DNA of 64,000 bases, from NCBI RefSeq assembly GCF_003003265.1, contig NZ_PVTL01000001.1:682001-746000 (forward strand), given 5' to 3'. How positions within the stretch are numbered: the stretch's first letter is position 1; every line of letters begins with the position of its first letter. This stretch comes from Glaciihabitans tibetensis (GTDB lineage: Bacteria; Actinomycetota; Actinomycetes; Actinomycetales; Microbacteriaceae). Shown piece after piece: positions 1-64,000 of this stretch. The notes under the pieces are model-generated. The model saw nothing but the letters and a program-made list of their open reading frames with translations, ran no database searches and was not told the DNA's origin. The position numbers and the translations under genes are program-made.

Positions 1-1
1 G

Positions 2-1903
2 TACCACGGCGCGCGGGCAAAGGGCGGCGCCGGGCTCATTATCACCGAGGGCATCCGCGTGCATCCGACGAGCCTGCGGCGGCTTGGGCTGCACGCCTTC
101 GATGACACCGCACTACCCGGGCTGACGGCTCTCGCGGAGACCGTGCATGCCGAGGGCTCTGCACTGTTCGCCCAGCTCCTGCACACCGGGCGCCATTCCG
201 GGGACGACCACCACGGCAGTTGGGGCGCCAGCTCCACACCGTGGACTACCGGCGCGACGGTTCCGCACGTAATGAACACGTTCGACATCGACACGGTAAT
301 CGCTGGCTTCGCCGCCAGCGCCGAGCGTGTGCTCGCCGCGGGGTTCGACGGAATGGAAATCCATCTTGGGCATGGACACCTGCTCCAGCAATTTCTTTCA
401 CCACTCACCAATGACCGCAGCGACGGATACGGCGGCTCTGCCCGATCCCGGCTTCGACTCGCCCGCGAGGTGGTGATGGCTGTCACCGACGTCGTCGCCG
501 GCCGCGGCGCCGTGGGGCTGCGTTTGAGCGCCGACGAGTTTCTTCCCGGCGGTCTCGGACCCGACGACGTCGTTCAGGCTGTCGAGTGGTTGCGCGAGGA
601 CGTCACCATCGACTTCTTGCACGTGAGCCACTCTGCCTACGTGGGTGCGCCCTCGCTGTCCACCCAAATGGCGGATATGAGCTACCCACGCGCTCCGTTC
701 CGCGCACTCCCCGCGCGGTTCAAAGCAGAGTTTCCCGACATCCCCGTGTTGGCCATCTGCCGGATTGACACCCTCGAGACCGGCTCCGAGATGATCGCTG
801 GCGGCGAGGCAGACCTGGTCGGATTTGCCCGTGCGCACATCGCCGAGCCCGCCCTGACAGCTCTGTCGCTCGGTGACGGTCCAGCACCGAGAAGCTGCAT
901 CTCCTGCAACCAGGGGTGCAACGCCAACCTCGAAGCCGTCACTCCCATCACGTGCACGGTCAATCCCAAAGTGGGCATGGAGAAGGCGTGGGATGCCGCG
1001 GAGCGCAGCACCGCGCAGCCGCGCCGCGTACTGGTGGTCGGCGCAGGACCGGCCGGACTCGAGGCCGCCGTTACCGCTGTGCGGCGCGGCCACACGGTCG
1101 CGGTCGTGGACCGACGCGACGAGCTCGGCGGTGTCCTCAGCGACCTCGTGAAAATGCGTGGCCGGGACGGCTTTGCCATCCTGACGCGCGAACTTTCGGC
1201 CGAACTCCGCGCTTCCGCGGCGATCGTGCGCCTCGGTACCGAGGCCACCCCTGCTCTCGTCGCCGAGTTCGCACCGGACTGCGTGGTACTCGCCACCGGG
1301 GCGGCACCCGATCCTGCCACCCGGCTCACGCTCTCCGGCAGCACACCGGTCTACGACACCGTGTCAGTGCTGGAGAGTCCTGACGTCGTCGGTAAGCACT
1401 GCGTCATCGTCGACGATTTGGGCACCTGGGAAGCGAGCGGGCTCGCGGAGCAGCTGGCTGCAGACGGCGTGCTCGTCGATCTGGTCTCGTCCACGCCAGG
1501 ATTCGCCGCACGGGTCACGGTGTATTCGCGTCTCGCGCTCGGTTCGCGACTCGGCGCCGCGGGCGTGAGGGTTCACACGCTGAGCAAACTGCGCTCGTCC
1601 GAAAGCGGCGCGCTTCACCTCGAGCACACCATCGGCGGCCCCGACGTGTCGCTGGACAACGTCGATTCTGTGGTGCACGTGCGCCCAGCGCGCGCGACCA
1701 CCGCTCTGTTCGACACACTTCAGGAGGTTGGGTGGCATGGTGAGGTGCACCTCGTCGGTGATGCGTTTGCTCCTCGGAGCGCTCAGGAAGCCGTTTACGA
1801 GGGGCGGGCGGTTGGGCTCTCCATCGGCGTCGCGAACACAACCGTGTTAGCTGGCATCTCCGCCCGTGCTCCCTACCAGCTTGGGCGGGGGACGGCAGCA
1901 TGA
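2..1903 (+). CDS. Old yellow enzyme family NADH:flavin oxidoreductase with FAD/NAD(P)-binding domain (5' partial)
   Basis: This is a 2,4-dienoyl-CoA reductase-like enzyme, expected to reduce activated double bonds using FMN, a 4Fe-4S cluster and FAD/NAD(P)H. The frame is open to the first base of the window and the residues there (YHGARAKGGAGLIITEG) are family sequence, so the start lies upstream and the GTG at 59 is internal. The TIM-barrel part shows HLGHGHLLQQFLSP followed by DRSDGYGGS. The iron-sulfur cysteines follow in CISCNQGC and the CTVNP segment. A dinucleotide fold then starts at VVGAGPAGLEAA. The stop overlaps the next start by 4 bases (ATGA), so it heads or continues an oxidative catabolic operon. 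The substrate is unknown. Confidence 0.9.
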   Translation, partial: YHGARAKGGAGLIITEGIRVHPTSLRRLGLHAFDDTALPGLTALAETVHAEGSALFAQLLHTGRHSGDDHHGSWGASSTPWTTGATVPHVMNTFDIDTVIAGFAASAERVLAAGFDGMEIHLGHGHLLQQFLSPLTNDRSDGYGGSARSRLRLAREVVMAVTDVVAGRGAVGLRLSADEFLPGGLGPDDVVQAVEWLREDVTIDFLHVSHSAYVGAPSLSTQMADMSYPRAPFRALPARFKAEFPDIPVLAICRIDTLETGSEMIAGGEADLVGFARAHIAEPALTALSLGDGPAPRSCISCNQGCNANLEAVTPITCTVNPKVGMEKAWDAAERSTAQPRRVLVVGAGPAGLEAAVTAVRRGHTVAVVDRRDELGGVLSDLVKMRGRDGFAILTRELSAELRASAAIVRLGTEATPALVAEFAPDCVVLATGAAPDPATRLTLSGSTPVYDTVSVLESPDVVGKHCVIVDDLGTWEASGLAEQLAADGVLVDLVSSTPGFAARVTVYSRLALGSRLGAAGVRVHTLSKLRSSESGALHLEHTIGGPDVSLDNVDSVVHVRPARATTALFDTLQEVGWHGEVHLVGDAFAPRSAQEAVYEGRAVGLSIGVANTTVLAGISARAPYQLGRGTAA

Positions 1904-2658
1904 GCGCGCGATTGGACGGCCGGATCGCGCTGGTGACAGGGGCCGCCGGCGAGATCGGACGGGCAATTTTGGAGCGGTTGCTCGAGGAGGGCGCCACGGT
2001 TGCGCTGGCCGACATCCACCTCGAACCTCTCAATGTCATCCGCGGGGCGCTCACCGTCGATCAACGAAAGCGCACGAGCGTGCATCGCCTTGACGTGCGG
2101 TCAGACGATAGCTGCACCACGGTCGTCGCCGAGGTTGTCCAGACCTGGGCCGGGCTGGATATCCTCGTCAACGGCGCCGGAATAATGGTGCGCAGACCTG
2201 CACTTGAGACCGATTCCGCGCAATTCCAGGCCATCCTGGATGTCAATCTGACGGGCGCGTACCGCATGGCGCGCGCGAGCCACTCCTTCCTCAGTGCGTC
2301 CGGCCGCGGCAACGTGGTCTCCGTGTCGTCGACTCACGCCTTCCTCGCCGCGAAGAACTCGATCGCGTACTCCACAAGCAAAGCGGCCCTCAGCCACCTG
2401 ACCAGGCTCCTCGCACTCGAATGGGCTGCCGACGGCATACGAGTGAATGCCGTGGCTCCCACCGTGGTTCCGTCGGCGATGACTGCTGATGTGCTCGCGG
2501 ACCCTGCGTATCTTGCCCGCAAGCTGGGAGCCATACCGCTCGGCAGGCCGATCGAGGCCGCGCACGTTGCCGCCTCCATCAGCTATCTCTGCTCGTCCGA
2601 TGCTGATTCGACCACGGGCCAGATTTTGGTTCTCGACGGCGGCGAAAGTCTCGCCTGA
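1900..2658 (+). CDS. SDR family NAD(P)-dependent oxidoreductase
   Basis: A classical short-chain dehydrogenase/reductase of 252 residues, the usual length. It carries the cofactor motif TGAAGEIG (residues 13-20), the structural NGAG (91-94), a catalytic serine near 143-144, and the Y157-x3-K161 pair in YSTSK. It should oxidise an alcohol or reduce a ketone in the cytoplasm. The start is coupled by a 4-base overlap to the reductase upstream, and the GMC oxidoreductase follows at once, so the product is probably part of one alcohol/ketone degradation route. The substrate cannot be read from the sequence. Confidence 0.92.
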   Translation: MSARLDGRIALVTGAAGEIGRAILERLLEEGATVALADIHLEPLNVIRGALTVDQRKRTSVHRLDVRSDDSCTTVVAEVVQTWAGLDILVNGAGIMVRRPALETDSAQFQAILDVNLTGAYRMARASHSFLSASGRGNVVSVSSTHAFLAAKNSIAYSTSKAALSHLTRLLALEWAADGIRVNAVAPTVVPSAMTADVLADPAYLARKLGAIPLGRPIEAAHVAASISYLCSSDADSTTGQILVLDGGESLA

Positions 2659-2660
2659 CC

Positions 2661-4373
2661 ATGGGCTCAAGCATGACGACATCCAACATCACAGATACCG
2701 ACACCACGGATACCGACACCACGGATACCGACACCAACCGTACTAACACCACACGTTCTGCCACCACACGTACCGACACCACACGTATCGACACCACACG
2801 TACCGCCGCAAGCACACCTGCCGGCACGAAGTCCACGAAAAGGGCCACGATGACACACTCTCCCCTCGCCGACCCGCGACCGCACGTAATAGTCGTCGGC
2901 ACCGGCGCCGCCGGGCTCATGGTGGCCGACCGGCTCGCCGACGTCGCCCGGGTCACCGTGATTGAGGCGGGTGCGGATGCGGGATCACCACCCCCGCGGT
3001 GGTTGCTCGACGATCTCGCATTTGGACCGGGCGTGGACTGGGGTGACAGCGATGCGGCCACCGGCCTCAGCCTGCCGCGCGGCAAGGTGACCGGCGGGAG
3101 TACCTCGATAAACGCTGCCGCCGCACTGCGTGGGCAGCCGTGGTGCTTTGACGAGTGGAACCTGCCCGGGTGGGCCTGGGAAGACATCGCCCCCTCGTTC
3201 GAAGCGATCGAGAATGACGCGCAATTTGGCTCGGAGCCCGGCCACGGTTCGGAGGGGCCCATCCCGATCACCCGGCTGTCCTTCAGCCCCATCGACGAGA
3301 CGTTCGTCGAATGGGCACGAGCACGCGGGCACGCCTGGGTCGACGACCAGAATGCGCCGGGAGCGCTCGGCGTCGGTCACTGGCCCACGAACATGGTCGA
3401 CAATGGCCGTCGCTGGGGCACCCACGCTGCCGTCCTCCCGGGGCTGCGCGCTCGTGCGACGGTGCGTACGTCGACCGAGGTGACGCGGCTGCTGCTGATA
3501 GACGGCGAGTGTGTGGGTGTCGAGGTCAACGGGCCCAACGGACTCGAGGCGCTCCATGCCGATCACGTGGTTCTCAGCGCGGGTAGCTTCAACTCCCCCG
3601 CCATCCTCCTCCGCTCCGGCATCGGGCCCGCGAACACACTCGCCGAGGCGAACGTGCCGATGCAGGTCGAGATACCCGGCGTGGGCCGCAATCTGCAGGA
3701 CCATCCCTGGGCGGTGCTGAGCGTGCGCGCGACGGACCCGAAAGCGCCCGGTCTGCGGCCGGTCAATGGTGCGCTGCTGCGCTACGAGATCGAGCAGGAC
3801 GACCACCTGGAGGTACACCTGTACCCGCACCAGGCGCTCCCCTACGTTCCCGGATCCGACGAGGCCGAGGTCCTCGTCGGAATCGGCCTGATGCGGGCGA
3901 CGAGCCGCGGTGCCGTCACGCTCTCGTCTGACGGTGACCTGGAGGTGCGGATGAACCACCTGAGTGACGAGCAGGACAAACGGGCGTGGCGCGCGGTCCT
4001 CGCGGACGCGACGCAATACGTCGACGACATGGTCGCGGCGGGGGTCTTCGAACCGCCGGTCTCGCCCTGGTGGACGTCCGACGATCTGGATGGCGCCATC
4101 CGCGACCATCAGGACTCGTACGGTCATGCCGTCGGTACCTGCCAGATGGGAACCGATGACAATCCAAGTGCTGTTGTCGACCCGAGCCTCGCGGTGCGCG
4201 GCGTGGCCCGTCTGAGCGTTATCGACGCCTCAGTCATCCCCATCAGCCCCCGCGCCAACACCATGCTCGCGAGCATGGCGGTGGGCTGGCGCGGCGGCGA
4301 AATGCTCGCCACCCAACTGACCACCACTGAGAACCGATCCACGACAGGGAGACCGACCCATGCCACTTCTTGA
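2661..4373 (+). CDS. GMC family FAD-dependent oxidoreductase
   Basis: A glucose-methanol-choline family flavoenzyme that oxidises a primary or secondary alcohol. FAD binding is seen in VVGTGAAGLMVADRLA, the GMC signature in RGKVTGGSTSINA, and the C-terminal catalytic region in YGHAVGTCQMG and ANTMLASMA. Residues 1-60 from the ATG at 2661 are an unusual Thr/Asp/Arg low-complexity repeat unrelated to the family. An ATG at 2850 (protein starting MTHSPLADP) has a better ribosome site (AAAAGGG) and would leave the repeat in an untranslated leader; I give the long form because it keeps operon spacing tight. The 3' end overlaps the aldehyde dehydrogenase start by 14 bases, which suggests alcohol to aldehyde to acid processing. 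Confidence 0.88.
   Translation: MGSSMTTSNITDTDTTDTDTTDTDTNRTNTTRSATTRTDTTRIDTTRTAASTPAGTKSTKRATMTHSPLADPRPHVIVVGTGAAGLMVADRLADVARVTVIEAGADAGSPPPRWLLDDLAFGPGVDWGDSDAATGLSLPRGKVTGGSTSINAAAALRGQPWCFDEWNLPGWAWEDIAPSFEAIENDAQFGSEPGHGSEGPIPITRLSFSPIDETFVEWARARGHAWVDDQNAPGALGVGHWPTNMVDNGRRWGTHAAVLPGLRARATVRTSTEVTRLLLIDGECVGVEVNGPNGLEALHADHVVLSAGSFNSPAILLRSGIGPANTLAEANVPMQVEIPGVGRNLQDHPWAVLSVRATDPKAPGLRPVNGALLRYEIEQDDHLEVHLYPHQALPYVPGSDEAEVLVGIGLMRATSRGAVTLSSDGDLEVRMNHLSDEQDKRAWRAVLADATQYVDDMVAAGVFEPPVSPWWTSDDLDGAIRDHQDSYGHAVGTCQMGTDDNPSAVVDPSLAVRGVARLSVIDASVIPISPRANTMLASMAVGWRGGEMLATQLTTTENRSTTGRPTHATS
2691..2810 (+). repeat. 15-bp tandem repeat, 8 units, at the 5' end of the GMC gene
   Basis: Eight consecutive 15-base units. 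The first three are near identical (ACGGATACCGACACC) and the later ones diverge (ACACGTACCGACACC type). They encode five-residue units such as TDTDT, TRTDT and TRIDT if the upstream ATG is used. No spacer separates the units, so this is a minisatellite rather than a CRISPR or operator array. Confidence 0.9.
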
Positions 4374-5820
4374 CCCGGGCACATTCGCCACCGTCCTTCA
4401 CACCGGCAAGCCCGCACGTGCCGCGCAATCCATGGATATCGTCGAGCCTGCGACGGGAGACGTGCTCGGTCGTGTCGCGACCGCCACCGTCGACGATCTC
4501 AGCACCGCGGTCAGCGCACTCACGGAGGGCCAGCGTAGCTGGGCAGCGGCTCCGCCTTCCGAGCGTGCTGCGGTGCTCCGCGAGGCAGGCCGCCTCCTCG
4601 AGGTCAACGGGCCCGAACTCGCCGACTGGTTCGTCCGGGAGGCCGGCTGCACCGTGGGCAAGGCCTACTTCGAACTGACCATCAGCGCGCAGGCTCTGTA
4701 CGCAGCTGCCGGCCTCGCCGCTGAACCCGTTGGAGAGCTCTACCCGTCGGCAGCCGGTCGGATGAGTATGTCGCGGAGGGTACCCGCCGGAATCGTTGGC
4801 GTTATTGCGCCGTTCAACTCGCCGCTATACCTCGCACTTCGCTCGATCGCACCGGCGCTCGCGGTGGGCAATGCCGTCATCGTGAAGCCTGACCCGCGTA
4901 CGGCGATCACCGGCGGCATCATCATCGCCGAAGCGCTGTTCCAGGCGGGGCTGCCGGAAGACGTGCTCGCCGTGCTCCCGGGCGGAAGCGACGTCGGGGC
5001 GGCACTCGTTGGTCATCCCCGCGTGCCGATCATCGCTTTTACGGGATCGACCGCGGCGGGCAAGGCCATCGCCGCGCAGGCCGCACCGCTACTCAAACGA
5101 TTGCATCTGGAACTCGGAGGCAACTCCGCGCTGGTTATCTTTGACGACGTCGATATCGAGCGGGCCGCAAGCGCGGGCGCCTTCGGATCGTTTATGCACT
5201 CTGGCCAAATCTGCATGTCCTCGAGTCGCCACTTGGTGCACGCTTCGATTGCGGACGCCTACGTCGAAGCTTTGGCACGGCACGCGGAGGCTCTGCTCAT
5301 CGCCAATCCCGCCCTCAACCCCGCTGCGATGGTTGGACCGCTGATTGATGCACGGCAACGCGACTCGGTGCATTCAATTGTGACGGATACCGTGGCTGCG
5401 GGGGCCACGGTCATCACCGGTGGATCCTATGACGGGCTTTTCTATGCGCCAACGGTCCTCGCCAATGTTCAGCCCGGCACACCGGCGTATGACCGCGAAA
5501 TTTTCGGTCCGGTTGCTCCGGTGACCGTCTTTCACACCTTCGACGAAGCGGTGGAACTCGCCAACGGAACCGAATACGGCCTCTCTCTCGGCGTCCTCAC
5601 GTCCAACATCGCGCAGGGGCTCGCCTTCGCCGACCTCGCCGTGAGCGGGAATGTCCACATCAATGACCAGACCCTCGTCGACGACGTCGTTCAGCCCTTC
5701 GGAGGGATGGCCGGATCAGGAAACGGCAGCCGCGTCGGATCCACCCGGTACAACGCCGATGCGTTCACCGAACAGCAATGGGTGACCGTCCAGCCCGAGA
5801 TCGCCCTCTACCCCTACTAG
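4360..5820 (+). CDS. Aldehyde dehydrogenase (benzaldehyde/vanillin dehydrogenase-like)
   Basis: An NAD(P)-dependent aldehyde dehydrogenase of 486 residues. Catalytic residues are visible: N153 in PFNSP, E251 in LELGG, and the nucleophile C285 in SGQICMSSS. The cofactor motif FTGSTAAGK is at about 227-235. The overall pattern resembles the benzaldehyde, salicylaldehyde and vanillin dehydrogenase branch, but that subfamily call is a recollection of motifs and not a search. It starts inside the end of the GMC gene, consistent with translational coupling, and would convert the aldehyde made by that enzyme to a carboxylic acid. Confidence 0.92.
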   Translation: MPLLDPGTFATVLHTGKPARAAQSMDIVEPATGDVLGRVATATVDDLSTAVSALTEGQRSWAAAPPSERAAVLREAGRLLEVNGPELADWFVREAGCTVGKAYFELTISAQALYAAAGLAAEPVGELYPSAAGRMSMSRRVPAGIVGVIAPFNSPLYLALRSIAPALAVGNAVIVKPDPRTAITGGIIIAEALFQAGLPEDVLAVLPGGSDVGAALVGHPRVPIIAFTGSTAAGKAIAAQAAPLLKRLHLELGGNSALVIFDDVDIERAASAGAFGSFMHSGQICMSSSRHLVHASIADAYVEALARHAEALLIANPALNPAAMVGPLIDARQRDSVHSIVTDTVAAGATVITGGSYDGLFYAPTVLANVQPGTPAYDREIFGPVAPVTVFHTFDEAVELANGTEYGLSLGVLTSNIAQGLAFADLAVSGNVHINDQTLVDDVVQPFGGMAGSGNGSRVGSTRYNADAFTEQQWVTVQPEIALYPY

Positions 5821-5838
5821 AACCGAAGGAATCACACC

Positions 5839-6270
5839 ATGGCACACATCTATACGGCGAACGCCCACGTTGCAGGCGGCCGCACCGGTCACGGTTCTAC
5901 CAGCGACGGAAAACTTGACCTTTCCCTCTCACGCCCGGGGTCCAACGGGGAGGGGACCAATCCCGAGCAGCTCTTTGCGATCGCCTACGGAGCGTGTTTC
6001 GAGGGCGCATTGGCCACCGTCGCGCGTCGTCAACGGGTCGATGTCGGTCTTACGTCCATCGAGTCGTCAGTCGAGTTGCATTCTGCCGAAGACGGCAGTT
6101 TTTACATCGAGGCGGCGTTGGACGTCACCCTGCCTGCGGTCGAGGACCCTAACCTGGCGCTCGCGCTCGTGCTCGAGGCACACCGCGTGTGCCCGTACTC
6201 GAACGCGTTGAGGGGCAACGTCGCGGTTGTGTTGACGGCCAACGGGAGCAAAGTTGCGACGAATGACTGA
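5839..6270 (+). CDS. OsmC/Ohr family peroxiredoxin
   Basis: A 143-residue thiol peroxidase of the Ohr/OsmC fold, with the two reactive cysteines at C53 (GACF) and C118 (HRVCPYSNA), the spacing typical of organic hydroperoxide resistance proteins. It reduces organic hydroperoxides through a dithiol cycle in the cytoplasm. It follows the aldehyde dehydrogenase by 18 bases with a good AAGGAA ribosome site. It probably protects against peroxides generated by the flavin oxidases of the same operon, an inference from position. Confidence 0.9.
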   Translation: MAHIYTANAHVAGGRTGHGSTSDGKLDLSLSRPGSNGEGTNPEQLFAIAYGACFEGALATVARRQRVDVGLTSIESSVELHSAEDGSFYIEAALDVTLPAVEDPNLALALVLEAHRVCPYSNALRGNVAVVLTANGSKVATND

Positions 6271-6772
6271 GACAGTGAGTGCCGCGATCTCCGGAATAGA
6301 TGACCCGGGGGTGCTCCGCCGTGGCTTCACCCTCTACCCTCGTGGGGTGATGGCCGTCGCCTCGCTGATCGACGGGGAACCGGTAGGTCTCGCCGTGAGC
6401 GCCTTCGTGTCTGTGTCGCTGGAGCCGCCGCTCATGCTGATCTGTATCGATGCGCAGTCCCGCACCTGGCCGGTCCTGAGAACGGCCGGCGGTATCGGTG
6501 TGTCGGTGATCGCCGAGGACCAGGCGTGGCTCGGTCGTCAACTGGCGAGCCGACGCACCGATCGTTTCGCGGGGACGGAATTTGACGCGAGCGAATCGGG
6601 TGCCCTGTTGCTGGCTGGCTCAACCGCTCGTTTCGACTGCACAATCGAGAGCGAGTCAGTCGCCGGAGACCATCTCATGGTTCTGCTCAGGGTCACAGCG
6701 ATGGAGGGCAGCCCGGAGGTGATGCCCCTGCTCTGGCACGACTCAGAATTCCGCCGCGTTCACGAGCTCTGA
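6254..6772 (+). CDS. Flavin reductase domain protein (FMN-binding split barrel)
   Basis: A flavin reductase-like protein of about 170 residues. The N-terminal pattern GFTLYPRGVMAVASLIDGEPVGLAVSAF and the SRTWPVL segment match the HpaC/flavin:NADH reductase family that feeds reduced FMN or FAD to two-component monooxygenases. The start is either TTG at 6254, preceded by GGGAG and overlapping the Ohr gene by 17 bases, or ATG at 6263. It is the last gene of the operon. No partner monooxygenase is in the window, so it may lie upstream, or the protein may act as an oxidoreductase itself. Confidence 0.82.
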   Translation: MRRMTETVSAAISGIDDPGVLRRGFTLYPRGVMAVASLIDGEPVGLAVSAFVSVSLEPPLMLICIDAQSRTWPVLRTAGGIGVSVIAEDQAWLGRQLASRRTDRFAGTEFDASESGALLLAGSTARFDCTIESESVAGDHLMVLLRVTAMEGSPEVMPLLWHDSEFRRVHEL

Positions 6773-6896
6773 CACGACGCCGCAATCGTGTGGGAATGAC
6801 GGGAAGCTAATAACGCGGTTGGTGTTATAAAAGCCAGATTGTTACAGAACTCCTGCGCCAGGGGGTAATCTTCGGGGAACAAACATCGGGGCGTCC

Positions 6897-8204
6897 TTGG
6901 TCACAATCTCCTGGTTCAGCAAAACATTGCTGGCCTTCATCACCGTCGGCGCGCTCATGGCAACGGGAACGTCGAGCGCGCCGCCGGCGAGTGCCGGTCG
7001 CGCGCCAGCAAGCATCGTGTTGTCGACGGCTTCTGGCCCTGTAGGCACCAGCGTGGTGGTCACGGGCGCGGCGTTCGCGAAAAAGGCACGCGGCACCCTT
7101 ACCGCCGGCGCCAGCAGCGTGGCGTTCACCACCTCCGTCACGGGAGCGTTCTCCAGCACGATCACCGTTGCACCCACTCAGGGCGCAACCGTCGCTATCC
7201 GCGCGACCGATGGGGCGAGCGTCGCGTCCGCGTCCTTCACGGTGACGTACAGCGCCGTGTCCACGGCGCCAACGCCCGCCACAATTGCGCCGATTCCAGC
7301 CGTTACGACTCCTTCCCCTTCGTCCGCCACTGCCCAGCCGCCCATCAGCATGGCTCAGCTGCGCTTCGGTGTCTCTACACCGGGTGGCGCCACAGCGAAC
7401 GCCGAACTCGACGCGGTGGCGTCGCTCGCAGGGGAAAGCCCCTCGATCGTGCTGTCCTACTACGACTTCGGGCAGGCACCACCGATTGCCGATCTCGACA
7501 GCGTCGCCGCACGCGGGGCCACGAGCCTGATTACCTGGGAGCCCTGGCGCTGGGGCGGAGGTCTCGACCAGCCCGCGTTCGCGAACAATCGGATCATCGC
7601 TGGAGATTACGACCCCTCTCTACGCCAATGGGGCGCCGCTCTCGCGGGCTGGGGCAAACCGGTGCTGCTGCGCTACGCCCACGAAATGAACGGCAATTGG
7701 TACCCGTGGGCGGATGGCGCTAACGCCAACGCGCCGGGGTCTTCTGCTGCAGCCTGGCGCCACGTGCACGACGTGGTGGTGGCCGCGGGCGCGACCAACG
7801 TGCAGTGGGTGTGGAGCCCGAACATCCCGTACACAGGGTCCACCGCTCTTTCCGGTCTCTATCCCGGCTCGGCGTATGTCGACATTGTTGCCCTCGATGG
7901 ATACAACTGGGGCACCGCTGCATCCTGGAGTTCGTGGACATCACCGGGAACGCTGTTCGGACCTGGCCTCGCGCAGTTGCGCGCCCTCTCCCCGGGAAAA
8001 CCGATCCTGATCGCCGAAACGGGGTCCGCAGAATCCGGCGGGTCGAAGGCCGTCTGGAACAGGGATCTCGTCTCCTACCTGAAAGCCCAGGGCGATGTGA
8101 TGGGCTTCGTGTGGTTCAACCACAACAAGGAAGCCGATTGGCGAATCAACAGCTCCCTCACCTCCGCGAACGCCCTGGCCGCCGCCCTCGCCGAACGACG
8201 CTAG
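6897..8204 (+). CDS. Secreted glycoside hydrolase family 26-like protein with N-terminal Ig-like domain
   Basis: A 435-residue exported protein. Residues 1-34 form a signal peptide (hydrophobic LLAFITVGALMATG, then an ASA-type cleavage site). Residues 38-118 look like an IPT/Ig-like bacterial domain, followed by a Pro/Thr/Ser linker. Residues 155-433 are a TIM-barrel glycosidase with the probable acid/base E263 in YAHEMNGNWYPW and the nucleophile E374 in ILIAETGS, the GH26 (beta-mannanase/licheninase) pattern. It should act on beta-linked glucan or mannan outside the cell. The start is TTG, with a weak GGGG site upstream. It stands alone, about 125 bases after the catabolic operon. Confidence 0.82.
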   Translation: MVTISWFSKTLLAFITVGALMATGTSSAPPASAGRAPASIVLSTASGPVGTSVVVTGAAFAKKARGTLTAGASSVAFTTSVTGAFSSTITVAPTQGATVAIRATDGASVASASFTVTYSAVSTAPTPATIAPIPAVTTPSPSSATAQPPISMAQLRFGVSTPGGATANAELDAVASLAGESPSIVLSYYDFGQAPPIADLDSVAARGATSLITWEPWRWGGGLDQPAFANNRIIAGDYDPSLRQWGAALAGWGKPVLLRYAHEMNGNWYPWADGANANAPGSSAAAWRHVHDVVVAAGATNVQWVWSPNIPYTGSTALSGLYPGSAYVDIVALDGYNWGTAASWSSWTSPGTLFGPGLAQLRALSPGKPILIAETGSAESGGSKAVWNRDLVSYLKAQGDVMGFVWFNHNKEADWRINSSLTSANALAAALAERR

Positions 8205-8228
8205 GCCGATAGGACGCTAGGACGCGAA

Positions 8229-8262
8229 GCCGTACCGGGGCGACTATCCCATCCGGTGCGGC
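8229..8262. terminator. Candidate stem-loop downstream of the GH26 gene
   Basis: GCCGTACCGG pairs with CCGGTGCGGC (10 base pairs, one G-U) around a 14-base loop, 25 bases after the glycosidase stop. There is no T-run, so it may be a weak or Rho-assisted terminator. Confidence 0.35.
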
Positions 8263-8333
8263 ATCGACCGGGGTACCACGGGCGGGTTAGCGGAAGTAGC
8301 GTGTGAGGCACCCCGTGCGGAAGGTGCTGAGTC

Positions 8334-10111
8334 ATGCGATTTCACTCACCACGCGCGCCCACGGCTCCGTTGCTCCACGCGGAGAACGCGTCGACACCCG
8401 CTGCCGTTCCGAGCGTCGCGGTCGTCGTTGTGCACGGGATGGGCGAGCAGCGGGAGGGTGAGACGCTACTCGAATGGGCCGAGCCCATCTTGGGCCGCAT
8501 CGACTGGGCGCTGAGCCACGACCCGCGGGCGCGTGCCGGTCTGCGGCCCGGAGTGCGGGTCACCTCGTCGACACTGGGCATCGGATCATCCGCCCGCGTC
8601 GACGCCGAATTGCACACCGCAAGTGACGATCCAGGCACAGACAATGCTGACAGCGTCGAGCCAGGCACAGACAATCCTGACAGCGTCGATCCAGGCAACG
8701 ACGAAGGCACCGTCGCCGTGACCTTCCTCGAGGCAACCTGGTCGCGTTCCTTCGTGCCCGTCTCGCGCACGGAGACCTTTCGATGGGGCGCACGGTTTTT
8801 GTGGCGGGCCCTGTGGCGACTGTTCTGCCAGCTGAGACGCACCGCGGTGTGGGTTCCGCTCTTTGCGCTCCGCACGAAAAAGCCGTGGGTGCCCACCGTC
8901 CGGGACCTGTTCGCGGCGGTCCTTGGCATGCTGTTCGCCGTCCTGGCCTTCGTGCTTGTGCTCGTCGTCGGCACCGTCGGCAGTGTGTTTTTGACCCTCG
9001 CCGCTCCCCTGCTGCTCATCCCCGGCATCAAGCTCGTCCTGCAGCCGGTGCTGGACACACTGGTCTCGTACGTTGGTGACGTCGCCACGTATAAACGTCA
9101 TCCGCTCCGTGCCGCCGCGATGGAGGGCGTGATCATCAAACGGATCACCGAGGCCCACGCTCTTTTGGAGGACGCGCCCGGCTCGCAGTTGATCGTGATC
9201 GCACACTCTCAGGGCAGCGCGATCGCCCTCACCGCACTGCTGGGTGGCAGTCTCGGCACGCAGCACTGGAATACGCGGGTTCGGCTGAACACCGTCGGCA
9301 CGGCCGTGTCCCTCATCACCACGTCGTCTTTCCTCGAAGGCAGGGCGGATGTCGGGTTCACTCCAGTCGCCCGATGGGCCTCCGGGTACCCCGAGATCAC
9401 CTGGAACAACTACTGGGGTATCTGGGACCCCGTACCGTCCGGCCCCATGGGCGACAACAACGCCCACCGCGACAAGCGCTGGCGCGAGTCGTACACCCGC
9501 GAGGCCACCGACGCTTTGGGTCCAGGCGAGCATCCCGTGCACAACACGAGTTCTCCCTTCACCGACCACCAGACGTATGCCCGCAATATCCTTCAGGTCA
9601 TCGATCCGATCGTCACGCAGATCTCGCCCGCGGCCGGTGATCTGGTCGCGGATCGGATCTCTCGCGGTGCCCAGGCCCGAACGGTCGCGGTGCGACGCAC
9701 CCGACCACTCGTGTGGGTGATGGCGGTCGTGATCTCGCTCGGACTGGTGCAGTGGTGGATGCCCGGCTGGGCCACCGAGATCGAGCTTCATCCACTGCGC
9801 ATCGCGCCGGCCGTGGTCGCCGTGCTGCTCGTTCTCGTATTGGTGTGGGTGTACAGCTGGCGTTCGACCTCGGTCGAACGCGCACTCGTGTGGCCGAAGT
9901 CGGCCGCACACCCGACCGTTCTGGCCATAGCGATTCCGCTGTTGGCCTACGCGCTGGGTGCGCTGGTCGCGTTGACGTTCCTGCTCGCGCCGGTGCTCGG
10001 CAACTGGACGTGGCTAGCGGCGGCCGTTTTTGTGCCGCTGGGGCTCCTGCTCGTCGTTTCGGTGTTTGCCGCTCCCCCGCGACCGCTCCCCGAACGCCGC
10101 ACGGCCGGGGG

Positions 10112-10127
<16 letters not shown>
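8334..10127 (+). CDS. Membrane protein with alpha/beta-hydrolase-like domain
   Basis: A 597-residue protein of unknown function. The N-terminal part has a hydrolase-like first strand (VAVVVVHGMGEQREGE) and a nucleophile-elbow-like LIVIAHSQGSAIAL near residue 290, resembling lipase/esterase folds. Between them is a strongly hydrophobic segment (about residues 190-235), and the last 130 residues contain about four more membrane spans. A serine hydrolase split by a membrane hairpin is possible, acting on lipids or esters at the membrane, but no substrate can be named. Residues 99-122 come from a tandem repeat. The ribosome site GGAAGG precedes the ATG by about 10 bases. The end overlaps the convergent UvrA-like gene by 16 bases. 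Confidence 0.72.
8628..8699 (+). repeat. 30-bp in-frame tandem repeat, 2.4 units
   Basis: Two near-identical 30-base units (GAGCCAGGCACAGACAATCC...) and a partial third, encoding PGTDNADSVE / PGTDNPDSVD. It sits in a loop of the hydrolase-like protein between its first strand and the membrane segment. Confidence 0.88.
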
Positions 10128-12514
<2,387 letters not shown>

Positions 12515-12614
12515 CGGTGTCTCCATCTGTCGGGCCTGTGGGCGCTCAGCACCATTCAACCAGTCTGGGGGCGGCCTCTGACAGGTGCTCGGGTGCGACA
12601 GACGAGCGGTGGAA

Positions 12615-13046
12615 TCAGGTGAGCTGCTGGATGCGAAGCTGGTTGCCCGCGGGGTCGCGCACCGCGCAGTCGCGCAGCCCATAGGGCTGGTCGATGGGTT
12701 CCTGCACTATTTCGGCGCCGCTGGCCTGTAGTCGCGCGAACGTGCCATCCAGGTCTGCCGTTGCCAGTTGTACTCCGGCGTAGGTTCCCTTCGCCATCAT
12801 CTCGGTGATGGTTCGGCGTTCCTCATCGGTGACGCCCGGGTCAGCGGCGGGTGGCTCCAGCACGATGGAAACCCCGGGCTGGCCGTGGGGGCCCACGGTG
12901 ATCCAGCGCATTCCGCCGTATCCGACGTCTCCGCGCACCTCGAAGCCGAGCGTGTCGCGATAGAAGGCGAGGGAAGCGTCTGGGTCGCTGTGGGGGAGGA
13001 AACTCGAATAAATGATGATGTCCATGTTGGTGTCCATGTCTGTCAC
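12615..13046 (-). CDS. VOC (glyoxalase/bleomycin resistance/dioxygenase) superfamily protein
   Basis: A 143-residue protein of the vicinal oxygen chelate fold. Paired beta-alpha-beta-beta-beta modules are seen in the first half (SLAFYRDTLGFEVRGD) and the second half (DLDGTFARLQASGAEI, ending DPAGNQLRIQQL). Members are metal-dependent lyases, dioxygenases or drug-binding proteins; the metal ligands and substrate are not certain here. Its ATG overlaps the stop of the AraC-type gene by 4 bases, so the two are co-expressed, a common arrangement for small stress-response operons. Confidence 0.88.
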   Translation of the reverse strand: MTDMDTNMDIIIYSSFLPHSDPDASLAFYRDTLGFEVRGDVGYGGMRWITVGPHGQPGVSIVLEPPAADPGVTDEERRTITEMMAKGTYAGVQLATADLDGTFARLQASGAEIVQEPIDQPYGLRDCAVRDPAGNQLRIQQLT

Positions 13047-13492
13047 CGTAGGTCACGCTCCCTCTGGCGCGCTTCTCGATTCCTGACCGGTCTCGTGATC
13101 TCTTTCGTCACGCAAGACGGCAGCTCGAGTCCCGGCCGCGGCGTCATCCCGCGGTACACGCTGGGCGACACGCCGACCAGTTCGGTGAAGCGGGTACTGA
13201 AGGTGCCGAGCGAGGAACACCCCACCGCAAAACACACCTCCGTGACGCTGAGATCGCCGCGGCGCAGCAGCGCCATCGCGCGTTCGATGCGCCGCGTCAT
13301 GAGGTAGGCGTAGGGAGACTCACCATAGGCGAGCCGGAATTGCCTACTGAGATGCCCCGCCGACACGTTCGCGCCGCGGGCGAGAGACTCGACGTCGAGC
13401 GGGAGGGCATACTCCCGGTCGATCCGGTCCCGCACGCGGCGCAGCTGAGCGAGGTCGCGCAGGCGTTGCGCTGTCGCCGCAGAACTGGTCAC
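13043..13492 (-). CDS. AraC family transcriptional regulator
   Basis: A 149-residue regulator that is essentially only the DNA-binding module. Two helix-turn-helix motifs are visible: SLARGANVSAGHLSRQFRLAYG and TEVCFAVGCSSLGTFSTRF, ending with the usual VGVSPSVYR. There is no N-terminal sensor domain, so it resembles MarA/SoxS-size activators. It is translationally coupled to the VOC gene and probably controls it and perhaps the neighbouring UvrA-like gene. Confidence 0.9.
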   Translation of the reverse strand: MTSSAATAQRLRDLAQLRRVRDRIDREYALPLDVESLARGANVSAGHLSRQFRLAYGESPYAYLMTRRIERAMALLRRGDLSVTEVCFAVGCSSLGTFSTRFTELVGVSPSVYRGMTPRPGLELPSCVTKEITRPVRNREARQRERDLR

Positions 13493-13526
13493 GTTCGTGA
13501 TTATTCCACTCGCATTCGGGCGTGGA

Positions 13527-13551
13527 CAGGCCCAGACTGAAATCGGGCCTG
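13527..13551. terminator. Inverted repeat between ptsH and the AraC gene
   Basis: CAGGCCC and GGGCCTG form a perfect 7-bp stem with an 11-base loop in the gap after ptsH (read on the minus strand). No T-run follows, so assignment as terminator is tentative. Confidence 0.35.
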
Positions 13552-13590
13552 CCCTCCCCCGCTTCGCGGCCGCGCTACGCGACCGTCGCG

Positions 13591-13863
13591 CTACTCGACC
13601 GCGTCGAGGTCCGTCTCGAGCAGGGCAACGAGCTCGTCGAGCGCGGCTTCGGCACCCTCCCCCTCGGCCGCGAGGGTGACCACGTCACCGTGCGAGGCAC
13701 CCAGACTCATGATCGACAGGATGCTCGACGCGTTGAGCGGCGTGCTGCCGTCCTTGCTGATCGTTACGGCAACTGGCTGCTTGTTGACCGCTTCGATGAA
13801 CAGACCTGCGGGGCGGGCGTGCAGCCCGACGCTGCTGGCGATGGTGGCGTGGCGTTCGGCCAT
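13591..13863 (-). CDS. ptsH: HPr phosphocarrier protein of the PTS
   Basis: A 90-residue HPr. The phosphorylation site H15 lies in GLHARPAG and the regulatory S46 region in NASSILSIMSLG. It carries phosphate from Enzyme I to the EIIA domain of sugar permeases. It lies 55 bases after fruA on the same strand, as the last gene of a fructose operon. Enzyme I (ptsI) is not in the window and must be elsewhere. Confidence 0.96.
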   Translation of the reverse strand: MAERHATIASSVGLHARPAGLFIEAVNKQPVAVTISKDGSTPLNASSILSIMSLGASHGDVVTLAAEGEGAEAALDELVALLETDLDAVE

Positions 13864-13918
13864 GGGAATTCTCCTTGCTGGTTGACGACTGCTATGTGAG
13901 GTGATGACGCGACTGAGG

Positions 13919-15973
13919 TTACGCCGCGACCGGAACCGACACGGGTTCGGATGCCTGAGTGCGTGGGGCCTTGACAGCCCAGCGCTTGAGAGCGATCACG
14001 ATGAGGGCGGTGACGAGCGCTCCGATGGCGATGGCGACGACGAACATTCCGAAGTTACCGATCGCGAAGAAGACAAAGAACCCGCCGTGTGGTGCCTGCG
14101 AGGTGACGCCCGTGCCCATGATGATGGCCCCGGCGACTCCACTGCCGACGATGCTGGCCGGGATGACACGCAGCGGGTCAGCAGCGGCGAACGGGATTGC
14201 ACCTTCGGAGATGAACGACGCCCCGAGCGCCCACGCGCTCACGCCGTTGTTGCGCTCGAGGGCGCTGAACTGCTTGCGGGCCAGGACGGTGGAGGCCAAA
14301 GCCATGCCCAGCGGGGCGACCATGCCGGCGCCCATAACGGCCGCCATGATCATCCACGGGGTCTGGTTGTCGAAGCTTCCGGCCCCAAGACCGGCGACAG
14401 CGAACGCGTACGCAACCTTGTTGATCGGGCCGCCAAGGTCGGCGCCCATCATCACGCCGAGGATCAATCCCAGCAAGACAGCGGATGCACCCGTGAGGGA
14501 CGAGAGCCAGTCGCTGAGGCCGGTCATCAGCAGTGCGATGGGACCACCGAGCACGAGCAGCATCAGGCCGGATGCGACGAGCGACGCGAGCAGCGGAATT
14601 ATCACCACGGGCATAAGGCCGCGCAGCCAGGCCGGAACCTGCAGGCGCCCGATCGCGTAGGCGGCTCCACCGGCGAGCAGTCCGCCGATGAGTCCACCGA
14701 TGAATCCGGCGTTCATGAGCAATGCGATGGCGCCGACGGTGAATCCGGGTGCGATACCGGGACGGTCGGCGATCGCGTAGGCGATGTACCCGGCGAGTAC
14801 GGGTACAAGGAAGTTGATCGAGACGTTTCCGATCAGGAAGAGAACCGCGCCAAGGTACTGGCCGAGGCCGCCCTCGGGGAGGTTGAAGAGCGAGTAGTTG
14901 AGGGCGAAGTCCCGCGCGGTGTTGGCGATCTCATACCCGCCGAGCAAGAAGCCCAGCGCCATGAGAAGTCCGCCACCGGCCACAAACGGAATCATGTAGC
15001 TCACACCGGTGAGCAGCCAGCGCTGCAGCTTCTTGCCGAAGTGCTCGTTGCCCTCCTGGCTTTCCGCAGCCGCTTCCTGCCCGGACGATCCGACGCGGCG
15101 GGCGTTGGGGTTGGTCGCGGCGGCAACGGCCTCCGCGATCATGGCGTCTGGTGCGTCGATGCCGCGCTTGACCGGTGACTGGATCAGCGGCATCCCGGCG
15201 AATCGGCCTTTGTCGCGCACGTCCACGTCGACAGCGAAGATGACGGCGCCCGCGGCTGCGATGATCGACGGGTCGAGTGGCTTGGCGCCCGAGGAGCCCT
15301 GGGTCTCAACCTGAAGGTTGACGCCCGCGCGCTCCGCGGCGGCAACGAGCGCGTCCGCCGCCATGTAGGTGTGCGCGATGCCGGTGGGGCAAGCTGTGAC
15401 CGCAACCAGGGTTGGGCGCGCTGGTGCCGGCTCGGCGGCGTGTGCGCCGGATGAGGGGGCAGACGAAGCGGATGCCGCTGCCGCCGGCGCCACCGGCTGC
15501 GCAGTTCCGGTCGGCGCAGGCTCATCGCTGAGCGCACCTTCCACGAGGGCGACAATATCTTCCGGGGTGGGAGCGCTGCGCAGTGCCGCGACGAAGTCAG
15601 GCTTGATTAGCGAGCGGGCGAGCTTGGAGAGCAGCTTCAGGTGTGCCTGGTCGGCGCCGTCGGGCGCCGCGATCAGGAAGATCAGGTCAGCAGGGCCGTC
15701 CGGTGCGCCGAAGTCGATGGCGGGGTTGGGACGTGCCATCGCGAAGGTGGGCTCCAGCACCGCGGTGGAGCGGCAGTGCGGAATAGCGATTCCCCCGGGG
15801 ATGCCGGTATCGGTCTTCTGCTCGCGCGCCCAGGCGTCGGTGAACAACGCCTCGACGTCGGTTGCGCGACCGGCCTCGACGACGCGCGTAGCCAAGGCTC
15901 GAATTACGTCGGCGCGGTCTGTGCCGAGGTCCACATCCAGCGTTACCAGTTGTGGGGTGATGAGTGACGACAT
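13919..15973 (-). CDS. fruA: PTS fructose transporter subunit EIIABC
   Basis: A 684-residue fused permease that imports fructose and phosphorylates it to fructose 1-phosphate. EIIA occupies about residues 1-150 with the phosphohistidine H66 in GIAIPHCRS. An Ala/Pro-rich linker follows to about 187. EIIB carries the phosphocysteine C195 in AVTACPTGIAHTY. EIIC (about 310-670) has eight or more membrane spans. It lies between fruK and ptsH, transcribed together from fruR, so substrate assignment is strong. Confidence 0.96.
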   Translation of the reverse strand: MSSLITPQLVTLDVDLGTDRADVIRALATRVVEAGRATDVEALFTDAWAREQKTDTGIPGGIAIPHCRSTAVLEPTFAMARPNPAIDFGAPDGPADLIFLIAAPDGADQAHLKLLSKLARSLIKPDFVAALRSAPTPEDIVALVEGALSDEPAPTGTAQPVAPAAAASASSAPSSGAHAAEPAPARPTLVAVTACPTGIAHTYMAADALVAAAERAGVNLQVETQGSSGAKPLDPSIIAAAGAVIFAVDVDVRDKGRFAGMPLIQSPVKRGIDAPDAMIAEAVAAATNPNARRVGSSGQEAAAESQEGNEHFGKKLQRWLLTGVSYMIPFVAGGGLLMALGFLLGGYEIANTARDFALNYSLFNLPEGGLGQYLGAVLFLIGNVSINFLVPVLAGYIAYAIADRPGIAPGFTVGAIALLMNAGFIGGLIGGLLAGGAAYAIGRLQVPAWLRGLMPVVIIPLLASLVASGLMLLVLGGPIALLMTGLSDWLSSLTGASAVLLGLILGVMMGADLGGPINKVAYAFAVAGLGAGSFDNQTPWMIMAAVMGAGMVAPLGMALASTVLARKQFSALERNNGVSAWALGASFISEGAIPFAAADPLRVIPASIVGSGVAGAIIMGTGVTSQAPHGGFFVFFAIGNFGMFVVAIAIGALVTALIVIALKRWAVKAPRTQASEPVSVPVAA

Positions 15974-16001
15974 TGTGTTCTCCTGTCGGGTGTTGCGTAG
16001 T

Positions 16002-16982
16002 TCAGCGATCGGCGCTGATCGGGGTTAGAACGGTGACGGTGGCCGTCTCCGGCCGCGTCTGGGCGGTGGCCGGCATGGTGCTTCCCGGCAGCGATGCCGC
16101 CGCGGACCCGTGCGCGACGGCCTGCGCCAGGCGCTGGTGTGGGGTTCCGCCGGCCTCGTCCGAGACGAGGTAGCCCGCGAGCGAAGAATCCCCCGCTCCG
16201 ACGGTGCTCACGGGGACGATGGGAGGCATCGTGGCCATCCAGCCGCCTTCGGCCGTAACGAGCACCGCTCCCTTTGCGCCGAGGGTGGCCAGAACCGCTG
16301 CGCAGCCCCGCTCCACCAGGCTCTGCGCTGCGGAGTACGCCGCGAGCGGGTCGGACTCCAGGGTGTGCCCGTCGCCGATGCCGGTGATCTCGGCAAGTTC
16401 TTCGGCGTTGGGCTTGATCAGGTCGACACCGACCCCGGATGCGATCAGCGCGGCCATGGGGGCGCCGGAGGAGTCGACGGCGATGCGTGGCGTGGTTCCC
16501 TCCGCGCCAGGACCGGCGTTGCGCACGGCGGTGACCACGCGGGCGTAAAAGTCGACGGGCAGCCCCGGAGGCAGCGATCCCGCCAGCACCAGCCAGGCTG
16601 CGTCGCGGGCGCGCGAGACAACGAGGTCGATCAACGCGATCTCATCGCTCTCGTCGAGAGCCGGGCCTGGCTCGTTGATCTTGGTTGTGGTGCCGTCAGG
16701 CTCGGTCAGCGTGATATTTGACCGGATGCGACCGGCAATCGCGAGGCTCGCGTGCGGGATCTTCTCCGCTCGGAGCGCGACCAGCATGGGATCGGCGCTG
16801 GTTCCGGGCAGCACAGCGATCGTCTCGAGCCCGGAGGCCATCAGCGCACGGGAGACGTTGACGCCCTTGCCCCCGGGCTGTTCCTGCGTCGCGAAGGCAC
16901 GCTGCACACCACCACGGTCGAGCGCGGAGCCGAGTTCGATGGTGCGGTCGAGGCTGGGGTTGGCGGTGAATGTGACGATCAT
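16002..16982 (-). CDS. fruK: 1-phosphofructokinase
   Basis: A 326-residue PfkB-family kinase that converts fructose 1-phosphate to fructose 1,6-bisphosphate. The N-terminal substrate motif GGKGVNVSRAL and the C-terminal ATP/catalytic motif VGAGDSSLAGYL with the general base Asp are present. Its ATG overlaps the stop of fruR by 4 bases and fruA follows after 28 bases, so transport and phosphorylation are made from one transcript. Confidence 0.96.
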   Translation of the reverse strand: MIVTFTANPSLDRTIELGSALDRGGVQRAFATQEQPGGKGVNVSRALMASGLETIAVLPGTSADPMLVALRAEKIPHASLAIAGRIRSNITLTEPDGTTTKINEPGPALDESDEIALIDLVVSRARDAAWLVLAGSLPPGLPVDFYARVVTAVRNAGPGAEGTTPRIAVDSSGAPMAALIASGVGVDLIKPNAEELAEITGIGDGHTLESDPLAAYSAAQSLVERGCAAVLATLGAKGAVLVTAEGGWMATMPPIVPVSTVGAGDSSLAGYLVSDEAGGTPHQRLAQAVAHGSAAASLPGSTMPATAQTRPETATVTVLTPISADR

Positions 16983-17767
16983 GCGACCAGCACCTCGACT
17001 TCCGCATCGCGCAGCGCTTCGGTCAGATCCGGCGCCGGGGTGGAGTCCGTGATGAGGGTGTCAAGATCACCAAGGTCGGCGAAGCTGACGAGCGTTTCCT
17101 GCCCGAGTTTCGAGGCATCGACCAGAGCGACGGCGCGACGGGCGCCCCGGGTGAGTGCGGTTTTCACTGCGGATTCCTCCTGGTCTGGTGTGCTGAGCCC
17201 GAACTCGGCGTGCACCCCGTTGGCGCCGATGAAGGCGATGTCTGGGCGCATCCGTGACAGCTGCGCGAGAGTGGATGAGCCAACCGCGGCGCTGGTGATC
17301 CCGCGCAGGCGTCCGCCGAGCAGATTGACCTCGACATCGGGGTTTTCCGTCACGATGCTCGCGATGACGAGGGAGTTGGTGATCACCACGAGCGTCTGGT
17401 TGGCGGTGCTCGGGTGCCACCGGGCGAGGTGCTCGGCGACAACTCCGGTGGTGGTCCCGGCGTCGAGGGCGACGGCGCCGCTGAACGTGTTCGGAATCAG
17501 GCTCATCGCAAGCTGCGCGATGCGCGCCTTGGCTGCGGTATTGCGGCCGCGCCGCGCTGAAACGCTCTCCTCGAGGCGGCTGCTGTTCGACGCAACAACG
17601 GCTCCCCCGTGCACCCTGCGGAGAACCCCTCGCGCCTCGAGCTGCGCGAGGTCGCGGCGGATGGTTTCGGTTGTGACGTCGAAGTCGCGGGCGAGCCCGG
17701 CCACGGCGACCCGACCAGATGCGGAGACTATGGCCTCGACGCGCTGCTGGCGCTCTTCCGCGTACAT
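16979..17767 (-). CDS. fruR: DeoR family regulator of the fructose operon
   Basis: A 262-residue DeoR-type repressor. The N-terminal winged helix-turn-helix is clear (YAEERQQRVEAIV, then TTETIRRDLAQLEARG and RRVHGGAV). The C-terminal DeoRC sensor domain contains the DAGTTT phosphate-sugar binding motif. The start is the ATG at 17767, placed 8 bases after AAGGAG; the GTG at 17773 is too close to that site. It is the first gene of fruR-fruK-fruA-ptsH and likely represses its own operon, relieved by fructose 1-phosphate or a related phosphosugar. Confidence 0.93.
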   Translation of the reverse strand: MYAEERQQRVEAIVSASGRVAVAGLARDFDVTTETIRRDLAQLEARGVLRRVHGGAVVASNSSRLEESVSARRGRNTAAKARIAQLAMSLIPNTFSGAVALDAGTTTGVVAEHLARWHPSTANQTLVVITNSLVIASIVTENPDVEVNLLGGRLRGITSAAVGSSTLAQLSRMRPDIAFIGANGVHAEFGLSTPDQEESAVKTALTRGARRAVALVDASKLGQETLVSFADLGDLDTLITDSTPAPDLTEALRDAEVEVLVA

Positions 17768-17822
17768 ACTCACGTCTCCTTTGACAGTGTCGAGCTAGCA
17801 ATGGTCTATCTGTGTTGATGTG

Positions 17823-17851
17823 ACCTTATCTTCATTCAGACTGGATAGCAA
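17823..17851 (-). promoter_or_regulatory. Probable fru operon promoter
   Basis: On the minus strand TTGCTA and TAAGGT are separated by 17 bases, a good match to a housekeeping -35/-10 pair, about 55 bases upstream of fruR. Just upstream (17851-17875) lies a T/G-rich repeated stretch (TGTTGTTTTACG, GGTTTTGTGTTG on the minus strand) that could be the FruR operator; that part is inference. Confidence 0.5.
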
Positions 17852-17918
17852 CACAAAACCACGTAAAACAACATGTGTAGACGGGGGACTGCTGGGGACC
17901 GGGATGTCGCGGTGCGGC

Positions 17919-18389
17919 TCAGCGCGACAGTGCGAGCTCCAGTGCTTCAACCACGAGGGCATGGTCGTCTGCCTGCGGTAGCCCCGACACGGTGACCGTG
18001 CCCACCGGCCCGACATCCCGAACTAAAACAGGGAAACAGCCCCCGTGGTCGCTGTACAGCGCCGCCGGCAGCCCGGTCGCGGTGTTCAGGTCGGTGTTGT
18101 TGGCCGCGTGCGAACGCCCGACAAGGAAGGAGCTGTGGCCGAAGCGGCGCACCGTGCGCACCTTGCGGGCCACCCAGTCGTCGTTGTCGGGGGTCGTTCC
18201 CGGCAGCGCCGCGTGGAACACCTGCTGGTAGCCCCTGGTGATGTCTATCGTCACGCCGAGCCCGCGCGCCGTCGCCAGCTCGACCAGGCTGAGCCCCAGT
18301 TCCCAGGCGTCGGTGTGGGTGAACCGCGCGAACTGCAACCGCTGCTCCTGCGCGTGCAACTCGGCAATTAGGTCAGGCAGCGTGGTCAT
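17919..18389 (-). CDS. UPF0303 / heme-degrading domain-like protein
   Basis: A 156-residue protein of the UPF0303 (HbpS/GlcG-like fold) family. The conserved core is visible in the ARGLGVTIDITRG segment, the RFGHSSFLVG segment and the HGGCFPVLVRDVGPVGTVTVSGLPQADDH block. Relatives bind heme or small ligands; the exact role is not known. It lies 9 bases after a Nudix gene and probably shares its transcript with that gene and the upstream SDR. Confidence 0.88.
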   Translation of the reverse strand: MTTLPDLIAELHAQEQRLQFARFTHTDAWELGLSLVELATARGLGVTIDITRGYQQVFHAALPGTTPDNDDWVARKVRTVRRFGHSSFLVGRSHAANNTDLNTATGLPAALYSDHGGCFPVLVRDVGPVGTVTVSGLPQADDHALVVEALELALSR

Positions 18390-18398
18390 GAGTGTCCT

Positions 18399-18881
18399 CT
18401 ACTTGGGTGGGAGATGCTGGGGTGGGAGCTGCTGAGCCGGGAGATGGGTGCGCACGAGGGCGGGCAGTTCGGCCGGCTCGAACGGCTCCGAGGTCGACTC
18501 GAGCTCGGCCAGGCTCCACCAGCGGCTCGCCTCGACGTCGACGTGCTCTTCCGGAGTCCAGTTGGTGTTCACCGGCTCGAAGTTGCCTGTCGTGTGGACG
18601 TAGAACTCGGCGTGGCCGGTGCTGTGGTCAGCAGCATCCCACACCACATCAAAATCATGGTTCCAGACCGGATCGCCGACTGAGTCGGCCACCAGCCCGG
18701 TTTCCTCGAAGAGTTCGCGCACCGCGGCCTGAGCGTGGTTTTCTCCCGGGTCCACTCCCCCGCCGGGCGTGATCCAGCGCGAGAAGCCGCTGGTGTCCGG
18801 AGCCTTGGTGCGAAACAGCAGCACCCGCCCGGACTCGTCGAACAGCAGGATGCGCGAGGTGAGGCGGTGCCCGGCGGTCAT
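18399..18881 (-). CDS. Nudix hydrolase
   Basis: A 160-residue Nudix hydrolase with a complete box, GGGVDPGE followed by AVRELFEETGLV, which binds Mg and cleaves a nucleoside diphosphate linked to another moiety. The substrate is unknown. The last 15 residues (LPAQQLPPQHLPPK) are a Pro/Gln repeat from a 15-bp tandem array that runs up to the stop codon. It sits 3 bases after the SDR gene and 9 bases before the UPF0303 gene, as the middle of a three-gene unit. Confidence 0.9.
   Translation of the reverse strand: MTAGHRLTSRILLFDESGRVLLFRTKAPDTSGFSRWITPGGGVDPGENHAQAAVRELFEETGLVADSVGDPVWNHDFDVVWDAADHSTGHAEFYVHTTGNFEPVNTNWTPEEHVDVEASRWWSLAELESTSEPFEPAELPALVRTHLPAQQLPPQHLPPK
18404..18448 (-). repeat. 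15-bp tandem repeat, 3 units, at the 3' end of the Nudix gene
   Basis: Three 15-base units (GGGTGGGAGATGCTG type on the plus strand) encode the QQLPP/QHLPP tail on the minus strand. Confidence 0.75.
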
Positions 18882-18884
18882 CGG

Positions 18885-19661
18885 TCAGGCCGAAACGAAG
18901 TCGCTGATGTCGCCGACGTAGCGGGTGTTGTTCTCGGGAATGGGATCGACCGCGGCCAGCGCAATCTCCGCCGCGAACTCGCCCACGTTGTATAGGCGGC
19001 CGGCGGATTCCTTGCGTGCCCCGATCGCTCCGGGGTTCGCGCGCTCCAGCAGGGTGGCGGTGATGGTGCCCTCGATCATGTCACCGGAGACCACGACAAA
19101 CTCGATGCCCTTTTCCGTCAGGGCCGGGATCAGCGCACGGAGAGCATCTTCGCCCGCCCGCTTGCTCAGCGCAACCGGAAGGTACTCGGGCATCGTTTCG
19201 GTGCCGTGAATGAAGTGCGCCTGGTGGCTGGTGATGAACACAACTCGGGAACCGGGACCGAGCAGCGGCAGCGCCGCGGTGAGGAGGTTGACCTGGGCGT
19301 CGCGGTTGAGCTGCATCGCATAGTCGGCGGCCATTCCGCCCTCCATGCCCCCGGAGGCGTTCATAACGAGGATGTCGAGTCCGCCGAGTTCGTCCGTGAT
19401 CGTACTGAACAGGTTCTCGAGCGAAACCGGGTCGGTGAGGTCTGCGCCTACAGCGATGGCGGTGCCGCCGGCCTGCTGGATTGCGGAGACGAGCTTCAGC
19501 GCCCTGGCCTCCTTGTTGCGGAAATTGACCACGACACTTGCACCGGCTTTGGCGAGGTAGCCGACCGTGTCGGCGCCGATCCCTCGGGAGGATCCGGTCA
19601 CGAGGGCGCGCTTGCCGGACAAAGTTCCGGGCTGTAGTGGGTTGCTCACGACAGACGACAC
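18885..19661 (-). CDS. SDR family oxidoreductase
   Basis: A short-chain dehydrogenase/reductase of about 258 residues. It shows TGSSRGIGADTVG for cofactor binding and the NASGG structural motif. The catalytic area is atypical: FITSHQAHFIHG has a serine but the usual YxxxK is replaced by a less clear PVALSKRAGEDAL segment, so activity is not certain. GTG at 19661 has a GGAG site 6 bases upstream; longer GTG starts exist. It is divergent from the GDPD gene and heads the unit SDR-Nudix-UPF0303. Confidence 0.85.
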   Translation of the reverse strand: MSSVVSNPLQPGTLSGKRALVTGSSRGIGADTVGYLAKAGASVVVNFRNKEARALKLVSAIQQAGGTAIAVGADLTDPVSLENLFSTITDELGGLDILVMNASGGMEGGMAADYAMQLNRDAQVNLLTAALPLLGPGSRVVFITSHQAHFIHGTETMPEYLPVALSKRAGEDALRALIPALTEKGIEFVVVSGDMIEGTITATLLERANPGAIGARKESAGRLYNVGEFAAEIALAAVDPIPENNTRYVGDISDFVSA

Positions 19662-19710
19662 TATCAACTCCGGCGTAGCCACACGCTGCACCCCCGAGTA
19701 CCGTTGTGCC

Positions 19711-20478
19711 GTGATCCCCTACTTCGCCCCGCCGCGCCCGCGCGTGTTCGCGCATCGAGGCCTTGCCACGGGCATTGCGGATAACACGCTGCTCGCCTTC
19801 GAACGGGCACTGCAAGCGGGCGCCGGCTATCTCGAGCTGGATGTGCACGCCAGCAGAGACGGCGTCGCGGTCGTCGCCCATGACGCGGATCTGCGAAGAC
19901 TGGCGGGTTCTGAGCGCACGATCGCCAGCCTGACCCTCGCAGAACTGCGCACCATCGACCTCGGTCACGCCCAAAGACTTTCCACCCTCGCCGAGGTGCT
20001 CGCGGCCTTTCCCACAGCCCGCCTGAATATTGATGTCAAAGCACAGGCCGCGATCCCGTCGGTTGCCAAGGCAATCCGGCGAGCCGGCGCGCTGGATCGG
20101 GTGTTGGTCGCATCGTTCAGCGAGCGGCGCCGGAGCGCCACGGTGAAATTGCTTCCGGGCGTCGCGAGCGCGGCCTCGTCGACCGTTCTCGTCCTGGCGG
20201 TGGTCGCAGCGACGCTGCGGCTCACTCCGCTGCTGCGCTTCAGCCTGCGCCGGGTGCACGCCGTACAAATCCCCGAGTCTTTCCGCGGAATTTCGCTCGC
20301 GACGCGCCGGATGATCGACGCGTTTCACGGCGCCGGAGTCGAAGTTCACATCTGGACTGTCAACGAGCGTGCCACAATGGAGCGCCTCCTCGACCTCGGT
20401 ATCGATGGTCTTGTGACTGATCGTGCCGACGTGGCGGTCCGCCTGCTCGAAGAGCGATCCCCCACACGCCGATTGTGA
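19711..20478 (+). CDS. Glycerophosphodiester phosphodiesterase
   Basis: A 255-residue GDPD TIM-barrel enzyme that hydrolyses deacylated phospholipids to glycerol 3-phosphate and an alcohol. Catalytic and metal-binding motifs are HRG (in FAHRGLATG), the N-T pair in IADNTLLAFE, and ELDVH. The C-terminal WTVNERATMERLLDLGIDGLVTDRAD is typical. The GTG at 19711 gives the usual distance to HRG; the ribosome site is weak, so the start is the least certain point. No signal peptide is visible, so it is probably cytoplasmic. Confidence 0.92.
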   Translation: MIPYFAPPRPRVFAHRGLATGIADNTLLAFERALQAGAGYLELDVHASRDGVAVVAHDADLRRLAGSERTIASLTLAELRTIDLGHAQRLSTLAEVLAAFPTARLNIDVKAQAAIPSVAKAIRRAGALDRVLVASFSERRRSATVKLLPGVASAASSTVLVLAVVAATLRLTPLLRFSLRRVHAVQIPESFRGISLATRRMIDAFHGAGVEVHIWTVNERATMERLLDLGIDGLVTDRADVAVRLLEERSPTRRL

Positions 20479-20573
20479 CTGGGAAGAGCCTGTGAAATAT
20501 CACAAGGTTGAAAGGATACGTCCAGCCGGCGGGTTTATAACTTTGAATGCATTGCGATTAAGGAGGCCAGACA

Positions 20574-20939
20574 ATGGCAGACCGTAGTTTGCGCGGCATG
20601 AGACTTGGCACCCAGAGCTTACAGAGCGAAGAGGGCGTGGAGTTTTCCCCGCGAAAGAAAAGTGTTTACCGCACAGCCGACGGAACGACCTTCGAGGTAG
20701 TGTTCTCGGCCGAAGCCGAAGTACCCGAAGTCTGGGAGTCTCCGAAGTCCGGCCAGGAAGGCGTTCTGCTCTCGAGCGACGGCACCCCGGTTGAGACGTC
20801 CCACGTTGAGACCAAGATTCCGCGCAGCCACTGGGACATGCTCCTGGAGCGACGCACCCGTCCGGAGTTGGAAGAACTTCTCCAGGAGCGGCTCGATTAT
20901 CTTCGTGCGCGCAAGGGTCAGAAAAAGGTTGACGCCTAA
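20574..20939 (+). CDS. rbpA: RNA polymerase-binding protein RbpA
   Basis: A 121-residue RbpA, the actinobacterial factor that binds RNA polymerase and principal sigma factors and stabilises the open promoter complex. Recognisable parts are the N-terminal MADRSLRGMRLG, the core YRTADGTTFEVVFSAEAEVP and the C-terminal sigma-interacting RSHWDMLLERRTRPELEELL. The core has no cysteines, so like the mycobacterial form, and unlike the Streptomyces form, it should not bind zinc there. A strong AAGGAGG site precedes the ATG. A perfect intrinsic terminator follows the stop by 18 bases, so it is monocistronic. Confidence 0.96.
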   Translation: MADRSLRGMRLGTQSLQSEEGVEFSPRKKSVYRTADGTTFEVVFSAEAEVPEVWESPKSGQEGVLLSSDGTPVETSHVETKIPRSHWDMLLERRTRPELEELLQERLDYLRARKGQKKVDA

Positions 20940-20957
20940 CCGAAACGGTTAACTCGA

Positions 20958-20999
20958 GCACCTCACACCGGTCACCCGGATGTGAGGTGCTTTTTGTTT
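20958..20999 (+). terminator. Intrinsic terminator of rbpA
   Basis: GCACCTCACA and TGTGAGGTGC form a perfect 10-bp stem, extended by an inner CCGG/CCGG, followed by TTTTTGTTT. It overlaps the last codons of the convergent lnt gene by two bases. Confidence 0.92.
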
Positions 21000-22527
21000 A
21001 CCGCGGCGTGTGACGCCGCTGCACAGCCATGGCCAGCGCGAGAGCCGCCAGCCCGAGGCCCGACACAAACCACTCGATGCCTCGTCCGGCCAGCGATGCA
21101 GGCGTCACCGTCGAGCTCAGGGGGACGTCGGCGACCATGGTGTCGGCCGTGTAGGTGTCCAACTGTTCGATGGTCGATCCGTCCGGCGCGATGATCGCGC
21201 TGGTTCCCACGGTTGAGATGTTGACGACGCTGCGCCCCAGTTCGATGGCCCGGATTCGCGCGATCGCCAGCTGCTGTACGCTCTCGTCGGTCTGGCCGAA
21301 GTCGGCGTTGTTGGTCTGCGCAAGCAGCACCTCGGCGCCATCGCGGACGGCAGCGGTCATGACCGCGTCGTCCGAGATATCGAAACAGATGTTGATTCCG
21401 GCCACAGTGCCGTTGATGTCGAACACCGTGTCGGTTGTGCCCGGGGTGTACTCGCGTGCGATCATGCCGATCAGGTCGGGCGCGAAGGGTTCCCAGAACT
21501 CCCGGTCGGGCACGTACTCGCCGAACGGGATGGGATGCTTCTTGTCGTAGTAATCGACAGCGCCTTCCCCCGCCTCCCAGAGCAACGAGGTGTTGTAGAT
21601 CTTCCCGTCGCGTTCGGTGATGGCGCCCGCCACCAGCGGAGCGTCGAGCTGCGTGCTGACGTAGTCGAAGGCCCGTGCGGCGTAAACCGACTCGAGCGGG
21701 TTGATGTCGGAGGCGCCTTCCGGCCAGACCACCATGTCGAGGTCGAGATCCTGCTCAAACAGCGGCTCGGTCGCCTCGAACTGGGCGGTGAGCAGGTCGC
21801 CCTGCTCACGAGTATCGAAGTAGGCGGCCTTGCCGTTGCCCTGCACCGCTGCGATGGTGCTTGTGCCGGTGATGGCGACCGGGAACGCGGGCACCACGAG
21901 AGCCGCGGTGACCGCGGCGACCACAACGACGAGCCGGATCATCCGCCCCACAGCCCCGAAGCGCACCGCCTCGATCGCCAGCGCGACCAGCGCGACCATG
22001 ACGAAGCTCACCCCCGACACCCCGAGCCAGGGGAACAAATCGGCGAAAGGGCTCTGCGATTGGGAGAGGGCTACCCTTCCCCAGGCGAACCCGCCATAGG
22101 GGAAAGTGCTGGTGACTGCCTCCCGCGCTGTCCACAGGCCCGCGATGATTGCCGGCAGAAGCAGGAGTCGACCCCGTGCGTCCGGCCACAGCCGGGCGCA
22201 CCAGCGGTAGGCCAGGGCGACGAGCAGCACACCCAGCGCGACGAACAGGGACTCGAGAACCGACAGGGCGGTCATCGGAATCGGGCCGAGAAACAGCGAT
22301 GCCCACTCGATGTGCACGAGATAGAACGCGAGGCCGGAAACGAAACCGAGGAGCAGCGCCGAGCGGGGCCGACGGCCGACCGCACTCACGAGAACCAGCG
22401 CGATTCCCACAAAGGTGAGTGGCCAGAGGTCGCGATCGGGGAAGCCGGCGTCCATGATCGGACCGGATGCCGCAGCAAGCACCAACGCTGCCCACAGCGG
22501 AACAATCGGACGGGGATCTGGCCTCAC
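20998..22527 (-). CDS. lnt: Apolipoprotein N-acyltransferase
   Basis: A membrane enzyme of about 509 residues that adds the third acyl chain to lipoproteins. The N-terminal half has six to seven membrane spans. The C-terminal periplasmic nitrilase domain contains the catalytic triad: Glu in VVWPEGAS, Lys in YDKKHPIPFGEYVP, and Cys in NICFDIS. A last span follows (EWFVSGLGLAALALAMAV). The GTG at 22527 avoids overlap with helY and has AGG nearby; a TTG at 22560 would add 11 residues. In mycobacteria Lnt is fused to Ppm1, but here it stands alone. It ends the minus-strand operon that begins far upstream. Confidence 0.93.
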   Translation of the reverse strand: MRPDPRPIVPLWAALVLAAASGPIMDAGFPDRDLWPLTFVGIALVLVSAVGRRPRSALLLGFVSGLAFYLVHIEWASLFLGPIPMTALSVLESLFVALGVLLVALAYRWCARLWPDARGRLLLLPAIIAGLWTAREAVTSTFPYGGFAWGRVALSQSQSPFADLFPWLGVSGVSFVMVALVALAIEAVRFGAVGRMIRLVVVVAAVTAALVVPAFPVAITGTSTIAAVQGNGKAAYFDTREQGDLLTAQFEATEPLFEQDLDLDMVVWPEGASDINPLESVYAARAFDYVSTQLDAPLVAGAITERDGKIYNTSLLWEAGEGAVDYYDKKHPIPFGEYVPDREFWEPFAPDLIGMIAREYTPGTTDTVFDINGTVAGINICFDISDDAVMTAAVRDGAEVLLAQTNNADFGQTDESVQQLAIARIRAIELGRSVVNISTVGTSAIIAPDGSTIEQLDTYTADTMVADVPLSSTVTPASLAGRGIEWFVSGLGLAALALAMAVQRRHTPR

Positions 22528-22537
22528 CAGCCTGAGC

Positions 22538-24973
22538 CTACGCAACGCTGGAGTATGCAACGATGCCGCGTCGCACTGCGTCTAGAGCCTTACGGGCGTT
22601 CGCCCCGACCGGCGCATCGGCCACCATGGAAAGCTGGTCGAGCAGGTCGATGGTCTGCTTGCTCAGGCGCACAAAGTCTCCGGCTGCGAGGTCGGCGATG
22701 GTCAGCGCGCTATCGAGCGATGCGCCCTGTGCCCAGCGGTACATCGCGTGGATGAGCCCGGTGCCGAGCGGCTGGGTGCCGGGCAGACGGTTGTCCCGTT
22801 CGAGGTCATCGAGGTTTGCCCACAGGGTGGTGGTGGCATCGAAGGCCTCGCGGAAGGCGCCGCGCGGGAGGTTTCTTTCGTCGGGCGGGCCTTCGTCGCG
22901 ACGCGGCTCGTAGACCAGGGCGGCGGCCATCGCCGCGAGGGACGCCGGATCGAGGCTGTTCCAAAGCCCCCGGCGCAGCGATTCGGCGACGAGCAGGTCG
23001 CGCTCACCGTAAATGCGCTTCAGGGTGCGCCCATGCGAGGTGACGGTGATCTCGCCGTCGGCATCCGCGCTGAGGTAGTCCAGGCTGAGCAGCACGTCGG
23101 TGACCCGGTCGAAGACCTTGGCAACCGCTCCGGTGCGCGTGCGGATATCGGACCGGAGGCGATCGTTGTCTTTTTTGAGTTTCCACCAGCGTTCGGCCCA
23201 GCGCGCGTGGGCCTCGCGATCGTTGCAGGCGTGGCAGGGGTGCTGCTTCAGTTGCCGCCGGAGGGCTGCGATCTGCTTCTGCCGACGATCCTGGTCGGAG
23301 CGCGTCTGGGCGTCCTGGCGCACGCTCGCCTTGCGCTCGAGGTCGGTGAGCTCGCGCCGAATGCCGATGTATTCCCCGAAGTCGCCAAGGTGGCAGGTCA
23401 TCGACTTGGCGTATCCGTCGAGCGAGTCCTGCTGCGAACGCACCTTGCGGGCGATGTCGACGACGGCGCGGTCGGCCTGGAACTGTGCGAACGACGACTC
23501 GAGCACCTCGCGGGTGTGCGCCCGCCCGAACTGGTCGATGAGGTTGACCGCCATGTTGTACGTCGGTTTGAAGCTCGACACGAGCGGGTAGGTGCGACGG
23601 GAGGCGAGCGAGGCGACGGCATGCGGGTCGAGGCCTTCTGCCCACTGGATTACGGCGTGGCCTTCGACGTCGATGCCGCGCCGCCCGGCGCGGCCGGTAA
23701 GCTGGGTGTACTCCCCCGGTGTGATGGGTACACGTGCTTCACCGTTGAACTTCTCGAGTTTCTCGAGCACCACCGTGCGCGCCGGCATATTGATGCCGAG
23801 CGCGAGCGTTTCTGTGGCGAAAACAAGGCGCACCAGCTTCAGCCGGAACAGCTCCTCGACCACTTCTTTGAAGGCGGGGAGCATTCCGGCGTGGTGCGCG
23901 GCGACGCCCCGCTCCAGACCATCGAGCCACTCGAAGTACCCGAGGACACCGAGGTCTTCGTCGCGCAGCGTGCGGCAACGCTCCTCGACGATGGCGCGGA
24001 TCTCATCGCGCTCGTGGGCCTGGGTCAGGCGAACTCCCGCGCGGAGCACTTGACGCACCGCGGCGTCACAGCCGACCCGGCTGAACACGAAGAAGATTGC
24101 CGGGAGGAGATTCTTGCTATCGAGGAGAGCCACAAACTCGGGCCGGTCCATTCGGGCGTTGTCGCCACGATTGCCCCTCCCGTTGAATTTGCCTGGGTCC
24201 CTGCGGGACCGCGAGTTTGGGCTGCGGGAGCCGACCCGCGTCATCGCCAGCAGCTCTGGGTTCACCCGGTTGGTTGCGGCGACTCCCGTCGTGTCGAACA
24301 GGTCGATCATTTTGGTACGGGTGAGCACGTGCTGCTCCAGCGGCACCGGGCGCTCCTCGGAGACGATGACGTCGGTATCGCCGCGCACGGCCTGCAGCCA
24401 GTCGCCGAATTCCTCGGCGTTGGACACCGTCGCACTGAGCGCGACCATCCGCACCGTCTGGGGAAGATGGATGATGACCTCTTCCCACACCGCACCCCGG
24501 AACCGGTCGGCGAGGTAGTGCACCTCGTCCATGATCACGAAGGCCAGGTTTTCCAGCAGTGCCGAATCCGCGTACAGCATGTTGCGCAGCACCTCGGTGG
24601 TCATGACCACGATGCGCGCGGAGGCGTTGATGTTGGTGTCGCCGGTGAGCAGCCCCACCTGGTCAGCCCCGTACTCCGCGGTCAACTCCTGGAACTTCTG
24701 GTTGCTCAACGCTTTCATCGGTGCGGTATAAAACACTTTGTCGCGGGTGCCCTGCATTGCAAGATAGACGGCGAACTCGGCGACCACGGTCTTGCCCGCG
24801 CCGGTAGGCGCGGCCACGAGTACGCTCTTCCCCTCCTCGAGCGAGATGCACGACGCAACCTGGAACTCGTCGAGATCGAACCGCTGGCGGGCGCGGAACG
24901 CCTCCACCCTGGGTTGCGCGGTGCGGGTGCGTGCTGCGGCGTACCGTTCAGCCGGAGACGGTGACATCATCAC
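22538..24973 (-). CDS. helY: Ski2-like DEAD/DEAH-box helicase
   Basis: An 811-residue ATP-dependent RNA/DNA helicase of the actinobacterial HelY type. Motif I is APTGAGKT (residues 55-62), motif II is DEVH in VIMDEVHYLADRFRG, motif III is LSATVSN, and motif VI is QLTGRAGRRG. A coiled-coil region and a C-terminal helical domain follow. The start GTG at 24973 overlaps the tatC stop by one base, with ATGs one and two codons later. The order tatA-tatC-helY is conserved in actinobacteria, which supports the call. Confidence 0.95.
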   Translation of the reverse strand: MMMSPSPAERYAAARTRTAQPRVEAFRARQRFDLDEFQVASCISLEEGKSVLVAAPTGAGKTVVAEFAVYLAMQGTRDKVFYTAPMKALSNQKFQELTAEYGADQVGLLTGDTNINASARIVVMTTEVLRNMLYADSALLENLAFVIMDEVHYLADRFRGAVWEEVIIHLPQTVRMVALSATVSNAEEFGDWLQAVRGDTDVIVSEERPVPLEQHVLTRTKMIDLFDTTGVAATNRVNPELLAMTRVGSRSPNSRSRRDPGKFNGRGNRGDNARMDRPEFVALLDSKNLLPAIFFVFSRVGCDAAVRQVLRAGVRLTQAHERDEIRAIVEERCRTLRDEDLGVLGYFEWLDGLERGVAAHHAGMLPAFKEVVEELFRLKLVRLVFATETLALGINMPARTVVLEKLEKFNGEARVPITPGEYTQLTGRAGRRGIDVEGHAVIQWAEGLDPHAVASLASRRTYPLVSSFKPTYNMAVNLIDQFGRAHTREVLESSFAQFQADRAVVDIARKVRSQQDSLDGYAKSMTCHLGDFGEYIGIRRELTDLERKASVRQDAQTRSDQDRRQKQIAALRRQLKQHPCHACNDREAHARWAERWWKLKKDNDRLRSDIRTRTGAVAKVFDRVTDVLLSLDYLSADADGEITVTSHGRTLKRIYGERDLLVAESLRRGLWNSLDPASLAAMAAALVYEPRRDEGPPDERNLPRGAFREAFDATTTLWANLDDLERDNRLPGTQPLGTGLIHAMYRWAQGASLDSALTIADLAAGDFVRLSKQTIDLLDQLSMVADAPVGANARKALDAVRRGIVAYSSVA

Positions 24974-25764
24974 TAAATCGTGCTCTCTTCAATCAGACTG
25001 CGAAGTTTCCGCGCGGCCGCGCGATCGTGCAGCCAGGCGACTCCTGCTGCGAGCAGGTACAGCATCAACATCGGGATCGCCAGCAGGAACATGGTCATAA
25101 CGTCGGAAGGGGGCGTGGCTAGCGCGGAGAAAAGGGTGATCGCAAGCACGGCGATCCGCCAGCCCTTGAGGATCGAGGCAGCGCTGAGCACACCGATGAA
25201 GTTCAACAGCACTAGGAACACCGGAAGCACAAATCCGATTCCCACCGCCAGCACCAGACGAGAGACGAAGTCGACGAAGTCCTTGGTGCCGAAGATCGAC
25301 GTGGAATCGTCGGGCGCAAACCCGGCCAGGAGCTCGACCGTGTGCGGAAAGATGAACCACCCGGTGGCGCACCCCGCGAGGAACAGCGGGATGGTTGCCC
25401 CAAGAAAACCGGCGGCGTAGCGCTTCTCGGTGCGCTTGAGCGCCGGCACGATATAGGCCCAGATCTGATACAGCCAGACTGGGCTTGAAATGACGATCCC
25501 GAGAATGACCGTTATCTGCAGCTGGACGTCGAAGGCCTCGGTGAGCCGGGTGTTGTTCAGAACGGCCGTGCGCCCGGTCGACTCGGAAATTTGTTTGAGG
25601 GGTACTTGCAGGGCGTCGAGCACAAACGGCACAAGGAAGTAACCGACAACGGACGCCACCACGATCGCGAGAGCCGCACGAAAGAGCCGGTTGCGCAGTT
25701 CGATGAGGTGGGCACCGAAGGACATCCGGCCTTCTTCGGACTTGCCCCGGGTTCGAGTGGCCAC
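24973..25764 (-). CDS. tatC: Twin-arginine translocase subunit TatC
   Basis: A 263-residue polytopic membrane protein with six spans. Family hallmarks are the N-terminal SFGAHLIELRNRLFRAALAI and the loop with FLVPFVLDALQVPL, followed by VILGIVISSPVWLYQIWAYIVPAL. It recognises twin-arginine signal peptides and forms the export channel with TatA. It lies 5 bases after tatA. No tatB is adjacent. Confidence 0.96.
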   Translation of the reverse strand: MATRTRGKSEEGRMSFGAHLIELRNRLFRAALAIVVASVVGYFLVPFVLDALQVPLKQISESTGRTAVLNNTRLTEAFDVQLQITVILGIVISSPVWLYQIWAYIVPALKRTEKRYAAGFLGATIPLFLAGCATGWFIFPHTVELLAGFAPDDSTSIFGTKDFVDFVSRLVLAVGIGFVLPVFLVLLNFIGVLSAASILKGWRIAVLAITLFSALATPPSDVMTMFLLAIPMLMLYLLAAGVAWLHDRAAARKLRSLIEESTI

Positions 25765-25769
25765 GGACC

Positions 25770-26039
25770 CTAGGGCTTAGACGGGAACTGGGGCCCGTCA
25801 GGGCTGTCCGACGGGCGAACGACCGGCGCGCCCGGGTCCGGGACGGCTGCGCCGGGCGCCGTTACGTTCGGCGCAGCCTCCGAGGGGGCAGCCGCGTCAT
25901 CCTTCTTGATCTCGGACTTGAAGATACGCAGCGACTCACCGAGGCCCCTGGCGAGGGCCGGAAGCTTGGTGCCGCCGAACAAGAGCAATACGACAATGAG
26001 GATGATCAGTAGATGCCATCCGGTAAATCCACTCAGCAT
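25770..26039 (-). CDS. tatA: Twin-arginine translocase subunit TatA
   Basis: An 89-residue TatA. A single N-terminal span ([17 protein letters not shown]) is followed by [21 protein letters not shown], the amphipathic helix, and an Ala/Pro-rich acidic tail. It forms the pore-lining multimer of the Tat pathway. The gene is 5 bases before tatC and 95 bases after pafC. Confidence 0.96.
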
Positions 26040-26133
26040 GGGGTCACGTCCTTTGTGTCGCAGAAACTTAAGAAGCCTGTGCCCAGTTTAGCGCGCCGCC
26101 TTGGGGCCAACTGCGAAGCACCCGTGTGAGGCG

Positions 26134-27096
26134 TCAGCGGTAGCGGGCGGCCCCCGCGGCCGCCCATTCGGCCACCGCCGTGCGTGCCTCGGCCGGTTCG
26201 ACCACGGTCGCCATCCCCGACATACTCGCGAGCAGTCTCTTGAGTCCGTGATAGTGGGACACCCGGATCGTCGTGCGGAACAACCCACCGATCTCGGTGG
26301 TCACCGCGCCGGCGGGGATGTAATCCGCAAGCAAGGGCGCGGCCGAGGGCACGACGTCGATGGTCACGAGCAGATCCTCCGGCGAACCCTCGAACAGCGT
26401 CTCGGGAAGGGTCACGTCCTGGGCGCGGAAGGTGATCGGCTCCGTCGTGATGACCGGCTCAGAGATGCGGTCCAGCCGGAACGTGCGAACGCCCTGCCGG
26501 AGGTGATCCCAGCCACGCAGGTACCAGTCGGCGTCGAACGATTCGATTCGCAGCGGGTCAACCCGTCGGCTCTGAGCCTCGCCCTGCGCACTGCGGTAGC
26601 AGAACTCGATCTGCACGCCGGTGCTGACCGACTCACGAATGAGGGCGAGAGTGCCGTCTGTAGCGGTGGCTTCGACCGTCAATGAGCTGGGAACGGCGGA
26701 TGCTCCGCGGGACAGCTTTGCCATGAGGCTAGCCACCGCGGCCCGGTCGGCATGCTCGGGCAACGCCGACAGGTACTGCAGTCCGGCGATCAGCGCCGCT
26801 GCCTCGCGCGCCGAGAACCGCGGGGAATCGTCGATGGCGACCCGATTGGTGAGCACGATCTGGTCGTTCAGCTCGAAGTCGTCCCAGTTGATGTCGAACA
26901 GGTCGCCATGCTGGTACTGCGCCGTTTCCCCGGGGATGCCCGATACCCCGATGAGGCGCACCGCATCACGGATCTGGGACTGGGGCACGCCGAAGTGCGC
27001 CGCCACTTCTGCGACGCTGACCCGGTCGTGGTCCACCAGGTAAGGGACGAGGGACAGGAGAAACGCGAGCTTGTCTTGCGCGCGGTGGTCAGCCAT
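26134..27096 (-). CDS. pafC: WYL domain transcriptional regulator PafC
   Basis: A 320-residue WYL-domain regulator. A winged helix-turn-helix is at the N-terminus (VSVAEVAAHFGVPQSQIRDAVRLI), and the WYL/WCX region contains RRVDPLRIESFDADWYLRGWD. With PafB it forms the activator of the LexA-independent mitomycin-type DNA-damage response known in mycobacteria. Its start overlaps the pafB stop by 8 bases, so the pair is made together. Confidence 0.93.
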   Translation of the reverse strand: MADHRAQDKLAFLLSLVPYLVDHDRVSVAEVAAHFGVPQSQIRDAVRLIGVSGIPGETAQYQHGDLFDINWDDFELNDQIVLTNRVAIDDSPRFSAREAAALIAGLQYLSALPEHADRAAVASLMAKLSRGASAVPSSLTVEATATDGTLALIRESVSTGVQIEFCYRSAQGEAQSRRVDPLRIESFDADWYLRGWDHLRQGVRTFRLDRISEPVITTEPITFRAQDVTLPETLFEGSPEDLLVTIDVVPSAAPLLADYIPAGAVTTEIGGLFRTTIRVSHYHGLKRLLASMSGMATVVEPAEARTAVAEWAAAGAARYR

Positions 27097-28084
27097 GGTC
27101 AGTCGCCGTCCTCTCGAGCCGGGACCGAACCGCGTCGCGCAGCTCCGGCGGCGAGACCACGAGGACCTCCGGACCGAATCCGGCGAGTTCGTCGGCGAAC
27201 AGATTGACGTCGGTGTAGTGCAGCAGCAATCTGCCGGCCTCGTCGGTCACGGTGCCCCGACGTTTGTGGAGCCGGGTGGCCGCGTCGGTCGCGGGTTCGA
27301 CGGCGACGACGGCGGTGCGTTCGCTCCACAGCCGTTCGAGGTCGGCGAGGGCGGCATCCGTGGCATCGGCACTGAAGGGTTCGAATTGCTGTTTGGTGAT
27401 CTGCACGGGCGTCAGAATCCTCCGGAGCAAGAAGTTGCGAGTGCCGTCTGCATCCTGGTCGAACCCGTGCAGGAGCCAGCGGCCCTGGTGCTGGATCAGC
27501 GCAATTGGGGCGACCGTGCGGGTGCGAGCGTGGGTCTCGCCGGGCTTGAGGTAGCCGAAACGGACGACGAGCCGCTTCTCTAGAGCCCCGGTCAAAGGCT
27601 CGAACGCGGCATCCCGCACCCTGATATGCGGTGCATAGCCCAGCATGGGCTCGTCAGCGATGACGCCGAGGGAGCGCAGCTTCATCAGCGCACGACGGGA
27701 CTCCCCCGAGAGGGAGCCCTCCCGCCAGACCATGGCCGCCAGGTTCAGCAGCGTCGTCTCCTCCGGCGAGAAGCTGATGTCGGCGGGGAGCTCGTAGTCG
27801 CCGCGCGGGATGCGATACCGCAGGTTCTGGTTGTTGCCCGGATCATCGGGCGCCTCAATCGTCTCGAGGGGTACGCCCAGCTCGCGGATATCGTCCTTGT
27901 CGCGCTCAAACTGCCGCTCGAGTCCGGGGGTCACCCCGTCAACCAGGTACCGCTGCCGGTACCCCTGGACCGTAGACAGGATGTCGACCTTCGTCAGGCC
28001 GTTCTCCGACGCGAGCAACGCGAGGACCAGGCTGAAGAGTCGCTCTTCGACCGGGATCCGTGGGGTGGCTCGGGCGGCGGTCAC
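27089..28084 (-). CDS. pafB: WYL domain transcriptional regulator PafB
   Basis: A 331-residue partner of PafC with helix-turn-helix (IPVEERLFSLVLALLASENGLTKVDIL), central domain and WYL region (APIALIQHQGRWLLHGFDQDADGTRNFLLRRI). The GTG at 28084 is the first possible start clear of the FKBP gene, whose stop is 5 bases upstream. Frame continuation upstream of this point is only an antiparallel-free reading of the FKBP gene in another phase and was excluded. The proteasome accessory gene pafA, after which the family is named, is not here. Confidence 0.92.
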   Translation of the reverse strand: MTAARATPRIPVEERLFSLVLALLASENGLTKVDILSTVQGYRQRYLVDGVTPGLERQFERDKDDIRELGVPLETIEAPDDPGNNQNLRYRIPRGDYELPADISFSPEETTLLNLAAMVWREGSLSGESRRALMKLRSLGVIADEPMLGYAPHIRVRDAAFEPLTGALEKRLVVRFGYLKPGETHARTRTVAPIALIQHQGRWLLHGFDQDADGTRNFLLRRILTPVQITKQQFEPFSADATDAALADLERLWSERTAVVAVEPATDAATRLHKRRGTVTDEAGRLLLHYTDVNLFADELAGFGPEVLVVSPPELRDAVRSRLERTATDHG

Positions 28085-28089
28085 GGACG

Positions 28090-29070
28090 TTACTGGATGC
28101 CCAGGATGTCGAGAACAAACACGATGGTCGACCCGTCGGGGATGCTGGTGGGAGCCGAACCCTCCGGGTAGCCGAACTCGGGCGGGATCACGGCGATGAC
28201 CTGGCTGCCGACGGTCTTTCCGACGAGCGCCTGTGCCAGGCCCGGGATGAGACCCGTGCTGGCGTCGTCTCCGGTCATTTCCACGGCCTCGAAGGTCGAG
28301 GGCTGCTTGCGTTCCCAGCTGGAGTCGAAGACGGTGCTCTCTGCGCCGTCGCTGTTCCAGAGAACGCCGGTGTAGTGCACTACGACCTGGTCGCCCTCCT
28401 CGACGGTGTCGCCGTCTCCGGTGCGGATGTTGGCGATCCGCAGGTCGGTGGGAGGGTTCTCGTTCGGGATCGTGATGCCGGGCGTCCCGTCCGGAGCGGT
28501 GACCACAGCGGGCATTCCGGACACCGGGGAGGACAACGAACCGTTGGCCCGGCCGAGGTAACGAGCGTCGACGTCGGTGACGAGCACGAGGGTGTCGTCG
28601 TTGGCGAGGTTCAGGCTGGGGTCGAGGGCATCGGGGCCGTACATCTCCTCGACGGTCAGCACGGTCGCGGCGCGACTGCCCACCGTCTGGCACTGGATCG
28701 ACTCGGCCATCGCGCTGGAGACATCTCCGGCGGTGAGGCGCACCGGGTTGGCGGGGTCGTAGTCGGTCGAGGTCAGCAGTTCGCCGGAGGACCCGATGAA
28801 AAGGCTCGCCTGGATATCGGCGATGTCGCCCTCGTAGACGGTGTCGCCGTCTCCGGAGGTCAGGATCGTGGTCTGCAGCTCCTGCGCAATAACCGGTGTG
28901 GGGAAGGACACCGAGGGGGCCTCTCCCAGATCTCCGGTCGCGGAGATGAGGTTAGACGCGTCCCCCGCCGACGTCAGCGGGTCACAGGACGAGGGCTGCG
29001 GGATGGAGCTACACCCGGCGGTGACGGCTACAAAACCTGCAGCCATAATCACAGCGACACTCTTACGCAC
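28090..29070 (-). CDS. FKBP-type peptidyl-prolyl isomerase lipoprotein
   Basis: A 326-residue exported lipoprotein. The signal peptide (RKSVAVIMAAGFVAV) ends in a lipobox with the modified cysteine in TAGCSS. The C-terminal 110 residues are a typical FKBP domain (GDQVVVHYTGVLW, GLIPGLAQALVGKTVGSQVIAVIPPEFGYP, FVLDILGI). The middle may be a second, diverged FKBP-like domain. It speeds proline isomerisation in proteins outside the membrane. GTG at 29070 is chosen because AGAAGG precedes it and it places the signal peptide at the N-terminus. It lies between trmI and pafB. Confidence 0.92.
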   Translation of the reverse strand: MRKSVAVIMAAGFVAVTAGCSSIPQPSSCDPLTSAGDASNLISATGDLGEAPSVSFPTPVIAQELQTTILTSGDGDTVYEGDIADIQASLFIGSSGELLTSTDYDPANPVRLTAGDVSSAMAESIQCQTVGSRAATVLTVEEMYGPDALDPSLNLANDDTLVLVTDVDARYLGRANGSLSSPVSGMPAVVTAPDGTPGITIPNENPPTDLRIANIRTGDGDTVEEGDQVVVHYTGVLWNSDGAESTVFDSSWERKQPSTFEAVEMTGDDASTGLIPGLAQALVGKTVGSQVIAVIPPEFGYPEGSAPTSIPDGSTIVFVLDILGIQ

Positions 29071-29117
29071 AAAGCCTTCTTTCGATCGAGCTGGAAACAC
29101 CGGGTTCACTCTAACTG

Positions 29118-30218
29118 TTATACGTCGGTCGGATTGGGGATAGCACCGGCCACCGGCGCTTCTTCCGAATCGGCCACCGAATCGGCCACCGAATCGGCCA
29201 CAGAATCAGCTACCACGTCGGCCTCGGGATCATCGTCGGAACTCATCGCGGCCTTGGCTGCGGCGTGGGCCTCGCGCACGGTCTTGCGGAGGCTCTTATC
29301 GGTGGGCAGTCGCTCCCCCAGCGCTCCGGGGGTCCACGCCTCAACATCGGCGTCGGAGTAGTCCGTCTTCGACGGGCGGCGCTTCAGCTGCGGTGGGATC
29401 GCGCCGGGGGCAAGGCGGCGGGCCGTGAGCAGGAATCCCGTGTGTCCGATCATCCGGTGGTCGGGGCGCACGGCCAGTCCCTCGACGTGCCAGGTACGAA
29501 CCATGGTCTCGGATGATTGCGGCTCGGTGAACAGCCCGGTGCGGCGAAGGGCCTCGGCGACCCGCGAAAGCTGGGTGACGGTCGCGATGTAGCAGATGAG
29601 CACACCGCCGGGCGTGAGGGCGTCGGCCGTGACATCGAGGCACTCCCACGGCGCGAGCATGTCGAGCACGACCCGGTCCACCGAGCCCGGTTCGACCGCG
29701 GACGGGAGCGATTCCACCAGGTCGCCGACCGTCACGGTCCAGTTCGCCGGCCGGGCGCCGAGGAACGCGGAGACGTTGCCGATCGCCACATCAGCGAACT
29801 CATCGCGACGCTCGAAGGAATGCAGTACGCCGGTGCCGCCGATCGCGCGCAGCAGCCAGAGCGAGAGGGCGCCAGAGCCGACGCCGGCTTCGACCACGGT
29901 GGCTCCGGGGAAGATGTCCGCCTGCGCGAGGATCTGCGCCGCATCCTTCGGGTACACGATCGCCGCGCCGCGCGGCATCGACATAACAAAGTCGGTGAGC
30001 AGAGGGCGCATGGCGAGGTACTCCACGCCGTTCGAGCTCGTCACAACGGATGCGTCCGGGGCGCCGATGACGACGTCGTGCTGAAGGATGCCGCGGTGGG
30101 TGTGGAACTCGCCACCCGCCTCGAGCGTGACGGTGTTGAGATGACCCTTGGGCCCCGTCAGCTGCACGCGGTCGCCCTCGCGGAATGGCCCGCTCTGGCG
30201 GCGGAAGGCGTCGTTCAT
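29118..30218 (-). CDS. trmI: tRNA (adenine(58)-N1)-methyltransferase
   Basis: A 366-residue SAM-dependent enzyme that makes m1A58 in the T-loop of tRNA. The N-terminal small domain (GPFREGDRVQLTGPKG) and the SAM motif VVEAGVGSGALSLWLLRAIG are characteristic. DRVVLDMLAPWECL is the post-motif segment. The acidic C-terminal tail, four DSVA units encoded by a tandem repeat, is not part of the catalytic fold. Its ATG overlaps the HAD stop by 4 bases. In many actinobacteria trmI borders the proteasome locus; here the FKBP gene follows directly. Confidence 0.93.
   Translation of the reverse strand: MNDAFRRQSGPFREGDRVQLTGPKGHLNTVTLEAGGEFHTHRGILQHDVVIGAPDASVVTSSNGVEYLAMRPLLTDFVMSMPRGAAIVYPKDAAQILAQADIFPGATVVEAGVGSGALSLWLLRAIGGTGVLHSFERRDEFADVAIGNVSAFLGARPANWTVTVGDLVESLPSAVEPGSVDRVVLDMLAPWECLDVTADALTPGGVLICYIATVTQLSRVAEALRRTGLFTEPQSSETMVRTWHVEGLAVRPDHRMIGHTGFLLTARRLAPGAIPPQLKRRPSKTDYSDADVEAWTPGALGERLPTDKSLRKTVREAHAAAKAAMSSDDDPEADVVADSVADSVADSVADSEEAPVAGAIPNPTDV
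29167..29214 (-). repeat. 12-bp tandem repeat, 4 units, in the 3' end of trmI
   Basis: Four 12-base units (GAATCGGCCACC on the plus strand; the first two identical, later ones with one to three changes) encode a DSVA repeat in the protein tail. Confidence 0.9.
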
Positions 30219-30925
30219 ACGGGGTCCTTTGATCGGGGTAATACAGAAGCTGAGAGGGGTGGCGCTGAAGCGTGGAGCTCGAGAAGATCGCCGAGGTCAG
30301 AGACCGTGCGCCCGGCGAGGGTGGGCCAGAGGTGGTAGCCGTTGCCCGTGCTGAGCGGACTGTGCAGCGGGATGCCGACCGTGCAGGCTCCGGCGGAGAC
30401 CGCAGACGCAACTCCCGGAAGCGAATCCTCGATCGCCACGCAGTCGGCGATGTTCACGTCGAGCAACTCCGCGGCACGCAGGTACGCCTCGGGGTGGGGC
30501 TTGTTCTCGGTGACGTCGTCGCCGGCCACGATGATGTCGAAGGCGGAGAAACCCATGGCATCGACAACGCCGTTGGCGAGCTTGCGGAGGGACGACGTGA
30601 CCAGAGCGGTGGGGATACCGTAGTCGCGCAGCTCACGCAGCAGCTCCTGCGCGCCGGGGCGCCAGGTCAAATCTGTTCGCACCTCGCTGTGGACGCGGTC
30701 GCTGAGCCAGTCAACGATGTCCATCGCTTCCATCTCGACGCCGCGAGCCTGCAGGATGACGGCCGAGGCCCAGAGTCCATTGCCCACGAGGGTGAGCCCG
30801 TCTTCGTGGGTCCAGACACCACCGAAAGACTCCACGAGGGCCGTTTCGGCGCGCATCCAGTGGGGCTCGGTGTCAACGAGAGTGCCGTCCATGTCCCAGA
30901 GAACAGCGGCGGGGAGAGTAGTCAC
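30215..30925 (-). CDS. HAD superfamily phosphatase
   Basis: A HAD hydrolase of about 236 residues, beta-phosphoglucomutase/phosphatase-like. Motif I is DMDGTLVDTEP with the nucleophile and acid Asp, motif II is VTSS, and motif III/IV are the Lys in TENKPHPEAYL and AIEDSLPG. It dephosphorylates a small phosphometabolite; the substrate is unknown. The GTG at 30925 puts motif I near the N-terminus as usual, although an ATG at 30985 is possible. It is the first gene of the trmI operon. Confidence 0.88.
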   Translation of the reverse strand: MTTLPAAVLWDMDGTLVDTEPHWMRAETALVESFGGVWTHEDGLTLVGNGLWASAVILQARGVEMEAMDIVDWLSDRVHSEVRTDLTWRPGAQELLRELRDYGIPTALVTSSLRKLANGVVDAMGFSAFDIIVAGDDVTENKPHPEAYLRAAELLDVNIADCVAIEDSLPGVASAVSAGACTVGIPLHSPLSTGNGYHLWPTLAGRTVSDLGDLLELHASAPPLSASVLPRSKDPV

Positions 30926-31022
30926 AACGAGCGATTCTACCCGGACCCGTTCCACGCCCACGGCGTAGCGACGCTCCGGGGGCATCCTGTCGTTCTATCC
31001 TTGAGGAAGAACCTGCGCGGCT

Positions 31023-31048
31023 CGCGCCGCATAAGCGCGCCGCATAAG
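31023..31048 (+). repeat. 13-bp direct repeat, 2 units, in the leader of the PAC2 gene
   Basis: CGCGCCGCATAAG occurs twice in tandem just upstream of the ribosome site of the PAC2 gene. Confidence 0.7.
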
Positions 31049-31062
31049 AAAGAGGACTATTC

Positions 31063-31956
31063 GTGCCAGAGACTTCGACATTTACGAGCGGACGAGTGCT
31101 CGTTGTTGCCTTCGAGGGCTGGAACGACGCCGGGGAAGCCGCGAGCAACGCGGTACGCACCCTGAAAGACCAGCTCACCGTGCACCCCGTGGCAGAGGTC
31201 GACCCCGAAGACTACTTCGACTACCAGTTCAATCGGCCGTCCGTCGCCCTCGATGAGGAGGGCAACCGGGGACTCATCTGGCCGAGCGTCACGATTTTTG
31301 GGCCGGATGTCTCGACCGACGTCACGGGATCAAACGTGTATCTGCTGCTCGGAGCAGAACCGTCGCGGGGGTGGAAAACGTTTACGTCCGAGATCCTCGA
31401 GGTCGTGGAGGACTCGGAGATCACCGCGATCGTCTTCCTCGGTGCGATGCTCGCCGATGTGCCCCACACGCGTCCGATCTCCATCTTCGTCAGCAGCGAG
31501 AACAGCGATGTGCGCACCGGGCTCGGTGTGGAGCGCAGCAACTACGAGGGTCCGGTCGGTATCCTCTCTGTTCTGGGAGATGCCGCCGAAAAGGCAGGCA
31601 TACCAACCGTCTCAATCTGGGCGTCCGTTCCCCACTACGTTCACAACGCACCATCTCCGAAGGCGACCCTTGCCCTCATTGAGAAGCTCGAGGAGATGAT
31701 CGGTGTGGTGATCCCGCGCGGCGAGCTCGTCGCCGAATCCGAGGCGTGGGAAAGCGGCATCGACGTGCTCGCGGGCGACGACGAGGATATGGCCGCGTAC
31801 ATCGAACAGCTGGAGCAGGCACGGGACACCGTCGATTCGCCCGAAGCCAGCGGGGAAGCGATCGCGCAAGAGTTCGAGCGGTACCTCCGCCGCCGTGACG
31901 GCAAGGACAACCGCGGCGGCGCAGGCGAAGAACCCTGGCGGCCGCCGGGAGTGTGA
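31063..31956 (+). CDS. PAC2 family protein
   Basis: A 297-residue PAC2 (proteasome assembly chaperone 2-like) protein, recognisable from VLVVAFEGWNDAGEAASNAVRTL and the SVPHYVHNAPSPKATLALIEKLE segment. In actinobacteria these proteins are common even without a proteasome and their role is not established. GTG at 31063 follows a good AGAGGA site. It converges on mshC, with a 25-base gap. Confidence 0.9.
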   Translation: MPETSTFTSGRVLVVAFEGWNDAGEAASNAVRTLKDQLTVHPVAEVDPEDYFDYQFNRPSVALDEEGNRGLIWPSVTIFGPDVSTDVTGSNVYLLLGAEPSRGWKTFTSEILEVVEDSEITAIVFLGAMLADVPHTRPISIFVSSENSDVRTGLGVERSNYEGPVGILSVLGDAAEKAGIPTVSIWASVPHYVHNAPSPKATLALIEKLEEMIGVVIPRGELVAESEAWESGIDVLAGDDEDMAAYIEQLEQARDTVDSPEASGEAIAQEFERYLRRRDGKDNRGGAGEEPWRPPGV

Positions 31957-31958
31957 GC

Positions 31959-31992
31959 GCGCTCCTGGTGCAGACGCGCTCCTAGTGCAGCC
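31959..31992. repeat. 17-bp direct repeat, 2 units, at the PAC2/mshC junction
   Basis: GCGCTCCTGGTGCAGAC and GCGCTCCTAGTGCAGCC are adjacent. The second covers the mshC stop codon, and a third diverged copy may follow. Confidence 0.6.
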
Positions 31993-33241
31993 GCACTCCC
32001 AGGAGTGCGTCGATCGCGTCCAGGTCGACCACGGTCGCGCCGACTCCGGCTGCAACACTGGCGTCGATTGCGGCCATAGCTCCGGCACTGTTGAGGTCGT
32101 CGCCCAGGAGAGCGCGCACTTCTGCGAGCAGGGCCGTTTCGCGCACCACGCGATCGTTCGCGTGCTCAGCCCACCCAAGCCACCGCTCGAGCCGCGCCTG
32201 AGCTTCGTCGAGGAGCGCATCCGTCCACTCCCAATCTCGCCGGTAGTGCTGCGCGAGAATGGCCAGACGAATCGCGCGGGGATCGACTCCGGCGGCCGTC
32301 AGCTTCGACACAAAAACCAGGTTTCCGAGGGACTTGCTCATTTTTTCACCCTGGTACGCCACCAAACCGGCGTGCGAGTACACCCGCGCCAGTTGAGAGC
32401 CGGTCGCCGCAGCGGCGTGGCCTGCGCTGAACTCATGGTGCGGAAAGATCAGGTCCGACCCCCCGGCCTGAACGGTAATCGGCAGGTCGAGGTAGGTCTC
32501 GGCGATCACGGAACACTCGATATGCCAGCCCGGACGCCCTCGTCCAAGAACGGTCTGCCAGCTCGGTTCGCCCGCGCGCCCGTTTCGCCAGAGCAGCGGG
32601 TCGAGGGGATCCCGCTTACCTACGCGCTGCGGGTCTCCCCCGCGTTCGGCGCTGAGCGCGAGCATGGTGGCCCGGTCGTAATTGCTCTCGTCCCCGATGG
32701 TCCAGGGCGACTGCGTCGCGGCGGAGTCACTGTCGAAGTAGATGTCGTCCTCGACGTAGTACGCGATGTCACGATCCAGCAGGGCCTTCACGACCTCCGC
32801 TGTGGGCTCGATCATCTCGGTCACGGCCACATAGTGATCCGGCGGAAGAATGGCCAGAGCCTCCATATCCGCTCGGAAGAGGTCGGTCTGCTGCGCAGCA
32901 AGATCCTGCCAGTCGACGCCCGTGGCCGTGGCGCGCTCGAGTAGTGGGTCGTCCACGTCTGTGGTGTTCTGCACGTACCGCACATCGAAGCCGGCGTCCA
33001 GCCACAGCCTGATCAGGGTGTCGTAGGCGAGGTAGGTCGCCGCGTGACCGATGTGGGTCGCGTCGTACGGCGTTATGCCGCAAACGTAGATTCCCGCGAT
33101 GCTCCCACCGGAGGCCGTACTCGCACCGGAGGCCGTACTCGGTTTGGTGGTTACAAGCTGGGCCGAGGCGGTGTCCCAGATACGGGGAGCACTACTGGCT
33201 CCTGGTAGGGCCGGAACCCCGGGTCGGTTCCATGATTTCAC
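31982..33241 (-). CDS. mshC: Cysteine:glucosaminyl-inositol ligase MshC (mycothiol synthesis)
   Basis: A 419-residue class I aminoacyl-tRNA synthetase-like enzyme that joins cysteine to GlcN-inositol, the third step of mycothiol synthesis. The zinc-binding cysteine lies in YVCGITPYD (C54), HIGH is at 63-66 (THIGHA) and KMSKS is in GEKMSKSLGN. WHIECSVIA supplies further zinc ligands. The ITPYD signature separates MshC from CysRS. The N-terminal STASGASTASGGS is a short repeat insertion. Presence shows that the organism makes mycothiol. Confidence 0.95.
   Translation of the reverse strand: MKSWNRPGVPALPGASSAPRIWDTASAQLVTTKPSTASGASTASGGSIAGIYVCGITPYDATHIGHAATYLAYDTLIRLWLDAGFDVRYVQNTTDVDDPLLERATATGVDWQDLAAQQTDLFRADMEALAILPPDHYVAVTEMIEPTAEVVKALLDRDIAYYVEDDIYFDSDSAATQSPWTIGDESNYDRATMLALSAERGGDPQRVGKRDPLDPLLWRNGRAGEPSWQTVLGRGRPGWHIECSVIAETYLDLPITVQAGGSDLIFPHHEFSAGHAAAATGSQLARVYSHAGLVAYQGEKMSKSLGNLVFVSKLTAAGVDPRAIRLAILAQHYRRDWEWTDALLDEAQARLERWLGWAEHANDRVVRETALLAEVRALLGDDLNSAGAMAAIDASVAAGVGATVVDLDAIDALLGVRLH
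33111..33146 (-). repeat. 18-bp in-frame direct repeat, 2 units, in mshC
   Basis: GAGGCCGTACTCGCACCG is followed by a second copy differing near its end. It encodes the doubled STASG segment in the MshC N-terminus. Confidence 0.7.
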
Positions 33242-33282
33242 CGGTTCAGCCTACCCGGCGTACTGAACTCCGGTGTTCGTGC

Positions 33283-33462
33283 TCAGCCGAAGTACAGGTC
33301 GTCGAGGGTGCCAGCGGTCTGGTTGAGCTCTCCAGCACTGAAGGGGCTGGCGTGGCTGGACTCGACCTTTCGCCAAATCATGACCGGGTGCTGGTCTTGC
33401 GCCGACGGCAACGACTCCCACTCGTCGGTGTCGATGATAATTCGTGCAATGACCTGTGGCAT
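33283..33462 (-). CDS. Small hypothetical protein
   Basis: A 59-residue protein with no family I recognise. The ATG at 33462 is preceded by GAGGAG at 5 bases, a strong start. The sequence (VIARIIIDTDEWESLP, then HPVMIWRKVESS) is neither membrane nor low-complexity and looks like a small folded or binding domain. A longer frame exists upstream but lacks a ribosome site. It stands between mshC and the first GAF-ANTAR gene, all on the same strand. Confidence 0.6.
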   Translation of the reverse strand: MPQVIARIIIDTDEWESLPSAQDQHPVMIWRKVESSHASPFSAGELNQTAGTLDDLYFG

Positions 33463-33573
33463 GGGGACTCCTCGTCCGTCGCGTAGATGTCGCGATGCCA
33501 AGGTCTGGAGCACCAGACGTTTAGAATACGCCGATGTGTGTCCCTTCACAAGGGCCAAACAGCATCCCGCCAG

Positions 33574-34287
33574 CTACAGCGTGAGCTTCTGGGACACCAC
33601 CTGTTCGGCGACTTCACGGAGCCCCAGGTTGTGGCTCCTCGCGTAGGCGCGCAGGATCTGGAATGCTGCGGCCATGTCCACCGAGCGCACCTGGGCCACA
33701 ACGCCCTTTGCTTGTTCGATAACCACCCGGCTGTTGAGAGCGTGCTGCAGCTGGAGCTGTGCGAGATCGCTCTCCCGCACCGCACGCTCGTGCAAGATGC
33801 CGATGGTAGCGACGTCCGCCAGGCCCTGGGCCACCGACATGTCTTCGGAGGTTAGGAATCCGACCTGGGTGCGCAGCAGGGTGAGCGTTCCGATGATCCT
33901 GCCGCGCAGGCGCAGCGGAACGACGTGCGCAGACCGGAAGCCCTGAGCGAGTGATTCCCTGCTGAAGTCCGACCAGTCGCCGTCGAGCAGGGCGATGTCA
34001 GCGACCGATACCGGTCGACCGGTCAGGAAGCATTGCATCGAGGGACCGAAGCCGCTGTCTGACTGGATGACGTCGACGAGACGACTCTCTTCGCTGGTCG
34101 ACGCGATGACTTCGAGTTCTCCCGACGGATCCGCCAGGATTATCCCCGCCGCGGACGCGTCGAGGAGATCGGCGCAGGTGTCCACCAGCGTCTGTAGCAA
34201 CTCGACTATGTCGTATCCGGCAACCAGGGTGTCAGCAAGGGTGACGAACGCGGCAGCGAGCCGTTTCTCTCGCGTTCCGCTCACCAT
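33574..34287 (-). CDS. GAF and ANTAR domain protein
   Basis: A 237-residue regulator. Residues about 20-170 form a GAF sensor domain (CADLLDASAAGIILADPSG, FRSAHVVPLRLRGRIIGTLTL). The C-terminal 60 residues are an ANTAR RNA-binding domain (LQHALNSRVVIEQAKGVVAQ through AYARSHNLGLREVAEQVV). ANTAR proteins bind paired hexaloop RNA hairpins and prevent early transcription termination. The signal sensed is unknown. A second GAF-ANTAR gene lies 52 bases upstream. Confidence 0.92.
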   Translation of the reverse strand: MVSGTREKRLAAAFVTLADTLVAGYDIVELLQTLVDTCADLLDASAAGIILADPSGELEVIASTSEESRLVDVIQSDSGFGPSMQCFLTGRPVSVADIALLDGDWSDFSRESLAQGFRSAHVVPLRLRGRIIGTLTLLRTQVGFLTSEDMSVAQGLADVATIGILHERAVRESDLAQLQLQHALNSRVVIEQAKGVVAQVRSVDMAAAFQILRAYARSHNLGLREVAEQVVSQKLTL

Positions 34288-34339
34288 GATCCAATCTTAC
34301 CGCCGGAGCCCCTCGCCGGGTCTATCATCAGAGCCGCGC

Positions 34340-35080
34340 TTACCCGTCTTGGGCGGAGAAATCGAGCCGTCTTTCGACGACATCCGTCGCAACATCACGC
34401 ACGCTTCGCCCGGTTGCAAACGCGTGTGCCCGAAGGAGCAGGGCGGCGTCGTCCGCGCTGACGCCCAGCTGCGCCAGCACCATCCCCGTCGCCTGATGCA
34501 CCTCGCGGCGGGATGCTCGACCGGTCGCCGCCTCCGCGGTCGCCCCGGCAGCCTCCTCCCCGAGGATGCGCCGTAGCACCTGCCAGGCCGCGACACCCGC
34601 GAGAGCGGAGGCGTCGGCGATCTGGCCTTGCGACAGCATCAGATGTTCGGTCGAGTAGAGATCCACTGCCCCGATTTCGAGCGTGCCCACCACGAGCGGA
34701 AAGACAAACATCCCCGCGACCTCACGCCCCCGGGTGTCCCCCAAAACCGCATCGGCAAACATCGGCCACTTCGACCGCTGGTCGGCCAGTACCGGAGCGA
34801 GCACGGGCTCCTTGCTCGCGAGCGCCGTCCAGCACGGCCCTTCACCAAGGTCAAATTGCAGCTCGTCCAGGCGCGCGGCCGTTTCGTTGCTCGCACAGAC
34901 GGTGGATTGCCCCACCGGAGCGGAAAGCACGGAGACAGAAGCCCCGGTCACGGGAATCACGCGCAGGAAAGGTTCGCACAGGCTCGACCGGTGCTCGTGC
35001 GCGACGGTCAGATCCCGCCTGGCACGCTCGAATTCCGCGTGGCCGCGATCCTTCGCACTGATTGCCTCACCGTCAGACAT
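34340..35080 (-). CDS. GAF and ANTAR domain protein
   Basis: A 246-residue protein with the same design as its neighbour: a GAF domain (VTGASVSVLSAPVG, FDLGEGPCWTALASKEPV, VFPLVVGTLEIGAVDLYS) and a C-terminal ANTAR domain (EVHQATGMVLAQLGVSADDAALLLRAHAF). The two proteins differ strongly in the sensor part, so they probably read different signals and are not a recent duplication. It is upstream of the other gene on the same strand. Confidence 0.92.
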   Translation of the reverse strand: MSDGEAISAKDRGHAEFERARRDLTVAHEHRSSLCEPFLRVIPVTGASVSVLSAPVGQSTVCASNETAARLDELQFDLGEGPCWTALASKEPVLAPVLADQRSKWPMFADAVLGDTRGREVAGMFVFPLVVGTLEIGAVDLYSTEHLMLSQGQIADASALAGVAAWQVLRRILGEEAAGATAEAATGRASRREVHQATGMVLAQLGVSADDAALLLRAHAFATGRSVRDVATDVVERRLDFSAQDG

Positions 35081-35264
35081 GTGCCCGGAAAGCCATGAAC
35101 ATCGTCTGCGTCATCATGCCCTTATCCTCGTCGTTCCCTGCGATGGATCCGCGATGTTCGGTGGACAGCCGCATTCCCGATCACGTACCCCAGCACTGCC
35201 TAGGATACCCCTGCCTGTACGTGCGCTGCGAGGGTTATGGACGCCGATGCGAACTATGTTTCCG

Positions 35265-36095
35265 CTAGGGCAGCAGGACACCCGTCGAGAGGAGAATGAT
35301 CAGCGCCACGCCGAGCAGTACGCGGTAGATCACAAAGGGAAGGTAGGAGCGCTTCGAGATGTAGCTCATGAAGAACGCGATCACGACGAACCCGACGACG
35401 CCAGCGACGATCGTGGCAACGATGGTCTCAGCGGGGCCGAATACCTCAGCGGTGGGCTCGTTGGCGCTCTTGTAGACCTGGAATAATCCGCTGGCAAAGA
35501 CCGCCGGGATCGCGAGCAAAAATGCGTAGCGAGCTGCGGCGCGACGGTCGTAGCCGAGAGCGAGTCCGGCGGTGATGGTTCCCCCCGAGCGGGAAACGCC
35601 GGGGATCAGGGCGAGGGACTGCGCGAGCCCGTAGATCAGCGCGTGACCCCAGGTCAGCTCCTTGAGCTGCCGCCGCTTGGAGCCGAGCGCATCAGCGAGC
35701 CCAAGCAAAATTCCAAAGCCGATGAGGGTGAACGCCACGATCCACAGCGAACGTAGCGTCGTTTCGATCTGGTCCTGAAACAGCAACCCGAGCACCGCGA
35801 TCGGCAAGCTACCGACGATGATGAACCACCCCATTCGCACATCGGGGTCCGACTGCGGGAGCCTGCCCACGAGCGCGCGACACCACCGGCCGATGATGCG
35901 GGTGATGTCATGCCAGAAATAGATCAGAACCGCGGTCTCGGTGCCGAGCTGGGTGATGGCGGTGAATGCTGCGCCCGGATCCTCGCCGGTGCCCAGCAGC
36001 TCGCCCACGATGCGCAGGTGCGCACTCGAGGAAATCGGAAGAAATTCGGTCAGCCCCTGCACAAGGCCGAGCACGATCGCCTCGAGAAAATTCAT
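35265..36095 (-). CDS. uppP: Undecaprenyl-diphosphatase
   Basis: A 276-residue integral membrane enzyme that recycles undecaprenyl pyrophosphate to the monophosphate for cell-wall synthesis and gives bacitracin tolerance. Catalytic signatures are [13 protein letters not shown] near the N-terminus and [13 protein letters not shown] in the middle. About eight spans are visible. It is 26 bases downstream of the M20 peptidase gene and probably co-transcribed with it. Confidence 0.96.
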
Positions 36096-36121
36096 GTGTG
36101 TCCCCGCTGGTAGTTCAGAAG

Positions 36122-37456
36122 CTAGTAGTTAAGTAGCAGGTCCCCCAGGACCTGCCTGCCAAACACTAACGCGTCGAGCGGCACCCGCTCGTCAACGCCG
36201 TGGAACATGCCCGGAAAGTCCAGCTCAGCGGGCAGGCGCAGCGGTGCAAAGCCATACCCCGTGATGCCGAGCAGCGACAGCGCTTTGTTGTCTGTGCCGC
36301 CGGACAGGATGTACGGCAGCACGGTCGCCTCCGGATCGTGACTCAGCAGGGAGCCGACCATGGCGTCCACCAGCGGCCCCTCGAACGGATTCTCAAGCCC
36401 GACATCACGGTGCGTGATCTCGATCTCGATGTCGTCGCCGATCAGCGCACGAATCTCGGCCAAGACTGCGTCCTCTTCACCGGCAAGGGTGCGGATGTCG
36501 ACGAGCGCAGTCGCTTCATCCGGAATCACGTTGTGCTTGTACCCACCGCTCAGCAGCGTGGGATTCGTGGTGGTTCGCAGGCTGCCCCGGATGAATCCGC
36601 CGGCGGTTCCCGTGCTGAGTACGATCTCGTCGGCGCCGACCTGCTGCGGGTCGCTTCCCATGATTCTCGCGAGTTCGGTGATGAGCTGCTCGGTCGTGTC
36701 GGTCAGGTGGATGGGCCACTCGCGTCGGCCGATCTTCGCGACCGCCTCTGCGAGTTTGGTGATCGCGTTGTTCTCCATCACGCGGCTGCCGTGGGCAGCA
36801 GTGCCGCGAGCGATCAGCTTGATCCAGATCAGGGCTTTCTCGCCGGTCTGCAGTAGGTACGCGCGCTGTCCGTTCATGGTGATCGAGTAGCCGCCGACTT
36901 CGCTGATGGCTTCGGTGGCGCCAGAGAAGAGCTGGGGCTGGGTGTCCACCAGGTGGTGGGATCCGAACACTCCCCCGTTTTCCTCGTCCGCGAAGAAGGC
37001 GATCACGAGGTCACGTTTTGGCTGCTTGCCCGCGAGGAGGATGTCGCGTAGCGCGCCGACCATCATCGCGTCCATGTCCTTCATATCCACGGCACCGCGC
37101 CCCCAGAGCATGCCGTCCTTGACCTCGCCGGCGAAAGGATCAACACTCCAGTTCGCTGCGTCCGCCGGGACCACGTCGGTGTGTCCGTGCACGACCAGAG
37201 CGGGACGTGTGGTGGAGTCCAGACCCTCGTAGGAACCCTCCACGCGGGCGACGACGGACGTGCGGCCGGGGGCCGCGTCGAAGTACTCAGTCTTCAGCCC
37301 GAGCTCCTCGAGCTGCGCCCCCAGATACTCCGCAGCCTCGGTCTCGCCATTGGAGCGGCCGTTTCCATAGTTGGTGGTGTCGAAGCGAATCAGGTCGCGG
37401 GCAATGGCGGCGGTTTCTTCCAGCATGGGGAACACGCTACCTGCACCGGCGGGCAT
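36122..37456 (-). CDS. M20 family metallopeptidase
   Basis: A zinc dipeptidase/deacylase-type protein of about 444 residues. Metal-binding motifs are [24 protein letters not shown], the Glu pair in FFADEENGG, and a late [13 protein letters not shown] segment. The dimerisation domain carries the usual [10 protein letters not shown]. Substrates could be dipeptides or N-acyl amino acids. The start is uncertain: ATG 37456 has AGGGGAG just upstream, while GTG 37435 and ATG 37426 are also possible; longer frames seem too Pro/Ala-rich. Confidence 0.9.
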
Positions 37457-37663
37457 GTCTCCCTGTGGCCGCGGCGCTACTCGCGGCGGCGGGAGGGCAG
37501 GCGGCGCCGACATCCGCCAGCAAAAGACCTGAGAAACGCGACACGCCCGGGTCTTTTTGCGCCGACGCCAGCAATTTCGCGGGAGGGAGGCCAGCGGCGT
37601 TCAGACCCTCTTTTGGCGTGCTAATCTCTTACGTCGGCAAGTGCGAGAGCAACTGCCGGATGC

Positions 37664-37747
37664 GCGCGGATGGCGGAATTGGTAGACGCGCTAGCTTGAG
37701 GTGCTAGTTCCTTTACAGGAGTGGGGGTTCAAGTCCCCCTTCGCGCA
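37664..37747 (+). tRNA. tRNA-Leu (GAG anticodon)
   Basis: The cloverleaf can be drawn: acceptor GCGCGGA with TTCGCGC (one G-U), D-arm, anticodon stem CTAGC/GCTAG with loop TTGAGGT (anticodon GAG, reading CUC/CUU), long variable arm typical of Leu, and T-arm GGGGG-TTCAAGT-CCCCC. The discriminator base is A. CCA is not encoded. Confidence 0.95.
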
Positions 37748-37783
37748 CAGAGGGAAGTTCGGTCCACGGATCGGGCCAGTTAT

Positions 37784-37825
37784 AAAGGGCCAGACAATCG
37801 AAGTGTGATTGCCTGGCCCTTTTCT
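37784..37825 (+). terminator. Intrinsic terminator after tRNA-Leu
   Basis: AAAGGGCCAG-A-CAATC pairs with GATTG-C-CTGGCCCTTT (one internal mismatch) around a 7-base loop and ends in TTTTCTTT. It sits 37 bases after the tRNA. Confidence 0.9.
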
Positions 37826-37921
37826 TTGCCCAAAACCACTTCATCGCCCCTCGGTCGTGTGGGGACGAGCTGCTCCTTACAAATGACGCCCGCTGAGTTT
37901 TGTCACTAACCGGGTGGGTCG

Positions 37922-38620
37922 TCATTCGGCGGTCGGTGGCGTCCAGTCGTCAGCGTCCCAGCGATAGAAGGAGTCGGCGACCGAGTCCTTCGGGGACTTC
38001 CAGCGGTCCGGCACGTACGGCGAAACGTACGGGCTCAAGTCGGCCATTACCCGGGCGAAAGCCGGCTGGGGAGACTCATGATTCTGGCGCACGGCGACCG
38101 CCTTGGCCTTGTCCTGCTCCAGCAGGTGCACGAAGACGTCGTCGATCGAATACAACCAACGTCCCGTCACCCCGGCTTCTTCAGGCAGCGGGCCGGCGTC
38201 GGAATCGGCGAACACTCGAGCGATGTCGGACTCTGCATCGGGCTTCATCCTCTGGATGATGACGGTCAATGCCCGGTCCTCGGGGACCTCCCCATCGGGA
38301 ACCCAGCTGTAGAACTGCTTGGCCACCGAGTGCGAAGGGTTTTCCCAGTAGCTCGGGTACGGCGTGACGTATGGACCGATTTCCTCCGCAATCTGCTGGA
38401 ACGCTGGCAGCCCCCGCCGCTGCCCGGAGACCTCCGGGTCCTGCTTGCGATCAAGAACGTGGATGTAGAGGTCGTCATGGGACAGCAAAGAACGGCCGAT
38501 GACGCCGAGGTCTTGCGGTCGAGTGATCTGGTCGTAGTGCCCGAAAACGGCACCGACCTTGTCCTCGCTGCCGGGAACCATGTGACAGACGATCACATTG
38601 CGGAAGGGGCGGAAGGTCAT
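37922..38620 (-). CDS. TcmI family type II polyketide cyclase, tandem double domain
   Basis: A 232-residue protein made of two copies of the about 105-residue TcmI cyclase domain. Copy one has LGVIGRSLLSHDDLYIHVLDR and ends SVAKQFYSWVPDG; copy two has AGVTGRWLYSIDDVFVHLLEQ and ends SVADSFYRWDADD. The family catalyses regiospecific ring closure of aromatic poly-beta-ketones. It is the last gene of the polyketide operon. ATG 38620 is used; a TTG at 38662 would make a 4-base overlap with the monooxygenase stop, like most other junctions here. A fused double TcmI could close two rings or form an internal dimer (inference). Confidence 0.85.
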   Translation of the reverse strand: MTFRPFRNVIVCHMVPGSEDKVGAVFGHYDQITRPQDLGVIGRSLLSHDDLYIHVLDRKQDPEVSGQRRGLPAFQQIAEEIGPYVTPYPSYWENPSHSVAKQFYSWVPDGEVPEDRALTVIIQRMKPDAESDIARVFADSDAGPLPEEAGVTGRWLYSIDDVFVHLLEQDKAKAVAVRQNHESPQPAFARVMADLSPYVSPYVPDRWKSPKDSVADSFYRWDADDWTPPTAE

Positions 38621-38658
38621 GGCTTCTCTCTTTTCGCTCGTTTGCTCGGAAGGTACGT

Positions 38659-41247
38659 TCAATCGCTCGACTGACCGGCAGTCGGCTGGGCGTCGACGAA
38701 GATGTTTTGCAGGTGATCGTTGATTCCGGCGAGCCTCGCCCTCGCGCTTCGATAACCGACATGACCGTCTGGCCGGATCAGGTATGCCGTGATTCCCCGC
38801 GGGTCATAGGTGTTTCGGAAGTTGCCGACGCTGTCCCGGAGAACAGAAATATCGAGATGCGCCGGTATCTGGGCATCCGGACTCGCGATCAGATAGGCAT
38901 CGATCTCGCCCGAAGACTGTCTCCGCACCGCAGCAGCGAGGTTCTCTGCTTCCACGACGTCGTCCTCGACGACCGTCTCGTCGACGTAGAGCAGCAGGGT
39001 CGATCTCGTCCCACGCGTGACTTCGAACAGTCGAAGGGGGTGGCCAACTCCGAACCTGGTCAGTCCATGCACGTCCGGTGCCCGCTCGCCCGGCGCCGGA
39101 CCACGGAGAACCCCGTCAGTACCGATGTCCTCGCCGACCAGGGCGCTGCCGGAGTAGCTCATGGTCATTTGCATTTCGAGGAGGAACTGTGCTTTCTCGT
39201 CCTCCATGTCCATCTCGTCGGTGAATGCGAGCGAAACGGCACGGTCGACAATCGCCTTACCTGCGGGCCTCCGCTCGGCATCGTAGCTGTCGAGCAAGGT
39301 GGGCGCGGCAAGTCCGCGGACGGCGAGAGCGAGCTTCCAGCCCAGATTCCACGCGTCTTGAATGCCAGTGTTCATGCCTTGCCCGCCGGCTGGTGGATGC
39401 AGGTGTGCTGCGTCACCGGCGACAAAGACGCGACCGGTGCGGTACCTGTCGACGATGCCGTGCTTGATGCGGAAGGTCGAGGACCATCGCAGGTTGCTCG
39501 CGGTCGTTGGCTCGGGTGCCAAGTCGTCGAGCACGGCTTGGATGTCTGCGAGGGACGGGGGCGTGTACTCCTGCCAGAATCCGGCCGGCACAATCCCCGA
39601 CCCGATCGTCTTCTGCAGTGGTTGTGGAGCCAAGGTCGCAACCCGGTAGCGTCCGTCGCCCGGCAGCGGAACGCAGACCAGCATCCCGGTGAAGTCGCCG
39701 TCGTCCTCGATCCGAACGAAACGCAGGAGATGGCCCTTCGGCATGGTCCAATCGAGTTGGACGTCACCCAACATGAACAGCTGCGGGAACATCGAGAGGC
39801 CGCCCTCGAACTGAAGCCCGAGGCCCGCGCGGACCACGCTGTGAGCACCGTCACAGCCAACCAGATACTTCGCTCGCGTCACCGTCGTTTCACCGGAGGC
39901 ACTCGTCAGCGTCGCGGTCACCCCATCGGGGTCCTGATCGAAGGAGACGAGCTCGACGCCGCGTTCAACGGTGACTCCGAGCGAGGCGAGCCGGTCGCTC
40001 AGAATGCGTTCTGTCTCGTATTGCGGCAGGCCGAGGTGCGCATACGGAAGGTCACTCAGCCCCGCCCAGTCAACCTGATGGGTCTGCTTCCCGTTCACGT
40101 ACACCGTCTGCCCGTGCAACCAGATCCCGTTTCGAATCGCCTCCGCGACGACGCCCTGGTCTTCCCAGATTTCCATCGTCCTGCAGTGGATGCCGATCGC
40201 CTTGTCGGCCCGGGCGGCAGCGTCCGGCCGCTTCTCGATCACGCGCACGGCTATTCCCCTGCGGGCCAATTCGATGGCACAGGTCAGTCCCACCGGCCCG
40301 CTTCCGACCACCAGTACATCGAGTTCGCTTGTTGCAGTGCCGCCGCGTGTGGTGACATCGTTGGCCGCGGTCGGTGCTGCGGCGACTGCTGCCTCGGGCG
40401 GGTCTGACGCGGCTGGCGCTTGTGTTGGTGCTGCTGCCGGTGCCGGTGTGGCTGCCGCTGCGACTGGCGGTACCGGAACGGGCACTTCCGTCGGCCTCGG
40501 CGTCGGTGCTTTCGCCCGTCCTGCGACAGTCCGTGCTGCGACAGTCGGGGCTCCGACGGCCGGGGCTGCGACGGTCCGGGATGCAGTGGAGTAACCCACC
40601 GCAGGAAATTCCGGCGTGCCCGGGGTTCGTTGGTGCTGAGCTGGGCGCCAGCGAATCTCGAACACCCGCCGCGCGAACTCGACGGACAGCCACCGGGCCA
40701 GCGGGCCACTTTGGTCGGCGTGCGACGGATCCTCGACCCAGTTGATGAAATCCTGCTCGGTCTCCCATTCGGCGAAGATGTGGTAAACGAACGATCCTGG
40801 CTCTTTGAGCAGTTCTTCGCGGATCAGGCCCGGCGTGCCCGCCAACCGGGAGGCAACGATCTGGTACGCGCGCTCGAACGCCTCCTCTTCTCCCGGGCTG
40901 ATCCTCGTGGTCAGGTCGACTCGGATCGGCAGCGGCTTCGTCGCCGAGACGGTGCTCACCAGCTCGTACGTGCTTCTGGCCGCGTCCTCACGTAGATCAC
41001 GCAGTCCCGCGGTCAGAGCCTCACGCTGTTCACTGCGGCCGAACGCATCCACCGCGTCGCGGTCGATCCAGTCGCTGGTGATGACGAACGTGCGTGAGTC
41101 GTCGAGATCACGGGAAAGCTCCTGTCGCACGTTGCCGGGCACCCGGCTGATCTCGGCAGCCGCGCTCGCCCAAGCGTCTTGGAACTCGGCCTCCATGCCC
41201 TCCCGGGCGCGCATTCGGAGCACCGTTCTGATCGCTGGTTCGCTCAC
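38659..41247 (-). CDS. FAD-dependent aromatic polyketide monooxygenase with two N-terminal ABM domains
   Basis: An 862-residue tailoring oxygenase. Residues 5-95 and 105-200 are two antibiotic-biosynthesis-monooxygenase (ABM) domains. Residues 201-308 are an Ala/Pro/Thr/Val linker with a tandem repeat. From 310 a class A flavoprotein hydroxylase begins with VVGSGPVGLTCAIELARRG, and has the FAD ribityl motif VFVAGDAAHLHPPAGGQGMNTGIQD. A C-terminal thioredoxin-like domain follows, as in phenol and polyketide hydroxylases. ABM domains oxidise anthrone-type intermediates to quinones without cofactor, so one protein may perform two kinds of ring oxidation. It is coupled by a 4-base overlap to the chain-length factor. 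Confidence 0.9.
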   Translation of the reverse strand: MSEPAIRTVLRMRAREGMEAEFQDAWASAAAEISRVPGNVRQELSRDLDDSRTFVITSDWIDRDAVDAFGRSEQREALTAGLRDLREDAARSTYELVSTVSATKPLPIRVDLTTRISPGEEEAFERAYQIVASRLAGTPGLIREELLKEPGSFVYHIFAEWETEQDFINWVEDPSHADQSGPLARWLSVEFARRVFEIRWRPAQHQRTPGTPEFPAVGYSTASRTVAAPAVGAPTVAARTVAGRAKAPTPRPTEVPVPVPPVAAAATPAPAAAPTQAPAASDPPEAAVAAAPTAANDVTTRGGTATSELDVLVVGSGPVGLTCAIELARRGIAVRVIEKRPDAAARADKAIGIHCRTMEIWEDQGVVAEAIRNGIWLHGQTVYVNGKQTHQVDWAGLSDLPYAHLGLPQYETERILSDRLASLGVTVERGVELVSFDQDPDGVTATLTSASGETTVTRAKYLVGCDGAHSVVRAGLGLQFEGGLSMFPQLFMLGDVQLDWTMPKGHLLRFVRIEDDGDFTGMLVCVPLPGDGRYRVATLAPQPLQKTIGSGIVPAGFWQEYTPPSLADIQAVLDDLAPEPTTASNLRWSSTFRIKHGIVDRYRTGRVFVAGDAAHLHPPAGGQGMNTGIQDAWNLGWKLALAVRGLAAPTLLDSYDAERRPAGKAIVDRAVSLAFTDEMDMEDEKAQFLLEMQMTMSYSGSALVGEDIGTDGVLRGPAPGERAPDVHGLTRFGVGHPLRLFEVTRGTRSTLLLYVDETVVEDDVVEAENLAAAVRRQSSGEIDAYLIASPDAQIPAHLDISVLRDSVGNFRNTYDPRGITAYLIRPDGHVGYRSARARLAGINDHLQNIFVDAQPTAGQSSD
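40518..40577 (-). repeat. 15-bp tandem repeat, 4 units, in the monooxygenase linker
   Basis: Four 15-base units of GTCCTGCGACAGTCC type encode five-residue TVAAP/TVAAR steps in the linker between the ABM and FAD domains; a partial fifth unit follows. Confidence 0.8.
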
Positions 41248-42512
41248 GAGATCGCCTCCTCGGCAACGTCTTCGAGATCGGCGGCGGTGACCTTCCGCAG
41301 CACCATTGAGCTGTTAAATCCGCCGAAGCCGCGTGCGTTGATCAGCACGACGTCGAGGTCGAGCTCGCGGGGCACGCGCACGAGATCGAGTCCGTACGCC
41401 GGATTGGGCTGATCGAGGTTGCCAACCGCCGGCGCGACACCCTCGCGGATTGCCAGCAATGCAGTCGCCACGCTGAGCGCCGAACCGCCTGCGTTGAGCC
41501 GACCGACGAATCCCTGCGGCGCCGTCACCGGTACGGAGCCGATCCGGTCGCCGAACACCCTTCGCAGCGCTGACGCCTCCAGGGCGTCCAGTTCGGCAAC
41601 TCCCGCCCCATCGGCGATGACCAGGTCGATGTCCTCGGCCGTCAGGCCCGCATCCGCGATTGCAAGGTTCATCGCCCGGGCCATGTGCGTCGCGTCCGGC
41701 GCTGGCGCATTGGGGTCGTACGCGTCGTGGGTTGCGGCATAGCCGGCGATTTCCCCATATATCTGAGGACTTCCGCGTTTCACCGCGGTGCGAAGATCCT
41801 CGACCAGCAGCACAGCCCCGCCCTCACCGGGTGCGTACCCGTTGGCCTGCTTGTCGAACGGTTTGTAGCCAGCACGTGGGTCGTCCGACGTAGTCAACCT
41901 TCCGCTGCTGCCGTAGCAGGTCAAGGCGTAGGGCGACAGCGGGGCTTCGGTTCCGCCGCCGATGACTGCCGTGGTTCCCCGACGAACAACCCGCCGCGCG
42001 TGGCCGAGGCTGTCCAGACCGCCGGCACCCTCGGTCACAAGTACGCTGGCGGGACCCTTCGTGCCGTGCCGGATCGAGGACTGCCCGGTACTGGCCGCAT
42101 AAAACCAGGCGATGGACTGGTAGGCACCGACCGCACGAGGGCCTTTGCTGTACAGGCCCGTCATCTCCCGTTGGCCGAACTCGTTGCCCCCGGAACCGGC
42201 TGCGAGAGCCACCGAGGTTGCGTACGGACTGTGGTCGGCAGGGTTGTAACGGGCATCGTCGAGAGCCAATTGTGTTGCGGCCAGGGACATCCAGGTCCAG
42301 CGGTCGGTCTGCACCACCAGCCGCGGGTCTACCTGGTCAGTCACGTCGAATCCGTCTACCTGGCCAGCAATCGTGGTGGTGTAGGGCGTCGGATCGAAGG
42401 CAGAGATGCGACGCACATTCAGTTCGCCGGCAAGGATGCTCTTCCAGTGCTGATCCGCTCCGATTCCGCTGGGCGCGATTACGCCGATGCCGGTGATCAC
42501 CACGCGAGTCAT
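41244..42512 (-). CDS. Type II PKS chain-length factor (ketosynthase beta)
   Basis: A 422-residue KS-fold protein that pairs with KS-alpha and sets polyketide chain length. The active-site cysteine is absent: the site reads [16 protein letters not shown], with G162 aligned to the catalytic Cys (often Gln in other CLFs). The KS-alpha His-containing motifs are also replaced ([25 protein letters not shown]). It lies directly after KS-alpha with a 4-base overlap, the universal order for minimal type II PKS. Chain length cannot be deduced by eye. Confidence 0.93.
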
Positions 42513-43785
42513 GCCGCCACCTCGGACTTCGCGAGCACGATGGCCGACTGGAACCCGCCGAAACCGCTGCCCACCGAAACCACGACGTCAACCGGCATCT
42601 CCCGAGCGATCTTGGGAACATAGTCCAGATCGCACTCGGCATCGCGGTTCTCCAGATTCGCGGTGGGTGGGACGACGCCGTGCTCGATGGCGAGGCTGCA
42701 GGCGACCAACTCGATGGAGCCGATCGCACCCAGCGAATGCCCGACCATGGATTTGATCGAGCTCATCGAGATGTCATAGGCGTGCGCACCGAGGCTGCGC
42801 TTGACTGCGGCGGTCTCGTGTCTGTCATTCTGCTTCGTGCCCGAGCCGTGGGCGTTGACATAGTCGACCGCTGTCGGGTCGATTTTGGCCTGGCCGAGCG
42901 CCGCATCGATTGCGGCGCTCATCTCCACTCCGTCAGGCCGCAGCCCCGTCATATGAAACGCATTGCACCTATTGGCGAAGCCGCCAATCTCGCAGTAGAT
43001 ATGAGCGCCCCGCGCCCGAGCGCTGGTGTACTCCTCCAGGACCATCACCGCCCCGCCCTCGCCCATCACGAATCCGTCACGGGTAGCGTCGAAAGGCCGC
43101 GAAGCGTGCTCGGGATCATCGTTTCGCGCAGACGTCGCACGAATAGTGTCGAAACAGGCGACAGAGATCGGCGAGATGGGGGCGTCACTTGCCCCGGCGA
43201 TGACCACGTCCGCGTCGCCGTCCTGGATCAGTTGGGTGCCGTATCCGACGGCGTCGATGCCGGACGTGCAACCGGTCGACATGACCGACGCCGGCCCATG
43301 CGCGTGAAACCGGACCGCGAGTTCGGTCGCCGCACTGCTGGGGATGAGCGAGTTGTACAGGAACTTCGACCCGTATGCAGGATCGACCAGCCAGTCCCGA
43401 CCGTGGTTACTGACGTTTACGTATTCGTCCTCGAGCCGCATGGTTGCGCCGACCGCGCTTCCCACGCTGATGGCGAGCCGGTTGTGATCGACTCCTGTCC
43501 CGGAACGCAGGTCCAAACCGCTGTCCGCGACCGCCTCATCTGCTGCAACCATGGCGAACTGGATAAAGCGGTCGTTGCGGTAGATCTCCTGCGGCGTCAG
43601 TCCGGAGGCCAGCGGGTCGAAGTCGGCTTCCGCGGCGATCTGCGATCGGAACCGCGCGGGGTCGAAGTGGCTGATCCTGCGGGTGGCGGTGCGACCCTCG
43701 GTCAGCAAGTTCCAGAACGCCTGCTTCCCGACGCCACCCGGTGCAACGACCCCGACACCGGTGACGACGACCCTCCGTGAGCTGT

Positions 43786-43789
<4 letters not shown>
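42509..43789 (-). CDS. Type II PKS ketosynthase alpha
   Basis: A 426-residue ketosynthase that catalyses decarboxylative condensation of malonyl-ACP. The catalytic triad is complete: C174 in [13 protein letters not shown]314 in [11 protein letters not shown], and H351 in GHSLGAIGS. The TSGIDAVG pattern is that of aromatic PKS KS-alpha and not of FabF. It overlaps the cupin gene and the CLF gene by 4 bases at each side. Confidence 0.95.
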
Positions 43790-45095
<1,306 letters not shown>

Positions 45096-45099
<4 letters not shown>

Positions 45100-46595
45100 G
45101 CTGGGGTGACCTCCGTCTTTGGTGGAGCTTGGGGTACGCCGCGAAGCCGGATCGGCTCCGCGGGGGCTGGGACGGCGCGCACAACATCCGCCGTCAGGGA
45201 ACGAACATGGAGTCCCTGCTGACTGATCTCGGCCGCGCTGGCGAGCAGGCTGGGCATTTCCCGGTCGAGGAACTGAATATCATGCCGGTCGGCGCGGATG
45301 TCGGGGTGCCGGAGCAATGCTCGGTGCAGGTTCGCCGTGGTCGACAAACCTGGGCCGTCTACAGCCATTTCGGCCAAAGCGCGGTCCATTCTGGACAGCG
45401 CCTGATCCCGGGTCGGCGCCCACACGATAAGTTTGGCCAGGAGTGAGTCGTAGTGCGGACTGACCTGATCTCCCTCCCGGTACCCGGTATCCATCCGCGT
45501 CCATGGCCCTGCCGGCGCCCTGTAGACGTCGAGCCGGCCGGGCGTGGGTGCGAACCCCCGCGCTGGATCCTCCGCATTGATCCGGCACTCGATGGCGGCC
45601 CCGTGGCATCGGACGTCCTGTTGGCCGAAGGCGAGCGGCAATCCGTCGGCGATCAAGATCTGTTCGCGGACCAGGTCGATGCCCGTCAACATCTCGGTGA
45701 CCGGGTGCTCCACTTGAATCCGGGCATTCATTTCCATGAAGTAGGGCCTACCCGAGCCATCAACCAGGAATTCCATGGTCCCGGCGCCGGTGTACCCGAC
45801 AGAAAGCGCACCACGCACAGCCAAGGCCCCGATTTGTTCGCGCTGGGCGACCGTCAGGCGGGCGGCGGGGCCCTCCTCGAAGAGTTTTTGATGGCGGCGC
45901 TGCAGTGAGCAATCGCGCTCGCCGAGAGAGACGCCGTTTCCGTGCTGATCGCACAGCACCTGCACCTCTACGTGGCGCGCGCCGGCCAGGTACCGCTCCA
46001 CGTAGACGGCAGGGTCGTTGAAGACTGCCCTGGCCACCTCGCGGGTGCTGACATACGCTTCGCCAAAATCCGCCGCGCAATAGACGACACTTATCCCGCG
46101 ACCACCGCCACCGGCTGCAGCCTTGATGATGACGGGATACCCGATGTCGGTTGCGATCTCCTGCCCCTCGCGTACCGAGCGCACCGGGTCGACCACCCCG
46201 GGAAGCATAGGCAGCCCGGCCTTGTGCATGAGCCCGCGCGCCCTGGCCTTGTTACCCATGTCCTGCATGACCGAGGGTGAAGGACCGATGAAGGTCAAAC
46301 CCGCCGACTCGCAGATCTCCGCGAAATCCGGGTCCTCAGAGAGGAAGCCGTAGCCGGGATGGATGGCGTCCGCGCCGGTCTGCAGGGCCGCCTCGACGAT
46401 GTTGGGGATGTTGAGGTAGCTCCGTCGCGGCGCCGGCGGGCCGATGTTCACTGCGGTGTCCGCCAGTCGAACGATTTCGGAATCCCGATCGGCGGAGCTG
46501 TAGACAGCGACGACCTCGATACCCAGCTCCTGGCACGTCCTGGCGATTCGAACGGCGATTTCGCCTCGGTTGGCGATCAGCAGTTTGCGGATCAT
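45096..46595 (-). CDS. accC: Acetyl-CoA carboxylase biotin carboxylase subunit
   Basis: A 499-residue ATP-grasp enzyme that carboxylates biotin on AccB. Typical parts are KLLIANRGEIAVRIARTC at the N-terminus, the glycine-rich ATP loop KAAAGGGGRGIS, and EMNARIQVEHPVTEM near the active site. It is part of a three-gene carboxylase set (accDA, accB, accC) inside the polyketide operon and overlaps both neighbours by 4 bases, so it is probably dedicated to malonyl-CoA supply for the pathway. Confidence 0.95.
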
Positions 46596-47143
46596 GCTGC
46601 CTGCTCCTTCGGGTGAAGACGCAGAAGAACCTGGTCGTATTCGACGGATTCGCCATCGCTCACCAAGACCTCAGAGATGACGCCCGATTCGCCGGCCACG
46701 ATCGCGTTCATCAGCTTCATCGCCTCGATGATCGCCACCGTGGTGCCGGCCTCCACCGCGTCGCCGACCTGAACAAACGGTTCCGCCCCTGGTGACGGTG
46801 CGGCGAAGTAGCAGCCGACGAGGGGCGCTCGGACTGCGATGGTTATGTCATCGTGGATCGGCGGAGGCGCCGCCGCCGTCAGGGGGGCTGTCTCACCGGC
46901 GTGAGCCGGCCGCCGCCGATCGAGAAGCGGTTCTCCGGTACCCACCTGGACGGACCACTCGACCTCGATCTCGCGGTCGCCGCCGCGGACCCGCAGTCGG
47001 CGCACATCGCCAGGCAGCGTGCGTGCGAGTTCGGCCACTTCCTGTCGCAGCTCGAGCATCGATTCCGGGTTGGCGGATGGGAGGATTGCTGCCGGCTGAG
47101 GGACATCGCGGTTCGTTGATGCAGTCGAGTCGTCGAGTGTCAT
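46592..47143 (-). CDS. accB: Biotin carboxyl carrier protein of acetyl-CoA carboxylase
   Basis: A 183-residue carrier with the biotinylated lysine K143 in IIEAMKLMNAI in the C-terminal lipoyl/biotinyl domain. The N-terminal part is a helical domain and a Pro/Ala linker. AGGCGGCCAGG precedes the ATG. It separates the accDA and accC genes of the pathway carboxylase. Confidence 0.94.
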   Translation of the reverse strand: MTLDDSTASTNRDVPQPAAILPSANPESMLELRQEVAELARTLPGDVRRLRVRGGDREIEVEWSVQVGTGEPLLDRRRPAHAGETAPLTAAAPPPIHDDITIAVRAPLVGCYFAAPSPGAEPFVQVGDAVEAGTTVAIIEAMKLMNAIVAGESGVISEVLVSDGESVEYDQVLLRLHPKEQAA

Positions 47144-47153
47144 CCTGGCCGCC

Positions 47154-48866
47154 TCAGCTCGCGATTTCGGTCGTCAGGGGGGTCATCAGGGCCGCACCAC
47201 CGAGCCGGGAGAAGCGTTCCTGCCGACCCGACAAAAGGTCGGCGGGCGAGACATCGTTCAGCTCTTCCAGCTCCCGGACGATGACCTCGCGGAGCGTGCG
47301 AGCGCACGCAGCCGGGTCCGCTTGCGCCCCTCCGACCGGTTCGGGTACCACCGAGGTGGCGATGCCGCTGTGCAGCAGATGCGGTGCGCCGAGTTGCAAC
47401 GCCCTGGCCGCAGCGGGAGCCGATGACGCGCTCCGCCAGAGGATCGCCGCACACCCTTCCGGACTGATCACGGAGAGGAACGCATTTTCCAGCACCAGCA
47501 GCCGGTCCGACGTGCACAGCGCGAGGGCGCCACCGCTGCCGCCTTCACCGGTGATCACGGCAACCACCGGAACACGCAGCCGCGAGCTGCGCATAATGGC
47601 TTCGGCGATCGCGATGGACTGTCCGCGTTCCTCCGCGTCCGGGCCGGGGTGAGCGCCGGGGGTGTCGACAAAAGTGACCACAGGCATCCCGAACATCTCG
47701 GCATGCTCCATCAGGCGCACCGCCTTGCGGTAACCCTCCGGGTGGGCCATCCCGAAATTGTGAGCAACGAGCTCCTTGACCGTATGGCCCTTCTGGCTGC
47801 CGATTACCACGACAGACCGCCCGGCGAGCGATGCCACCCCGCCGACAACCGCAGGGTCATCGGCAAACGAACGATCACCGTGCAGCTCAACAAAATCGTC
47901 GAAGGCAAGCCGAAGGTAATCCGCTGTCGTCGGCCGATCGACGCTGCGGGCGGCCTGGACCACTTCCCACGAGTCACGCATCGCCGGAGACCCCGTCGAC
48001 CTCGTCGCCGCAGGCTCGGGAACAGGATCAGCTCCTGTGGTGGAGCTTTCGCCGGCGTGCAAGTCCGCCAAGCGGATCAGGAGGGACCGTAGGTCAGCCC
48101 TGTTCTCCACCCGGTCGACCAAACCGTGAAGGAGCTGCGATTCGGCTGCCTGGAAGTCGACGGGTAGCGCCGCACGGATAGTTTCCTGAACGACCCGCGG
48201 GCCAGCGAACCCGACGTGAGCGCCTCTTTCCGCGATGACGACCGAACCCAAACTGGCAAAGGATGCGGAGACACCCCCGTATGTCGGATCGGTGAGCACG
48301 CACACCGACAGAACGCCCGCCTCGCGAAGCCGCGCAAAGGCGACCGCCGTGCGAGCCATCTGCAGGAGCGAAAAGACGCCTTCCTGCATTCGTGCTCCGC
48401 CGCTCGCGCACACGACGATCAGTGGCTTCCGCTCGCGGAGCGCCAGCTCGGCCGCCTCGCTCACCCGGCGGCCGACTTCCAATCCCATGCTCCCGCCCAT
48501 AAACGAAAACTCCATAACGGCGAGAACCACTTCCCGCCCACCGAGGAGCGCGGCGCCGACGATAACCGCCTCCGATTCCCGGGAGTTGGCGTTCGCCGCT
48601 GCCAACCTGTCGCGATAAGGACGCGAGTCGGAGAAGGCGAGCGGATCAGGCATCACAGGGTCTAACTCGGCCTCGCGAAAACTATCTGGGTCCACCAGCA
48701 GCTCGATCCGGGCCCGCGCCCCCATCCGCACGTGGTGGTCACACTCGGGACACACCCACAGATTTCGATCGAGTCGCTTGTGGTAAATGAGGGCATCGCA
48801 GCCCGGACACTTGGTCCATTCAGCCCGGCCGCCGGGCAACGCCACCGGCTCCGAAGTGTGTGTCAT
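47154..48866 (-). CDS. accDA: Acetyl-CoA carboxylase carboxyltransferase, fused beta-alpha subunits
   Basis: A 570-residue fusion. The N-terminal half is AccD, with zinc-finger cysteines C20, C23, C39 and C42 and the GGSMGLEVGRRVSEAAE region. The C-terminal half (from about 290) is AccA, with ELHGDRSFADDPAVVGG and GMAHPEGYRKAVRLMEHAE. It transfers the carboxyl group from biotin to acetyl-CoA. Free-standing accA and accD are the E. coli form; fusions are known in actinobacterial polyketide clusters. A good AAGGAG site precedes the ATG. Confidence 0.94.
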   Translation of the reverse strand: MTHTSEPVALPGGRAEWTKCPGCDALIYHKRLDRNLWVCPECDHHVRMGARARIELLVDPDSFREAELDPVMPDPLAFSDSRPYRDRLAAANANSRESEAVIVGAALLGGREVVLAVMEFSFMGGSMGLEVGRRVSEAAELALRERKPLIVVCASGGARMQEGVFSLLQMARTAVAFARLREAGVLSVCVLTDPTYGGVSASFASLGSVVIAERGAHVGFAGPRVVQETIRAALPVDFQAAESQLLHGLVDRVENRADLRSLLIRLADLHAGESSTTGADPVPEPAATRSTGSPAMRDSWEVVQAARSVDRPTTADYLRLAFDDFVELHGDRSFADDPAVVGGVASLAGRSVVVIGSQKGHTVKELVAHNFGMAHPEGYRKAVRLMEHAEMFGMPVVTFVDTPGAHPGPDAEERGQSIAIAEAIMRSSRLRVPVVAVITGEGGSGGALALCTSDRLLVLENAFLSVISPEGCAAILWRSASSAPAAARALQLGAPHLLHSGIATSVVPEPVGGAQADPAACARTLREVIVRELEELNDVSPADLLSGRQERFSRLGGAALMTPLTTEIAS

Positions 48867-48981
48867 CGGGTCTCCTTATTTGCAGGTACTACAACCAGAA
48901 CGGCGAAGCGGGGCTCCTGGCGGCTCGACGAACTGTTGGTCGACATCAAGTCGTCCAATGAGTTGGCGGCGCAGGGTGAAT

Positions 48982-49314
48982 TCAGCCTTGAGGGGCCGGC
49001 GGCGTCCAATGGTAAAAGCGGTCGGCCATAGCGTCGAGCGGCGAAGCCCAATTTGGGTCGTAGGGCTCGATGTGCGGGCGCAACTCGTCACTGACGGCAC
49101 GGAAAGATGGCAATCGCTGCGCCGTTCGCATTGCATCTGACGCTGGCACTGCGAAGTCGATCAGGTGCACGTAGATACCGTGAAAGCGATACAGGGAGCG
49201 ACCGATGACGCCGATCTCCTGAGGCATTGAGGTCGCGTCCGAGCGGGCGAAAATGTCCGCTACTGCCGGGGCATCCTGCGAGCGCATCTTCGCGACGATC
49301 ATGATCTGTTGCAT
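48982..49314 (-). CDS. TcmI family type II polyketide cyclase, single domain
   Basis: A 110-residue TcmI-type cyclase: IGVIGRSLYRFHGIYVHLIDF in the middle and DAMADRFYHWTPP at the end match both halves of the double-domain protein at the other end of the operon. ATG 49314 has GGAG 6 bases upstream and places the first strand (MIVAKM) correctly. It is the first gene of the cluster, 115 bases before accDA. It probably closes a ring not handled by the double TcmI protein. Confidence 0.86.
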   Translation of the reverse strand: MQQIMIVAKMRSQDAPAVADIFARSDATSMPQEIGVIGRSLYRFHGIYVHLIDFAVPASDAMRTAQRLPSFRAVSDELRPHIEPYDPNWASPLDAMADRFYHWTPPAPQG

Positions 49315-49749
49315 GACTGACTCCACTTCATCAGGAACGATTGCGGCCGAACAAATGTCATCCCGGACGACTCCGACGAATCGAGAGCCAGCCCCGCGGA
49401 CATTCCAAACGCTAAAACAACTCACAGTCACAACACACCCACCCGAGGTATGAACTTGGTGCCGTCATCTCCCCCACCCCAGGAGCCAAAGCACCCCCAT
49501 CCGGTGGGCCATCCCCTCCCATGGGTCGAGGCGTCTCACCCAAAGTCGGAACCCGACCGAGCGCCGTGTCCGGACCGAGTCGGACTGACGACTGGCGAGG
49601 CAGTATCTCGATGAACTCCGTGAGCGTGAGCATGGCGGCATCCCGACCCACACGCCGTTCTCAAGCGGATGGCTGTATCGCCGTTTCCTGGACTGTCGTC
49701 CCGCACCTGCAGCCCACCTGCAGCCCACCAGCGGGCTACATGCGCGGGG
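49315..49749. other. 435-base gap between the polyketide operon and its regulator
   Basis: No confident gene. It must contain the operon promoter, which I could not place. A CCGGACCG octamer at 49570-49577, also present upstream of the regulator, and a nearby CGGACTG are possible regulator half-sites. A decayed carrier-protein-like reading at 49465-49633 is listed separately. Short CACCTGCAGCCC duplication occurs near 49706. Confidence 0.5.
49465..49633 (-). pseudogene. Possible decayed acyl-carrier-like fragment
   Basis: From ATG 49633 the frame reads MLTLTEFIEILP, then VRLGPDTALGRVP, like helix 1 and the loop of a carrier protein. A shift of frame then gives LDPWEGMAHRMGVLWLL up to a stop at 49465, where a carrier would have WDSMA. 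The attachment serine would be replaced by glycine. This is a weak pattern match by eye and may be chance. Confidence 0.2.
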
Positions 49750-50475
49750 CTACAGAGCAATGTTGTTGTTGACGAAAATAGCCAGCTGGATGCGGCCCCG
49801 CACGCCCAGGCGCCGCGAGACCGCGGTGATGTGGCTCTTGACCGTCGCATTACTGACCGACAGCAGGGCGCCGATCTCACCGTTAGTCATTCCCTCGGCG
49901 ACGAGGAGCGCAACCGCCCTTTGGCGTTCGGTCAGCCGATTCAAGGCACTGAGCTGCGCGGGAGTCTCCGCGGGTCCGGTCGGTTCGGCGGTCAGGAACT
50001 GCACGAGATGGCGGGCGAAGGCTGGGTCAAGAACGAGCTCGTCCTTCGCCAACGCGCGGATGCCGTCGACCAGGCGCGGCGCGGCGACCCACCGGGAAAG
50101 GTAACCTCTCACGCCGGCTCGCAACGCCTCTGCCAGGTCGAGCTCGGACTCAGTCTCGGCAAGGATCAGTACCGCTCGATCGCGACCGCACAATTCCCGG
50201 ACGGACTCCTCGTGCACGTTCTGTAGCAGGCCCTGACGGATGACGACAATGTGCGGGTCCACGAGGTCGGCCAGCGAGCATGCCGACGCGACGTCCACCA
50301 CCTCGCCCACGACGACCAGGTCGGGTTCGAGTTCGATCAACACCCGTAATCCGATGCGGTAGATCTCGTTGTCTTCGCACAGCAACACGCGAACAAATTC
50401 CGGCCCGGGGATGGGCGAGGTCTGGTGCAGGGATCGCGATGGATGGGAACCCGCACCCCTGTCAGATTGGAACAT
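49750..50475 (-). CDS. LuxR-type response regulator with atypical receiver domain
   Basis: A 241-residue regulator, likely controlling the polyketide operon beside it. The receiver starts FVRVLLCEDNEIYRIGLRVL, but the expected phosphoacceptor Asp is Arg (DPHIVVIRQGL), and the usual Thr and Lys switch residues are also changed (LILAETE, YLSRW). The C-terminal LuxR helix-turn-helix is intact (LTERQRAVALLVAEGMTNGEIGALL, then NATVKSHITAVSRRLG). It should therefore act without phosphorylation, perhaps sensing a ligand. ATG 50475 has AAGGGAG 7 bases upstream. No histidine kinase is adjacent. Confidence 0.9.
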   Translation of the reverse strand: MFQSDRGAGSHPSRSLHQTSPIPGPEFVRVLLCEDNEIYRIGLRVLIELEPDLVVVGEVVDVASACSLADLVDPHIVVIRQGLLQNVHEESVRELCGRDRAVLILAETESELDLAEALRAGVRGYLSRWVAAPRLVDGIRALAKDELVLDPAFARHLVQFLTAEPTGPAETPAQLSALNRLTERQRAVALLVAEGMTNGEIGALLSVSNATVKSHITAVSRRLGVRGRIQLAIFVNNNIAL

Positions 50476-50522
50476 CGTCAGGCTCCCTTGAATGGGTAGG
50501 ACATCGCAAGTGCATCCGTCAC

Positions 50523-50538
50523 CGGACCGCCCGGTCCG
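50523..50538. promoter_or_regulatory. Perfect palindrome upstream of the LuxR-type regulator
   Basis: CGGACCG-CC-CGGTCCG is a perfect inverted repeat 48 bases upstream of the regulator start. A further CGGACCG is at 50583-50589. It is a candidate operator for autoregulation; GC-rich composition makes chance occurrence possible. Confidence 0.4.
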
Positions 50539-50748
50539 TTCGCTCGCCGTCACTCAGGACCCGGCCCCACGAATTTCCCGGGCGGACCGTTTAGTGACGG
50601 ACACCTGAAGCTAGATCTACAGCTATACAGTGAAAATGCGGACGAATCTACCGATTGTTCCGTGCGAGTGGAGGCTGATTGATAACCGACCGGGAGCACT
50701 CGGGCAGTCGCAACGAAGATCGATCGTCCGGTCCCTCATGATGAAACT

Positions 50749-51255
50749 ATGCGCAGTATCGACGTCATCTTCGACGAGTCCCTTGAGGCGGCAGTGCGGA
50801 CGGACTGGGGCGCTCTCTCCGACGCGGGCCTTCCGAGCCTGACGCAGCATCGTGGAGCGAGCAACCGGCCCCACATCACTGTTGCCGCGGGGAATGAACT
50901 CACACTTGACGGGCATCCATCGTTCGAAGCATTCGCGGTTCGCCTCGGGGCCGTCATGTTGTTTCCGCGAAAGTCGGGATTCGTCCTCGCTCGGTCGGTC
51001 GTGGCAACGTCTGAGCTGCTGGCGCTGCACCGATCCGTGCACTCGCTCGTGGCCGGAGCGGTAGATCACACGCGCGTCGGATGTTGGAGTCCGCACGTCA
51101 CCCTGTCGCGGAACCTCACCGCCCAGCAACTCGAGACCGCGCTGCAACTACTCGGCGCACCCAGGGACGGGATGGTCAGCGGGATCAGGTTGTGGGATAG
51201 CGTGACGGCCACGGTGACGGAACTCACGGCCGACGACCCAACAGAGCTCGCCTAG
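50749..51255 (+). CDS. 2H phosphoesterase superfamily protein (2'-5' RNA ligase-like)
   Basis: A 168-residue protein with the two HxT motifs of the 2H family, PHITVA and PHVTLSR, about 75 residues apart. Relatives hydrolyse 2',3'-cyclic phosphates or ligate RNA ends; the substrate here is unknown. The ribosome site is weak. It is divergent from the LuxR-type regulator and shares a 273-base intergenic region with it. Confidence 0.82.
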   Translation: MRSIDVIFDESLEAAVRTDWGALSDAGLPSLTQHRGASNRPHITVAAGNELTLDGHPSFEAFAVRLGAVMLFPRKSGFVLARSVVATSELLALHRSVHSLVAGAVDHTRVGCWSPHVTLSRNLTAQQLETALQLLGAPRDGMVSGIRLWDSVTATVTELTADDPTELA

Positions 51256-51309
51256 CGAACCCAACGGTCGTGAGTTTTCTCACCCAATCCGCGAGGCCAC
51301 GCGCACTAC

Positions 51310-51774
51310 TTAGCCGAGGGCGCGCTCGCTCTGCGGGGTCGGGCGGCAGACGAGCACAGGGCACGGCGCTGAGTGCTGCACCCGGGACGCCGTGCTGCCG
51401 AGCAGGATCGTTCGGCTGAGGCCCCGGCTGCCCGAGGCCATCGTTATGAGGTCCGCGTCGAGGTCTTCCGCGGCGCGAATAATTTCCTGGGCCGGCGAAC
51501 CGCTGCGAATTTGCTTGTGGATGATGGGTCCCCAGCCATCAAACTCCGCGGCGACGGTATCGACGGCCAGTCGGGCGTCGTCGCTGAAGCTGAGCTCGGT
51601 CATCCGAGCGGTCTTCTGCGGACCCAGCTCGTTGGCGAACGGCACGGCGGCGTAGGGGCTGATCACCGCAAGCACGGTGACGTCGGTGATTTCGCGGGAG
51701 TCGGCTATCCACTTGAACTGGCGCGCACCTGCGAGGGAAGCGTGAGATCCGTCGGTGGCTACGATGACGTGCAT
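51310..51774 (-). CDS. Universal stress protein (UspA family)
   Basis: A 154-residue single-domain Usp. The first strand and ATP-binding Asp (VIVATDGSHAS) and the C-terminal GSRGLSRTILLGSTASRVQHSAPCPVLV phosphate-binding loop are clear. It is a cytoplasmic stress or nucleotide-sensing protein. It lies 3 bases after the APC permease, so the two are co-expressed. Confidence 0.93.
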   Translation of the reverse strand: MHVIVATDGSHASLAGARQFKWIADSREITDVTVLAVISPYAAVPFANELGPQKTARMTELSFSDDARLAVDTVAAEFDGWGPIIHKQIRSGSPAQEIIRAAEDLDADLITMASGSRGLSRTILLGSTASRVQHSAPCPVLVCRPTPQSERALG

Positions 51775-51777
51775 GGC

Positions 51778-53256
51778 TCAGCGTTCCTTGCTCAGAGGGG
51801 GCGGTTCGACCGCTTCGGGCACGCCGCCGTCATCGCCGGGAAGTCGCGCCTTCTTCGTGCCAAAGAACTTCTGGGCGAGGTACAGCACCAGGCCAACAGC
51901 CAAGAGGCCTGCCACCCACAAGAGAGCGTCCGGGTCGTCGATCAGGGTGTAGGCCAGAACGGCCAGGTTGCCGATGATCCCGACAATGAGCAAAGGCGTG
52001 TTGGCGTGATAGGTGCGCTCGCCTTCGTCTGTGCCGCGCAGCTTCAGGCACGCCACGATCACCAGCGCGTAGATGAAGAGCAGGAACACGACCGTTATCG
52101 TCGCCAGCCGGTCAACGATGTCCAGCTGGGTTTCCTCGGGCTGACCAGCCTGGCTCGTGCGAATCGCCGCGCCGATAACCAGAAGGGCACTGACGATCGC
52201 GGCTCCGAATAGCAGCGCAACGTAGGGACTCCGCCGCGTGGGGTGCACCTTGGCGAACATCGCGGGCACCACGTTCTCGCGCGCCATCCCGAACAGAATT
52301 CGCGATTGTGCAACGACAGTCACCAGTGTGGTGTTGCTGATGGCAATCATCGCGATCACCCCGAAGATCACCAGCATGACTGTTGCCGGAATGAAGAACA
52401 GGTCGGCTCGGATGACTTCGAGCAGAGTATTCCCAGCCAGAGTCTCGATGGGCACGGCCAGCGCGGCGGCGATGGAGACCAAAACGTAAACGACCCCTGC
52501 GGTGAGCATGCCACCGATCAAAGCGCGGGGAAACGCGCGTTGCGGGTCGATCGTTTCTTCCGCGACGTTTGCGGCGTTCTCGAAGCCCGTCATCGCGAAG
52601 AACGCGAGCGAGACGCCCGCGAGTACTGCGAGAACCGCGGATCCAGCCCCACCCTCAGTGTTGAACTGCAGCAGCACAGAGGGGTCGTTGACACCCTCTG
52701 CCAGCGCGATGATACCGATGGTCACCACGATGACCAAACCACTGATCTCAATGAAGGTCATGACGACGTTCGCGACGACCGACTCGGTGATACCGATCAG
52801 GTTGATTACCGTGATGATCGCAACGAACACAACAGCCACGATGGTCGATACCCAGATCGCGTCCTCTGACAGACCGATCAGCCCGCTGAAGTAGCGCACG
52901 AACCCCGCCGCGAGCGATCCCACCGCGGCCATGTTGGCCGACAGCATACAAATCGTGATGAAGAAGGTGAGGACGGGGCTGCGGAAGGCCTTGTTGATGT
53001 ACAGCGACGCTCCGGCTGCCTGGGGGTACTTGGTGACCAATTCAGCGTAAGCAAGGCCGGTGATGGTGGCGATGGCGACGCCGGCCAGAAAGGCCATCCA
53101 GAAAGCACCGCCGACGGCCGCAGCAACCAGCCCCACCAGCACGTAGATGCCCGAGCCGAGTACATCACCGACGACATAAAAATACAGTTGTTTGGTCGTG
53201 ATCGACCGCTTCAGCTCACCGGGCTGGAGTACGTGTGGTTCGGCTGCGGCTGCCAT
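51778..53256 (-). CDS. APC family amino acid/polyamine permease
   Basis: A permease of about 492 residues with 12 spans. The first helix has the APC substrate-binding GSGIYVLVG, and the sixth region has FFAMTGFENAANVAEE. It imports an amino acid or related cation; the substrate is unknown. ATG 53256 is preferred over 53274. A universal stress protein gene follows by 3 bases, a pairing often seen for APC transporters. Nothing links it directly to the polyketide cluster. Confidence 0.93.
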   Translation of the reverse strand: MAAAAEPHVLQPGELKRSITTKQLYFYVVGDVLGSGIYVLVGLVAAAVGGAFWMAFLAGVAIATITGLAYAELVTKYPQAAGASLYINKAFRSPVLTFFITICMLSANMAAVGSLAAGFVRYFSGLIGLSEDAIWVSTIVAVVFVAIITVINLIGITESVVANVVMTFIEISGLVIVVTIGIIALAEGVNDPSVLLQFNTEGGAGSAVLAVLAGVSLAFFAMTGFENAANVAEETIDPQRAFPRALIGGMLTAGVVYVLVSIAAALAVPIETLAGNTLLEVIRADLFFIPATVMLVIFGVIAMIAISNTTLVTVVAQSRILFGMARENVVPAMFAKVHPTRRSPYVALLFGAAIVSALLVIGAAIRTSQAGQPEETQLDIVDRLATITVVFLLFIYALVIVACLKLRGTDEGERTYHANTPLLIVGIIGNLAVLAYTLIDDPDALLWVAGLLAVGLVLYLAQKFFGTKKARLPGDDGGVPEAVEPPPLSKER

Positions 53257-53292
53257 TCGGCCACGATACGGCAATCGCGGGCTGAGCTCACA

Positions 53293-53823
53293 CTATTTTT
53301 TTGTGGAGGACTCCAGCGCCGCGATCAACGCCGCCTTGTTCAACCGCGAATACCCGGTGACGCCCTGCGATTTTGCCCGCTGTCGCAACTCAATGAGCGT
53401 CGGTGCCGCAGGCTGCGGCGAGGGCAGCGGCGGGGTGAGGAGCGACGTGTCCACACCCGAACCAGCGGAACGAGCCGACGATTTCTGTCGCGGCTTCACC
53501 GACGCGGCTTCGGCGTCGGCTTTCTTTTCCGCCTTCTTGAGTTGGGTCTGAGCCTTCGCGTGCTTGGCCGCGAGCTTCTCGGTCTGCTCCGTCAGCGCAG
53601 TGGCTCTCTTGCGCAGCTTTTTGCTCGAATCGCTTACGGCTTTCTTGGCGGCCTGAACCGACTCCGCCGCGAGAGCCAGGGCCTTCTGTGCCTTAGCTTC
53701 GACCGTTGCCTTCGGCGTTGACTGCGTCGGGGCGTTTACCTTGTGGTCGGACGTCTTGCTGGTCTTCTTGTTGGTCGTCTCGGACTTCTTGTTGGACTTC
53801 TTGTCGGAATTCTTCTGCGCCAT
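53293..53823 (-). CDS. Lysine/alanine-rich protein with C-terminal SAP/Rho-N-like motif
   Basis: A 176-residue basic protein. Residues 1-110 are rich in Lys, Ala, Ser and Thr with a probable coiled coil (KLRKRATALTEQTEKLAAKHAKAQTQLKKAEKK), histone H1-like in composition. The last 33 residues (LIELRQRAKSQGVTGYSRLNKAALIAAL) resemble a SAP/HeH or Rho N-terminal helix-extended-helix that binds nucleic acid. A nucleoid-associated role is likely but inferred. ATG 53823 is preceded by GGAGGT. Confidence 0.72.
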   Translation of the reverse strand: MAQKNSDKKSNKKSETTNKKTSKTSDHKVNAPTQSTPKATVEAKAQKALALAAESVQAAKKAVSDSSKKLRKRATALTEQTEKLAAKHAKAQTQLKKAEKKADAEAASVKPRQKSSARSAGSGVDTSLLTPPLPSPQPAAPTLIELRQRAKSQGVTGYSRLNKAALIAALESSTKK

Positions 53824-54010
53824 GCTGCGCACCTCCAGGGGGATGAGTTCGTCCGGCTGCTCGCACGATCGATAGCCCGATCAGCGGTTCCACCGAAGTG
53901 AACGATTAGTAAACGTGGGGTAAACGTTACGAGTTGAACCGGGGTGGAAGCTGAGCGTAGCACCACAGTCCTCGCCGGGATGGGACGGTCCGGCCGCAGG
54001 TTCCCCCACC

Positions 54011-54124
54011 GCATCTCCCCTAGCGTCCCGCCAGGCATCTCCCCTAGCGTCTCGCCCAGCATCTCCCCTAGCGTCCCGCCAAACACCTCCCCTAGCGTCT
54101 TGCCCAGCGTCTCCCCTAACGTCG
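54011..54124. repeat. 24-bp intergenic tandem repeat, about 4.7 units
   Basis: Units of GCATCTCCCCTAGCGTCCCG plus CCAG/CCCA follow each other without spacers. TCCCCTAGCGTC is the conserved core. Confidence 0.9.
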
Positions 54125-54187
54125 AATGAACCGGAGACAGAGACCGGCCGCGCGCGCCGCGGACCGCAGAACAACGAAGTAGCCTCA

Positions 54188-54323
54188 GTTACTGCGGCAG
54201 TCGCCGCAACCGAGTGAGTGGCCGCAACAGTATGGGTTGGCGCAACCGAATGAGCTGGCGCTACAGCATGAGTCGCCGCAACCGAGTCAGTTGGCGCGAC
54301 AGTGTGAGTTGGCGAAACCGAGC
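54188..54323. repeat. 18-bp intergenic tandem repeat, about 7 units
   Basis: Units alternate between GCAACCGAGTGAGTTGGC-like and GCGACAGTGTGAGTTGGC-like forms with exact 18-base periodicity from 54206; a diverged unit precedes. The alternation suggests a 36-bp higher-order unit. Confidence 0.9.
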
Positions 54324-54380
54324 GATATCAAGCAGCAGCATGACACCGAGCAATAGCGTGATGGGACGACAGGCACCGTT

Positions 54381-54968
54381 GTGATGAGCACCACAACCGA
54401 AAATCGCGTGTTCGACGAGCTGGTTCGTCCGCCAGCGACACCGGTACGAGCGGTTGCAGATGTTCTGCGGCTCCTTGGTGTGCTCAGCATTGCTGTCGCC
54501 GTCGCGTTCGTGGGAGGCACCGCCATCCCCCTGTTTGCCCTCGTCCTCCTCGGACAGCTACTGCCCCGCCTTCTCGGACTTCGGCCCGCGCTCGACCTCG
54601 CGACCGGCGCTGTTCTCCTGGTTGCCGGGTGGAGCAATCCACTCGATTTGTACCGAAGTATCCCCCACTGGGACCTGCTCGTTCACTTCGCCGCGAACGG
54701 GCTGATAGCTGTTCTCGCGTACCAGTTGTTCGTACGGTTCATCTCGCCGGTAGAGCAGGGGAAGACCGTCCTGACCACCGCTTTCGGCATGTCCGCTGGC
54801 GTGATCTGGGAACTCGGCGAATGGTTCGGCCACACCTTCATCGACAGCGCCGTCGTTGTGGAGTATGGGGACACCATCGGTGACCTGTCAGTCGGAGCTC
54901 TGGGCGCACTCGTCGCCGGGCTTGCTATGCCTTTGCTGACGTCGCGCCCGCGGCATCCGTCTGAATAA
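54381..54968 (+). CDS. DUF2238 membrane protein (YjdF-like)
   Basis: A 195-residue polytopic membrane protein of the DUF2238 family. Conserved residues lie in SIPHWDLLVHFAANG, GVIWELGEWFGH and EYGDTIGDLSVGALGAL. Four to five spans are visible. The function is not known. The start is GTG 54381 or ATG 54384. The 3' end overlaps the convergent Nudix gene by 44 bases. Confidence 0.85.
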   Translation: MMSTTTENRVFDELVRPPATPVRAVADVLRLLGVLSIAVAVAFVGGTAIPLFALVLLGQLLPRLLGLRPALDLATGAVLLVAGWSNPLDLYRSIPHWDLLVHFAANGLIAVLAYQLFVRFISPVEQGKTVLTTAFGMSAGVIWELGEWFGHTFIDSAVVVEYGDTIGDLSVGALGALVAGLAMPLLTSRPRHPSE

Positions 54969-55620
54969 TCCTTCTTAAGATAGTCGTGGTTCGAATAGTC
55001 GTTGTTTCAGCCGTTCTCGTTTGCGAGGTCGTTGTTTGAACAATCGCTGTTTGCGCCAAAACCGTCGCCAGTCGCTCGGCGAACATGGGTGGCACATTGT
55101 CGGGAAGGGCATCGACTGGCCACCACGCGACGTCCTCACTCTCCTCGCTCGTAACGGGGATCGCGCCGGGTTGCGCAATTGCCGCGTACCCGATGTCCCA
55201 GTGCACCCGGCAGGTGCCGTAACTGCTGCTCAGGGCGTGCCGGTTCACGTCCACCGGGTGTGACCCGAGGGGGGCGAGGTCGACTATTCCGCCCTCCTCG
55301 TGGGCTTCGCGAAGGGCTGCGGACGCCACAGACGGGTCTAGCGCCTCGACGTGGCCGCCGAGCTGCACCCAGAACTGACCCTTCCGGTGGAAGCACAACA
55401 GCACGTTCGCGAGGTCGGGCGTGAAGACGAAGCAACTGGCGGTGATGTGCTCGGGGCCGCCGGATCGCGCCAGCGGGGCATCCATCGATCCGATAAAGCG
55501 CAGGTACTCGTCCCTGAGGTCGCTCTGCTCCAAGGAAATGGGCCTCCATTGAGCGAGGGATGCCGCCAGGCCGACGATCGGGGAGTCGGGAGCGGTCGCG
55601 TGCGAAGGGGCCGACGTCAT
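54925..55620 (-). CDS. Nudix hydrolase
   Basis: A 231-residue Nudix protein. The box is GGHVEALDP through AALREAHEEGGIV, with the REx2EExG core; the spacing after the first Gly is of the GGHVE-D type. The substrate is unknown. Residues from about 190 onward form a Thr/Arg/Gln-rich tail encoded by a 15-bp repeat and not part of the fold. The tail overlaps the end of the convergent DUF2238 gene. Confidence 0.85.
   Translation of the reverse strand: MTSAPSHATAPDSPIVGLAASLAQWRPISLEQSDLRDEYLRFIGSMDAPLARSGGPEHITASCFVFTPDLANVLLCFHRKGQFWVQLGGHVEALDPSVASAALREAHEEGGIVDLAPLGSHPVDVNRHALSSSYGTCRVHWDIGYAAIAQPGAIPVTSEESEDVAWWPVDALPDNVPPMFAERLATVLAQTAIVQTTTSQTRTAETTTIRTTTILRRIIQTDAAGATSAKA
54977..55051 (-). 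repeat. 15-bp tandem repeat, 5 units, at the 3' end of the Nudix gene
   Basis: Five 15-base units of CGAATAGTCGTTGTT type (plus strand) encode the TTS/QTRTA/ETTTI-like tail on the minus strand. Confidence 0.85.
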
Positions 55621-55830
55621 CGTTCAAGGCTAACGTCACGCAGGCCGACCACGCGGCAGCGAAGCGGGTCCGTATGCCGCGCGCGGTCATTCGCACGGCC
55701 GCTCGAGATGTTGGGCTCGTCGGCGCACCAAAGTGGTTTTGACCAGGTTTTTTCATGGCAGTTGTCAACCCCCTGCGTCGAATTTCGCCTTATTCCCTCT
55801 AATGTCGGGGGCTGGGTGTGATGTGGTGAC

Positions 55831-57606
55831 ATGACCGAATCAGACGACCCGCCTGAAGACAATTTCGAAGATCTGCAGCCCGAAGATTTGCCGTCGCGGC
55901 TGCCGCAGTCCGAACATGCGCACTCCGAACATGAGGAGCCCGCACATGCGCAATCCGAACATTCGCAGTCCGGATATGCGCAGTCCGGATATGCGCAGTC
56001 CGAAGATGCGCAGTCCGAATATGCGCACTCCGGGTACGCGACCCAGGAGGAGCTGGCGGCGCTCAGCGCACTCGTGGCCGAGAACGAAAAGTTCCTTGGT
56101 CCGTTCCGCGTCGATGACGCTGACGTTCCCGACGAGGTTCCCCAGGACTGGGCGTTCGCCGATATCGTCAGCGCGTCGGTGTCAGACGCGTTCATCGACC
56201 CCAACGAGGCATGGCTCAGGGGCATAGATCGCGCTGGTCTGATCGACGACCTCATTGCCGTCGAGAACGCCGAGGCGGTTCTGCATGCCCGCCGCACGGT
56301 GTTGATCGAGCGATACCGAGCGTTGTGCACCAATACCAGCGTTCCTGTGCGCGCTGCCTCGGTGCCCTCGGGGTGGAGCCCCGAGGTGATTACGCGACGG
56401 GAGATGATCACCGAGATCGCGACCGCCACCCGAAAGGCGGAAGCCACGGTCGAGCAGCTGTTCGCCGATGCCGAGATTCTTCACTCGTCCCTGCCGTCAA
56501 CCATGGACGCGATGTTTGAGGGGCGGATCAGCTACCGGCACGCGACTGTGATTGCTTCCCAGGCTCAGGATGTGCCCGAAGAGATGCGTCATAAGTTCGA
56601 GGAGACCGTGCTGCCGGTCGCGGCCACGGCGACGGTGCCGCGGTTGAAGCAGCGCGCGCGAATCGTCAGGGAGCGAATGCACCCGGAATCAATCGACGTC
56701 CGCGCCAAAAAAGCCGTTCGCGGCCGCTATCTGGAAGTAGACCCAGCTGGCGATGGGATGGCTACCCTCACGGCGAAGCTGCCGGCCGTCGAGGCGGTCG
56801 GTATCTACAACCGATGCACCGAAACGGCAATCGCGTTGCAGGGACCGGACGAGGATCGCAGTCTGGGGCAGTTGAGAACCGATGTTTTTCGCGACATCCT
56901 GCTCAACGGCGAAATCCCCGTGGATTCTCCCGCACGCACGGTCGACGGTGGAGACGTGTTGGCGGGCGCAGCGGCGACCGGCATACGGGCGACGGTTGTC
57001 GTGATGGTGCCCGCGTTGACCCTGCTGAATCGCAGCGACGAGCCAGCGACGCTCGAGGGATACGGCCCGATCGATCACGAGAGCGCGAAGGTGCTTGCGG
57101 CGGGAGCGAATTCGTGGATTCGGGTGTTGACCCACCCGGAAACGGGAACGGTGTTGTCGGTGGGCCAAACTCGATACAAAGTCCCCGCATCAATGCGGCT
57201 GTGGCTGCGATTGCGAGACCAGACCTGCCGCTATCCGGGCTGTAACAGGTCGGCGAAATACTGCGACCTGGATCACGTTCTGGATTGGCAGTATGGCGGG
57301 CACACGAGCACTGAGAACCTCCAGCATCTTTGCCCGGCCCATCACAATGTGAAGGGCTACACGAGCTGGACGGTGCGGCACCTCGACAACGGAATCTTGG
57401 AATGGGTGTCCCCCGCCGGTCGCTCCCACATCACTGAACCGGCCATCCCCATCGGCTTCGCCTCGAGTTCAGTCCCGGCTGCGCCGCCGCCTGCCTCTCC
57501 GCCCGCGCCCGTTTATGGATTCACCGAGGCGTGGGAGCGCATGGAAGCAGACACCGATGACGACGGCTGGTACGCCCCGCCCACAGGAGAATCCACTCCG
57601 TTTTGA
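55831..57606 (+). CDS. DUF222 domain HNH endonuclease
   Basis: A 591-residue protein. Residues about 20-70 are a nine-unit Ser-Glu/Gly-His/Tyr-Ala-Gln repeat. The DUF222 domain spans about 120-440. The HNH nuclease domain near 465-510 has zinc cysteines in CRYPGCNRSAKYCDLDH, the catalytic His in DLDHVLDW, and LCPAHHNVKGYTSW. A Pro/Ala tail follows. These 13E12-like proteins are abundant in actinobacteria, but whether they act in defence or as selfish DNA is unsettled. It is flanked by tandem arrays on both sides. Confidence 0.9.
   Translation: MTESDDPPEDNFEDLQPEDLPSRLPQSEHAHSEHEEPAHAQSEHSQSGYAQSGYAQSEDAQSEYAHSGYATQEELAALSALVAENEKFLGPFRVDDADVPDEVPQDWAFADIVSASVSDAFIDPNEAWLRGIDRAGLIDDLIAVENAEAVLHARRTVLIERYRALCTNTSVPVRAASVPSGWSPEVITRREMITEIATATRKAEATVEQLFADAEILHSSLPSTMDAMFEGRISYRHATVIASQAQDVPEEMRHKFEETVLPVAATATVPRLKQRARIVRERMHPESIDVRAKKAVRGRYLEVDPAGDGMATLTAKLPAVEAVGIYNRCTETAIALQGPDEDRSLGQLRTDVFRDILLNGEIPVDSPARTVDGGDVLAGAAATGIRATVVVMVPALTLLNRSDEPATLEGYGPIDHESAKVLAAGANSWIRVLTHPETGTVLSVGQTRYKVPASMRLWLRLRDQTCRYPGCNRSAKYCDLDHVLDWQYGGHTSTENLQHLCPAHHNVKGYTSWTVRHLDNGILEWVSPAGRSHITEPAIPIGFASSSVPAAPPPASPPAPVYGFTEAWERMEADTDDDGWYAPPTGESTPF
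55906..56040 (+). repeat. 15-bp tandem repeat, 9 units, in the DUF222-HNH gene
   Basis: Nine 15-base units of CAGTCCGAACATGCG / CAGTCCGGATATGCG type encode QSEHA, QSGYA and QSEDA pentapeptides. A diverged unit also precedes near 55875. Confidence 0.95.
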
Positions 57607-57638
57607 CGCCTTGCTTCCGACACCACGACGGAGATCTA

Positions 57639-57723
57639 TACACGCACGTATTCGCTGTGCGCACGAGTTGACGGTACACAGGACTTAGCTGTGCGCACGA
57701 GATAGCCGTGCACACGAGTTAGC
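57639..57723. repeat. 17-bp intergenic tandem repeat, 5 units
   Basis: Five units of exact 17-base period with consensus TGTGCGCACGAGTTAGC; the first and third are weak. It lies between the HNH gene and a small convergent gene. Confidence 0.85.
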
Positions 57724-57735
57724 TTCGCGAGGTCG

Positions 57736-58056
57736 CTATAGGAGCAGGCTCCGCACCTGAGCAGCATCGAGTAGCCCGTTGTGCGCAACGATAAGCGAGA
57801 TTTGTGCGGCGTCGAAGTACTTCTTCAGGTTGCGAGTGGCATTCTTCTGGTTCTTGGCCTGCGCTGTGGCGTACTCCCGCGCCTCCGTAAGCACGAACTC
57901 GATCGTGAGGCGGGTGAAGTCGTCCTCGGTGAGGTCTGCATCAACGTCCTGAGCGGCTTTTCCCTGCTGGCTGCCGCAGCGAAAGAAGATCGTCGCGCGC
58001 TGTGCAGCATTCGATCGCGTTGCTTCTGGCATGATCCAGATTGCGTTGGAGAGCAC
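57736..58056 (-). CDS. Hypothetical helical protein
   Basis: A protein of about 106 residues that I do not recognise. The composition is mixed and charged (DLTEDDFTRLTIEFVLTEAREYATAQAKNQKNATRNLKKYF), with at least two amphipathic helices and a C-terminal AAQVRSLLL. GTG 58056 has GCAGG 6 bases upstream; ATG 58032 is an alternative. It has no operon partner. Confidence 0.5.
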   Translation of the reverse strand: MLSNAIWIMPEATRSNAAQRATIFFRCGSQQGKAAQDVDADLTEDDFTRLTIEFVLTEAREYATAQAKNQKNATRNLKKYFDAAQISLIVAHNGLLDAAQVRSLLL

Positions 58057-58149
58057 GAAGACCTGCTTTCACCTAAGGGGGCTCAAGCTTACGGTCACAC
58101 CGGGCCCGGCCAGGCCCGGCCCCGTCACGAACGGAACGGAGCAGCCATA

Positions 58150-58205
58150 CGGCTTGTGGCGCGCGGCTTGTGGCATGCGGCTTGCGCCGCGCGAATTGTG
58201 GCACG
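58150..58205. repeat. 14-bp degenerate tandem repeat, 4 units
   Basis: Units CGGCTTGTGGCGCG, CGGCTTGTGGCATG, CGGCTTGCGCCGCG and CGAATTGTGGCACG follow in register. Confidence 0.8.
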
Positions 58206-58280
58206 CGGAGTGCGACTGGAACCGCGCACGGAGTGCGGTGTGCAGTACCGAGCGGGCGGGGCGCGAGGCGCGAGGCGCGG

Positions 58281-58378
58281 CGCGCGAGACACGGCGCGCG
58301 AGACACGGCGCGCGAGACACGGCGCGCGAGACACGGCGCGCGAGACACGGCGCGCGAGACACGGCGCGCGAGACACGG
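58281..58378. repeat. 14-bp perfect tandem repeat, 7 units
   Basis: CGCGCGAGACACGG occurs seven times without a single change (98 bases), flanked by partial copies. The perfect identity suggests recent expansion or length variation. Confidence 0.97.
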
Positions 58379-58456
58379 CGCGCAGGCTACGCTCGGTAGC
58401 AGAGTTCCGGTCATGCCCAGCGGCGACCGGACGAGCGCTGGTTGAGACGGCGCGTA

Positions 58457-58486
58457 GGACCCCGGGCGCGAGTTCGGGGTCCTTTT
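58457..58486 (+). terminator. Intrinsic terminator with no obvious upstream gene
   Basis: GGACCCC and GGGGTCC form a 7-bp stem, followed by TTTT. On the plus strand the nearest upstream gene ends 850 bases away, beyond the repeat arrays. Confidence 0.75.
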
Positions 58487-58557
58487 CAATTGTCAGCGAG
58501 GATAGTTGCTGGGCGTGTAGCCCTCGCTTCTGTGTCAAGCGCACCTACAGTGGGGAA

Positions 58558-59727
58558 ATGGCTTCCCTCGAATCTGGCAAAACTCCTCCGTCTGCACCCC
58601 CTCGCTCGTCAGAACGGTTGAACGTGTTGCTCACCGATCGGATCGGCTGGCTGGGACTGCGAAGTGGACAGATCCTGCTCACCATCGGGCTGGCAACAGC
58701 GCTGGTCTTTGCGATTGTGCAGCTCAAGCTCGTCATGATTCCGGTGATGATCGCATTGATCGTGGCAGCGGCGGCGGCACCAGTGATGCGGCTGCTCAAG
58801 CGACGGCTCTCCGCTCTCCTCGCAACCACGATCACGCTGCTCGGCGGAGTGGTCATCTTCGGCGGCATTATCACGCTGATCGTTTTCGCGGTGCAGGACC
58901 AGTACAAGGAGCTCGTTTCGTCCGCCACCGATGGGCTGGGCCAGTTCCAGGAGTTCCTCACCAACGGCCCGTTGCCGGTCGACCAGGCGATGATCGATGA
59001 CGGATTCACTGCCATCGGCGACTTCGTCACCAGCAGCCAGTTCGGATCCGGAGCCATCGCCGGTGTCTCGGTCGCGGGTGAGCTCATCACCGGCGCTCTG
59101 CTCGCCATAGTCATCCTGTTCTTCTTCCTGAAGGACGGACCGGAGATCTGGGAGTTCTTCCTCAGCCCCTTGCGCGGCGAACGCCTCGATCGGGGCCGTC
59201 GCATCGGCGTCACCGCGGTGCGCGTGCTCGGCGGGTACGTGCGTGGCACGGCGACGATTGCATTTGTGGATGCCGCGGCGATCGGTATCGGCCTTCTCGT
59301 GTTGCAGGTTCCGCTCGCACTGCCGCTGGCCGTGCTGGTGTTCCTCGGCGCGTTCATCCCGATCGTCGGTGCTACGGCGACGGGTATCCTCGCCGCGCTG
59401 GTCGCACTCGTCGCGAACGGCTGGGTGGTCGCCCTGATCGTGCTCGCGATCGTTGTTCTGGTGAATCAGCTCGAGGGCAACTTCCTTCAGCCGACCGTCA
59501 TGGCCAACTCGCTCAAGCTGCACCCGCTCGTTATCCTCGTCGCCTTGACCGCGGGGACCATCCTCGCGGGCATCGTCGGTGCGGTCCTGGCGGTGCCGAT
59601 CGCCGCAGTTGCCTGGGCCATCGCAAAGGTATGGAACCCACCCGCTGGCGCTCAGCCTGTTGTGACCGGCGGGTCGGCGCCGCGCGGCGCCAAGGCGAAG
59701 CGGGGTCAGGCGCGCACGCAGCGGTAG
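58558..59727 (+). CDS. AI-2E family transporter (YdiK/TqsA-like)
   Basis: A 389-residue membrane protein of the AI-2E transporter family with about eight spans. Conserved parts are the first pair of spans (LATALVFAIVQLKLVMIPVMIALIVAAAAAPVM), FFFLKDGPEIWEF, and the C-terminal GAFIPIVGATATGILAALVAL and QPTVMANSLKLHPLVILVALTAG. The transported molecule is not known for most members. ATG 58558 is the family start; the frame is open far upstream but reads repeats there. The C-terminal tail is basic. Confidence 0.9.
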   Translation: MASLESGKTPPSAPPRSSERLNVLLTDRIGWLGLRSGQILLTIGLATALVFAIVQLKLVMIPVMIALIVAAAAAPVMRLLKRRLSALLATTITLLGGVVIFGGIITLIVFAVQDQYKELVSSATDGLGQFQEFLTNGPLPVDQAMIDDGFTAIGDFVTSSQFGSGAIAGVSVAGELITGALLAIVILFFFLKDGPEIWEFFLSPLRGERLDRGRRIGVTAVRVLGGYVRGTATIAFVDAAAIGIGLLVLQVPLALPLAVLVFLGAFIPIVGATATGILAALVALVANGWVVALIVLAIVVLVNQLEGNFLQPTVMANSLKLHPLVILVALTAGTILAGIVGAVLAVPIAAVAWAIAKVWNPPAGAQPVVTGGSAPRGAKAKRGQARTQR

Positions 59728-59747
59728 CCAAGGCGAAACGGCTCGGG

Positions 59748-61763
59748 TCAGTGCCCGCCGCCGCCCCCGCCACCGCCGCCACCGCCCGCGGACCCGCCGC
59801 CCATTGAGCCGCCGGAGGAACTCGCCCCGGTGCTCGCCGCGTAGCTTGCCGCTGTGGCGGCCGACGTGCTGAAGGAATGCATCGACGCGCCAAAGAGCAC
59901 CGGATTGAACCCGGACGAGCCGACGTACCAGTCTGGCGAGCTATTCTCGTATCTCACCGCAAGCTCGCTCGCCCACTCTCGCTCGATGCCCCATAAAACG
60001 GCGTAGGGAAGTAACTTCTCGTAGAGCTTCACGACCTGGTTCTCGTCGCCCGTATCGACCGGCAGTGCCGAATCGACCGGCACTGTCGAGCCAACGCGCG
60101 GTGCCGAATCGACGCGGGGTGCCGAATCGACGCGCGGTGCCGACTCGACGCGCAGTGCGCCCTCGGGGCTCTGGAGCATGCGGAATCGATCCGCCTCGGC
60201 CAGGGTGAGGTACATCTTGACGCCGAGAAGGTAATCGCGAAGAGTGGCGCCCGCCGTGGTCAGAACAGCCGGAATGTAGGCACATCCCGCGCCCACGATG
60301 ACGCCGGCGATGGCCACGGGAAGCACGACTATGCCCGATATCGACGGCGCTGGGGACACGGCGAGGTTGAGAATGAAAAGAACCAGCGCCAGCGGAAACA
60401 TCGCCACGAGCGCCCACAGCAGTGCCAACCCCGGAGCCGACCGCACGGTCCGACGCAATCCGAGCTTTAGCACGCGGGCCTTGGTGTCTGTGGCCACCTT
60501 CTGGAGCTTGGTCGCGAACTTGGCGCTCGGCTTTTTGAGGCTGCGAACCTTGCCCCGGCCTGCGTCCCGACCGAACAGCGCGGCCAGCAGGTCCGCTTCC
60601 TGCTCATCGGTTCCGGCGCTGTTGAGGTAGCGCAGGGAATACTCGTCTTTTCCGTTGTCAACGATCTGGAGGTTGCCACGCACCGCCAGCGCAACCATGG
60701 CCGCCGCCATGGCCTTCTCGGCACGGCCAACGACGTTGCCGGCCACGAGGAGATTGTCCTGCTCGGGCACGCTGTACTCGGGGATGATGGTGCCCCGGCC
60801 CGCGGCATCCCTCGGCGCCCGCAGCCGCACGACGACGGCAACCAGCGACAGAACGCCGATCAGGATCATCAGCACAATTGGCAGAGCTATCGCCCAGACC
60901 GCGGGCCGTGGCGGGTCGGGGATCACGAAGGTGCCCGCAGTGAACGCGATGGCCGCCGTGACGGTTTCGCCTGGGCCGAGGTCGCTGGCACCCGCGGTGA
61001 ACACGGGCCCCGAGGCATCCGTCCCCCGCGTCACCTCGCACTGTGTCGTCGAACCGTCGGCGCCGACGTAACAGGATGCATCACCGGTGAGTGCGGTTTC
61101 GAGCTCTGGGTCGATGCGGAACCGGGCGCTCACCCGACCGAACGGCTGCGCGAAGCCGGTGCCGTTGGTGTCCCAGTACAGCTCGTCGACGCCGGTGTCC
61201 GCGAAGGAGCGCACGACATCGTGCTGGGTGTAGTCGATCACGTACGTCTGTTCTCCGTGCACGTACTCGTCGTCGCCGCCCAGAGTGAGTACAACGAAGT
61301 CGCCCTCATCGTCTTGTTCGTACGGAATGTCGTCGCCATTCTGGTCGACCACGGAGTCCACGCGGGTCTCCAGGGGCAGGCCGTTGTACTCGTCCGGTAA
61401 CGCGCGGACTATGCCGCGGTTCTGGTCCGTTTCGGGAAACTCCGCGACGAGGGTTTCCACGGTGCGCATCACCGCGGAGCCATCGTCGTCGCGACTCAAC
61501 CAATAGTCGGCGTCGTAGGAGGCGAAGGTGAAGTCCTCGACGTCCGCGTACGCCGGCGTCGCGAGCCCGACCGACGCCGCGGTGGCGAGCAGAGCGCCGG
61601 CCAGCAATGTACCCGCCAGAACTGTGCTCGCCTGAACTGTGCTCGCCAGAACAGTGCTCGCCAAAACAGTGCGCGCCAGACCCTTCTGCGCCAGAACAGG
61701 GCCAGCCGGACCAGGGCCGACCGACAGGGCTACTGCGACAGATTTTGTTCCGTTTCGCTTCAC
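59748..61763 (-). CDS. DUF2207 domain membrane protein
   Basis: A protein of about 671 residues. The signal peptide (to TPAYA, before DVEDFTF) is unusually long, its hydrophobic core being a TVLAS repeat. An extracellular DUF2207 beta domain follows (ADYWLSRDDDGSAVMRTVETLVAEF). Spans are near VWAIALPIVLMILIGVLSLVAVVV and in a pair near FPLALVLFILNLAVSP. The cytoplasmic region contains an 18-bp-encoded RVDSAP repeat and the protein ends in a run of glycines and His, typical for the family. The function is unknown. GTG 61763 is chosen to begin the signal peptide. Confidence 0.85.
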   Translation of the reverse strand: MKRNGTKSVAVALSVGPGPAGPVLAQKGLARTVLASTVLASTVQASTVLAGTLLAGALLATAASVGLATPAYADVEDFTFASYDADYWLSRDDDGSAVMRTVETLVAEFPETDQNRGIVRALPDEYNGLPLETRVDSVVDQNGDDIPYEQDDEGDFVVLTLGGDDEYVHGEQTYVIDYTQHDVVRSFADTGVDELYWDTNGTGFAQPFGRVSARFRIDPELETALTGDASCYVGADGSTTQCEVTRGTDASGPVFTAGASDLGPGETVTAAIAFTAGTFVIPDPPRPAVWAIALPIVLMILIGVLSLVAVVVRLRAPRDAAGRGTIIPEYSVPEQDNLLVAGNVVGRAEKAMAAAMVALAVRGNLQIVDNGKDEYSLRYLNSAGTDEQEADLLAALFGRDAGRGKVRSLKKPSAKFATKLQKVATDTKARVLKLGLRRTVRSAPGLALLWALVAMFPLALVLFILNLAVSPAPSISGIVVLPVAIAGVIVGAGCAYIPAVLTTAGATLRDYLLGVKMYLTLAEADRFRMLQSPEGALRVESAPRVDSAPRVDSAPRVGSTVPVDSALPVDTGDENQVVKLYEKLLPYAVLWGIEREWASELAVRYENSSPDWYVGSSGFNPVLFGASMHSFSTSAATAASYAASTGASSSGGSMGGGSAGGGGGGGGGGGH
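60052..60159 (-). repeat. 18-bp tandem repeat, 6 units, in the DUF2207 gene
   Basis: Six 18-base units of GAATCGACGCGGGGTGCC type encode six-residue units such as RVDSAP in the cytoplasmic region. Confidence 0.92.
61600..61719 (-). repeat. 15-bp tandem repeat, 8 units, in the DUF2207 signal peptide
   Basis: Eight 15-base units of GCCAGAACTGTGCTC type encode TVLAS, TVQAS and TLLAG, which form the hydrophobic core of the signal peptide. Confidence 0.9.
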
Positions 61764-61773
61764 ATCACCGAGC

Positions 61774-62679
61774 CTAGTGACCGTGCCCCTCTCGCTGGAG
61801 AGTGAGTCGCGGTCGGCGTTGAGGCAGCCCCAGCACAATCGCGACCAGAACGAGCACCATTCCCACGACCTGGAGTCCAGCGAGATTCTCGCCCGCGACG
61901 ACCATGCCCAGAGCAACGCCGGTCAGCGGATTGAGCAACCCGATCAGCCCGACAGTTGCGGCGCTGAGGTGCCGCAACCCCGCGAACCACGCGGCAAAGG
62001 CGATCGCCGTCGCGACCACGGTGACGTAGCCGAATCCCACGAGGGCGGGAGGGTCGAGGACCGGCAGTCCTCCCTCGAAGAGCACCGCAAACGGCAAGAC
62101 GACCAGCCCGCCCGCGATCAGCTGCCACGATGTCAGAGCGAGCACGCTCACGCCTGAATTCCACCTTTTGGTCAGGACGTAGCCGACAGACGACAACGCC
62201 ATGGCGGCGAGAGACGCGAGCGCACCGGCGAGGTTGGCACCGGGAAGGTTGGCACCTGCCGCGCCCGTACCTGTCAGCAGGACGCAGCAAACCCCGGCGA
62301 ACCCCGTCGCCGCTCCGATGGATGCCAGCACTCGCGGAGCCTCCCCGAGCAACGGCCAGGCGCACAGCATCATCATGGCTGCAGACAGCGCCATCAGGGT
62401 GGAGGCGATGCTCGAGGGCAGCAGCTGCGCCGCGACGTAGACGAGAACAAAAAACGCTCCGACGTTGAGCGCGCCGAGCACCGCGGACTTCCACCACCAC
62501 GCCCCTCGCGGCCGCGTGCGCACGACGAGAAGGAGAAGCAGCCCGGCTGGCAGCGCGCGTAGCACCGCCCCGTACAACGGGTAGTCGGCGGGCAGGAAGT
62601 TGCGTGTCACAAAGTATGTTGAGCCCCATGCGACGGGCGCAATGGCCGTGACGGCGATCCACCGCAAATTAGCTTCCAT
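61774..62679 (-). CDS. EamA/DMT family transporter
   Basis: A 301-residue drug/metabolite transporter with ten spans in two EamA repeats: the first begins WIAVTAIAPVAWGSTYFVTRNFLPADYPL, the second has MALSSVGYVLTKRWNSGVSVLALTSWQLIAGG and ends HLSAATVGLIGLLNPLTGVALG. It probably exports a metabolite or amino acid. ATG 62679 directly abuts an operator-like palindrome carrying a TATAGT element, so its mRNA may lack a leader. It is divergent from a MarR gene that likely represses it. Confidence 0.92.
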   Translation of the reverse strand: MEANLRWIAVTAIAPVAWGSTYFVTRNFLPADYPLYGAVLRALPAGLLLLLVVRTRPRGAWWWKSAVLGALNVGAFFVLVYVAAQLLPSSIASTLMALSAAMMMLCAWPLLGEAPRVLASIGAATGFAGVCCVLLTGTGAAGANLPGANLAGALASLAAMALSSVGYVLTKRWNSGVSVLALTSWQLIAGGLVVLPFAVLFEGGLPVLDPPALVGFGYVTVVATAIAFAAWFAGLRHLSAATVGLIGLLNPLTGVALGMVVAGENLAGLQVVGMVLVLVAIVLGLPQRRPRLTLQREGHGH

Positions 62680-62698
62680 GGAAGGTACTATACCTTCC
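62680..62698. promoter_or_regulatory. MarR-type operator overlapping the transporter -10 element
   Basis: GGAAGGTA-CTA-TACCTTCC is a perfect 8-bp inverted repeat in the divergent region. On the minus strand it contains TATAGT, placed 7 bases before the transporter ATG, so bound repressor would block that promoter. Confidence 0.75.
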
Positions 62699-62724
62699 GA
62701 GGAAGATATCTGGCGAGAGGGCAC

Positions 62725-62730
62725 TATATT
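62725..62730 (+). promoter_or_regulatory. -10 element of the MarR gene (probably leaderless)
   Basis: TATATT ends 6 bases before the MarR ATG, so transcription would begin at or next to the start codon. No clear -35 is seen. Confidence 0.5.
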
Positions 62731-62736
62731 TGGAGC

Positions 62737-63273
62737 ATGCCTGATCCCGCCGACCTGACCGATGGTGCCCCGACCACGTCTGTTGACCGAGTGGCGGCGA
62801 TCCAGCAGGAGTGGCATCGGGAGCGTCCCGAACTGGACGTCTCTCCCCTCGGCGTGATCGGCCGGATTCACCGGCTGGCGTCAGCGCTCACGCCGCAGCT
62901 CACCGAGGTCTATGCACGTCACGGACTCAGCGAGGGCGATTTCGACGTACTGGCTGCGCTTCGACGCGCGGGCTCCCCCTTTGAACGGGCACCCGGCACG
63001 CTCGCTCGCTCCACCATGGTCACCACCGGCGGGATGACCAAACGTCTCGATCGCCTGGTCGCGGCGGGATTGATCACTCGGCGGGCGTCCACCGAAGACG
63101 GTCGCCGGAGGGTCGTTGCGTTAACAACAGAGGGCAAGAGCCTCATCGATCGGGCGTTTGACGACCATCTCGAAAACGAGCGCCGGCTGCTCTCGATGCT
63201 CGAGCCGCAGGATGTTGTGCAGCTTGAGCAACTGCTGGGCCGCTGGCTGTCACGGGTCGAAGGAACGTCGTGA
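62737..63273 (+). CDS. MarR family transcriptional regulator
   Basis: A 178-residue MarR repressor. The winged helix-turn-helix is visible in LSEGDFDVLAALRRAGSPF, then MVTTGGMTKRLDRLVAAGLITRR and the wing STEDGRRRVVALTTEGKSL. It is expected to dimerise on the palindrome in the divergent region and control the EamA exporter and itself, with release by a small-molecule ligand. It converges on a second MarR gene 9 bases away. Confidence 0.93.
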   Translation: MPDPADLTDGAPTTSVDRVAAIQQEWHRERPELDVSPLGVIGRIHRLASALTPQLTEVYARHGLSEGDFDVLAALRRAGSPFERAPGTLARSTMVTTGGMTKRLDRLVAAGLITRRASTEDGRRRVVALTTEGKSLIDRAFDDHLENERRLLSMLEPQDVVQLEQLLGRWLSRVEGTS

Positions 63274-63282
63274 TCACGGTCC

Positions 63283-63768
63283 CTACGACAGCGAGTGCAG
63301 GCCGAACTTGCCGTCGGGGTCGAGAGTGCCGAGTAGTTTGGCCATAACCCGGTTGAGGTCGGCGACATCGCGCGGCTCAAGAGCGTCGATCACGGTCGCG
63401 CGCACGGTACTCACGTGCCCCGGCGCCGTCGCGACCACCTTGTTCCACCCGTCCTCGGTCAGAATCGCGTTGGTCGCGCGGCGATCCTCCGGGCACGGCA
63501 GGCGCTGAAGATAACCCCGTTGTTCGAGGCGGGATGCCACGTGGGACAGCCGCGGCAGCGTCGAGTTTGTCGCCGCAGCCAGACCCGTCATCCGCAGCGT
63601 TCGGTTCGGAGCCTCCGACAGCATCGCCAGGGTGAAGTACTCGAAGTGGGTCAGGTGAGCGTCACGCTGCAATTGACCGTCGAGCACGCCGGGCAGCAGC
63701 TCGACCACCGCTACGAACTTTGTCCACGCCGCTTGTTGCTCAGCGCTGAGCCACCGCACATCTTCCAT
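63283..63768 (-). CDS. MarR family transcriptional regulator
   Basis: A 161-residue MarR protein with HTH (MTGLAAATNSTLPRLSHVASRLEQRGYLQRL) and wing (EDRRATNAILTEDGWNKVV). It is not closely similar to the neighbouring MarR in the visible core. Its target is unknown. A membrane protein gene lies upstream on the same strand with a gap of 40 bases. Confidence 0.93.
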   Translation of the reverse strand: MEDVRWLSAEQQAAWTKFVAVVELLPGVLDGQLQRDAHLTHFEYFTLAMLSEAPNRTLRMTGLAAATNSTLPRLSHVASRLEQRGYLQRLPCPEDRRATNAILTEDGWNKVVATAPGHVSTVRATVIDALEPRDVADLNRVMAKLLGTLDPDGKFGLHSLS

Positions 63769-63808
63769 ACCCGCATTCTACCGTTGCTTGACGCTACAAC
63801 TAAGGCGA

Positions 63809-64000
63809 CTAGAAGCCGGCACCCGGTACGGACAGGAAGACGAGCTGGGCGCCGCCGAAAAAGAACAGCGCGGCCCCGGCCAAGGCGATCAGTGGCACCC
63901 AGAACGCCCGACGCCGTCGGCGCAGGCGCACAATCGTCACCACCGCGCCGGCAATAAGTACGGCCGGGGGCGCCAGCATCGCGATGAACCAGCCAAGGTT
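63809..64000 (-). CDS. Small membrane protein, N-terminal part outside the window
   Basis: An open frame enters from the right edge and stops at 63809, giving the last 63 residues of a protein. Two hydrophobic spans are visible (WFIAMLAPPAVLIAGAVVTI and FWVPLIALAGAALFFFGGAQ) separated by RLRRRRRA, which would lie in the cytoplasm. I do not recognise the family. Confidence 0.6.
   Translation of the reverse strand, partial: NLGWFIAMLAPPAVLIAGAVVTIVRLRRRRRAFWVPLIALAGAALFFFGGAQLVFLSVPGAGF

Follow-up and report, generated by a model that had tools for sequence, protein, structure and literature searches.

An intact type II polyketide synthase cluster, with a likely unreduced aromatic polyphenol product, in a Glaciihabitans genome

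Genes of the cluster

The window, by which we mean the whole 64,000-nucleotide stretch of DNA analysed, holds an intact type II polyketide synthase (PKS) cluster on its minus strand at 37922-50553, as identified by profile matches and by sequence matches to PDB entries (Table 1). Every cluster gene is an open frame without internal stops on that strand; the initial annotation had likewise placed its gene set, at 37922-50475, on a single strand. The order runs from a LuxR-type regulator through a TcmI cyclase, a fused AccDA, a biotin carboxyl carrier protein (BCCP), AccC, an acyl carrier protein (ACP), a WhiE-type aromatase (ARO), a cupin, KS-alpha and the chain length factor (CLF) to an ABM-ABM-FAD fusion and a tandem TcmI protein. 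The coupling of most genes by 4-base overlaps was likewise borne out: such overlaps occur at 7 of the 10 junctions among the 11 biosynthetic genes, the exceptions being gaps of 115 bases between AccDA and TcmI, 10 bases between BCCP and AccDA and, computed with the inferred ARO start, about 37 bases between ACP and ARO. Because the gene order recurs in a second genome of the host family (G732), whose cluster proteins are 59-87% identical to those of the window, and wholly or partly in the other actinobacteria named below, a chance origin is excluded.

Table 1. Cluster genes and the adjoining tRNA gene, in window positions
Feature	Position	Strand	Evidence and remarks
LuxR/GerE-type regulator, atypical receiver domain	49750..50553	-	GerE 52.5 bits, above cut-off; start uncertain and probably internal
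TcmI-family cyclase 1	48982..49431 (likely start near 49314)	-	PF04673 132.8 bits; 82% identity in G732
Acetyl-CoA carboxylase (ACC) carboxyltransferase, AccD + AccA in one protein	47154..48866	-	AccD and AccA models; ACCA, Zn_ribbon_ACC
Biotin carboxyl carrier protein, EAMKLM motif	46592..47143	-	TIGR00531 103.3 bits, cut-off 115.2 not reached; Biotin_lipoyl
Biotin carboxylase AccC	45096..46595	-	NF006367 616.9 bits, over cut-off 597
Acyl carrier protein, 88 aa, GLDSL motif	44833..45099	-	PP-binding 39.8 bits
WhiE-type monodomain aromatase/cyclase (SRPBCC)	44217..44795	-	Best PDB match WhiE ARO/CYC 3tvr; start inferred, frame open upstream to 44996
Cupin cyclase, WhiE-II/TcmJ-like by position and fold	43786..44220	-	Cupin_2 55.1 bits
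KS-alpha, C174/H314/H351	42509..43789	-	act KS 1tqy_A 559.9 bits; tree
KS-beta / chain length factor (CLF)	41244..42512	-	act CLF 1tqy_B 362.9 bits
ABM-ABM-FAD monooxygenase fusion, 862 aa	38659..41247	-	Two ABM stretches and FAD_binding_3 in one ORF
Tandem TcmI-family cyclase 2, two PF04673 domains	37922..38662	-	PF04673, two stretches
tRNA-Leu(GAG), backbone gene adjoining operon 3' end	37664..37748	+	Also in both congeners

The receiver domain of the regulator scores below threshold (Response_reg 22.6 bits, cut-off 30.2); the usual site of the phospho-acceptor aspartate in receivers reads VVIRQGLL in the window and VIVRLGLL in G732, whose cluster is adjoined by a 63% identical regulator, divergent there. 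The dedicated carboxylase claimed in the initial annotation is present and can be refined to AccD and AccA in one protein, the first half of which matches AccD models (TIGR00515 315.2 bits, just under the cut-off of 317.45) and the second AccA models over cut-off. Among PDB sequences the aromatase matches WhiE ARO/CYC at E 1.6e-59 and 203.9 bits, against 158 bits for TcmN, and the cupin is 81% identical to its G732 counterpart and 74-81% identical to those of 20 Geodermatophilaceae loci. Both the claimed ABM-FAD monooxygenase and the two TcmI proteins were found, each in a more elaborate form: two ABM stretches precede the FAD part, and the second TcmI protein is a tandem whose halves match TcmI (1tuw) and the cyclase 8is2. 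ABM and FAD share a single open frame in 29 of the 33 non-Frankia loci examined, a count that omits the ACC-bearing loci L076, L096, L101, L102, L104, L105, L111 and L113, in which no FAD part follows CLF. In L102 a partial FAD part lies upstream on the opposite strand.

Profile searches found no operon gene for a glycosyltransferase, methyltransferase, halogenase or exporter, and no resistance gene lies in the operon. Neither a ketoreductase (KR) nor another SDR occurs inside the cluster; the earlier statement that the window lacks a KR therefore holds for the cluster, while two SDR-fold matches (about 1924-2499 and 19053-19613) occur in other parts of the window, at least 18 kb away. A sigma-70 promoter scan returned 0 sites against 1.8 expected, a result of little weight for an actinobacterium. 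A dedicated PPTase was sought in the window cluster and is not there; PF01648 has one match in the host genome, on another contig, and PF00698 (FabD-type) one in each of four genomes, the host included. In G732, an additional AcpS-type gene stands immediately behind the tandem TcmI of the cluster.

The KS-alpha/CLF pair and the descent of the cluster

KS-alpha carries the C174, H314 and H351 attributed to it earlier, which are invariant in 8 aligned sequences, and this Cys-His-His set, an adjacent CLF without the cysteine and a discrete ACP identify the system as a type II PKS. FabF models match both KS proteins, as they do the KS fold generally, and NF005589 exceeds its cut-off on KS-alpha; an origin of the pair in fatty acid or aryl polyene synthesis instead of an aromatic PKS is nonetheless exceedingly improbable, as the top PDB matches of the two proteins, act KS and act CLF, stand far ahead of the next (in each case a FabF, at 324.3 and 248.9 bits, respectively), the FabFs of the host genome and two congeners, on which the tree was rooted, lie behind very long branches, and TcmI, ARO and ABM partners stand beside the pair. 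The FabF grouping that the initial annotation had named as refuting its reading is thus rejected by match scores and tree alike.

In act numbering, the CLF reads N109, G112, M116, I133, A139, S140 and G161, the last replacing a Gln161 of the act CLF that is described as conserved in known CLFs (PMC3691225). We considered this loss as a novelty and rejected the idea: Gln161 is absent from 83 of 86 CLFs in the collected set, which was gathered with patterns from this clade, and from 3 of 12 hand-picked plasmid CLFs, one of them spore-pigment-type (Glu), and the CLFs without it are not a single clade, the tree showing 4 changes. The portions of the literature consulted hold no mention of the loss, which is no proof that it is unpublished.

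In our trees, KS-alpha falls into a wide clade (59 of 90 rows, support 86, not starred, in a set without Frankia sp. EAN1pec itself) together with frankiamicin-type Frankia/Parafrankia, Geodermatophilaceae and Kineosporiales sequences, with act KS outside. The KS/CLF of the window and G732 are sister to Kineosporiales/Quadrisphaera-type sequences (98*; AU p 0.010 for placement with Geodermatophilales), whereas the upstream gene block groups with Geodermatophilales (100*) and its placement with the Kineosporiales type is rejected (AU p 1e-5), the trees being of a quick kind and the AU groups named after the trees were seen. After G732, the nearest relatives of the window's upstream genes are Geodermatophilaceae. 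These analyses drew on the best 80 of 168 confirmed stretches of the genome scan, left out loci repeating others (L029, L032, L041, L046), L026 (no KS) and, per gene, loci matched over less than 60% of the query (70% for FAD and TcmI2), and kept ARO, for which few loci passed (23 rows), out of the gene blocks. Since its upstream genes go with Geodermatophilaceae and its KS/CLF with Kineosporiales-type clusters, the cluster looks mosaic relative to these two groups. The Geodermatophilaceae pair is the least similar to that of Asanoa: its KS and CLF are 73.4 and 61.8% identical, those of the window 77.1 and 67.4% and those of the Kineosporiales type 75.7 and 65.2%. The change in KS/CLF may therefore have taken place in Geodermatophilaceae and not in the lineage of the window. 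On the FAD tree, the window and G732 fall outside both groups, with equal mean identities.

Searches at the family and order levels used even samples of larger groups. The cluster is carried by 2 of 398 sampled genomes of the host family, namely the host and G732, in keeping with the earlier view of an aromatic PKS as unusual in this family: rare, though not unprecedented. The Micrococcales also include Cellulomonas flavigena. For that species, a 2012 paper predicted a pentangular cluster (PMC3462128); Agromyces silvae W11 is reported with a type II PKS cluster (PMC11294650) and Subtercola endophyticus with a kosinostatin-like match, not necessarily a type II PKS of this form (PMC9287328). The Agromyces precedent led us to reject the notion that type II PKS are new to the host family; a Streptomyces-like host was rejected as well, via the inferred family only. 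Neither of two congeners has the cluster by PF04673 or KS-alpha, the absence being less sure for one that is only 86% complete. The ACC-bearing architecture was found in Geodermatophilaceae, Kineosporiales and Asanoa, and 36 of the 112 Geodermatophilaceae genomes sampled carry a CLF of the clade, a count that may be too low, as a rule only 16 candidates having been scored per genome. Plasmids yielded no closer relatives (best KS-alpha 68% among 94 records).

Sequence comparison indicates that the operon was probably acquired horizontally, since it is confined to 2 of 398 family genomes, is in neither congener, sits at a different chromosomal site in G732 and has upstream genes nearest to those of Geodermatophilaceae. 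Vertical descent from an ancestral member of the order, followed by loss from almost the whole family, would suit the sister position of both family members' KS/CLF to sequences of the same order, the GC content of the cluster (0.63-0.67, no different from its flanks) and the overlap of its window-G732 identities (59-87%) with those of the compared backbone genes (42-79%); the sparse distribution, the placement of the upstream block with Geodermatophilales and the separate sites in the two family members make this course of events unlikely. Given the flank-like GC, a recent transfer is not indicated, and no mobility gene occurs among ten flanking proteins scanned. The last operon gene ends 173 bases from tRNA-Leu, whose 3' end faces the operon. 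Integration there, as an island with att sites, was not borne out, the window containing no second copy of the tRNA end; the location of the G732 cluster elsewhere also speaks against it. The congener contigs end 2 and 148 bases past tRNA-Leu, too early for an empty site to be read.

Predicted pathway and product

Gene identities, open frames, clade membership and rarity in the sample are direct results of the sequence analysis; from knowledge of the gene families, we infer each of the following reactions, the chain length, the product class and the operon status. AccDA, BCCP and AccC would supply malonyl-CoA, and the ACP would be charged by a housekeeping malonyltransferase and an AcpS-type PPTase, both encoded elsewhere in the genome. 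KS-alpha/CLF would build an unreduced chain, probably of at least 24 carbons, an estimate drawn from three CLF residues and one paper's training set, in which the CLFs for products of at least 24 carbons all have I/V, A and S/T at 133/139/140 (PMC4383371); the window CLF matches with I/A/S. The WhiE-type aromatase would make the first ring closure, C9-C14, as described for monodomain TcmN/WhiE-type ARO/CYCs in the absence of a KR (PMC12664062), the cupin and the two TcmI proteins would close further rings, and the ABM-ABM-FAD fusion would oxidise the core, probably to a quinone. Overall, we consider it likely that the locus is an intact, probably horizontally acquired type II PKS operon for an unreduced, long-chain aromatic polyphenol. 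Of the initial annotation's reading, an unreduced whiE/pentangular-type product, the whiE-like enzyme set and the KR-less cluster are borne out, but the CLF does not group with the one Streptomyces spore-pigment-type CLF compared and KS-alpha lies in the wide clade that includes frankiamicin-type sequences.

A tetracenomycin-like tetracycle from a 20-carbon chain would agree with the lack of a KR, as in the tetracenomycin subclass (PMC4383371), and with a TcmN/WhiE-type ARO. Such a product is distinctly unlikely in light of I133/A139/S140 in the CLF, an ARO closer to WhiE than to TcmN, and two ABM stretches, against the one, more distant homologue attributed to clusters of the tetracenomycin subclass (PMC4383371). 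As the operon has no KR, exporter or resistance gene, a cell-associated coloured polyphenol appears more likely than a secreted antibiotic, and a role as pigment is faintly suggested. That the same pathway yields a secreted antibiotic or signal is possible but doubtful: related classes include bioactive compounds, frankiamicin A being weakly active on S. aureus (PMC4383371), but the operon has none of the glycosyltransferase, methyltransferase, halogenase or exporter genes sought, and the amino acid permease and stress protein genes past the regulator also occur, at about 80% DNA identity, in a congener that yielded no cluster (G510).

If the preferred reading of a long-chain polyphenol operon is right, the window holds a compact aromatic polyphenol route in an actinobacterium outside the usual producers, and of a form for which we found no characterised product in the open-access literature. 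One product would inform many genomes, given the frequency of the clade CLF in Geodermatophilaceae (36 of 112), and the conflict between KS/CLF and the other genes makes the cluster a natural case for testing if KS/CLF pairs travel together from one cluster to another. We suggest tentatively that the cluster is a natural recombinant, its KS-alpha/CLF pair differing in ancestry from the rest of the operon and having been exchanged as a unit, and that the form with ACC, ABM-ABM-FAD and tandem TcmI, without KR or CLF Gln161, may make an undescribed class of unreduced long-chain polyphenol pigments, found in Geodermatophilaceae, Kineosporiales and Asanoa alike and handed on to a host of Microbacteriaceae type that probably does not sporulate. 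The inferred host family is not known for spores.

Comparison with known clusters

The Geodermatophilaceae clusters (Geodermatophilus, Modestobacter, Blastococcus) share with the window the order TcmI, AccDA, BCCP, AccC, ACP, ARO, cupin, KS, CLF; one or more ABMs follow CLF, FAD comes next in 19 of 20 loci, and a tandem TcmI lies within the fetched stretch in 10 of 20. They differ in having two divergent LuxR-type genes (19 of 20 loci) where the window has one, co-directional, and in their KS/CLF, the window's grouping with Kineosporiales-type clusters instead. With AccDA-BCCP-AccC before ACP and with ABM and FAD in one frame after CLF, the window cluster belongs to the ACC-bearing form with ABM-FAD fusion, a grouping defined in this analysis and not a published family. 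At least one Geodermatophilaceae member is reported to be black-pigmented and to carry type II PKS clusters (PMC12453565).

The frankiamicin cluster (fkm) of Frankia sp. EAN1pec, placed in the wide KS-alpha clade via its Parafrankia relatives (L045, L061, L083) and not itself compared, shares the TcmI, ACP, ARO, cupin, KS, CLF order, two ABM domains and CLF N109. It has a KR and a conservon, neither an ACC nor an FAD monooxygenase or a second TcmI appears in its published gene table (PMC4383371), and its ABMs are separate proteins, whereas those of the window are fused to FAD. By motif, an SDR follows CLF in 4 of 4 Frankia-type loci and in 0 of 5 others, the window included. No conservon (kinase, roadblock, DUF742, GTPase) stands beside the window's regulator among the proteins scanned from 49.4 to 53.8 kb, which are the regulator, Usp, a permease, a Rho_N protein and ORFs without match. 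Pentangular polyphenol clusters are said to contain TcmN-, TcmJ- and TcmI-type cyclases, two ABM proteins and, invariably, a C-6 ketoreductase (PMC4383371); the window has all three cyclase types and two ABMs as domains of one protein, but its cluster lacks the C-6 ketoreductase.

On Streptomyces fungicidicus plasmid p1, a whiE-type row of SchA/CurD-type protein, cupin, KS, CLF, ACP and SRPBCC includes a KS-alpha 65% identical to that of the window; neither ACC nor KR lies in the 4.4 kb covered. Its CLF (L154), the sole spore-pigment-type one compared, forms a long separate branch, the positions of long rows being unsure; like the window CLF (Gly), it lacks Gln161 (Glu). The window's aromatase is closest to WhiE. 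The whiE cluster comprises the ABM/cyclase protein WhiE-I, a cupin, KS, CLF, ACP, ARO, TcmI and an FAD hydroxylase. Each of these functions has a counterpart in the window, but there the ABMs are fused to FAD; WhiE-I is described with a C-terminal cyclase domain (PMC6689052). The persiamycin A cluster of Streptomonospora sp. PA3, whose KS/CLF are called WhiE paralogues (PMC7296137), resembles the window cluster, by published description and not by sequence, in its in-cluster ACC (perHIJ), TcmI, ARO and cupin, and adds 3-oxoacyl-ACP reductases, genes for glycosylation and methylation, and an FAD protein encoded on its own (PMC7296137).

Gene content of the cluster

Open reading frames together with profile and domain matches place twelve minus-strand genes in the type II polyketide synthase cluster. 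The initial annotation had described these genes accurately, including a KS-alpha that keeps C174, H314 and H351. The carboxyltransferase is encoded as a single protein (AccDA), and the monooxygenase combines two ABM stretches with a FAD domain. Because 4-base overlaps occur at seven of the ten junctions between the eleven biosynthetic genes, the cluster is likely one operon.

Features of the window and of related loci
Feature	Location	Strand
Cluster, in order: LuxR-type regulator, TcmI cyclase, AccDA, BCCP, AccC, ACP, aromatase/cyclase, cupin, KS-alpha, chain length factor (CLF), ABM-ABM-FAD monooxygenase, tandem TcmI	window 37922-50553	-
CLF	window 41244-42512	-
Tandem repeat, 12-base step	window 54002-54121	
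Tandem repeat, 15-base step, within the ORF below	window 55874-56053	
ORF with DUF222 domain	window 55831-57606	
AcpS-type phosphopantetheinyl transferase gene, G732	L024:15449-15844	
Tandem TcmI, G073	L026:9612-10295	

The window KS-alpha scores 559.9 bits against the actinorhodin (act) KS and 324.3 against the next PDB match, a FabF; the CLF scores 362.9 against the act CLF and 248.9 against the next match, also a FabF. In a KS-alpha tree of 90 rows (quick method, SH-aLRT supports), rooted on FabF of the host and two congeners, very long branches lead to these FabF proteins. The scores and branches argue strongly against fatty acid synthesis as the role of the KS pair and set KS-alpha apart from FabF. 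Queried with KS-alpha, the host genome yielded KS-alpha itself, the CLF and one FabF-like gene.

Relatives and rarity of the cluster

Within this tree, the window KS-alpha pairs with that of G732, the second genome of the host's family with the cluster (98, starred), and the two adjoin Kineosporia, Kineococcus and other relatives from the same order (97, starred). Around them, a wider group of 59 rows (86, not starred) takes in Geodermatophilaceae, Asanoa, two Amycolatopsis, some Streptomycetaceae and Actinomadura, and Frankia/Parafrankia. On data of December 2013, the Frankia set was placed in a large diverged clade described as holding uncharacterised clusters only; the same paper gives frankiamicin A, a pentangular polyketide, as the product of one cluster of this Frankia kind (PMC4383371). 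MAGs with the titles Solirubrobacterales, Thermoleophilia, Thermoleophilaceae, Acidimicrobiaceae and Actinomycetota carry related CLFs as well (L078, L082, L084, L088, L090, L091, L093, L094).

Window proteins were compared with 80 loci (the best 80 of 168 by CLF profile) and ten further stretches. AccDA, AccC, cupin, KS and CLF are held together, at 60% coverage per gene, in 41 of the 84 rows with KS and CLF, window counted. Among the loci compared, carboxylase (ACC) genes lie 5' of ACP in Geodermatophilaceae, the Kineosporiales group, Asanoa and some others, and L076 is the only Frankiaceae locus to have them. Of 33 non-Frankia loci checked for an ABM-FAD fusion, 29 have both parts in a single frame free of stops, and the other four are L040 (different frame), L063 (contig end), and L027 and L028 (FAD part not found); eight other ACC-bearing loci, compared with window proteins outside this frame check, showed no FAD part after CLF. 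L027 and L028 are related ACC-bearing clusters on separate contigs of one Quadrisphaera MAG, possibly through duplication, strain mixture or binning. The AcpS-type gene directly 3' of the G732 tandem TcmI has no equivalent in the window cluster, and the tandem TcmI of G073, another sampled genome, is 77% identical to the window's and sits on a different contig from its PKS cluster.

The host's family, which belongs to an order that includes Kineococcus indalonis, Kineosporia mesophila and a Quadrisphaera MAG, is probably Microbacteriaceae. TcmI-type cyclases were found in 2 of 398 sampled family genomes from 85 genera (host and G732) and in 9 of 396 sampled genomes of the order, host included. 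The two congeners, 99% and 86% complete, lack TcmI, and searching them with KS-alpha gave a FabF-like match only. By comparison, the clade CLF is present at E 1e-120 or better in 36 of 112 genomes of the Geodermatophilus family, one of which matches much more weakly than the others. According to a review, whiE-like pathways go with complex, sporulating genera (PMC4255298), by which measure the host would be an odd carrier. The initial claim that an aromatic PKS is unusual here stands as to frequency, but type II PKS near the host are already in print: one is reported in a single sentence for Agromyces silvae W11 (PMC11294650), and pentangular clusters are predicted in Cellulomonas flavigena and Geodermatophilus obscurus (PMC3462128). 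A Geodermatophilus species description also gives antiSMASH matches to formicamycin and xantholipin clusters (PMC12453565). We conclude that the cluster is genuine, complete and seldom hosted, and that it belongs to a wider form of type II PKS cluster.

Apparent mosaic ancestry

Two trees on the same 41 rows disagree. An upstream block (TcmI, AccDA, BCCP, AccC, ACP, cupin) places host and G732 as sister to 20 Geodermatophilaceae (100, starred), whereas KS and CLF group them with the Kineosporiales type, the clusters of Kineosporia, Kineococcus, Quadrisphaera and relatives (98, starred). Swapping the placement costs 202 log-likelihood units for the upstream block (AU p 1e-5) and 19.9 for KS and CLF (AU p 0.010), the tested groups having been named only after the trees had been inspected. 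Mean identity of the six upstream genes to Geodermatophilaceae exceeds that to the Kineosporiales type by 6.5-20.3 points, while KS and CLF are nearer the latter by 5.7 and 3.4 points. This conflict indicates, at the level of sequence, that the cluster is mosaic relative to the two groups; the side that changed may be Geodermatophilaceae. By mean identity the ABM part is nearer Geodermatophilaceae and FAD about equal between the two, and the window's tandem TcmI groups with Geodermatophilaceae in its own tree (99, starred).

The host cluster adjoins a tRNA-Leu, and that of G732 lies ~10 kb outside the backbone stretch used for comparison, off its far end; these different sites favour separate arrival or relocation. 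Cluster GC is no different from the flanks in the window, so a recent date for the event is unsupported.

Predicted product and comparison with known clusters

The window aromatase best matches WhiE ARO/CYC (203.9 bits; TcmN 158), and monodomain ARO/CYCs of the WhiE/TcmN type are described as directing C9-C14 closure when a ketoreductase (KR; SDR fold) is absent (PMC12664062). In act numbering, the window CLF carries I at position 133, A at 139 and S at 140; training CLFs for at least 24 carbons all carry I/V, A and S/T there (PMC4383371). ABM proteins may be either oxygenases or fidelity factors (PMC6689052). Together, the aromatase without KR, the CLF residues and the ABM proteins point to a likely product that would be an unreduced, oxidised polyphenol built from a chain of at least 24 carbons. 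Gene content, and an operon in which no glycosylation, export or resistance genes were found, hint at a pigment role. Searches of an open-access library found no characterised product for the wider cluster form.

Residue 162 of the window CLF, which corresponds to act position 161, is not the Gln seen in act. Of the 86 CLFs collected (window, L024-L113), 83 have another residue than Gln there, most often Gly or Ala; relatives of the frankiamicin producer are among them, and the loss spans more than one clade.

The initial annotation had proposed a whiE/pentangular-type product made without a KR. The aromatase agrees with the whiE part, and the absence of a KR holds for the cluster: no SDR motif follows CLF in five of five loci examined outside the Frankia type, the window among them, and the two SDRs present elsewhere in the window lie outside the cluster. 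The pentangular part fares less well, as a KR is expected in that class by published description (PMC4383371), and we therefore do not file the cluster as pentangular. Frankia-type loci differ on this very point, with an SDR motif 3' of CLF in four of four, whereas the window cluster has none.
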